Below, one piece after another: positions 1-32,855 of a stretch of DNA of 32,855 bases. This stretch comes from a virus. The notes below the pieces were generated by a model, which saw only the letters and a program-made list of their open reading frames with translations, did not search any database and was not told the DNA's origin. Position 1 is the first letter of the stretch, and each line of letters begins with the position of its first letter. Made by a program: the position numbers and the translations under genes. The DNA lies in the IMG/VR virus record IMGVR_UViG_3300030329_000032, positions 1-32,855 of that record. The stretch is one strand, 5' to 3'.

Positions 1-2
1 TT

Positions 3-98
3 TATGGTGATGATGAGGATTATGGTTATCCTTATGTACACAAGTACAATGAACCTGACTCAGATAGAGGAGCAAGTGACGAAGGATGGGATGACTGA
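3..98 (+). CDS. C-terminal fragment of an unknown early protein (truncated by window edge)
   Basis: An open frame runs in from the left edge and stops at TGA 96-98. The visible 31 residues are very acidic and rich in Tyr and Gly (YGDDEDYGYPYVHKYNEP, then an Asp-rich end GWDD). This composition looks like a real protein tail rather than a chance frame, and the stop overlaps the next start by ATGACTGA. I do not recognise the family because the body of the gene is outside the window. It belongs to the early region upstream of the RNA polymerase. Confidence 0.5.
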   Translation, partial: YGDDEDYGYPYVHKYNEPDSDRGASDEGWDD

Positions 99-237
99 CT
101 ACGAAGTAATTACTAGACTACGATACAAGACACCTGATGGGTACACAGGATCAATAGTTCAGGTGAAATCTAAACCAAAGGAGACACATGGAAAAAAACT
201 TGATGGCAAAGACAAGACCAGTAGAAAAGCCATATGA
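91..237 (+). CDS. Small hypothetical early protein (48 aa)
   Basis: Starts at ATG 91, overlapping the end of the preceding frame, with a GAAGGATGG stretch just upstream that could serve as ribosome binding site. The product is short and lysine-rich at its C-terminus and contains YEVITRLRYKTPDGYTG, which reads like a small beta-rich protein. Its last 50 bases overlap the next gene in another frame, so part of the C-terminus could be fortuitous. The same frame is open further upstream, but the acidic frame 3-98 looks more protein-like there, so I chose ATG 91. Function unknown. Confidence 0.45.
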   Translation: MTDYEVITRLRYKTPDGYTGSIVQVKSKPKETHGKKLDGKDKTSRKAI

Positions 238-436
238 AGTATGGGTCTGGAACTCTCCAGATGGAGTATGGGAGTGGAGAGTCTTGAAGAAGTGGCAGAA
301 ACCATCCAAAGAAGCAGAGAATCCATATGCTAGATGGTTTTGTGCAGTTATGAGTCCATACACCTATGGATCATGGGAATATGGAGATACATACGTCAGA
401 GATGTCAAGCTGATGGCAACTAAAATCAGTCCTTAA
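188..436 (+). CDS. Conserved-looking small hypothetical protein, Trp/Tyr-rich (82 aa)
   Basis: ATG 188 follows AAAGGAGA (177-184), a good ribosome binding site, so it is preferred over ATG 203. The product is strikingly aromatic: PYEVWVWNSPDGVWEWRVLKK, then NPYARWFCAVMSPYTYGSWEYGD. From general knowledge, short proteins with this PYEVW / WRVLKKWQ / NPYARWFC layout occur in early regions of marine T7-like phages, but I know of no assigned function. There is no membrane segment or signal peptide. It may be an early host-interaction protein, but that rests only on position. It ends directly at the candidate promoter repeat. Confidence 0.75.
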   Translation: MEKNLMAKTRPVEKPYEVWVWNSPDGVWEWRVLKKWQKPSKEAENPYARWFCAVMSPYTYGSWEYGDTYVRDVKLMATKISP

Positions 437-456
437 ATAATATATGGACATTTACG
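436..456 (+). promoter_or_regulatory. Candidate phage RNA polymerase promoter P1 (21-bp perfect repeat)
   Basis: The 21 bases here recur exactly at 31502-31522; the core is ATATGGACATTTACG. The element begins at the last base of a stop codon, lies in one of the few gaps between genes, and precedes the block leading into the RNA polymerase. T7-like polymerases recognise promoters of about 20 bp scattered between gene blocks, so a long exact intergenic repeat is the expected signature. That it is a promoter is inference; the repeat is directly seen. Confidence 0.6.
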
Positions 457-474
457 TAGTAAAAGGGAATAAGA

Positions 475-831
475 GTGGGCAAAGGTATACTTAACAGAGG
501 AACACAAGTTCACCAGAGTAAGAAGAAATACTCTAGGTTAAAAGTAGGTAAACTATATAATTGTGAGGAATACATGAGTGGAGGACATTTTGGACACTTC
601 CAGAGTACACTTAAGAAACAAGTGGAATCCTTAAGAGAAGAAATTAGACTCAATGAACCAGAGTTCTCAGAGGATACACTTGAGGTACTTAAGTATACTC
701 AGTTCATAATGGAGAAAACATCTAACTTGATGGATGAAGCTGATTGGCTATTCTCAGGTAACATAGATGAACAATCCTTTAAAGAGGGTGTACATAAGTA
801 CAGAAAGGAAATACTAACATTTGAAGGCTAA
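475..831 (+). CDS. Hypothetical early protein with GTG start (118 aa)
   Basis: The frame begins at GTG 475 with AAAAGGGAA shortly upstream. The first in-frame ATG (571) would remove a basic N-terminus (GKGILNRGTQVHQSKKKYSRLK) that reads as protein-like, so the GTG start is kept. The N-terminal third is basic; the rest is predicted helical and acidic (VESLREEIRLNEPEFSEDTLEVL). No catalytic motif, cysteine cluster or membrane segment is visible. It sits between candidate promoter P1 and the RNA polymerase, the region where T7-like phages keep host-interaction genes. I do not recognise it. Confidence 0.65.
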   Translation: MGKGILNRGTQVHQSKKKYSRLKVGKLYNCEEYMSGGHFGHFQSTLKKQVESLREEIRLNEPEFSEDTLEVLKYTQFIMEKTSNLMDEADWLFSGNIDEQSFKEGVHKYRKEILTFEG

Positions 832-849
832 ACCTAACAGGGGAGGAGG

Positions 850-1104
850 ATGAAGGGTCTGTCATATAGAGATTTGAAGGAAGAACATGGATTATCAAAC
901 AAAAGGATACAAAGGTTAGACAGAGATGCACAGAAGATTCTAGGTAATGCTTTAATGATGATTGATGGATGTCTGAGATCAGATGAGGAGTGTGATTCTA
1001 AAGTAGGCACATGTCTAGTGTATGTATCTATGGCAATGGAGATGCTTGAGAATAACTTTCTTGAAGCAGTATCAGAAAACATACCAAAAGAGGAGTTAAA
1101 TTGA
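850..1104 (+). CDS. Small helical protein with a possible helix-turn-helix (84 aa)
   Basis: ATG 850 follows GGGGAGGAGG, a very strong ribosome binding site. The N-terminal segment SYRDLKEEHGLSNKRIQRLD resembles a helix-turn-helix of the kind that begins with a conserved helix, a Gly turn and a recognition helix; the rest is acidic and helical with Cys at three places. It overlaps the TTG start of the RNA polymerase by TTGA, so translation of the two is probably coupled. It could be a small DNA-binding or polymerase-modulating protein. That is inference from one motif only. Confidence 0.7.
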   Translation: MKGLSYRDLKEEHGLSNKRIQRLDRDAQKILGNALMMIDGCLRSDEECDSKVGTCLVYVSMAMEMLENNFLEAVSENIPKEELN

Positions 1105-3536
1105 ATCTAGCTAATGAGCAAGAGAAAATTGAAAAGGAGATGAACTCTTTAGGCATTGATAGGTACTACAAGAATATCAAGAATGCTAAAAGGGGATCAG
1201 GAGAGTCAACTACTCTCTATGGTATTACTCTAATGAAAGAGGCTCTAGACTCAGTTACCAATGGGATCAAGAATTTCTTAGCTGAAGCCTTGTCTGGTGG
1301 AGTGGGAAAGTACCAGAACTCTGCTTTAACACTTGGATTAATGGATTCAGAGATTTGTGCATACCTGACTTTAAAGTATGCTATAGATGGAGTCTCTCAG
1401 AGGAGTCCATTTACTCGTGTAGCTATGAAACTGGCAGGTGCAGTAGAGGATCAATTCAAGTTTGACTTATGGGATAGAGGAGAGGAGTCTAAGAAGATAT
1501 TCAGGAGAATCAAGAAGAAAGTAACCTCACGTACCAGTAACAGGTTATACAGGAGATATAATATCATCAGAACCATGAGTAAAGTGGAGATGGTAGACTA
1601 TCCTGTGTGGACAAAGCAGGAGAAACTGCACTTAGGCAGTAAATTAATAGATATTCTGATCCAAACTACTGGATTAATGGAAGTAAAGACTGTCCAGTTT
1701 GGTAGGAGCAGGAGAGTTATCTATATTCAAGCCAATAAAGCCACGTTATACTGGATTGAGAACGTAAATGAGGAAGGTGAAGGACTACATCCATACTTCT
1801 ATCCATGTGTAATACCACCGAAGGATTGGAGTACACCTTTCAATGGTGGCTATCATACTGAAAAGATTGATGGAATCTCACTAATTAAAACTAGGAATAG
1901 AAAATACCTACAGGAGATGGTTTATCACCATATGCCACTAGAGTATGGTGCTATTAATGCTCTCCAACGTACCAAGTGGGTAGTCAATAACAAAATACTA
2001 GACACCATACAGCAATGTTGGGCTACTGGTGAATCGTGGGCTAGTCTTCCACCACGAGAAGATTATAAGATTTTACCCTCTCCAGTACAGGGTAGTAAAA
2101 AAGATATGTCAGAGAAAGAATTAGACATGTTTATAAGGTGGAAAAAGAAGGCTACTCAAGTACACGATATGAATGCTAAGATGACGAGCAAGCGTATCCA
2201 GTTAGTACGCACCATAGCAATGGCTAAGAAGTTCCGTCAGTACAAAGCTATATACTTTGTGTACCAATGTGACTTTAGAGGTCGAAAGTATACAGTTAAT
2301 TCCTTTCTGACACCTCAAGGCCCAGATTATGCCAAGTCTTTACTACAGTTTGCAGAGGGATTACCTATTAGTAATGAAGAACAGAGGGATTACTTTGCCG
2401 TACATGGTGCTAATGCATATGGATATGACAAGGTATCATTCAAGGATAGAGTGGCTTGGGTCTTGGAAAACACTGATAATATTGAACAATCAGCTAAATC
2501 ACCACTAGATTTCAGGTGGTGGACTAAGGCAGATGAGCCGTGGACATTCTTAGCATGGTGTATGGAGTGGAGAGAATTTAAGAAGGAAGGGTATGGATTC
2601 ATGTCTCGTTTACCTGTCTGTTTAGATGGGTCTAACAATGGTCTCCAACATTTCTCTGCTATGCTCAGAGATACCATAGGTGGAAAGGCTACAAACCTGA
2701 CACCAGAGGTAGTACCACAGGATATTTACCAGATGGTAGCAGATGTAGTACAGGATAAGGTACAAGATGATGCTAAATCTGGAGTCCCATACTCAAAAGA
2801 GTGGTTAACCTTTGGAATAGATCGTAAGATCACCAAAAGACCAGTAATGGTAGTACCTTATGGTGGTACTAGGTTTAGCTGTAGAGAGTATGTAGAAGAT
2901 GCAATGAATGACAAGATATTAGTCTCAAAGAATAACCCCTTTGGAGATTATATCTACGAAGGATCATTATACCTATCCAAACACGTTTGGGATGCAATTA
3001 GTGAAGTGGTGGTCAAGTCTCGTGAAGCTATGGCGTGGCTTCAAGAGATAGGTAGGAAGATGGCAGACAAGAATCTACCTATCACATGGGAGACACCTTC
3101 TGGATTCGTGGTTCAACAAGTGTATTCCAGCATGAAATCCAGAAGGATCACCACACATATAGATAATGTACTGATTAAGCCTACGATACTAGAGGAAACC
3201 TCAAGAATAGATCGTAGGAGGACAATTAATGGAGTATCACCTAACTTTGTACACAGCATGGATGCTACTGCCTTGACAATGACTATAAATAAGTGTATAC
3301 TAGAGGGTATAAACAATTTCTCTGTAGTACATGACTCATTTGGTGTGCACGCACATCATGTACCGAGGTTAGCTGATTCTATAAGAAAGTCTTTTGTAGA
3401 GATGTATTCTAATACAGATGTACTAGAAAATTTCTATGAAAACGTGGTGGATGTGATTCCAAATCTGGAAGAGCCACCATCAAAAGGAGAACTAGATATT
3501 TCAGGAGTTCTTACTTCTAAATACTTCTTCTCTTAA
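1101..3536 (+). CDS. T7-like single-subunit DNA-directed RNA polymerase (811 aa)
   Basis: Homolog of T7 gp1, which transcribes the middle and late phage genes. The palm motif CLDGSNNGLQHFSAMLRD carries D509 (T7 Asp537), KRPVMVVPYGG gives K579 and Y587 with the same spacing of eight as T7 Lys631/Tyr639, and VVHDSFG supplies the second metal-binding Asp, D745 (T7 Asp812). CDFRGRKY and PNFVHSMDA are further family signatures. The specificity loop falls at about residues 672-710 and differs clearly from T7, so its promoter should differ. Length is slightly below T7 (883), mainly from a shorter N-terminal domain. The TTG start at 1101 follows AGGAG (1091-1095) at good spacing; ATG 1140 is the alternative. 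Confidence 0.98.
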   Translation: MNLANEQEKIEKEMNSLGIDRYYKNIKNAKRGSGESTTLYGITLMKEALDSVTNGIKNFLAEALSGGVGKYQNSALTLGLMDSEICAYLTLKYAIDGVSQRSPFTRVAMKLAGAVEDQFKFDLWDRGEESKKIFRRIKKKVTSRTSNRLYRRYNIIRTMSKVEMVDYPVWTKQEKLHLGSKLIDILIQTTGLMEVKTVQFGRSRRVIYIQANKATLYWIENVNEEGEGLHPYFYPCVIPPKDWSTPFNGGYHTEKIDGISLIKTRNRKYLQEMVYHHMPLEYGAINALQRTKWVVNNKILDTIQQCWATGESWASLPPREDYKILPSPVQGSKKDMSEKELDMFIRWKKKATQVHDMNAKMTSKRIQLVRTIAMAKKFRQYKAIYFVYQCDFRGRKYTVNSFLTPQGPDYAKSLLQFAEGLPISNEEQRDYFAVHGANAYGYDKVSFKDRVAWVLENTDNIEQSAKSPLDFRWWTKADEPWTFLAWCMEWREFKKEGYGFMSRLPVCLDGSNNGLQHFSAMLRDTIGGKATNLTPEVVPQDIYQMVADVVQDKVQDDAKSGVPYSKEWLTFGIDRKITKRPVMVVPYGGTRFSCREYVEDAMNDKILVSKNNPFGDYIYEGSLYLSKHVWDAISEVVVKSREAMAWLQEIGRKMADKNLPITWETPSGFVVQQVYSSMKSRRITTHIDNVLIKPTILEETSRIDRRRTINGVSPNFVHSMDATALTMTINKCILEGINNFSVVHDSFGVHAHHVPRLADSIRKSFVEMYSNTDVLENFYENVVDVIPNLEEPPSKGELDISGVLTSKYFFS

Positions 3537-3552
3537 AATGTGGACATTCTTG
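3534..3552 (+). promoter_or_regulatory. Candidate phage promoter P2 before the replication block
   Basis: Directly behind the RNA polymerase stop, AAAATGTGGACATTCTTG aligns with the perfect repeat core (ATATGGACATTTACG): TGGACATT is identical and the flanks are similarly AT-rich, ending in G. It lies in a 53-base gap upstream of the SSB gene, where a middle promoter would be expected. It is less conserved than P1 and the tail-fibre copy, so it could be a weaker promoter. Inference from similarity and position. Confidence 0.45.
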
Positions 3553-3589
3553 TAATGACCATAACTTTAACACACACATAAGGAGTAAT

Positions 3590-4216
3590 ATGGCAGGAAA
3601 GTACCTAGTAACACCAGTTGGTGAATTTGAGTATCCTCATATACTAGTTGCTGACACTAGGCATAAAGCTGAAGGACTGTTCCACGTTAAGATAAACCTT
3701 AAGGATAAAGAAGCTGACACGCTTCAAGAGTTGATTGACAATGCTCATTCCAACTGGAAGGATAAGTGTCTAGCTGATAATCCTAATGGTAAGTGGAAAG
3801 AGTGGAAGCCGTATAAGAAACTTACTGATGACTCAGGGATGGAAGTTGGTACTCAGTTCCACTTCAAACTTAAGGCATCTGGAGTTAATTCTAAGAACGG
3901 TCAAGCATTTACTCAGAGACCTGTGGTAGTCGGGCCAGATAAATCCCCATTACCCAATACTCTGAAGGTTGCTAATGGATCAATCGGTAAGGTAGCCTAT
4001 GAATTAGGCCCATACCTACATGGTCAGACTCTTGGTATACAACTTCGTCTACGTATGGTACAAGTACTTAAGGTTATTGAGTACGTACCTCAAGCTAATG
4101 TGGATGATGTATTTGGAGTTGAAAAGGACTACGATCCAATAGCAGAGGATACTAATGTCTTTACAGATGAAGGAGAAGCCTTCTCTTCTAGTGAAGAAAA
4201 GTCTGGTGACTTTTAG
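3590..4216 (+). CDS. Single-stranded DNA-binding protein, T7 gp2.5-like (208 aa)
   Basis: Starts at ATG 3590 after AAGGAG. The body begins MAGKYLVTPVGEFEYPHI and has the alternating pattern of the gp2.5 OB-fold (FHVKINL, FHFKLKASG, LGIQLRLRMVQVL). The C-terminus is acidic and ends in Phe (SSSEEKSGDF), the hallmark tail by which gp2.5 contacts DNA polymerase and primase-helicase. T7 gp2.5 is 232 residues, so the length fits. It is first in the replication block, behind candidate promoter P2, and its last 62 bases overlap the endonuclease gene. It would coat single-stranded DNA at the fork and aid annealing in recombination. Confidence 0.9.
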   Translation: MAGKYLVTPVGEFEYPHILVADTRHKAEGLFHVKINLKDKEADTLQELIDNAHSNWKDKCLADNPNGKWKEWKPYKKLTDDSGMEVGTQFHFKLKASGVNSKNGQAFTQRPVVVGPDKSPLPNTLKVANGSIGKVAYELGPYLHGQTLGIQLRLRMVQVLKVIEYVPQANVDDVFGVEKDYDPIAEDTNVFTDEGEAFSSSEEKSGDF

Positions 4217-4574
4217 ATCTGGTCTTGAGCAACGGATAGCGGACAACTTAGCAAAACATAAATGTAAATTTAAGTATGAGCCAATGTCCGTTGCTTATGT
4301 CATATCACATAACTATACTCCAGACTTTGTATTAGGTAATGGAGTCATTATTGAAGCTAAAGGATTCTTCAGAAAAGAAGAACAAAGGAAACATAGAGAA
4401 ATAAAAAAGCAACACCCAGAGTTAGATATAAGGTTTGTGTTCTCAAATGCTAATCAACGTGTTCAAGGTTCTAAATTAACATGTGCTAAGTGGTGTGAAA
4501 AATATAATTTTAAATATGCAGAAGAAACTATTCCAAAAGACTGGATGAAGAATGTCAAAAAGAAAAAAAACTAA
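4155..4574 (+). CDS. Endonuclease I, T7 gp3-like Holliday-junction resolvase (139 aa)
   Basis: The T7 endonuclease I signature is intact: FRSGLE (E25), FKYEP (E42), YTPDF (D57) and EAKG (E67, K69), matching T7 Glu20, Glu35, Asp55, Glu65 and Lys67. HPELDIRFVFSN and KWCEKYNFKYA also match the family. It cuts branched DNA and, in T7, degrades host DNA to supply nucleotides. The frame opens at ATG 4155 inside the SSB gene; ATG 4167 or GTG 4191 are possible starts, and GTG 4191 would align best with the T7 N-terminus. Some overlap with SSB remains in every case. The 3' end overlaps the amidase gene by 23 bases. Confidence 0.93.
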   Translation: MSLQMKEKPSLLVKKSLVTFRSGLEQRIADNLAKHKCKFKYEPMSVAYVISHNYTPDFVLGNGVIIEAKGFFRKEEQRKHREIKKQHPELDIRFVFSNANQRVQGSKLTCAKWCEKYNFKYAEETIPKDWMKNVKKKKN

Positions 4575-5010
4575 TTATATAATTGTTCACTCAACTAACA
4601 CAAAACCTAATGAAAACCTAAGTGCTAGAGATATTGACGAAAGACACAGGAAAAGAGGACTACTTAAGATTGGATACCACTTTGTCATTAGACGAGACGG
4701 TACAATAGAATTAGGTAGGCCACTCTGTGAAATTGGAGCACATTTACACGAGTACGATGACCAATCAGTAGGTATATGTTTGGTAGGAGGTCAGAATACT
4801 AGAGGTGTACATGCTCCAGATTATTCTGCCCAACAGCAAGAAGCACTATTTGTACTCATCAAAACATTAAAACTAACGTACAAGGATGCAAAGGTTGTTG
4901 GGCATTCAACTTTAGATAAAGTAGAGTGTCCATCGTTCAACGTAGTAGAATGGTGGGATGTTAATAAGCAAATTAATTTAGAACTCAGGGGATATTATGG
5001 AAAGAGATGA
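4552..5010 (+). CDS. N-acetylmuramoyl-L-alanine amidase, T7 lysozyme (gp3.5)-like (152 aa)
   Basis: Zinc amidase that cuts the lactyl-peptide bond of peptidoglycan; T7 gp3.5 also binds and restrains the phage RNA polymerase. Zinc ligands are visible as H13 (IIVHS), H118 (VVGHS) and C126 (ECPSF), and the catalytic Tyr is Y42 in IGYHFVI. GLLKIGYHFVIRRDGTIELGR and VGICLVGG are family signatures. Lys128 of T7, two residues before the Cys ligand, is Val here, while a Lys sits one residue earlier. The protein lacks a signal peptide, so a holin or other route must let it reach the wall. It overlaps the preceding gene by 23 bases and the next by 14. Confidence 0.95.
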   Translation: MSKRKKTNYIIVHSTNTKPNENLSARDIDERHRKRGLLKIGYHFVIRRDGTIELGRPLCEIGAHLHEYDDQSVGICLVGGQNTRGVHAPDYSAQQQEALFVLIKTLKLTYKDAKVVGHSTLDKVECPSFNVVEWWDVNKQINLELRGYYGKR

Positions 5011-5245
5011 AGACGAACTTCAAGAATATTATAAGTTACAATTCAAGTCTATTAACGGAGTATCAGAACACTGCTCCTTTGTAGAGAACTCGTTTGAGAC
5101 TTCTTTTGAAGGGGAAGGGTTACAAGCTGTACTAGATAATATATTTGACTTTTTAAAGAAAGCAGGGTATACCTATATTGGAGGTATGGAAGTCACTAGT
5201 AAAGATGGACAGAAGAAGTGGGTAACAAATGGAATTAGAACATGA
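4997..5245 (+). CDS. Small acidic hypothetical protein (82 aa)
   Basis: Starts at ATG 4997 inside the end of the amidase gene, after a GGGGATATT stretch, and its 3' end overlaps the primase-helicase start by 17 bases. This tight nesting supports a real gene. The product is acidic at the N-terminus (MERDEDELQEYY), with a helical middle (GLQAVLDNIFDFLKKAGY) followed by a short beta-like end (YIGGMEVTSKDGQKKWV). No metal site or membrane segment is seen. Position resembles that of small T7 genes between 3.5 and 4, whose roles are mostly unknown. I do not recognise it. Confidence 0.75.
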   Translation: MERDEDELQEYYKLQFKSINGVSEHCSFVENSFETSFEGEGLQAVLDNIFDFLKKAGYTYIGGMEVTSKDGQKKWVTNGIRT

Positions 5246-6869
5246 AGATAGCGAATTTATCCAACATGAACCGTGCCCTAAGTGTGGGTCTAGAGATAAT
5301 CTAGCCAGATACACAGATGGACATGCTTATTGTTTTGGATGTGAGTACAGAGAATCAGGAGGCGAACAGAAAGTTGTAATAGATAAAGGGGATAAAAACA
5401 TGAGTTTTGTTGACGGTGAGATAACGAACCTCAATGCTAGAGGGATTACTGAAGAAACTTGTAGGAAGTGGGACTATAGAATAGGCGAGGTCGGTGGACA
5501 ACCTGTTCAAATAGCTAACTATAAAGACTCTAGTGGTAATCGTATAGCACAGAAGATTCGTTTTAAGAATAAAGATTTCCACGTTAGAGGAGATATAAAA
5601 GACGCTGGATTATACGGTCTCCATCTTTGGTCTGGTAAAGGTAAGAAAGCAGTTATCTGCGAAGGTGAGATAGATGCTCTCTCCATCTCTCAGGCTCAAG
5701 GTAATAGGTGGCCTGTATACTCAGTACCAAACGGTTCAGCAGGTGCTTCTAAATCCATTCGTAAGAGCATAGAATTACTTAATGGGTACGAAGAGGTTAT
5801 CTTCTGCTTTGATAGCGATGATCCCGGTGTGAAAGCCGCTAAAGAGTGTGCTCAAGTACTACCTCCGGGTAAAGCTAAGATAGCAAAACTACCTCTTAAG
5901 GATGCAAATGAGATGCTTAAGAATGGTAGGGTTAAGGACTTGGTAGATTGCCTATGGCAAGCACAGGTCTACAGACCAGACGGTATCGTTAATGGAGCAG
6001 ACTTGTGGGACATTGTTAGTGCTGAAGACTCTATGGCATCCTGTGAATACCCATATGAAGGTATAAACAAAAAGACTCTTGGAATGAGGAAAGGGGAGAT
6101 AGTTACTGTTACTGCTGGTGCAGGGATAGGTAAATCTCAGGTATGTAGAGAGTTAGCAAACCACATACTTAATCAAGAGGAGACGCTAGGCTACATTGCA
6201 TTAGAGGAGTCTAACAAGAGGACTGGTCTAGGTTTCATGGGACTCTACTTAAATAAACCTCTCCACTTAGGCAATATAGAGGTAACAGATGAAGAATTTA
6301 AAGATGCATTTGACCATACTCTTAATACTGGTAGGATATTTTTATACGATCATTGGGGGTCACTTGAAAGTGACAACCTTCTTAATAAGATACGGTACAT
6401 GGTTACTGCTTGTGGTTGCAGTTTTATTATTCTTGATCACATTTCTATCGTAGTATCTGGTATAGAAGAAGGGGATGAGAGAAGGACTATAGATAACCTG
6501 ATGACTAAGCTCAGAGGTCTAGTTGAAGAGGTAAATTGTGGACTAATACTAGTATCCCATCTAAAGAGACCACAAGGTAACAAAGGTCATGAAGATGGAG
6601 CACAGACTAGTATGGCACAACTTAGAGGTTCGGCTTCAATAGGTCAACTCTCAGATATAGTTATTGGATGTGAAAGAAACCAACAAGGAGACTCTCCAGA
6701 CCGTACTACTGTGAGAGTATTAAAGAATAGATGGACTGGTGAAACTGGTATTGCATGTTACCTAGACTACGATCATAAAACTGGAAGATTAACAGAAGCA
6801 GAGTACGATGATATTCCGTTTGATGATGAAACTGAAGAGCAGTGGACAGGAGAAAGCACAAGTTTTTAA
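5229..6869 (+). CDS. Bifunctional primase-helicase, T7 gp4-like (546 aa)
   Basis: The N-terminal zinc-binding domain has C16, C19, C35 and C38 (PCPKCG, YCFGC) as in T7 gp4, which uses it to read priming sites. A TOPRIM primase fold follows (VICEGEIDALS at about 140; CFDSDDPG at about 195). The C-terminal RecA-type helicase has Walker A TAGAGIGKS with K302, a YIALEES catalytic-Glu region, Walker B FIILDH with D403, and VSHLKRP matching the T7 DNA-sensing SHLK region. The C-terminus is acidic (DDIPFDDETEEQW), the part that contacts DNA polymerase in T7. Length is close to T7 (566). An internal start at M58 probably yields a helicase-only form. Confidence 0.97.
   Translation: MELEHEDSEFIQHEPCPKCGSRDNLARYTDGHAYCFGCEYRESGGEQKVVIDKGDKNMSFVDGEITNLNARGITEETCRKWDYRIGEVGGQPVQIANYKDSSGNRIAQKIRFKNKDFHVRGDIKDAGLYGLHLWSGKGKKAVICEGEIDALSISQAQGNRWPVYSVPNGSAGASKSIRKSIELLNGYEEVIFCFDSDDPGVKAAKECAQVLPPGKAKIAKLPLKDANEMLKNGRVKDLVDCLWQAQVYRPDGIVNGADLWDIVSAEDSMASCEYPYEGINKKTLGMRKGEIVTVTAGAGIGKSQVCRELANHILNQEETLGYIALEESNKRTGLGFMGLYLNKPLHLGNIEVTDEEFKDAFDHTLNTGRIFLYDHWGSLESDNLLNKIRYMVTACGCSFIILDHISIVVSGIEEGDERRTIDNLMTKLRGLVEEVNCGLILVSHLKRPQGNKGHEDGAQTSMAQLRGSASIGQLSDIVIGCERNQQGDSPDRTTVRVLKNRWTGETGIACYLDYDHKTGRLTEAEYDDIPFDDETEEQWTGESTSF
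5385..5402 (+). promoter_or_regulatory. Internal ribosome binding site and start for a helicase-only (gp4B-like) product
   Basis: AAAGGGGAT lies about eight bases before ATG 5400, which is in frame and encodes M58 of the primase-helicase, just after the zinc-binding domain. T7 makes gp4B from an internal start at Met64 at the equivalent place. The strong Shine-Dalgarno match at the right spacing inside a coding region is directly visible; its use in vivo is inferred. Confidence 0.6.
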
Positions 6870-6881
6870 TTAAGGGGGAAA

Positions 6882-8642
6882 ATGAGTAGCTGTATATTTG
6901 ACATAGAAACTGACGGACTCATAGAGGACTGTACTAAAATACACTGTATAGTTATTTATGATATAGAAAAGGATAAGATGCTCTCCTTCACAGGAGAAGA
7001 TAAATCAGACGCACTATTTTTGTTAAAAAATTTTTCAAGGATTATAGGACACAACATTATATCTTTTGACCTTCCTGTTCTAAAAAAGATTTTCAAATAT
7101 GAACCTGATCCTGAACAAGAAATTATAGACACGTTAGTTATATCTAAGCTAGTGTACCCAGATAGAGCAGTTAGAGATGCTAAAAAGAAGTCTATAGATC
7201 GTGATCAGTATGGTAGACACTCACTTAAATCATGGGGTCAAAGACTAGGGTTTACAAAAGGTGACTACACAGACTTCTCTGAGTACTGTCAAGAAATGTT
7301 AGAGTATTGTGAGAGAGATGTAGAACTTAACTACAAGTTGTATCAAAAATTATTAGAAGCTAATTTCTCAGATGAGTCAATACAACTAGAACATGAGATA
7401 CATAAGATTTGTCTAAGACAGACGGAGAATGGGTTTCCGTTTGACAAAAGTAAAGCTGTTAAACTATATAGTATTTTAGCAGACAAAAGAAACAAACTTC
7501 AAACTCAATTAAAAGAAGCCTTTGGAAATTGGGTAGAGAAGGAGACATTTATTCCAAAGGTAAACAATAAGAGTAGAGGGTATGTAAAGGGAGTTCCATT
7601 TATAAAAGAGAAGGTGATTGAATTTAACCCTAACTCACGCAAGCACATTGCAAAGAGACTACACGATATACACGGATGGAAGCCTACTAAGTTTACTCCT
7701 ACTGAAGAACCAAAAATTGATGAGACAGTATTATCTGAGTTACCTTATCCAGAAGCACAGCTAATGGCAGAGGCATTCAGAGTTAACAAGTTAATAGGAC
7801 AACTATCGGAGGGGAAACATGCTTGGTTATATCATGAGAAAGACGGTAAGATTCACGGTTCAGTTAATACGATGGGTTCAGTATCAAGTAGGTGCTCTCA
7901 TTCACACCCTAACCTCGGACAAGTACCAAGTGTTAAAGGATTCTTCGGAAGAGAATGTAGAGAACTTTTCTATGCACCAGAGGGTTTCAGTTTACTTGGG
8001 TGTGACGTTAGTTCTCTTGAAATTAGGGTTGTGTCTCATTATCTTGCATCCTTTGATGGCGGCAGTTATGCTGAAACAGTTATTAATGGTGATATACACG
8101 AAGCTAATAGAAAAGCCACTGACCTACCTAGTAGAGATCAAGCAAAGACCTTTATTTACGGACTACTATATGGGGCAGGGGATGCTAAATTGGGAGAGAT
8201 CGTTGGCAAGAATGCAAGAGAAGGTAAGAGACTTAAGGATTTATTTTTTAAGAAAGTTCCGGCATTTAAAGAGCTAAGACAAAAGGTATTTAATAAGGCA
8301 GAGAAGGGATTCTTATTTGGATTAGACGGTAGAAAAGTTCCAGTCAGATCTACTCACTCTTCTCTTAATACTCTCTGCCAATCAGCAGGAGCTATCATAT
8401 GTAAGAAGTGGGTGGTCGAGTTCCACCGACTTATGAAAGAGGAAGGATTTATAGAGGGAGAAGATTATAAACAAGTTGCTTTTATCCATGATGAGATACA
8501 AGTTATTGTTAAGAATGGTATAGAAGATGAGGTAGGTAAGATTGCAATAGACTCAATATCAAAGGCAGGAAAACTACTGAATCTTAAAGTACCACTTACA
8601 GGTGAGTATAACTTCGGTTCAAATTGGGCCGAGACACATTAA
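6882..8642 (+). CDS. Family A DNA polymerase with 3'-5' exonuclease, T7 gp5-like (586 aa)
   Basis: Replicative polymerase. Exonuclease motifs: FDIETDG (D7, E9), GHNIISFDLPVL and YCERDVELNYKLY. Polymerase motif A is GCDVSSLEIR (D375), motif B is RDQAKTFIYGLLYGAG, motif C is FIHDEIQV (H536, D537, E538). The start at ATG 6882 follows AAGGGGGAAA. Length is about 120 below T7 gp5 (704). Much of the loss lies between GNWVEK and VIEFNPNSR, where T7 carries its thioredoxin-binding insert of about 76 residues; only about 28 residues are present. It may therefore work without host thioredoxin. The gene sits between primase-helicase and exonuclease as in T7. Confidence 0.97.
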   Translation: MSSCIFDIETDGLIEDCTKIHCIVIYDIEKDKMLSFTGEDKSDALFLLKNFSRIIGHNIISFDLPVLKKIFKYEPDPEQEIIDTLVISKLVYPDRAVRDAKKKSIDRDQYGRHSLKSWGQRLGFTKGDYTDFSEYCQEMLEYCERDVELNYKLYQKLLEANFSDESIQLEHEIHKICLRQTENGFPFDKSKAVKLYSILADKRNKLQTQLKEAFGNWVEKETFIPKVNNKSRGYVKGVPFIKEKVIEFNPNSRKHIAKRLHDIHGWKPTKFTPTEEPKIDETVLSELPYPEAQLMAEAFRVNKLIGQLSEGKHAWLYHEKDGKIHGSVNTMGSVSSRCSHSHPNLGQVPSVKGFFGRECRELFYAPEGFSLLGCDVSSLEIRVVSHYLASFDGGSYAETVINGDIHEANRKATDLPSRDQAKTFIYGLLYGAGDAKLGEIVGKNAREGKRLKDLFFKKVPAFKELRQKVFNKAEKGFLFGLDGRKVPVRSTHSSLNTLCQSAGAIICKKWVVEFHRLMKEEGFIEGEDYKQVAFIHDEIQVIVKNGIEDEVGKIAIDSISKAGKLLNLKVPLTGEYNFGSNWAETH

Positions 8643-8654
8643 TAGAGGGGGATT

Positions 8655-9470
8655 ATGCAGTTACTAATAGATGGAGACATCTTAGTATATAAAAATTGTT
8701 TAGCTAGTGAACAGGAAGTTGATTGGGGTGAAGATATTTGGACACTACATTGTGACTTCAAAGATGTTAAAAAACTAATAGATAATGATTTACAGAAGTT
8801 AATGGATGATGCTAATGCAGATTCAATCATAGTCTGTTTAAGTTCTCATACAAACTTTAGAAAAGATATTAATAAGACATACAAATCCAAACGCAGAGGT
8901 ACTAGAAAACCTGTGTGCTACGTTCCTGCACGAGAGTACATCAGAGATAACTATGAATCAATGATGTCAGAGTGGTTAGAAGCAGATGACATGTTAGGTA
9001 TCATGTGTACTCAGTTTCCAGACAAAACTTGTATTGTTTCTACTGATAAAGATCTTCTTACTATCCCCGGTAAACATTGGGATTTCCAGACTGAACAAAT
9101 TTATGATCTGAGTGAAGATATGGCAGAGAGAAACTTTATGATACAAACCTTAACTGGTGACTCAGTTGATGGGTACTCAGGTTGTACAGGAGTAGGTAAG
9201 GTATCTGCCGCTAAAATAATGGATCATGCAGATGCTCAAAAGAAAAACAGATGGGAAGTTGTCCTGAAGGAATATATAGAAAGAGGACATACTGAAGAGG
9301 ATGCTATCACACAAGCTAGAATGGCTTTCATACTACAGAAAGATTACTTCAACGGTTTAGATGAGTATCCTACTCTCTGGCAACCACCTTCTACTTCCAA
9401 AAAGTTAATACACGAACCAAAACTATGGAGAACAAAAGGGAGGGATAATGAGCAATTACGGAATGCATAG
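8655..9470 (+). CDS. 5'-3' exonuclease, T7 gp6-like FEN/PIN family (271 aa)
   Basis: Starts at ATG 8655 after GAGGGGGATT. Acidic metal-binding clusters of the FEN family are visible: [10 protein letters not shown] near the N-terminus, [10 protein letters not shown] at about residues 113-122, and [10 protein letters not shown] at about 133-142. A helix-three-turn-helix follows ([22 protein letters not shown]). In T7 the corresponding enzyme removes RNA primers, degrades host DNA to nucleotides and generates ends for recombination. The length is near T7 gp6 (300). The gene overlaps the next one by 23 bases. Confidence 0.93.
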
Positions 9471-9717
9471 AGAGAACGATCAAGATAATATTAAAAAACT
9501 TAGGAGGTTAGAAAAGGAAGAGGTAACAAATCCTAAACATTACAATGAGTTAAAGTCTGAACCACTTGATTATATAATAGCAAATGAGTTAGACTTCTTA
9601 GAGGGGAACATAGTTAAGTACGTCTCACGCTACACATACAAAGGTGGAGTAAATGATTTACTAAAAGCAAGGACTTATTTAGAAAAATTAATAGAGAGAG
9701 AGAAAGATGGCAGATAA
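9448..9717 (+). CDS. DUF3310-family protein (89 aa)
   Basis: ATG 9448 follows AAAGGGAGGGATA within the end of the exonuclease gene. The segment VTNPKHYN...[25 protein letters not shown]...[16 protein letters not shown] is the characteristic DUF3310 pattern: a PxHY entry, a central GN-VKY-R helix and a K-G-DL-KA-YL-L helix. This domain is common in phages next to replication and nucleotide genes and is related to part of T7 gp1.7, a nucleotide kinase. A role in nucleotide metabolism fits the adjacent ribonucleotide reductase but is not proven. It overlaps that gene by 11 bases. Confidence 0.85.
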
Positions 9718-11623
9718 GTATTTACCTACACAGTACCAACAATACATCCACCTTTCAAGGTATTCACGTTGGGACTATGATCAGAATAGAAGAGAGACAT
9801 GGAAGGAAACTGTTGATAGATACTTTGATTTCTTTAGAAAACATCTTGAGGAAAATTGTAACTATATTGTAGAAAAAGGTTTAGAAACTAGACTAAAGAA
9901 GTCAGTTCTAAATCTAGATGTAATGCCTTCCATGCGTTGTTTAATGACAGCAGGAAAGGCGTTGGAGAAAGAGAATGTAGCAGGGTATAACTGTGCTTAC
10001 CTACCTATTGACTCTCCTAGATCTTTTGATGAGTTGTTATATGTACTGATGAACGGAACAGGTGTAGGCTTTAGTGTTGAACAAAAGTATACAAACTTGT
10101 TACCTGCCATTCCTAACAAGTTATATCAGACTGATACAGTTATAGTTGTAAGAGACTCTAAGTTAGGATGGGCTAAAGGATTTAGAGAACTAATCTCTCT
10201 ATTGTATAATGGTTTGATTCCAAGATGGGATCTAAGTGGAGTTAGGGAAGCTGGAGCACCGTTGAAAACATTTGGTGGTAGAGCAAGTGGCCCTGAACCT
10301 TTGGATAGCTTATTTAATTTTACAGTCAGCAAATTTAAAAACGCAAAAGGAACTAAGCTAACCTCCATAGAGTGCCATGATATAGTATGTAAGACTGCAC
10401 AGGTTGTAGTAGTTGGAGGAGTACGAAGGAGTGCATTGCTATCCTTAAGTGACATAGGTGATGAACAGATGCGTACCTGTAAATCAGGTGAGTGGTGGCA
10501 TACTGAACCACAGAGAGCACTATCAAATAACTCTGCAAACTACCATGCTCATCCTGATGTTGGTACATTCATGAAGGAATGGCAAGCACTATACAATTCT
10601 AAGTCAGGTGAGAGAGGTATATTCAGCAGTGCCAATGCTAAGAAACACATTGAAAAGTTGGAGGAAAGACGAGAAGCTATAGATGATTTTGGTACTAACC
10701 CTTGCTCTGAGATTATACTCAGACCTAGAGAGTTCTGCAATTTAACTGAAGCAGTAGTTAGACCAAGTGATACTAAGAATACTTTAGGTACAAAGATAAT
10801 GCATGCTACTATATTAGGTACATGGCAGTCTACTTTAACTAACTTCAGGTACTTAAGTAGTAGATGGAAAACAAACTGTGAAGAGGAGAGACTACTTGGT
10901 GTATCTTTAACTGGTATCATGGACTGTACACTAACTAATGGATCAAGTGGAGAGAACTTACCTTCATTACTGACACATCTAAAGGAAGTAGCAGTCTCAA
11001 CAAACAAGACACACGCTGATATACTAGGTATAAACCCTTCAGCTAGTGTAACTTGTGTTAAACCTTCTGGAACAGTAAGTCAATTAGTTGACTCTGCTTC
11101 AGGAATCCACACACGCCACAGTCCTTTCTACATTAGAACAGTAAGATCTGATGTGAAAGATCCCCTGTGTAACCTTCTGGTTGATAGCGGAGTACCACAC
11201 GAGCCGGACATAACTAACCCTAGTAACGTGATGGTCTTTTCATTCCCCATGAGATCCCCTGAGTCATCTCTAACTAGAAAAGATTTCTCTGCTGTCAGTC
11301 AGTTGGAACTCCATAGGTTATACTCTCAGTTCTGGGCTGAACATAAAGTTAGTCAGACAGTTTCAGTTAAGGAAAACGAATGGATAGAAGTCGGTTCATT
11401 TGTATATAAAAACTTTGAAGATATATCAGGTGTATCATTTTTACCTTATTCTGATTATGTTTATGACCAAGCTCCGTATACAGAGTGTTCCGAAGAGGAG
11501 TACAACGAGTTAAAATCTCGTATCCCTCTGATAAATTGGAAGAAATTATCAGAATATGAGATGAAAGATAACACAACTTCATCACAAGAGTTAGCATGTA
11601 CTGCTGGTGCTTGTGAAATATAA
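9707..11623 (+). CDS. Class II (adenosylcobalamin-dependent) ribonucleotide reductase, monomeric type (638 aa)
   Basis: Reduces ribonucleotides to deoxyribonucleotides for phage DNA synthesis without a separate radical subunit. Compared with Lactobacillus leichmannii RTPR, C96 (GYNCAY) corresponds to Cys119, C333 in TNPCSEI to the radical Cys408, and C344 in FCNLTEA to Cys419; the 11-residue spacing of the last two is identical. The C-terminal shuttle pair is C631/C636 (ELACTAGACEI), with the same spacing of five. GTGVGFSVE, VGGVRRSAL and TCVKPSGTVSQL are further signatures. No NrdB or NrdA-type cone is evident. Class II enzymes are frequent in marine podoviruses, and this one would need host or environmental B12. 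Confidence 0.93.
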   Translation: MADKYLPTQYQQYIHLSRYSRWDYDQNRRETWKETVDRYFDFFRKHLEENCNYIVEKGLETRLKKSVLNLDVMPSMRCLMTAGKALEKENVAGYNCAYLPIDSPRSFDELLYVLMNGTGVGFSVEQKYTNLLPAIPNKLYQTDTVIVVRDSKLGWAKGFRELISLLYNGLIPRWDLSGVREAGAPLKTFGGRASGPEPLDSLFNFTVSKFKNAKGTKLTSIECHDIVCKTAQVVVVGGVRRSALLSLSDIGDEQMRTCKSGEWWHTEPQRALSNNSANYHAHPDVGTFMKEWQALYNSKSGERGIFSSANAKKHIEKLEERREAIDDFGTNPCSEIILRPREFCNLTEAVVRPSDTKNTLGTKIMHATILGTWQSTLTNFRYLSSRWKTNCEEERLLGVSLTGIMDCTLTNGSSGENLPSLLTHLKEVAVSTNKTHADILGINPSASVTCVKPSGTVSQLVDSASGIHTRHSPFYIRTVRSDVKDPLCNLLVDSGVPHEPDITNPSNVMVFSFPMRSPESSLTRKDFSAVSQLELHRLYSQFWAEHKVSQTVSVKENEWIEVGSFVYKNFEDISGVSFLPYSDYVYDQAPYTECSEEEYNELKSRIPLINWKKLSEYEMKDNTTSSQELACTAGACEI

Positions 11624-11635
11624 GGACATTTATGG
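11617..11635 (+). promoter_or_regulatory. Possible phage promoter P4 or simple ribosome binding site
   Basis: AATATAAGGACATTTATGG starts just before the ribonucleotide reductase stop and resembles the repeat core ATATGGACATTTACG, keeping GGACATTTA. However, AAGGA is also a ribosome binding site at proper spacing to ATG 11632, which lies inside the element, so the similarity may be partly fortuitous. Position at the start of the virion block would suit a late promoter. Confidence 0.25.
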
Positions 11636-11820
11636 ACTATAACTTAGTTTCTAAAGAATTAATTCAATATCTTGAGGATATGTTCCCTGATATTTTACCC
11701 CCTAAAGAGACAACTATAGAGGAATTAAGGTTTCTTCAGGGACAACAGTCTGTTATAAGCAGACTTAAACAACTTTATGAGGATGATAATGTGCATGCCA
11801 TCAACACCAGCCCCGCCTAA
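11632..11820 (+). CDS. Small hypothetical protein (62 aa)
   Basis: ATG 11632 follows TAAGGACATTT with AAGGA at good spacing. The product is acidic and mostly helical (KELIQYLEDMFPDILPPKETTIEELRFLQGQQSVISRLKQLYED), without Cys or a membrane segment. The regular hydrophobic spacing suggests a small coiled or helical-hairpin protein. It overlaps the next gene by 32 bases. It sits at the start of the virion block in a place where T7 has genes 6.3-7. I do not recognise it. Confidence 0.7.
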   Translation: MDYNLVSKELIQYLEDMFPDILPPKETTIEELRFLQGQQSVISRLKQLYEDDNVHAINTSPA

Positions 11821-12016
11821 GATAGTGATGCCCCCACCTCCTCCTCCTCCTGCTATGAGAGATGAGCCAGAACTAGCTCAAGCTGAGTTAGACATGTCAC
11901 CAGAAGCAGACACACAAAAGAAAGGCTCTTCAAGAAAGTATAGAAAAGTTGTTAAAGGAAAAGGAAAATCTAAAGGAAGTGATAAGTACAAAGGTGGTGG
12001 ACTTAATGTAGTTTAA
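11789..12016 (+). CDS. Small virion-type protein, resembles T7 gp6.7 in layout (75 aa)
   Basis: The frame is open from 11777, but ATG 11789 is favoured because GAGG (11779-11782) lies at good spacing and the resulting N-terminus MCMPSTPAPPKI resembles that of T7 gp6.7 (MCFSPKIKTPK). Next comes an eight-proline run broken by one Met (PPKIVMPPPPPPPAM), an acidic middle (DEPELAQAELDMSPEAD) and a Lys/Gly-rich end (KKGSSRKYRK...KGGGLNVV). T7 gp6.7 is a small virion protein needed for DNA entry. Many T7-like phages carry a short MCMP-proline protein here. Function by analogy only. Confidence 0.65.
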   Translation: MCMPSTPAPPKIVMPPPPPPPAMRDEPELAQAELDMSPEADTQKKGSSRKYRKVVKGKGKSKGSDKYKGGGLNVV

Positions 12017-12037
12017 CCTTTTATAAAAAACACACAC

Positions 12038-12421
12038 ATGAGTACATTAAATAACTATATAAGTATAAGACCAATACAGTCGGAAGAAGAGAGACTGGAA
12101 GTTTACGAAGAAGCAGATAAAGATGGAAATAGACACCCTCTTATGCCTACCCATGTTGTTAAGAAAGGGGAGGATATTGTAGGAGCTTTCTGTCTTTATA
12201 GTCCAACAGTTTATTGGTGGATGCACACACAGAAAGTTAAAGGAAGAGATTCATTTTCTATATTCCAAACTATGAGTGCTCTTCTAGCAAATGATGGTGT
12301 AAGTAAGTTTATTCTCCCGTGTGAACCGGAGTCTCCTTACTTCTCCCTTTTATCTAAAAAACTAAGTCACCACTCTGGTACAGAGGGTGGAGACTGGAGA
12401 CTATTTATAAATGAGGCATAA
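12038..12421 (+). CDS. GNAT-like protein of unknown role (127 aa)
   Basis: ATG 12038 has no clear Shine-Dalgarno; it is preceded by AAAAAACACACAC. Residues 36-110 follow a GNAT-like course: a beta hairpin with THVVKKGEDIVGAFCLY, a long helix (SFSIFQTMSALLANDGVS), then a beta strand FILPCEPES and a helix FSLLSKKLSHH. The acetyl-CoA pyrophosphate loop (Q/RxxGxG/A) is not evident, so enzymatic activity is doubtful. T7-like phages also have a GNAT-like internal virion protein (gp13); a separate gp13-like gene is present at 23076, so this is either a second member or an unrelated fold. It lies among small pre-head genes. Confidence 0.6.
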   Translation: MSTLNNYISIRPIQSEEERLEVYEEADKDGNRHPLMPTHVVKKGEDIVGAFCLYSPTVYWWMHTQKVKGRDSFSIFQTMSALLANDGVSKFILPCEPESPYFSLLSKKLSHHSGTEGGDWRLFINEA

Positions 12422-12424
12422 AAT

Positions 12425-12784
12425 ATGGGTGGCCTAAGAGAAGAAGTACAAGAAGGGGTAGAGAGTGCTAAACAAAGAGCACGGCAATACAAAAGAGAGA
12501 AGTTAGATGAGCAGACTAGAGCAGCACAAAGGAATGTAGGAGCAGTAAGTGGAGATGCTATGTCCTCATTCGAGATGGCAACGGAAGGAGTTGGAGATTT
12601 CATAGAGAGGAACACGAGATCAATGCCCGGTAGAGCACAAGGTGGTGACAGTCCTGAAACTAGTGATACTGCTTCAGCAAACTATAGTAAGTCTTCATCT
12701 GAAAAATCCAGTAAGACAGATAAGAAGGGTCAAAAAGAATCTAAAGGCGGTACTGGAGGTAGTAAACGTCAATTTTATGCATAA
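12425..12784 (+). CDS. Hydrophilic low-complexity protein upstream of portal (119 aa)
   Basis: ATG 12425 follows GAGG in the end of the previous gene. The first half is charged and helical (REEVQEGVESAKQRARQYKREKLDEQTRAAQRN). The second half is Ser/Lys/Gly-rich and likely disordered (SKSSSEKSSKTDKKGQKESKGGTGGSKRQF). No domain is recognised. Its place just before the portal gene is where T7 encodes gp7 and gp7.3, small virion or tail-assembly proteins, so a structural accessory role is plausible but unproven. Confidence 0.7.
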   Translation: MGGLREEVQEGVESAKQRARQYKREKLDEQTRAAQRNVGAVSGDAMSSFEMATEGVGDFIERNTRSMPGRAQGGDSPETSDTASANYSKSSSEKSSKTDKKGQKESKGGTGGSKRQFYA

Positions 12785-12802
12785 TAACAAAAGGAGAATA
12801 AC

Positions 12803-13303
12803 ATGGGATTTAGGAGAGCTTTTCGTAGAGTAGTGCGTAGAGTAACACCAAAAGTAAAGGTAAATATAAAACCACCAAAGATAAACATAAAACCACCAAA
12901 GATAAACATAAAGAAACCTGATATTGTTAAGAAATTACAGACAACTGCATCAGGAGGAGCTAGACAGCTAAAGTCTAACCTACAATCAGCAACTACTACT
13001 GCACGGTCTAACGTGCATGGAGTTACTACTGCGGCTAGAACTGGTGTACATACTGCGACTGATGCCGCACGAGGATTAGCTCATAAAGGAGCAGATACTT
13101 TAAAAGCTGGATGGGATAAAGCTAGAGGAAAAGCTCCAGAAGAAACTGGTGGCGGTGGAACAGGTGCAACCCAAGCGGCAATGGGATCTGAAACTAGTGT
13201 AGTCGAGAAAGGGTCTGGTAAAATGCAAGCAGGACAACTAGCTAAGAAGAAGAGACAAAAAGGTAACACAGGTAAAGATAAATTCAAAGTTAAGGTCGGA
13301 TAG
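12803..13303 (+). CDS. Basic repeat-containing protein, possible gp7.3-like tail/virion component (166 aa)
   Basis: ATG 12803 follows AAAAGGAGA. The N-terminus is strongly basic (MGFRRAFRRVVRRVTPKVKV), echoing T7 gp7.3 (MGKKVKKAVKKVTK), a tail-assembly and host-range protein encoded at the same place. Residues about 21-41 are a heptad repeat NIKPPKI x2 then NIKKPDI. The middle is Ala/Thr-rich with an AARTGVHTATDAARG amphipathic pattern, followed by a Gly-rich linker and a Lys-rich C-terminus. No enzyme motif is seen. The gene ends one base before the portal start. The gp7.3 assignment is by position and composition only. Confidence 0.7.
   Translation: MGFRRAFRRVVRRVTPKVKVNIKPPKINIKPPKINIKKPDIVKKLQTTASGGARQLKSNLQSATTTARSNVHGVTTAARTGVHTATDAARGLAHKGADTLKAGWDKARGKAPEETGGGGTGATQAAMGSETSVVEKGSGKMQAGQLAKKKRQKGNTGKDKFKVKVG
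12863..12913 (+). repeat. In-frame 21-bp tandem repeat encoding NIKPPKI
   Basis: Two adjacent 21-base units (12863-12883 and 12884-12904; the second reads AACATAAAACCACCAAAGAT plus A) differ at one base, and a third, partial and diverged unit begins AACATAAAG. They encode NIKPPKI, NIKPPKI and NIKKPDI. The near-identity at DNA level suggests recent duplication. Confidence 0.85.
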
Positions 13304-13304
13304 A

Positions 13305-14960
13305 ATGAAAAGCAAAGTAGAGGAGTTACCCATAGGTCAACTCGCTAGTTTGTATGAGCGATCCTTTGGGGAACGTGAAACGTACCTCAATAGAGGAAGA
13401 GAGTGTGCTAAACTAACGATACCAACTCTTCTGCCGGATTCAGGATCAAACTTCTCTACAGTATACAGTACTCCTTTCCAAAGCATAGGTTCAAGAGGTG
13501 TAAACCACTTAGCCAGTAAACTCCTGCTCACCTTACTACCTCCTAATTCTCCTTTCTTTAGATTAACTATTGATGACTTTGATTTAGCAGAGTTAATGGG
13601 AGACCCAGAACAACGTGGTGCAGTAGAAGAAGGATTCTCTAGGATTGAAAGATCTGCAATGAATGAGATCGAAACTAGTGCCTACAGAGTTCCAGTATTT
13701 GAAGCATTGAAACACTTGATTACCACAGGTAATTGCTTATTGTATCTTCCAGATAAAGGTGGTATGAGAGTATTCCACTTGGATAGATATGTAGTCAAGC
13801 GTGATCCAATGGGTAACTTGCTATATCTTATTACAAAAGAAACTTTAAGTGCAAAGACAGTACCTTCAGAAGCTAGAGTGGCTCTAGGGCTTCCCTCACC
13901 GGAGGAGTTAACCCCTGAAACTCCTGATAAGCCCTATGAGCTATACACATATGTTTGTAACAAAGAAAAGTATTGGCATGTACATCAAGAGATAGGAACG
14001 ACTCCTATCCCTGAATCCTATGGAAAATATAAGATTGATAAGAATCCATTTATAGCCCTGCGATTTAGTAGGGTAGATGGTGAATCATATGGGCGTGGTC
14101 TCGTTGAGGAATACTTAGGAGACCTTCGTTCCCTTGAAGCCTTGACACAGGCTGTTGTAGAAGGATCTGCGGCTGCGGCTAAAGTCCTATTCTTGGTTAG
14201 ACCTAATGGTACTACAAGGATGAAAACAATAGCGGAAGCTCCTAATGGAGCAATAGTACAAGGTGACTCAAATGATGTCTCAACACTACAACTTGATAAG
14301 TTTAATGACTTTAGAGTAGCGTTGGATGCAATGACATCAATCCGAGATAGGTTATCTGCGGCTTTCCTTCTTAATTCCTCAGTTCAAAGAAACGCTGAAA
14401 GAGTAACAGCAGAAGAAGTACGCTTCATGGCACAAGAGCTAGAGAGTGCTCTAGGTGGTGTCTACTCTGTTCTCTCTCAAGAATTTCAACTCCCCCTAAT
14501 TAACCTAATCCTTCAGAAGCTAATCAAAGACAAGAAGATGCCTGACTTCCCGAAAGGGAAAGTTAAGCCTCAAGTTGTAACTGGATTAGAAGCTCTAGGT
14601 AGAGGTCAAGATCTAACTAAGTTAGCACAGTTTCTTGAGTACTTAGCTCCATTAGGAGCAGAAGTTATTTCCCAGAAACTCAATGTCGATGATTACATGG
14701 ACAGGCTTGGTGCTTCTCTTGGTATAGATACAGGAGGATTAATCAAAACAGATGAACAAATTCAACAGGAACAAGCCCAAGCCCAAGAAGCTCAAGCGGC
14801 TGAGTTGAAAGAAGCTCAACAAGCACAAATGCAAGGTGATGTTATCAGAGGTGCTGTACCTAATATGACTAAAGGAATAGCAGATGGGATGAAAGATAAT
14901 CCTGAAATGGCTGAGATCATACAGCAAGCAATGGCTCAACAAATGGGAGGACAGGCTTAA
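13305..14960 (+). CDS. Portal (head-tail connector) protein, T7 gp8-like (551 aa)
   Basis: Forms the dodecameric ring at the capsid vertex through which DNA is packaged and ejected. The length matches T7 gp8 (536). The N-terminal FGERETYLNRGRECAKLTIP and the segment SRGVNHLASKLLLTLLPPNSPFFRL are characteristic of podoviral connectors, as are the middle FSRVDGESYGRGLVEEYLGD and LLNSSVQRNAERVTAEEVR. The C-terminus is a Gln/Ala-rich helix (EQAQAQEAQAAELKEAQQAQ), as is usual for the protruding barrel end. It starts one base after the previous stop and is followed by the scaffold gene. Confidence 0.97.
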   Translation: MKSKVEELPIGQLASLYERSFGERETYLNRGRECAKLTIPTLLPDSGSNFSTVYSTPFQSIGSRGVNHLASKLLLTLLPPNSPFFRLTIDDFDLAELMGDPEQRGAVEEGFSRIERSAMNEIETSAYRVPVFEALKHLITTGNCLLYLPDKGGMRVFHLDRYVVKRDPMGNLLYLITKETLSAKTVPSEARVALGLPSPEELTPETPDKPYELYTYVCNKEKYWHVHQEIGTTPIPESYGKYKIDKNPFIALRFSRVDGESYGRGLVEEYLGDLRSLEALTQAVVEGSAAAAKVLFLVRPNGTTRMKTIAEAPNGAIVQGDSNDVSTLQLDKFNDFRVALDAMTSIRDRLSAAFLLNSSVQRNAERVTAEEVRFMAQELESALGGVYSVLSQEFQLPLINLILQKLIKDKKMPDFPKGKVKPQVVTGLEALGRGQDLTKLAQFLEYLAPLGAEVISQKLNVDDYMDRLGASLGIDTGGLIKTDEQIQQEQAQAQEAQAAELKEAQQAQMQGDVIRGAVPNMTKGIADGMKDNPEMAEIIQQAMAQQMGGQA

Positions 14961-14978
14961 CCACACACTAAAGGAAAA

Positions 14979-15815
14979 ATGGCAGAATCAGTAAGTACAT
15001 ATGAAGGAGAAGGAGTCAATCAAGCAGGAACTCCAGAACAAATATACAATGCACTAGCTAGTGCAGAAGAACCAATACAAGTAAGTGACGGAGGATTCTC
15101 AGAAGATCCACCAGAAGTTCAAGATCAGGATAGACCAGAGTGGCTACCTGAGAAATTCGGTTCTCCAGAAGAACTAGCACAGGCATACAAAAGTTTAGAA
15201 CAACAGTTTCACGCTAGTTCAGAAGAGAGAGCACAACAGGAAGAACAAGAGAGATTTGAAACTGAAGAAGCCCCTGAGATATTAGATACTAGCTCAGCCC
15301 AAGTTCATAAAATGTTGGATGAGAGAGGACTGGATTTCAGTGTATTTCAAGATGAGTACAATGAAACTGGAGAGCTATCTACAGATGCTTACAAGGCTCT
15401 TGAGGAAGCAGGAGTATCAAAACAAGTAGTGGATACATGGATTGATGGTCAAGAAGCAAGAGCAGAGCAGATGATGAATGATATATATAATATAACTGGC
15501 GGTGAAGCTAATTATAACTTAATGCTACAATGGGCAGATAATAATCTAGAACCGTATGAAGCAGAGGCATTCAATAAACAGATAAGTAATCTGGATGAAG
15601 CATCTCAATTTGCGGTTAATGGATTGTATGCTCGTTATCAACAATCAGAAGGAGTAATGCCTTCTTTAATGTCTGGTGATATTAACGTGTCAACTCAACC
15701 ACGTTATGAGTCACTAGCTCAACTTACTTCGGATATGAGTGATCCGAGGTATTCACAAGACCCTGCTTTCCGAAGCAAGGTTGCCGCACGTTTGCAAAAT
15801 TCTAACGTGCTTTAA
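14979..15815 (+). CDS. Capsid assembly scaffolding protein, T7 gp9-like (278 aa)
   Basis: ATG 14979 follows AAAGGAAAA. The product is acidic and almost wholly helical with Gln/Glu-rich segments (SLEQQFHASSEERAQQEEQE). RPEWLPEKFGSPEELAQAYKSLE is the motif that marks podoviral scaffolds, and the C-terminal helical part (DPRYSQDPAFRSKVAARLQ) matches the region that binds the coat protein in this family. Length is near T7 gp9 (307). It lies between portal and major capsid genes, the invariant position. It would template procapsid formation and then leave. Confidence 0.93.
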   Translation: MAESVSTYEGEGVNQAGTPEQIYNALASAEEPIQVSDGGFSEDPPEVQDQDRPEWLPEKFGSPEELAQAYKSLEQQFHASSEERAQQEEQERFETEEAPEILDTSSAQVHKMLDERGLDFSVFQDEYNETGELSTDAYKALEEAGVSKQVVDTWIDGQEARAEQMMNDIYNITGGEANYNLMLQWADNNLEPYEAEAFNKQISNLDEASQFAVNGLYARYQQSEGVMPSLMSGDINVSTQPRYESLAQLTSDMSDPRYSQDPAFRSKVAARLQNSNVL

Positions 15816-15948
15816 CAAAGAATCAAGGATAACAAACAGTAAGACTTTGCCCCATGCGTGGGATAACTCTGTGCCGACCTTTGTGAGACCAAGATTTCTG
15901 AGTTATTTAATTATTAAACCAAATAACCCTTAATCTAAGGAAAACAAA
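15816..15948 (+). promoter_or_regulatory. Structured leader upstream of the major capsid gene
   Basis: This 133-base gap, the longest without a gene in the window, has several inverted repeats. CCCA/TGGG (15851-15854 with 15859-15862) closes a TGCG loop. ATAACTC (15863-15869) pairs with GAGTTAT (15900-15906), while GTTATTT (15902-15908) can instead pair with AAATAAC (15921-15927), so the last two stems exclude each other. ACAAAG (15815-15820) can also pair with CTTTGT (15879-15884). AAGG just before the ATG is the ribosome binding site. No clear copy of the GGACATT promoter element was found here. Regulatory or RNA-processing role is inferred. Confidence 0.45.
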
Positions 15949-17226
15949 ATGGCTACTAATTATTCAGCTATTCATCGGTCTGGTGTGAATAATGCTGGTG
16001 CAGACGCACGAGCGTTATATCTAAAGCTGTATGCAGGAGAAGTATTACAGGCTTTCCAGTCGAAGAATATAATGATGCCTTTACATCGTGTCCGCACGAT
16101 CTCTAAAGGGAAGTCAGCACAGTTTCCGATGACAGGTAAGTACAGAGATGCCTCTTACCATACACCGGGATCAGAAATAGTTCCATCAGCTTCTAAGCAG
16201 GGTGAACGAATTGTATCCGTAGATGATCTCTTGGTTAATGCTCAGTTTATTCCGAACATTGACGAAGCTATGTCACACTACGATATACGTTCAGTCTATA
16301 CTCAAGAAGCAGGGTTTGGACTAGGTAAAGTTGCTGATCAAAACATTCTCCGTCTTGCTATCAAAGCTGCTCTCTGTGAGAATGCTACTTTAGCATCAAA
16401 AACTACAGGAGGGTCACTAATTCAAGACTATTCAGCATTTGATGACGAAGACTTTACAGGTAATGTAGTTGTTGGTGGGGATGAAACCACTACATCTTCG
16501 GTTGCCTCTAGTATTCGTGATCCTAAGAAGATTGCTCAAGCAATTATGGATGCAAAACGTATCCTTACAAATGCTAATGTTCCGGGTGAACCATTCGTGG
16601 TTATGTCTAATGACATGTATTATGATATGTTCAAGATTTCAGGTTCAAGTAACTTGAATGACTTGGCTATCTTTAATCGTGACATTGGTGGATCTGGAAG
16701 CGTTGCATCTGGTGACGTACCTAGAATCTTAGGTATGCCTGTGTATGTAACTAATCACATGGGTTCTTACTCTAATACAGCAGGAACTACGTGGTCTTCT
16801 AGTTTATGGACTCAAGCTGATGCTACAGCAACTAATGCTGATCGTGCTGCTGTCCATAAAACATCACCAAATCCGGCTTGGGGTTCAGACCAACCTCTAG
16901 CGGCAAGTGCTGGTTCTGGAAGAACTACACAATATGATGTAGGCTATGATACTACAAGTGCTATATGGTCTACTCATGTAACTAACACAGGTGCAACTGG
17001 TTCTTCTGGTGCAGCCCGTAAGACTGCTTACATCTCTGATGTTGCATTACGTGTACGTGCATTAGTAATGACTAAAGATGCAGTTGCTACTGTTAAACTA
17101 ATGGATATGTCTGTTGAATCGGAATACCAAATCAATAGACAGGGTACATTAGTAGTATCAAAGTATGCAATGGGTCATAACGTATTACGACCTGCGTGTG
17201 CTGTAGCTTTGCTTCAAGGTTTGTAG
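15949..17226 (+). CDS. Major capsid protein, T7 gp10-like (425 aa)
   Basis: The HK97-fold coat protein. N-terminal LYLKLYAGEVLQAFQSKNIM, the segment GKSAQFPMTGKYRDASYHTPG and the C-terminal ALVMTKDAVATVKLMDMS followed by VSKYAMGHNVLRP are clear gp10 signatures. The protein is about 80 residues longer than T7 gp10A (345); much of the extra length is a Thr/Ser/Ala/Gly-rich stretch at about residues 278-356 (AGTTWSSSLWTQADATATNA and following), probably a surface insertion. No slippery sequence like that producing T7 gp10B is seen at the end. It is followed by a strong terminator. Confidence 0.97.
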   Translation: MATNYSAIHRSGVNNAGADARALYLKLYAGEVLQAFQSKNIMMPLHRVRTISKGKSAQFPMTGKYRDASYHTPGSEIVPSASKQGERIVSVDDLLVNAQFIPNIDEAMSHYDIRSVYTQEAGFGLGKVADQNILRLAIKAALCENATLASKTTGGSLIQDYSAFDDEDFTGNVVVGGDETTTSSVASSIRDPKKIAQAIMDAKRILTNANVPGEPFVVMSNDMYYDMFKISGSSNLNDLAIFNRDIGGSGSVASGDVPRILGMPVYVTNHMGSYSNTAGTTWSSSLWTQADATATNADRAAVHKTSPNPAWGSDQPLAASAGSGRTTQYDVGYDTTSAIWSTHVTNTGATGSSGAARKTAYISDVALRVRALVMTKDAVATVKLMDMSVESEYQINRQGTLVVSKYAMGHNVLRPACAVALLQGL

Positions 17227-17242
17227 GAGCAAACAACTCTCT

Positions 17243-17279
17243 AGGGAGTATCCTTAAACGTGGGTACTCCCTTTTTTTT
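17243..17279 (+). terminator. Intrinsic terminator after the capsid gene
   Basis: AGGGAGTATCC (17243-17253) pairs with GGGTACTCCCT (17262-17272) to give an 11-bp stem, one G-U pair included, with the loop TTAAACGT, followed by eight T residues. It lies 17 bases past the capsid stop, the same place as the T7 late terminator after gene 10, and should reduce transcription into the tail genes. Confidence 0.95.
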
Positions 17280-17296
17280 ACTATAGGATAAATAAA

Positions 17297-18874
17297 ATGA
17301 AACCATCATTAGATCCCACAAAGGGAATGGATACCGAAAGTAGAGTATATACACAAGGATTTAGTGATATTCAACCATCCGAACAAGTAGATATACAACG
17401 GACTTATACTAAGAATTTACCAGCTAGTACAAACGAAGAATTCAGATTGAGTAAGTTACTTAGACGAAGGCTCATGCCATCCTTTTTTAAGTTACTAGAT
17501 TCTAAAGAAACAATAATGTCTGACGAATTAGAGAAGGGTATGCTAGATGCGTTTGGACAACAGCAAAACATTAGTTTGAAGACTAGAGAAAGAATGTCTA
17601 AAAACCAAGTAAAATATTTAAAAGAAGAAACTTCAAAAGGAGGATCAGGGCCACTAGGAGAAAGTAGAGGTAAATGGAGAACTACTTTATTAGAAGAACA
17701 AATTGCCCATAGAAATGTACTAGAGGAAATATTATCTCTAAAAGGTAGACATCATGCTGATTACTACGATCTTTTATTTCATCCTAAAACCGGTGTAATG
17801 ATGAAACCTGAGTCAGAACTAACTGAGTATGAAAAGAACCATGTACTTGGTTACTCACAAGATATTAAAGCATTAGGTAAAATAGAACCATACAAATTAG
17901 CAAAGAAACTCATGGAAAATAATGAGAACTTTGTTAACTGGTTTTATATGGGAGGTCAGGAATCTGCTATTAGTGTAAATGTAGATGGAAAAATACTTCC
18001 TAAACTTGTCCATCATGGGACTTTAAGCAGAGTATCTCCAGTAATAGGATTTTGGGATAGACCTATGGGAATGGATGAAAGAGTAATAGCAGGAATTAAA
18101 AATATAGAAGAAGAAGCTGAGAAGTCTTCTCACTTTGGTACATTAAATCAAGCTATAGATATAGTTATGAATAAGGGGGGAGAAAAAAGTTTAGGCGACT
18201 ATGGAAGATCTAAATGGGATACATTGCATAATGTAGTATACCATCCTGATGACACAGATTCTAGACTTCCAAATGCTAAGTTTTATTCAGGATGGATAAA
18301 GATGAATAAACCATTAAGGATGAAAGATCTTAAATCATTTGAATTTGATCTAATGTTAAATTATCTTAATGATGAAAAACTGATGCCTAACTATAGCTAT
18401 TCAATTTTATCCCCCACAGATCCGACAGGAGGTGCATACACTGGAGGTGATAATCTTAAAGATTTTGAAAACAAAGGTACAGATTTCCCCTTACTAGTCT
18501 CTCATTTTGGACAAGGTACTGCACTAGAACAAGTGTTAAACTATGCTCGTGAACTCTATGAAGAGGATATGACTAGAACAGGAGTAGAGTTAGATGACTG
18601 GAATGAAGAGTGGGGAAACATGTCTTGGGGAGAGAAAGCTAATATTCACTATTATAAGATGCACGGTCTAATCAAGTTTATACAGCAAGACTTAGGATAC
18701 GATGGTATCATATATAACAATGAAGTTGAAGATGCAGAAGGAGGAGGGGATGATTCCTACATTCTATTCCATCCGTGGCAATTTAAGTCTATGTATAACA
18801 AAGGTACATTCAGTAAGAAACGTAACTTCTTAAGTAAAACTAAACGTAAAAATAAATATCAAAAGGTAGCATGA
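17297..18874 (+). CDS. Putative ADP-ribosyltransferase-fold protein between capsid and tail genes (525 aa)
   Basis: ATG 17297 follows AGGAT. Residues 1-230 are hydrophilic and helical with no recognised domain. The C-terminal half reads like the ADP-ribosyltransferase fold found in phage and mobile-element polyvalent proteins: KLVHHGTLSRV (H239-T242), SSHFGTLNQA (H279-A286), FYSGWIKMNKPLRM (F329 on), LGYDGIIYNN (about 466) and DDSYILFHPWQFKS (D485 on), then NKGTF. In that family the HGT and YxS-type strands bind NAD and the last strand holds the acidic residue. The catalytic Glu is uncertain; D485/D486 are candidates. It overlaps the tail tubular A gene by ATGA. No equivalent exists in T7. 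An ejected or intracellular host-modifying enzyme is possible. Fold is inferred by eye. Confidence 0.6.
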   Translation: MKPSLDPTKGMDTESRVYTQGFSDIQPSEQVDIQRTYTKNLPASTNEEFRLSKLLRRRLMPSFFKLLDSKETIMSDELEKGMLDAFGQQQNISLKTRERMSKNQVKYLKEETSKGGSGPLGESRGKWRTTLLEEQIAHRNVLEEILSLKGRHHADYYDLLFHPKTGVMMKPESELTEYEKNHVLGYSQDIKALGKIEPYKLAKKLMENNENFVNWFYMGGQESAISVNVDGKILPKLVHHGTLSRVSPVIGFWDRPMGMDERVIAGIKNIEEEAEKSSHFGTLNQAIDIVMNKGGEKSLGDYGRSKWDTLHNVVYHPDDTDSRLPNAKFYSGWIKMNKPLRMKDLKSFEFDLMLNYLNDEKLMPNYSYSILSPTDPTGGAYTGGDNLKDFENKGTDFPLLVSHFGQGTALEQVLNYARELYEEDMTRTGVELDDWNEEWGNMSWGEKANIHYYKMHGLIKFIQQDLGYDGIIYNNEVEDAEGGGDDSYILFHPWQFKSMYNKGTFSKKRNFLSKTKRKNKYQKVA

Positions 18875-19509
18875 GTGAGAAAAAATTAGAAAATATGACC
18901 GAACTCCAAGCGGTTAACATGATGCTAACCACTATTGGAGAACAACCTATTGCAAACTTAAACGATAAAGCAGGATTGCAAGATGCTTCTATCGCTCAAG
19001 ATATTCTGCATAACACATCTAGACAAGTGCAATCTAGAGGATGGATATTTAATACCGACTTACAAGTAACTAAAACACCTCGTTCCTCAGATAATCAAAT
19101 ACCAGTTGCGGCAAATGTACTACGAATAGACACTACTTCTAAAACACGATCTAATAAGAAAGATATAATAGAACGTGGTGGCTTTCTTTATGATAGAGAA
19201 AACAATACAAGTGTATTTGCTGAAGGAGATACTGTAGTAGTAGATGAGGTAGTATTTCTAGGATTCGATAAATTACCAGAACCAGCTAGACGGTATATAG
19301 CCAGTAAATCCGCACGTATATTCCACGATAGGGTAGTGGGGTCAGGTGAGTTACACAGGTTCTTCCAAGAGGATGAAACGCTTGCTTGGACAGATTTACT
19401 AGAGTATCAATCAGAAGTAGGAGATTATACTATATTTGATGACTATGACACCTTTAGAGTATTAGATCGTAATAAAGATTCTAACCAACATTATGCATGG
19501 AGGAAATAG
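18871..19509 (+). CDS. Tail tubular protein A, T7 gp11-like (212 aa)
   Basis: Start ATGA overlaps the previous stop; AAAGG lies just upstream. The opening LQAVNMMLTTIGEQPIANL and DILHNTSRQVQSRGW match T7 gp11 closely (LSAVNDILASIGEPP, RQIQSRGW). KSARIFHDRVVGS in the middle is also conserved in the family. Length is near T7 gp11 (196). It forms the adaptor ring between portal and nozzle and carries the fibre attachment sites. Tail tubular protein B follows immediately. Confidence 0.95.
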   Translation: MSEKKLENMTELQAVNMMLTTIGEQPIANLNDKAGLQDASIAQDILHNTSRQVQSRGWIFNTDLQVTKTPRSSDNQIPVAANVLRIDTTSKTRSNKKDIIERGGFLYDRENNTSVFAEGDTVVVDEVVFLGFDKLPEPARRYIASKSARIFHDRVVGSGELHRFFQEDETLAWTDLLEYQSEVGDYTIFDDYDTFRVLDRNKDSNQHYAWRK

Positions 19510-22500
19510 ATGCCTTTAATATCTGGGACTATACCAAGTTTGATTAATGGTGTATCCCAACAACCAGCTACACTGAGACTACCTACACAGGGTGAGATAC
19601 AGGAGAACGGTTTATCTCATATAGCTCGTGGATTAGAGAAGAGACCTTGTACTGAGCATATAACAGAAGTAGCTGGTATAACCTCTGCTAATAGTAATGA
19701 TGTGTTTATCCATACTATTCGTAGAAGTGAAGATGAGGCATACGCAGTAATTATCAAAGGTGGAACATCCAGTACTAATACCGAAGTTAAACTAATTGAT
19801 CTCACAGGTTACGCAACTGGTACTGCTGGTAAAGAAGTATATATACTAGATAAGGAACAAGAAGCTAGTTATCCAAGTGGACAAGGTACTACTAGTAGTG
19901 ATGGAATAACATCCTCAGTCCCTATGTCTTCTAATACAATTCCCAATACTTACTTTAAGAATTTCAATAGTACAGATAATATTTTTAGTCCTAATAGCTT
20001 ATCCTCAACTACTATTGCCGATTACTCATTCATTCTAAATAAAACTCAAAAAGTAAAACAAGATAGTAGCTCTCTTCCACCTACTAGACCATATGAATCC
20101 TTATTGTATTACAAGGTAGGAGACTTTGGTGCAAAATATCAAGCAGTTATTACTGAGTGGAATGTAGGGATTGACGGAACTAGATTATCAGATGATTTAC
20201 TTAACTCTGATCTTCCTATTGACCACTCATCTTATAACGCTTCTCATACTGATCCATCTAATGCTTCTCATATATATAGAAGAGCAGTTAGAAACAGATA
20301 CAAAATTGTATACGCAACTCCAGATAATGAAACAGAATCAAGATCTGGTGGAGGAAATGTAGGAAACTCTGCATCCATTAATAACCAAGCATCAGTACGT
20401 GTGAATACTATTGCAAATGCAATAAATAAAGGGGTAGATAGTAGTGATCAAGTATATTTAATAAAAGATAATCAAACTACTAATTATAGAGTATATGTAA
20501 GTAAAACTAATACAGATAATTCTGCTGAATATGCTGATGACAAAGGTGTGAAAAGTAAGGGAGTTGTTACAGGTTCTACTATATCTACATCTTCTGATTC
20601 AACAAATGATGCATCATGGGCAGGAGGGTCTGGTAAAGGATTAACAACAGCTTCAGGAGGATTAATTTCATCAAACTCTAGATTTAAAGTTATTCATGAT
20701 GAAAATACTAGTGTAATCCATATAAAAAATACTACTTATCCTATCTCTGTTGAATTAACAGATGGTAAAGGAGATACTTACTCAAGAGCAGTAAATGGTA
20801 GTGATGAAGTACCTAACTTCGGCTATCTTCCGGGATCAGCAAATATTGAAACAGGATTTGTCGCTAAGATCTCAGGAGACAAAGCAGCAGGACAAGATGA
20901 CTATTATGTAAATTGGACTGGATCGGTATGGAAAGAGGTAGTTCAACCTATGTATCCCGGTGGATTAGCTATAACTGGTAATACAGACTTTACACCTCCT
21001 TATAATTTAAACACAACTTCTTCTTCAGCTACTTATGATGCTGCGTATATATTAAATACTTTAAAGGTCTCACGTTATGTGACTATTGATAAGAGTACAA
21101 TGCCGATGCAATTATATAAGGCATTCGGAAAAGTGGATGGTAATGCTAACTCTGTTTACTTTGTATTAAAACCTGTCCCGTGGGCCGATAGAGATGCCGG
21201 AGATCAAAAAACAAACCCCTTCCCATCCTTTGCTAACTATGATCCAGTTGGTTCTCCTGATGGCGTTTTTACGGTTAATGATATATTCTTTCATAGAAAC
21301 AGATTAGGATTCATATCTGATGAGAATGTTATACTATCTGAATCAGGAGGTTACTATAACTTCTTTCATACTACTGTTCTATCCGTATTAGATACAGCAG
21401 TTATAGATGTAGCTGTGAGTAACAACCAAGTAGCTATCCTAAAGTCTGCCATACCATTTCAGGAAAGCCTTATATTGTTCTCAGATCTCCAGCAGTTCAA
21501 ACTAACGTCTGATGCGTTCCTTACCCCTACCTCAGTAACAGTTGACGTTGCTACCAACTTTGAGACATCTACAGAGGCTAAACCAGTTCCGGCTGGTAAA
21601 ACAATATTCTTCCCATTTCAACGTGGAGCATTCTCAGGTATACGTGAGTACTTCATTAATATATCATCTGAGACTAATGATGCAAACGAGATCTCAGCAC
21701 ATGTACCTGAGTTTGTAGAGGGTACAGTTAAGAAGATGGCGGTATCCTCAAACGAGGAGGTGCTACTCATCCTCTCTGAGACAGACAGGAGACAACTTAA
21801 GGTATATAAGTACTACTATAATGATAAAGAGAAGATGCAGTCTGCATGGTCTACATGGAAATTTGATGCAGAGATAATAGACATGGCTTTCATAGGCTCT
21901 GTAGCATTCTTTCTATTTAGAAGGGGAACTACTATTTACCTAGAGAAACTAAACCTTTCAGTAGATAATGCCACGAGTATAATGGATGACAAGATAGGAG
22001 TCAGGTTAGATAGGAGATATAGATTAACTGCTGTTACTTACACACTAAAGGATTACACTCCTACTCCATCTGCGGCATGGGAAGCAAGTCGAACACATAG
22101 TGGAACAGGACATACTTCTACTCAAACTTCTGGAACAGGTTCAGGTATGACCTTTAATATCACTACAGATAGTAATGGTAAACCTACGTTTGTTATTGCT
22201 TCACAAGGAACAGGATATAACATAGGAGATACAATAACTATTCCTGATCCGGGTAATACAGACAATACGGCAATAGTACATCCGTATCTACTACCATATG
22301 GAGACTCTAACTATGATGAACTAACGTCTACCCAAGTAAAAGTAGATGCCTCTATAGTAGCAGGGTTTGGCCCACTTATTAAAATAAAGAATCTAGATAA
22401 AGGTTACTTACCAAGAGTAGACCAAACATTCACAACTACTTTAAATGAAGGAGTAACATATAAAATAACAGGAGTAGCAGTTGATCCTGCTGATGCTACC

Positions 22501-23076
22501 AAAGCTGAGATAAGGATAACCCCCTCTATTGCTAAAGATTCACCGTGGCCTACTGATACAGTACTTACTTTTGAACCTAGAGAACCTATATATGTTGTGG
22601 AGACAGGAGAACAAGTTAAGGCTTCCGCAGTTGTAGGTATCATGAAGAATGGTTCAACCTTCTCTAAATCGAAGGGAAACACTACTCCAGATGTATTTGC
22701 TGGTATTCCTTATGATTTTAAGTATCAGTTCTCTGAACAGTTTGTAAAGAATAATGATAACTCAATTAGCTCTGGTAGATTACAAATGAGAAACTTTGAG
22801 ATCTCATATGCAAAGTCAGGTAACTTCTATGTAGAAGTAGCACCTAGACCTTATGATGAGTTATACCGTAAGATTAATACAAAGGCTTTCACAGCTAAAA
22901 CAGTAGGTTCTTTAATTCAAGGACAATTACAGTTAGAGACAGGTGTACTACGAGTGCCTGTATATTGTAATAGTAAGGATGCTCGTATAACAGTAAACAG
23001 TAAAGAGTGGCATCCCATAGCTCTACAGTCAGCAGACTGGGAAGCACTGCAAGTACTAAGGAGTCAAAGGATCTAA
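19510..23076 (+). CDS. Tail tubular protein B (nozzle), T7 gp12-like, enlarged (1188 aa)
   Basis: The N-terminus PLISGTIPSLINGVSQQPAT and GLEKRP match T7 gp12 (ISQQPDILRYP, GLQKRP), and FHRNRLGFISDENVILSESG plus YYNFF is the conserved central signature. GGAGG ahead of the start lies in the gp11 end. At 1188 residues it is nearly 400 longer than T7 gp12 (794). Extra material is visible as a Ser/Thr/Asn-rich section in the first 450 residues and a Gly/Thr-rich module at about 860-910 (GTGSGMTFNITTDSNGKP, GTGYNIGDTITI), a beta-type pattern. These may be surface domains for receptor or glycan binding. Forms the tip of the tail channel. Confidence 0.95.
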   Translation: MPLISGTIPSLINGVSQQPATLRLPTQGEIQENGLSHIARGLEKRPCTEHITEVAGITSANSNDVFIHTIRRSEDEAYAVIIKGGTSSTNTEVKLIDLTGYATGTAGKEVYILDKEQEASYPSGQGTTSSDGITSSVPMSSNTIPNTYFKNFNSTDNIFSPNSLSSTTIADYSFILNKTQKVKQDSSSLPPTRPYESLLYYKVGDFGAKYQAVITEWNVGIDGTRLSDDLLNSDLPIDHSSYNASHTDPSNASHIYRRAVRNRYKIVYATPDNETESRSGGGNVGNSASINNQASVRVNTIANAINKGVDSSDQVYLIKDNQTTNYRVYVSKTNTDNSAEYADDKGVKSKGVVTGSTISTSSDSTNDASWAGGSGKGLTTASGGLISSNSRFKVIHDENTSVIHIKNTTYPISVELTDGKGDTYSRAVNGSDEVPNFGYLPGSANIETGFVAKISGDKAAGQDDYYVNWTGSVWKEVVQPMYPGGLAITGNTDFTPPYNLNTTSSSATYDAAYILNTLKVSRYVTIDKSTMPMQLYKAFGKVDGNANSVYFVLKPVPWADRDAGDQKTNPFPSFANYDPVGSPDGVFTVNDIFFHRNRLGFISDENVILSESGGYYNFFHTTVLSVLDTAVIDVAVSNNQVAILKSAIPFQESLILFSDLQQFKLTSDAFLTPTSVTVDVATNFETSTEAKPVPAGKTIFFPFQRGAFSGIREYFINISSETNDANEISAHVPEFVEGTVKKMAVSSNEEVLLILSETDRRQLKVYKYYYNDKEKMQSAWSTWKFDAEIIDMAFIGSVAFFLFRRGTTIYLEKLNLSVDNATSIMDDKIGVRLDRRYRLTAVTYTLKDYTPTPSAAWEASRTHSGTGHTSTQTSGTGSGMTFNITTDSNGKPTFVIASQGTGYNIGDTITIPDPGNTDNTAIVHPYLLPYGDSNYDELTSTQVKVDASIVAGFGPLIKIKNLDKGYLPRVDQTFTTTLNEGVTYKITGVAVDPADATKAEIRITPSIAKDSPWPTDTVLTFEPREPIYVVETGEQVKASAVVGIMKNGSTFSKSKGNTTPDVFAGIPYDFKYQFSEQFVKNNDNSISSGRLQMRNFEISYAKSGNFYVEVAPRPYDELYRKINTKAFTAKTVGSLIQGQLQLETGVLRVPVYCNSKDARITVNSKEWHPIALQSADWEALQVLRSQRI

Positions 23077-23549
23077 TGGGATATACAGTAGATAAAGCTG
23101 GAGTGATGGACTGCTTAGAGTTAGCTCCTAAGATGAGAGAGTCAGATAAACAAGAGATATGGAGTGCAGGAAGATTTACACCTACTAGCGGACTTCATAG
23201 GAGTCTAGAAATATCAGGCGAACATGCGTATACTCTTAAACTAGATGAGGAAGTAGTAGGTATCTTTGGAGTAGCTCCATGTAGAGAACAGCCAGACGTA
23301 GGTATAGTGTGGCTCATGGGTGCAGATAATATGACTACTAACAAGAAAGGTTTTTATAAGGTATCCCAAGAGTATTTAAAGAAGTTCTTAGAGATGTACA
23401 AAACAGTATTTAATTATGTAGACGATAGGAACGTAAGTTCTTCTAAGTGGTTAGAGAGTTTAGGATTTAAAAATCTAGGTACAGAACCCAAGTTTGGTAT
23501 GGATGAAATCCCATTTAATTTATATGTAAAGGAAAGAGATAATGTGTGA
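23076..23549 (+). CDS. Internal virion protein A, T7 gp13-like, GNAT-like fold (157 aa)
   Basis: The start at ATG 23076 shares its A with the previous TAA stop and follows AAGGAGTCAAAGGA; the frame is open further upstream but only inside gp12. The sequence has a GNAT-type layout (AYTLKLDEEVVGIFGVAP, then VGIVWLMGADNM, then a helix and WLESLGFKNLG). T7 gp13 (138 aa) has the same place, size and N-terminal type and is required for assembly rather than being a known enzyme. It overlaps the next gene by 8 bases. Confidence 0.88.
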   Translation: MGYTVDKAGVMDCLELAPKMRESDKQEIWSAGRFTPTSGLHRSLEISGEHAYTLKLDEEVVGIFGVAPCREQPDVGIVWLMGADNMTTNKKGFYKVSQEYLKKFLEMYKTVFNYVDDRNVSSSKWLESLGFKNLGTEPKFGMDEIPFNLYVKERDNV

Positions 23550-24153
23550 TCCAATTTCAGGTGCTATGGCGGCAATGTCTATGCTTCAAATGCAACAGCA
23601 ACAGCAAGCGGCTAAAGCACAGGCAGACGCAACTAATGCTGCATTTGAAGAGAATAATAGAATGCAGAATGAGGCTTACAACAAAGATATGGAAGCCTAT
23701 TGGGATGAAGAGACTGCTATACAAGAACAAATGTTCGACAATGCTGAAGATGCTGCTAAAGCAAAGTTGGAGATGAGGATAGCACAGCAACAAGACGAAG
23801 CTACTATGTTAGTTGCTAATGCTGAGAAAACTGGTGGAGGACAAACACCTCAGACACTACTAGGTAACTTGAGGAGATCCCAGTTAAACACTGCTATAGA
23901 TTTAGATGAATCATACCAGAGGGGAGTAGTCGCATTAAAAGGGGAGAAAGCAGCTTTACAAAGGGATAAACATGTAAGACGCAACCAAGCTATAGGAGCT
24001 ATTAACGGTGCTCCAAGAGCAGGATACCAATCAGAAGGTTCTAAAATGATGGCACTAGGATTAGCAGGAGGCAGTGCATATGTTCAAGGAAATGCACAAC
24101 AAGGTAAAAATATGTGGGGTAAAACAACTCCTAGAAATTATCAATTAACATAA
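23542..24153 (+). CDS. Internal virion protein B, T7 gp14-like (203 aa)
   Basis: ATG 23542 follows AAAGGAAAGAGA. The N-terminus MCDPISGAMAAMSMLQMQQQQQ is a short hydrophobic stretch that runs into a long Gln/Ala/Glu-rich helix with MRIAQQQDEATML, as in T7 gp14 (196 aa), whose N-terminus is also hydrophobic. T7 gp14 is ejected and forms the outer-membrane pore of the DNA-entry channel. Length, position after gp13 and composition agree; sequence identity to T7 is low, as usual for this family. Confidence 0.85.
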   Translation: MCDPISGAMAAMSMLQMQQQQQAAKAQADATNAAFEENNRMQNEAYNKDMEAYWDEETAIQEQMFDNAEDAAKAKLEMRIAQQQDEATMLVANAEKTGGGQTPQTLLGNLRRSQLNTAIDLDESYQRGVVALKGEKAALQRDKHVRRNQAIGAINGAPRAGYQSEGSKMMALGLAGGSAYVQGNAQQGKNMWGKTTPRNYQLT

Positions 24154-24164
24154 TAGGTTAACCA

Positions 24165-25850
24165 ATGGCAGATGCACAAGCAGTTAGTGGAGTTAGAAAA
24201 CAACTTTTACAACGTCAAAGGATAAGTGCTCAAAGAGGGATAAGAGAACCTACTAGACCTGAGAGATACAGAAGAGGTAAAGTATCAAACTCAGGAGCAA
24301 ATTTACAAGCTCCTAGACCTGATCCAACAGCAGGGATGGCTGAAACAGAGAATGCAAAACTTATAGCACAAATGCAGGAGTTTGTATTTGGTAAGGGGAT
24401 GGTTATGGATCAGTATGGACAAGCCGAGAAAGAAAGAGGTATAGCTTCATGGGAAAAAGCTGATGCAGAAACAAGAGAAAGTTATGAGAAAGCTATAAAA
24501 AATGGATGGATAGATAGTAAGGAAAGCCCTTTCTTTAGAGAAGCAGTAACAAATGCTTATACAGATAATCTAACTCATATAGCATCCGTTAAGTTATTTA
24601 CAGATTATGAAAAGTGGCCTGATAGAAATGATCCTTCTAGTGGAAAACTTGATGAATTCTTCCAACAACAGGAAGATGAAATATCTGCTCAAATGGAATC
24701 TATTCCAGATGAAACTCTTCAAAATAGATTCTATGAGCAATGGCAAGTACAGAAACGAGAGTTAGCAAGAAGACACACTACTCATTTGAATGCTAATTAC
24801 CAAGCTAAATCAGAGGATGAGATAGGTAATAAATTTTATAATATGATTAATCAAAATGAGGAAATTCTTGGAAATACTTTTAAAGATAATAATCTTCCTC
24901 TAAACCAAATATTACAAAGCCAAAAATTAACAGAAACAGATTTCCAAGAAGCACAAGATATGTTATCTAGTGTTAAAAAGGATGGTACACTTCCTTCTTC
25001 AGTTATGAAAGATTTAGAACAGAAAGCAATGACTAAGGGAGGAATATGGGAACAAATGTATAAAGGACTAAGTGATAAACCTTTGCCAACTGATGTTCTT
25101 ACATCTATTACTGAACCATCTAGATATAGATCTGATAATTTTGGTGCGTTTAGACCTTCTGAACCTTTTAGATTGAGGGATAAAATAAGAGAAATAACTC
25201 CGGAGGAAGCGGAAATAGTAGGTGTAGGGCTACGATCAGATGGAAGTTTAGTAAATATAACTAAAAACGAGATGGGAGATATAAGAGATAACCAAGCTAA
25301 ACGATTTTTAGACAGCCAAATAGGTAAGGGAGGTGTCACTCCTAATGAATCTCCTGTAGAAACATTTACTAAATTTAACAATATTATAGCTCCCGCACAA
25401 AATAAAAAAGCTAATGACCAGAATCAAAATCTAAAGGAGAGAGAAGCAGAACCTATTATTAAAATGGCTGAAGCACTTAAAAATAATGATAATAAGGCAA
25501 TTCAATCAGAAATAAATAAAGATAAAAACACTGTAACATTAGGAGACAATACTAAAACTGGTGCAAAAGGTTTAATAGCTAAAGGAGGAGGAGCATACGA
25601 TACTTTACCTAAATTTATAGGATTAGCAGAAAATTACTCTGAACCTACTAAAGCATTTGCAAAATCATTTCAGACCTTACCTATTCAAGAACAAAGAAAA
25701 TTATTTACAAACTACCTCAAAGATAATTATACTGGAGGGAAAGGATTCCGAAAGATATGGAATCCAAAGAAGATGCATTTTGTAGGAAAATGGAAAGAAG
25801 CTAAATTTAATTTTGCACATTTTCAAACTTATGTGGAGAGTAAATCATGA
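24165..25850 (+). CDS. Internal virion protein, probable N-terminal half of a divided gp15 (561 aa)
   Basis: A largely helical, charged protein. The region from about residue 60 to 140 (FVFGKGMVMDQYGQAEKERG, YEKAIKNGWIDSKESPFFRE) resembles the T7 gp15 N-terminus, where a charged helix is followed by a segment ending in a hydrophobic Tyr/Ala helix. The C-terminus has AYDTLPKFIGLAENYSEPTKA and a Lys/Arg-rich end. T7 gp15 is 747 aa; this and the next gene overlap by ATGA and together total 1166, so the role appears divided between two genes. gp15 builds the periplasmic part of the DNA-entry tunnel. Start ATG 24165 has only a weak AGG upstream. Confidence 0.7.
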   Translation: MADAQAVSGVRKQLLQRQRISAQRGIREPTRPERYRRGKVSNSGANLQAPRPDPTAGMAETENAKLIAQMQEFVFGKGMVMDQYGQAEKERGIASWEKADAETRESYEKAIKNGWIDSKESPFFREAVTNAYTDNLTHIASVKLFTDYEKWPDRNDPSSGKLDEFFQQQEDEISAQMESIPDETLQNRFYEQWQVQKRELARRHTTHLNANYQAKSEDEIGNKFYNMINQNEEILGNTFKDNNLPLNQILQSQKLTETDFQEAQDMLSSVKKDGTLPSSVMKDLEQKAMTKGGIWEQMYKGLSDKPLPTDVLTSITEPSRYRSDNFGAFRPSEPFRLRDKIREITPEEAEIVGVGLRSDGSLVNITKNEMGDIRDNQAKRFLDSQIGKGGVTPNESPVETFTKFNNIIAPAQNKKANDQNQNLKEREAEPIIKMAEALKNNDNKAIQSEINKDKNTVTLGDNTKTGAKGLIAKGGGAYDTLPKFIGLAENYSEPTKAFAKSFQTLPIQEQRKLFTNYLKDNYTGGKGFRKIWNPKKMHFVGKWKEAKFNFAHFQTYVESKS

Positions 25851-27664
25851 CGACTCCAAATCAAACTAAAGAAAACTGGAATAAATTTAATAAGTTAGAC
25901 ATAAATTTAAAACAACAAAGAGATGAACAAACTGGTGCTTTAACTTTTACACAAGACCTAAATCATACAATAGAGGAGCTAGGTAAGCGAGGTTTTAAAT
26001 ATGGAACAATAAATAAACTAGCTGGTCAAACTATTGCTGAAACTGCTAGAAGGAAAGGAGACCGAAGATACTTAGATATATTAGACAATATCACAACTCC
26101 TGGTGGAGTTTATGGTCACACAGTAGAAGGCCAAAAACTAAAGTGGGGAACAGTACGGCAAATAGAAAATGATGCAGAACAAGATGAAAGGGCTGAGAGA
26201 GCAAGGTATAACCATGAAAGAACACTTCTCCTAGATAGACACAAGATAACACTTGGAGAATTAATAGCAAGGAAAGCATCATTAACAGATCCTAATGAAA
26301 TACAAGAGGTAGAACAAGAGATTAATGATGCACTAATGGCGGCTGGAGTAGATGGAGTAGGTGGACAAGTACAAGTGTATCATGATAGATTAACTAAAGG
26401 ACTAGCTTCTACGACACAAGGAAAAAACAGGATACTAGGTTTGTATGATGTTATGAATCCAGAGGATGCAGACGAACAAACTGTTCATGACTATTTAGTA
26501 GAAGTGTTAGCTGATCCCTCTACGGATTCAACTCCAAAATCAAGACAACAAAGGTTAGCTACAGCATTTGAAGGGATGAATATTACTCTTAATGATGATG
26601 CGAAAGCTCTTGTTAAACAAATGGAACAAGAGTATGTAGCTCCTACAACTACTGAGTTATACAAAGATGAAACCAAAGTATTAAAATATATAGAAGATAA
26701 TCATCTTGCTAGATTCGGTTTGGATAGAAGTCCGATGGGTAGAGCATTAAGAAGAAATGAAGTACCTATACCAGAAGGTATTCATAGAATAACTCAGCGT
26801 TATAAAAGAAAACTAAGAGGAGCTTTTATAGAAGAGTTTGGTAAATATAGTAACCAATTAGAAGGAAGAAGTGAAGATGAAGGTGGGGCAAGGTATGGAT
26901 TTGGTAGTTGGACTGAAGGAGAAAAAGAAGCCTTCTTAGGGTCAGATTCTTACAAAAAGAAAGTTTCAAACCTTATTTCGGAATATGATGCAGAGATGCA
27001 AAAAGCAGTTGATAAACATCTGGGATCAACACAAGTTAAGAAAGATAATACAAAAGATATACAAAATATGATGATGCCCGCAAAAAATGAAGGGCCAAAA
27101 GAATATGAAGATTTACAACGAATGATATACGAAGATTCTGACTCTGCATTATACAGTCCAGTAGATACTTATGAAAGATTTAAAAAAGCTATCTTCGGAT
27201 TAAGTATGGGAGCAACAGAAGAAGCTAAAGAAATAGCAAACCTACATTTTTTTAGTGGAGATATGCAAGATTGGTTTGATGAAGCTGTGGGTGGCTCAGA
27301 TGATCCAAAAGTAAAACAAAAACAATTAGAAGCCTTATGGAACTGGGGCATGTATCTAATTAAAGGGAGACAAATAAAACTTATAGAAATAGATCCTAAC
27401 TTATCTACAGAACAAAAGGAAAAAAGGATTAAAAGGTATCAAAAAGCTAAGTATCCATTTCCCAAAGATATAACCAGTTTTATTGGAGCAAAGAAAATAA
27501 TAGAAGAGGAGACAAAGAAAAAGAAAAAGAAACCTAAAACAAAAAAGCTAAGTTCTTTAAGTAAACCTGAGTCTGTAAAAACAGAAAAGAAGGAAGAAAA
27601 ACCAGCATTTCAAGATGGTGTATTAGATTTAAAAGTAGTATGGAAACGTCTATTCGGAGAATAA
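25847..27664 (+). CDS. Internal virion protein, probable second half of a divided gp15 (605 aa)
   Basis: ATG 25847 overlaps the previous stop (ATGA); GTGGAGAGT precedes it. Residues 55-80 (LAGQTIAETARRKGDRRYLD then DNIT) and the helical ERAERARYNHERTLLL read like the repeated helical hairpins of core proteins. The C-terminal 90 residues are Lys/Glu-rich (EEETKKKKKKPKTKK), with DLKVVWKRLFGE at the end; T7 gp15 also ends basic. It is not a simple continuation of the previous frame, because both have proper starts. No transglycosylase or other enzyme motif is seen. It is placed between gp15-like and gp16-like genes. Confidence 0.65.
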   Translation: MTTPNQTKENWNKFNKLDINLKQQRDEQTGALTFTQDLNHTIEELGKRGFKYGTINKLAGQTIAETARRKGDRRYLDILDNITTPGGVYGHTVEGQKLKWGTVRQIENDAEQDERAERARYNHERTLLLDRHKITLGELIARKASLTDPNEIQEVEQEINDALMAAGVDGVGGQVQVYHDRLTKGLASTTQGKNRILGLYDVMNPEDADEQTVHDYLVEVLADPSTDSTPKSRQQRLATAFEGMNITLNDDAKALVKQMEQEYVAPTTTELYKDETKVLKYIEDNHLARFGLDRSPMGRALRRNEVPIPEGIHRITQRYKRKLRGAFIEEFGKYSNQLEGRSEDEGGARYGFGSWTEGEKEAFLGSDSYKKKVSNLISEYDAEMQKAVDKHLGSTQVKKDNTKDIQNMMMPAKNEGPKEYEDLQRMIYEDSDSALYSPVDTYERFKKAIFGLSMGATEEAKEIANLHFFSGDMQDWFDEAVGGSDDPKVKQKQLEALWNWGMYLIKGRQIKLIEIDPNLSTEQKEKRIKRYQKAKYPFPKDITSFIGAKKIIEEETKKKKKKPKTKKLSSLSKPESVKTEKKEEKPAFQDGVLDLKVVWKRLFGE

Positions 27665-27669
27665 AATAA

Positions 27670-30600
27670 ATGGCTGAACAAGTTATACTAGAGGAAGAAG
27701 ATAGTACTCTTCCAATACCTGAAGAAGAGGTTATAGAGGAAGATATAAGTCTAGATGAAAGTCCTGATACAAGGTATGACGAATTAGGAGTTAGTGAGTT
27801 TGAACAATTACTGATGGAAGATTCCCAAAGACTCTCTAGTGTACCTGAGTTTGAACAAGAGGAGACAGAGGATTACGAAGCTCCATCAGGTGTTGTAGGA
27901 TATGGTCTACAAGCTCTAGGAGGTGTGTTAGACATGATAGAGAACACAGGAGACCTTCTAGGAGTAGATGATCTCCATAAAGCAGTAGAAGAGAAGGTAG
28001 AGTCGTTAAACATTGATTCCCATAAGTTAGTGTTTAATATAAAAGGATTTGAAAACTATGATCCTAATAGACCTACTATATCCTTTATGAGTGACTCAGA
28101 ATGGGATAAGCTACATTCAGAAGATAAAGTCTCGTTTATGCCTACAGTTGAAAAGTCTGATGATGTAGGACACCAGTTAACCAGAAGTTTGTCAAATGTA
28201 GTAGCAGGATTAATACCAGCCGCTAGAATAATAAAGGGAGTAAAAGGTGTGGCTACAGGAGTAGGCATAGGTACTGCCACTACTACCTCATCTAAAGCAG
28301 TCAAAGGTCTAAAGAAGTTTGGAGACATTACTGCCGTAGGGACACTTGGTAGTGTATTCTCATTCAAACCTTATGAGCCTAGAATGGCTAACTCTATGAT
28401 AGAGTTTGTAGAGAACACTCCATTTGAAGTTAGTCAACCCTTCTTTGAATGGCTTCAAGCATCTGATGATAACTCAGAAGTAGAAGAGAGATTTAAGATT
28501 GCTTTGGAATCCATGTTAATGGATGGTATACTAGTTGGTGCATACTCTACTTTCTTTAAGGTATTCAAGAGAGAAAGAAGCCTAATGAAAGCTGAAGCTG
28601 GTGGTGCTACACCTCAACAGTTAGAAGAGATTAACAAAATAGGGATCAATACTGTAAATAGCGGTGAAGTCTTAGATGTTGTCTATCCTCCAAGTAGGAC
28701 ACCTATCAAAGAACAAGCTAGGGCAGAAGTCCAAAGTTTAAAGAATGCATCAAAAGACTCAGAAGAATTTGTTAAATTAGGTGATGTAGATAACACAGCA
28801 GGACAAACAGTTCTTCAAGCTAGTACACTATCTGAGACAGGAGTAACTAATGTAGTCAAGTCATTAGCAAAAGCTATGGCTACGGGAGATGAAGTAGGTG
28901 CATCTACTGCTATGTCTTTAGTAGGGAGAGACCCATTGATTAATATTAATAGTATTGATGATATAGGTGTTAAGAATGTAATAAATGCTATTTCAAACGA
29001 ACTAGATCGTGAAGCCGCTTTACTTGGTAGGGTTACTTTTGATGCAAAAGGAAACCCACTTCGTGTAGACCAGATAGGACAAAAGACATACAAACAAGCA
29101 GAGAAAGAAGGACTTTCATATGCTAATTATGTCAGAAGGGCATCTGGTCTTGATAAAGATGCTTTTAAAAATCTAGCCGATTCACTAGCTATTCCTGAGA
29201 AAGAGTTGTTTACTCTTATGAAAGCTGATAGGCTCATGGCAGATCAAATTGGGTCAAGAGTATTAGGATGGCAAATGGTATTAGATGACCTTACTAAACA
29301 GTTTTATAATAGTTTGCAAGGTAAAGACTTTGGAGATGAGTTTGTTCAACTAATGGCGGCAAAACATATTGATGTTATAACAAAGCTACACCAAGCATTT
29401 GCAGAGTTACCTAGAGGATTAGGTAGGGGATTAGCGTACCGAAATATTAAGATGAAGAATAAGTACCTTAATAAAAATGGTACGATGAAACCTGATATTG
29501 AATTATCTGATGTGGAGATACTAAAGAGAAAGGAGTTTCTAAGAAAACAAATTCATGGTAAGGGTTTAAATAGGGAAGTACTTGAAAGTATAAATGCTAT
29601 ACTAGGTACTCCATCAGCTAGACTAAGATCAAGAAGATTAAAAGAAGCATTAAAAGGTAAAAGGAGGATAGGCAAAGCTGTTCAAGAGGTATACAGAGGT
29701 ATGCTTCTAGCTAATATAAAGTCTATGACTACTAACTTGCTTGGGAATATGATGGAGACAATGCTTATTCCTACTGCTAAGACAATAGGACATATATCAA
29801 CATTTAATCTGAAAGGTGCTAAAGAAGAACTTGGTTTTGTATTTAATATGTTAATGAGTACTAGGAGAGCTTTCTCAGCAGGAATGGATGCTTTGATACA
29901 TGAGAGAAACCTATTAGACCCACTACGAACAAAAGCCGAGACTCCAAGCGGTGACGTAGTTAGAGGCTTCTATATGCAAATGGATAAGGCAGTTGATGCA
30001 GGATACTGGCATCCTCAAAACTGGATTCCGCTTGTAGTTAACTCATTTGGTAAAGTATCTAGACTATCTCTTAGAATACTAGGAGCACAGGATGAGTTCT
30101 TTAAGATGCTTACCTACAATGGTAAAGCAATGTCAAAGATTACAAAGGCTATGCCTGATAACTTATCTAGAGCAGATAAGAAAGCCTTTATAAGAAGAAA
30201 CCTAGACCATTTCTACGATGAAGCAGGAGAAGCAGTTGATAGAGACTTACTAGAGTACTCAAGACGAGCTACGTTCCAAGAGGGACTGGAGAAAGGATTT
30301 GCAAATAATCTACACCAACTTGTAGATAAACATCCTATGACATTAGGACTTATATTTCCATTTGTTAGAACTCCAGCTAACTTAATTAGTAGGTTTATCC
30401 AACGTACTCCTGTAGCTAACTTTGCTTTAAGTAAAAGAACTAGAGACATGTGGACATCTGGTGATCCATCCCAAAGGGCAGAAGTTATAGGTAATACAAT
30501 TATGGGGGTAGGATTATATGGTACTGCGGTATCATATGCTATGGATGGAACTATAACAGGAGCAGGGCCAATAGATCGTGAGAAAAACCAACTATGGAGA

Positions 30601-31506
30601 GCCGCAGGATTTAAACCATTTTCTTGGAAAGTAGAAACTCCAAGAGGCCCAGTATGGATTAAGTACGATAGATTAGAGCCATCTTCAATGCCCTTCTTAT
30701 ATGTAGCTACACTACATGAGAACCTCTATAGATTCAGAGAAGATCCTGACTCATTAGAAGATGCTATTGGGTTATTTATAGCATGTACAGCAAAAACTAT
30801 GGTTGATAGAACTTGGTTAAGAGGAGTTAAAGCTCTAATGGATGGAGTAGATAGTGCAATACATAATGAAAATCCTTCTGATATTCCAGTTTCTATAGCT
30901 AAGAATTTTATTCCAGCTATTCCTGCTCAAGTACATAGATTAAGCGGAATAGCAGAAGAGGAGTCTGGTGCATACACATTTAGACAAGCGTTAACTTGGC
31001 AAGAGAAGATGATGGCTAAGTTACCCCCAATGGAAGGTTATGACGCAGTTAAATATAACTGGTTAACAGGTAAGCCTATGATGCTTCCTACTGGTAGTGA
31101 CTTTGGTTTAGATATGCACTTTGAAGAACCAGATAAGTATATGCAGGAATTACTAAGGTTTGGACAGACTATACAACCATTAAGTAAAAGACTTAGTGGT
31201 ATTGAGTTATCCTCCGATCAATACTCTAGACTTAGTGAGTTAACTGGTACAACTAGAATAGAAGGTAGAACCTTAATGGAATCTCTACAGGATCTAATGG
31301 ATTCACCAGAGTATGATTATGATGAAGATAGGATATACCATGCTGACTTTCCTTCTCCACAAACTACAGCAGTTAAATACTTAGTCAATGCTTATAAGGA
31401 ACAAGCTAGAATGAATCTGCTCCAAGAAGATGATGAACTATTTAAAGAATGGCAAAACGTAACTATGGAAAAAGCAGAAGTAGGAGCAGGATTATTAAAT
31501 CAATAA
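27670..31506 (+). CDS. Internal core protein, T7 gp16-like (1278 aa)
   Basis: Size and position match T7 gp16 (1318 aa), the largest ejected core protein. Visible signatures of this family include GMLLANIKSMTTNLLGNMME (about 677-696) and HPMTLGLIFPFVRTPANLIS (about 888-907), a motif common to the large ejection proteins of podoviruses. The N-terminus is very acidic (VILEEEDSTLPIPEEEVIEE) and I see no soluble-lytic-transglycosylase motif there, whereas T7 gp16 begins with that domain. A Gly/Val/Ala-rich stretch near 178-212 (VVAGLIPAARIIKGVKGVAT) could contact the inner membrane. It is followed by the 21-bp promoter-like repeat. Confidence 0.85.
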   Translation: MAEQVILEEEDSTLPIPEEEVIEEDISLDESPDTRYDELGVSEFEQLLMEDSQRLSSVPEFEQEETEDYEAPSGVVGYGLQALGGVLDMIENTGDLLGVDDLHKAVEEKVESLNIDSHKLVFNIKGFENYDPNRPTISFMSDSEWDKLHSEDKVSFMPTVEKSDDVGHQLTRSLSNVVAGLIPAARIIKGVKGVATGVGIGTATTTSSKAVKGLKKFGDITAVGTLGSVFSFKPYEPRMANSMIEFVENTPFEVSQPFFEWLQASDDNSEVEERFKIALESMLMDGILVGAYSTFFKVFKRERSLMKAEAGGATPQQLEEINKIGINTVNSGEVLDVVYPPSRTPIKEQARAEVQSLKNASKDSEEFVKLGDVDNTAGQTVLQASTLSETGVTNVVKSLAKAMATGDEVGASTAMSLVGRDPLININSIDDIGVKNVINAISNELDREAALLGRVTFDAKGNPLRVDQIGQKTYKQAEKEGLSYANYVRRASGLDKDAFKNLADSLAIPEKELFTLMKADRLMADQIGSRVLGWQMVLDDLTKQFYNSLQGKDFGDEFVQLMAAKHIDVITKLHQAFAELPRGLGRGLAYRNIKMKNKYLNKNGTMKPDIELSDVEILKRKEFLRKQIHGKGLNREVLESINAILGTPSARLRSRRLKEALKGKRRIGKAVQEVYRGMLLANIKSMTTNLLGNMMETMLIPTAKTIGHISTFNLKGAKEELGFVFNMLMSTRRAFSAGMDALIHERNLLDPLRTKAETPSGDVVRGFYMQMDKAVDAGYWHPQNWIPLVVNSFGKVSRLSLRILGAQDEFFKMLTYNGKAMSKITKAMPDNLSRADKKAFIRRNLDHFYDEAGEAVDRDLLEYSRRATFQEGLEKGFANNLHQLVDKHPMTLGLIFPFVRTPANLISRFIQRTPVANFALSKRTRDMWTSGDPSQRAEVIGNTIMGVGLYGTAVSYAMDGTITGAGPIDREKNQLWRAAGFKPFSWKVETPRGPVWIKYDRLEPSSMPFLYVATLHENLYRFREDPDSLEDAIGLFIACTAKTMVDRTWLRGVKALMDGVDSAIHNENPSDIPVSIAKNFIPAIPAQVHRLSGIAEEESGAYTFRQALTWQEKMMAKLPPMEGYDAVKYNWLTGKPMMLPTGSDFGLDMHFEEPDKYMQELLRFGQTIQPLSKRLSGIELSSDQYSRLSELTGTTRIEGRTLMESLQDLMDSPEYDYDEDRIYHADFPSPQTTAVKYLVNAYKEQARMNLLQEDDELFKEWQNVTMEKAEVGAGLLNQ

Positions 31507-31522
31507 TATATGGACATTTACG
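31502..31522 (+). promoter_or_regulatory. Candidate phage promoter P3 before the tail fibre (second copy of the 21-bp repeat)
   Basis: Identical over 21 bases to 436-456, with the core ATATGGACATTTACG. It spans the gp16 stop codon and lies 27 bases ahead of the tail-fibre ATG. T7 also places a late promoter just before gene 17. The exact repetition at two unrelated intergenic sites about 31 kb apart is the strongest sequence evidence for a phage-specific promoter. The function itself is inferred. Confidence 0.6.
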
Positions 31523-31549
31523 GATTAAACTTTAAAATAAAAGACTGAT

Positions 31550-32855
31550 ATGGCAATAGAGACTACCTTAACTAGTGTTATCTTGAACCCGTGGGCTACA
31601 AGTTCAACCCCATATACTTCAGGAGACCAGTTAGTAATTAGTTATGCTGACTTAGGTTACATAGCTTCAGCAAGTGACTCATACAAGAGTACAGCAGGAG
31701 ATGTATTTAAAGTATACGTAGATGGTGTAAGAATATACAGGACATCAGATTCTATATACGCAGGTGGTAAGAACTTCCTAGAAGATGGTGATGTAGATAA
31801 CTCAAAGTTAGCTGGAATATCAGCTACATGGGCTAGTACATCTGATACAGTATGGACTATAGATACAGCTAATCAGAAGGTTACACTAGATACAGGAGAG
31901 ATCACAGGTTCTACTCTATATGGATCGTCAGGTAAGAATGTATCCTTTACTTCTGGTGAAACTATTATTGAACTCAGGAGATCCGTACAAGACCAGAGTG
32001 CTCCTTCTATTGACTTCTCTAATGCCTCTATTCTAACAGAACAAGATCTAGATAACTCCTCTGCTAACGTGTTTCACATGGCTCAACAAGCCGTGGAAAC
32101 TGCTGATAACGCACTTCCTTATGACGTTGGTACAGGTGTATACCAAGCGTATCAACCGGGAACTACTACTAATAAGAAGATTACACAGGTAGCCGATGGT
32201 ACAGCTACTAATGACGCAGTAAACTATGGTCAACTATCCGCTACAGAAACAACTACACTTGCATACAAAGAAGATGCAGAAGACTATAAATTAGAAGCAA
32301 AGGATTGGGCAGATAAAGAGAATGGTCAAGTTAAAGCATACACTGATAATGTAGCAGGAGGAAGTGATTTAGGTCACTCTGCAAAAGCTCATGCTTCTGT
32401 AGTAGGAACTCATGCTCCGTCAACTGGATCAGCAAAAGAATGGGCACAGACTGTTGATGTCGCTATTGATACAACCTTTTCTGCCAAAGAATATGCACAG
32501 GGAGATGGTAATTCAGACGCCCTTTCTACTGGGGGATCGGCTAAAGGATGGGCACAGGATACCGCTAAAGTAAATGGTGCAACGACTAATGATCGTTCTG
32601 CTAAAGCATGGGCACAAGGTGCATCAATGACAGGAGCTACTTTAGGAGGTTCTGCAAAGGATTGGGCACAATTAGCAGAAGATTCTCAAGTTAATGGATC
32701 TGAATATTCTGCTAAACACTATTCTGCCAAGTCTGCCGCTTCAGCAACCGCAGCATCAGCTTCAGAAGTAGCCGCCAGAAACTCTGCAAACTCAGTTACA
32801 AATATCCTTGACAACTTTGGTGATAAGTATCTTGGAACAATGTCAAGTTCTGATA
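31550..32855 (+). CDS. Tail fibre protein N-terminus, T7 gp17-like (partial, 435 aa seen)
   Basis: Reading from ATG 31550, no stop occurs before the window edge. The N-terminal domain (about 1-165) fits T7 gp17: TIIELRRSVQDQSAPSIDFS, then ASILTEQDLDNSSANVFHMA (T7 TTIEIRRVTSTTDRLVDF, ILRAYDLN...HVAEEA), the part that docks onto the gp11/gp12 joint. KITQVADGTATNDAVNYGQL then matches the T7 link before the shaft. After it lies a repeated helical or coiled shaft rich in SAK-x-WAQ units, and the receptor-binding tip is outside the window. No clear Shine-Dalgarno is visible before the start. Confidence 0.95.
   Translation, partial: MAIETTLTSVILNPWATSSTPYTSGDQLVISYADLGYIASASDSYKSTAGDVFKVYVDGVRIYRTSDSIYAGGKNFLEDGDVDNSKLAGISATWASTSDTVWTIDTANQKVTLDTGEITGSTLYGSSGKNVSFTSGETIIELRRSVQDQSAPSIDFSNASILTEQDLDNSSANVFHMAQQAVETADNALPYDVGTGVYQAYQPGTTTNKKITQVADGTATNDAVNYGQLSATETTTLAYKEDAEDYKLEAKDWADKENGQVKAYTDNVAGGSDLGHSAKAHASVVGTHAPSTGSAKEWAQTVDVAIDTTFSAKEYAQGDGNSDALSTGGSAKGWAQDTAKVNGATTNDRSAKAWAQGASMTGATLGGSAKDWAQLAEDSQVNGSEYSAKHYSAKSAASATAASASEVAARNSANSVTNILDNFGDKYLGTMSSSD
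32297..32671 (+). repeat. Degenerate SAKxWAQ repeats in the tail-fibre shaft
   Basis: Related 18-base units occur at 32432-32449, 32483-32500, 32540-32557, 32600-32617 and 32654-32671, and a partial one near 32297. They encode SAKEWAQ, SAKEYAQ, SAKGWAQ, SAKAWAQ and SAKDWAQ, spaced by 11-13 residues after the first pair, so they look like one shaft repeat with variable linkers. The DNA copies share up to 15-16 bases and could recombine. Confidence 0.75.

Follow-up and report, generated by a model that had tools for sequence, protein, structure and literature searches.

Phage T7 gp15, a single 747-aa chain encoded between gp14 and gp16, forms the periplasmic tunnel (PDB 7K5C and 6YT5; in the core in 9JYY). 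According to PMC8954989, gp15 bends from an arch to a rod on leaving the T7 capsid, its hinge is at residues 305-306, and its homologues are difficult to recognise. The same review describes a gp15-like protein with a cell-wall enzyme, a lysozyme, in SP6 gp36 and K1E/K1-5 gp35, which are single chains of 978-982 aa; in SP6 gp36 the lysozyme is found at residues 770-905, near the C-terminus. The gp15s of CRP-125, CRP-171, HTVC041P and Gjalp and of IMG/VR relatives such as contigs L034 and L058 are also single chains, and share N-half and middle-region homology and synteny with the locus described here. Those of the IMG/VR contigs L061, L070 and L096 carry in addition an endolysin-like domain inside the one chain, at the junction of these two regions.

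The window, i.e., the whole 32,855-nucleotide stretch of viral DNA analysed, has, unlike T7, two chains and an added tail at this position. Gene A (24165-25850, + strand, ATG start, 561 aa) and gene B (25847-27664, + strand, ATG start, 605 aa) sit between gp14-like and gp16-like genes (Table 1), which is the gp15 position by synteny, and their coordinates agree exactly with the pair of 561- and 605-residue proteins with an ATGA overlap announced in the original prediction. The gp16-like protein has tblastn matches in 64 phage records. Instead of the single polypeptide of other gp15s, the window thus holds two ORFs with their own starts and no conserved frameshift signal, whereas the single-chain relatives have one ORF, with neither a stop/start nor an A tail at residue ~216-220. 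We consider it likely that this is a two-chain gp15, a T7-type periplasmic tunnel protein, whose ancestral gene was cut once, with an exchangeable module at the cut site.

Table 1. Features of the proposed two-chain gp15 locus in the window.
Feature	Coordinates	Strand	Basis
gp14-like internal virion protein	23542..24153	+	Pfam T7_gp14 2e-11, 44.6 bits, cut-off 27; PHROG 805
A residues 1-234, gp15 N-half	24165..24866	+	hhalign, gp15 HMM, AF2 model
A residues 235-561 and stop, added C-terminal tail	24867..25850	+	matches neither gp15 nor B
GGAG, Shine-Dalgarno-like, ahead of B	25835..25838	+	upstream scan
ATGA, B start over A stop, 4 bases	25847..25850	+	ORF calls
B residues 1-28, leader beyond gp15 match	25847..25930	+	gp15 alignment begins at B residue 29-33
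B residues 29-141, gp15 middle region	25931..26269	+	hhalign, gp15 HMM
B residues 142-605 and stop, presumed C-terminal part of gp15 with Lys-rich end	26270..27664	+	position, helical AF2 model
gp16-like internal virion protein, 1278 aa	27670..31506	+	PHROG 6651 'internal virion protein' 4e-37

Colinearity of A and B with single-chain gp15

Judged by colinear homology, A and B together are one gp15 cut in two. Against a pooled single-chain gp15 profile, hhalign aligned A 58-234 with L031 gp15 40-216 (prob 98.8) and B 29-141 with L031 gp15 220-335 (prob 96.6), in window residues; the same comparison in profile columns gave 99.1 and 97.5, respectively. An HMM built from gp15 residues 30-215 matched A 82-232 at E 1.3e-12, and a second one, from residues 220-345, matched B 33-136 at E 5.6e-14. 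Both HMMs matched 48 of 60 distinct single-chain gp15 rows at E < 0.01, and neither matched the gp15s of T7, P-SSP7, jiawei and HTVC105P. Individual sequences also aligned with phmmer: A 75-228 with HTVC041P gp15 51-209 (E 5.8e-6), and B 43-172 with CRP-125 gp15 233-361 (whole-sequence E 5.1e-6; 7.8e-6 over this stretch). With single subprofiles the hhalign signal was uneven, as A reached a probability of only 23% with the L044 group, and B 48-63% with that group and 0.2-0.3% with L034/L058, the nearest unsplit relatives.

The first protein had been predicted to resemble the gp15 N-terminus, and the hhalign and HMM matches of A confirm it. Homology of the A N-half and of the B middle region likewise bears out a gp15 role shared between two genes, and clear homology of either protein to something other than core proteins, which had been named in advance as the refuting outcome, was searched for and not found; neither A nor B has a meaningful match to any named family. 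The picture of B has changed. Rather than being a distinct protein with 'other helical repeats', or an unrelated extra subunit of the tunnel, B in its N-terminal part directly continues gp15 from residue ~220, so that the tunnel would consist of a cut subunit plus a tail module added on A. Past residue ~141, i.e., over most of the protein, B can be assigned to gp15 only by position: since B 176-605 has no significant hhalign profile match to gp15, the C-terminal part is presumptive. Its Lys-rich end, also predicted, is present in the sequence.

A tandem duplication, in which A and B would be two full, diverged gp15 paralogues forming a hetero-oligomeric tunnel, would account for their gp15-like sizes (single-chain relatives have 454-1199 aa), for the fact that each of them matches gp15s, and for a weak colinearity of A 442-520 with HTVC200P gp15 295-367 (domain E 0.03). 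However, the N model matched all A proteins, and no B came below E 1.6 with it. The middle model matched all B proteins whose N-terminus is present, and with it no A came below E 1.2, the best cross-match obtained. B is devoid of the gp15 N-half. Moreover, the A tail (residues 241-561) did not exceed a hhalign probability of 2.2 against five gp15 profiles and 0.2 against B, and A against B did not exceed 0.9. No conserved part of gp15 is therefore present twice, which points to a split, and we regard a duplication as very improbable.

Predicted folds and the relation to T7 gp15

The link to T7 gp15 would be one of fold, and for A only, as sequence reaches T7 gp15 from neither half. Indeed, hhalign gave probabilities of 2.8 for the A family and 0.2 for the B family against T7 gp15, and below 1 for the T7 sequence against five gp15 profiles, and PDB profile searches with the A and B alignments did not find gp15. 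As in T7 gp15, the prediction is mostly helical, and residues 78-211 of the AF2 model of A align with T7 gp15 57-189. In Foldseek, T7 gp15 took the first two rows (7k5c_A, prob 0.89; 6yt5_A, prob 0.66; next row 0.05), with E values of just 0.03 and 0.11. It was also found in the best two VIA rows (6yt5_A, Z 8.8; 7k5c_A, Z 8.6), although an unrelated structure, 9sdy_C, reached Z 8.0 and helical proteins attain values the size of 8.8 by chance. T7 gp15 is thus the best solved-structure match of the A model, by a margin that is not decisive, and we lean towards a gp15 N-half fold. The B model is helical (pLDDT 74, pTM 0.37) and had only generic helical matches, T7 gp15 not being among the matches listed. 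In BFVD the matches of B were weak, one of them an internal virion protein (rank 23, E 0.84).

We considered whether the cut coincides with the T7 ejection hinge and rejected this. If the fold alignment holds, A 211 corresponds to T7 189, so that the cut, near A 234, would fall around T7 residue 210 and not 305.

Distribution and origin of the split

The N-half of A fetched 15 IMG/VR contigs. Three end within A, and the remaining 12, window included, all have the split with overlapping stop and start (4 bases in seven rows, 1 base in five), which upholds the prediction that this is not a simple frameshift. An architecture this unusual might by itself speak for a sequencing or assembly error that interrupts one intact gp15, but it recurs in 11 other contigs from ten sample numbers, with B identities between some of the split contigs as low as 25-50%; we therefore give an error practically no weight. 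In the L113/L114 pair, both A and B had a pN/pS of 0.31.

The split rows form one clade nested within the single-chain gp15s, and in the named records examined gp15 was a single chain in 18 of 18. The 12 split rows group together in the N-half tree (100/98), all 200 bootstrap trees requiring a single change, and seven of them group together in the gp16 tree (SH-aLRT 100); on these midpoint-rooted trees the change would have run from one chain to two. In IMG/VR, the window's A, B and gp16 queried by themselves brought up no near relatives, tblastn with A and B of the window and of L024 had no match in 50,697 phage records, a pattern search with the A N-half found no relative among GTDB genome contigs, and further queries (A7, A6) gave no contigs beyond those already collected. 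Among the matches listed from open-licence literature, no title or abstract dealt with a split gp15.

Translation of the two chains

We propose that a single-chain ancestor was cut once between the N-half (to ~216) and the middle region (from ~220), and that the cut was closed by a stop codon sharing bases with the start codon that arose there, so that B is probably made by coupling or re-initiation on the same message. Each gene had been credited with a ribosome binding region of its own, which holds for B, preceded by GGAG, and is weak for A, with no Shine-Dalgarno-like 4-mer in the 15 bases scanned upstream. Such a site precedes B in only four of the 12 split rows.

Alternatively, programmed frameshifting or stop bypass could join both ORFs, leaving one long gp15 in the virion. 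The frame of B relative to A is always the same, +2 (that is, -1), and in four of the 12 rows a slippery-type heptamer occurs no more than 90 bases from the stop. However, these heptamers differ in place and are absent from the other eight rows, among them the window; ahead of the B start codon, the B frame stays open for just 0-6 codons in ten of the 12 (16 in L022 and L107); and the A tail is conserved across the window, L113 and L114. One long product is accordingly very unlikely as the virion form, though a minor fused A-B product may be made.

As for the two proteins, A and B would most likely both be packaged alongside gp14 and gp16, enter the periplasm and come together again there as the tunnel. 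The natural cut suggests that the gp15 N-half and the rest can be separate chains, and it would mark a place at which breaks and additional domains are tolerated in the tunnel.

The A tail and the module at the junction

In our reading the cut site holds an exchangeable module, probably for peptidoglycan. A LysM domain was found above the Pfam cut-off (20.9) in two of the ten A proteins scanned, L024 (28.1) and L103 (36.2). In addition, three of 48 single-chain gp15s have an endolysin-like insert at the same junction, with matches to endolysin PHROGs at 2e-27 (L061), 5e-10 (L070) and 1e-9 (L096) and with 149, 151 and 188 residues, respectively, between the two gp15 regions. The inserts of L061 and L070 resemble each other (56%), and that of L096 is of another type. 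The window's own tail is common to L113 and L114 and, in part, to L112. Neither a LysM nor a hydrolase was found in it, and Pfam and PHROG gave nothing meaningful. Among A tails in general, matches to Met_gamma_lyase, Pesticin_RB, HTH_45 and the like were distrusted, all being below cut-offs. A cell-wall role of the window's tail rests on relatives, by analogy with which it would deal with peptidoglycan.

We tentatively suggest, at somewhat less than an even chance, that a payload site between the gp15 N-half and the middle region takes peptidoglycan enzymes or binders, and that one clade was cut there. The payload would then lie on a free C-terminus, facing the cell wall and open to exchange while the remainder of the tunnel stays as it is. 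In the window, the tail would be a new module that engages peptidoglycan. A shared payload site would connect gp15 with passage through the cell wall in phages in which the Pfam scan of gp16 gave no domain above cut-off, a transglycosylase included (the window, L024, L027, L034 and L111). The sequences named here are now on offer for studying tunnel passage through peptidoglycan.

Somewhat less likely is that gp15 is split and the A tail only fills out the structure, or binds DNA or a scaffold, and plays no part at the cell wall. Eight of the ten A proteins scanned, the window's among them, have no cell-wall domain above cut-off, and the tail pN/pS (0.54-0.84) exceeds the values for the entire A and for B in all five pairs, though in two of these pairs the tail ends are unlike. 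Against such a filler, the two LysM tails and the three endolysin-like inserts at the same junction suggest peptidoglycan. Finally, tail ends are swapped among otherwise near-identical phages, an exchange that fits a host-facing part.

Two ORFs at the gp15 position

The window, which is the entire virus record (32,855 bases), has its genes in a T7-like order: RNA polymerase, primase-helicase, DNA polymerase, portal, scaffold, capsid, tube and nozzle, then gp13-like, gp14-like, the ORFs A and B, gp16-like and tail fibre. Where T7 carries gp15 as a single ORF, the window carries these two, with the lengths and ATGA overlap of the original prediction. Neither protein scored meaningfully in Pfam, PHROGs or NCBIfam, against PDB sequences or among 50,697 phage records. 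Elsewhere in the genome, a ribonucleotide reductase-like ORF matches three RNR models, all below the Pfam cut-offs, and an ORF between the capsid and tube genes has no Pfam match at E 0.001 and a sole PHROG match (21376, function unknown, 5.9e-9). The gp12-like nozzle matches a 794-position Pfam model in four stretches. Large nozzles, assigned by position, also occur in L020, L022, L024 and L026, IMG/VR relatives with a split gp15 (1065-1229 aa), and in L034/L058 (1077 and 978 aa); the remaining complete nozzles among those listed have 769-851 aa, with one ORF of 480.

Coordinates of A, B and other features in the window and its IMG/VR relatives
Feature	Locus	Position	Strand	Detail
A	window	24165-25850	+	561 aa
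B	window	25847-27664	+	605 aa; ATGA overlap with A
Endolysin-like insert, N-half/middle junction of single-chain gp15	L061	2087-2533		PHROG 2.1e-27
Endolysin-like insert, same junction	L070	6222-6674		PHROG 4.9e-10
Endolysin-like insert, same junction	L096	1674-2237		PHROG 1.2e-9
Ribonucleotide reductase-like ORF	window	9707-11623
ORF between capsid and tube genes	window	17297-18874		525 aa
Nozzle (gp12-like)	window	19510-23076		1188 aa
Long single-chain gp15 (1038-1199 aa)	L031	4613-7729
Long single-chain gp15	L035	4577-7696
Long single-chain gp15	L045	2185-5415
Long single-chain gp15	L052	3520-7119
Single-chain gp15, closest unsplit relative	L034	6706-8934
Single-chain gp15, closest unsplit relative	L058	6445-8673
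gp16-like ORF	L076	from 3388		2604 aa

A and B as consecutive parts of gp15

It had been proposed that the gp15 role is divided between the two genes, the first protein resembling the gp15 N-terminus, and both proposals held. With phmmer, A aligned to the N-half of the relatives' gp15s and B to the following part. Against a pooled profile of single-chain gp15s, A reached 99.1% and B 97.5% (profile columns); in residue numbering, window A 58-234 corresponds to 40-216 of the L031 gp15 (98.8%) and window B 29-141 to 220-335 (96.6%). Scores varied among the single subprofiles L031, CRP, L034 and L044 (98.4, 97.4, 96.9 and 22.8 for A; 92.7, 85.0, 0.3 and 48.1 for B). The profile search suggested for both proteins found gp15 for each; A 241-561 matched neither the gp15 profiles nor B. 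All A, B and gp15 rows were searched with two HMMs built from single-chain gp15s, the first covering L031 residues 30-215 and the second 220-345. At E < 1, the first matched every A and zero B, and the second every B having its N-terminus and zero A, the B fragments of L021 and L023 giving no real match. Since each HMM matches one of the two proteins and not both, A and B are, at the sequence level, a colinear cut of gp15 with nothing doubled, and the case for their homology to gp15 is strong.

T7 gp15 itself was beyond the reach of sequence comparison from these families. For A, the AF2 model (pTM 0.39, mean pLDDT 65; blocks of pLDDT 80-96 in residues 121-220) had T7 gp15 as its top two VIA rows (6yt5_A, Z 8.8, rmsd 3.1, 125 aligned; 7k5c_A, Z 8.6, rmsd 3.2, 128 aligned). 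The VIA rows listed also include the unrelated 9sdy_C (Z 8.0), the PhiM1 ejectosome (Z 7.8, rmsd 8.6), the cyanophage A4 ejectosome (Z 6.3, rmsd 8.1) and the T7 core 9jyy_G (Z 6.2). Foldseek placed 7k5c_A first (prob 0.89, E 0.03) and 6yt5_A second (prob 0.66, E 0.11), the third row falling to prob 0.05. The predicted fold match of A to T7 gp15 is supportive, not decisive. Structure searches with the B model (pLDDT 74, pTM 0.37) gave no specific match among those listed. By the predicted-fold alignment of A with T7 gp15, the cut falls near T7 residue 210 and not at the ejection hinge (305-306).

Distribution and history of the split

Among 64 phage records matched by the window gp16-like protein, 17 were inspected along with T7. 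Judged by size and annotation, each of these 18 has exactly one ORF (454 to 837 aa) between the gp14-like and gp16-like genes. An alignment query of IMG/VR gave 413 relatives, and the best 80 were scored by a size rule: 48 have one gp15 ORF (39 distinct sequences), 4, all within the seven top-listed loci, have two, and 28 were unscorable (2 with another layout and 26 without a complete upstream ORF pair on the contig, including L021 and L023, whose B fragments are of the split type).

The A N-half retrieved 15 IMG/VR contigs. A runs off the contig end in 3, and its stop overlaps a start codon in the remaining 12/12, the B of L105 being truncated soon after. From this query and the earlier alignment-query loci, 12 split rows were retained, comprising the window and 11 contigs (the B of L114 is cut by the contig end, and L022 and L107 are near-copies of each other), with an ATGA overlap in 7 and a one-base overlap (TGATG or TAATG) in 5. 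A quick-method gp16 tree (57 rows) unites the 7 scorable split rows in a single group (support 100), which also takes in 3 unscorable rows. In the gp15 N-half tree (52 rows) all 12 form one group (100/98; 200/200 bootstrap trees), sister to the single-chain L034/L058; both trees are midpoint-rooted, with long-branch warnings. The split is most simply explained by one cut in a single-chain ancestor. Crude pN/pS counts (A and B: 0.31 and 0.31 for L113/L114, 0.46 and 0.19 for L024/L026; tails alone 0.54 to 0.84 in five pairs) suggest purifying selection on both ORFs. The two-chain arrangement of A and B is thus a genuine and conserved form of a known protein; the titles and abstracts listed by literature searches (open-licence text) hold no description of it.

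Additions at the junction and in the A tail

Both HMM regions are present in 48 of 60 distinct single-chain gp15 rows, separated by at most 81 residues in 45; in L061, L070 and L096, 149-188 residues are inserted between them. As L061 is sister to L070 and their inserts resemble each other, the three endolysin-like inserts represent about two events. A further match, to the PDB 'Lysozyme' 1am7 of phage lambda (E 0.0026), was obtained with the insert of L096. On the other side, PDB searches with the L070 insert alone and with a three-row profile gave no match, and Pfam Transglycosylas stayed below its cut-off. The long gp15s of L031, L035, L045 and L052 have their extra length away from the junction, downstream of the middle region (no Pfam domain in L031, L045 or L052), and those of L034/L058 have ~70 additional residues within the middle region (residues 213-403 for 123 model positions).

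The A tail (residues 235-561) is variable. Between L024 and L026, identity is 91% in the N-half and 93% in B, but only the first ~100 residues of their tails are alike: the L024 tail closes with a LysM domain (28.1 bits against a Pfam cut-off of 20.9), and the L026 tail with a short module also present in L022 (phmmer 4e-19), despite 36% identity between the B proteins of L022 and L026. Likewise, L020 and L022 (96% N-half, 98% B) nonetheless differ in their tail ends. Because near-identical N-halves and B proteins accompany unlike ends in both pairs, tail ends are, judged from their sequences, exchanged between phages. LysM was found in 2 of the 10 A proteins scanned (L024 and L103, the latter at 36.2 bits; also scanned were the window, L020, L022, L026, L102, L111, L112 and L113, with L107 and L114 left out). 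The window tail, common to L113, L114 and in part L112, has no known domain in Pfam and PHROG searches.

Possible mechanism

According to PMC8954989, T7 gp15 forms an octamer inside the capsid core and, once ejected, a hexameric tunnel, beside which lies the N-terminal transglycosylase of gp16. Coupled translation of a single message would yield A and B, which would assemble together and rebuild the gp15 protomer, and the free C-terminus of A would present its module at cell-wall level. No Pfam domain was detected in the window gp16, so that, by analogy with the relatives, the cell-wall step may have moved from gp16 to A. Separately, the gp16-like ORF of L076, twice the usual size and preceded by a 946-aa ORF, is possibly a fusion.
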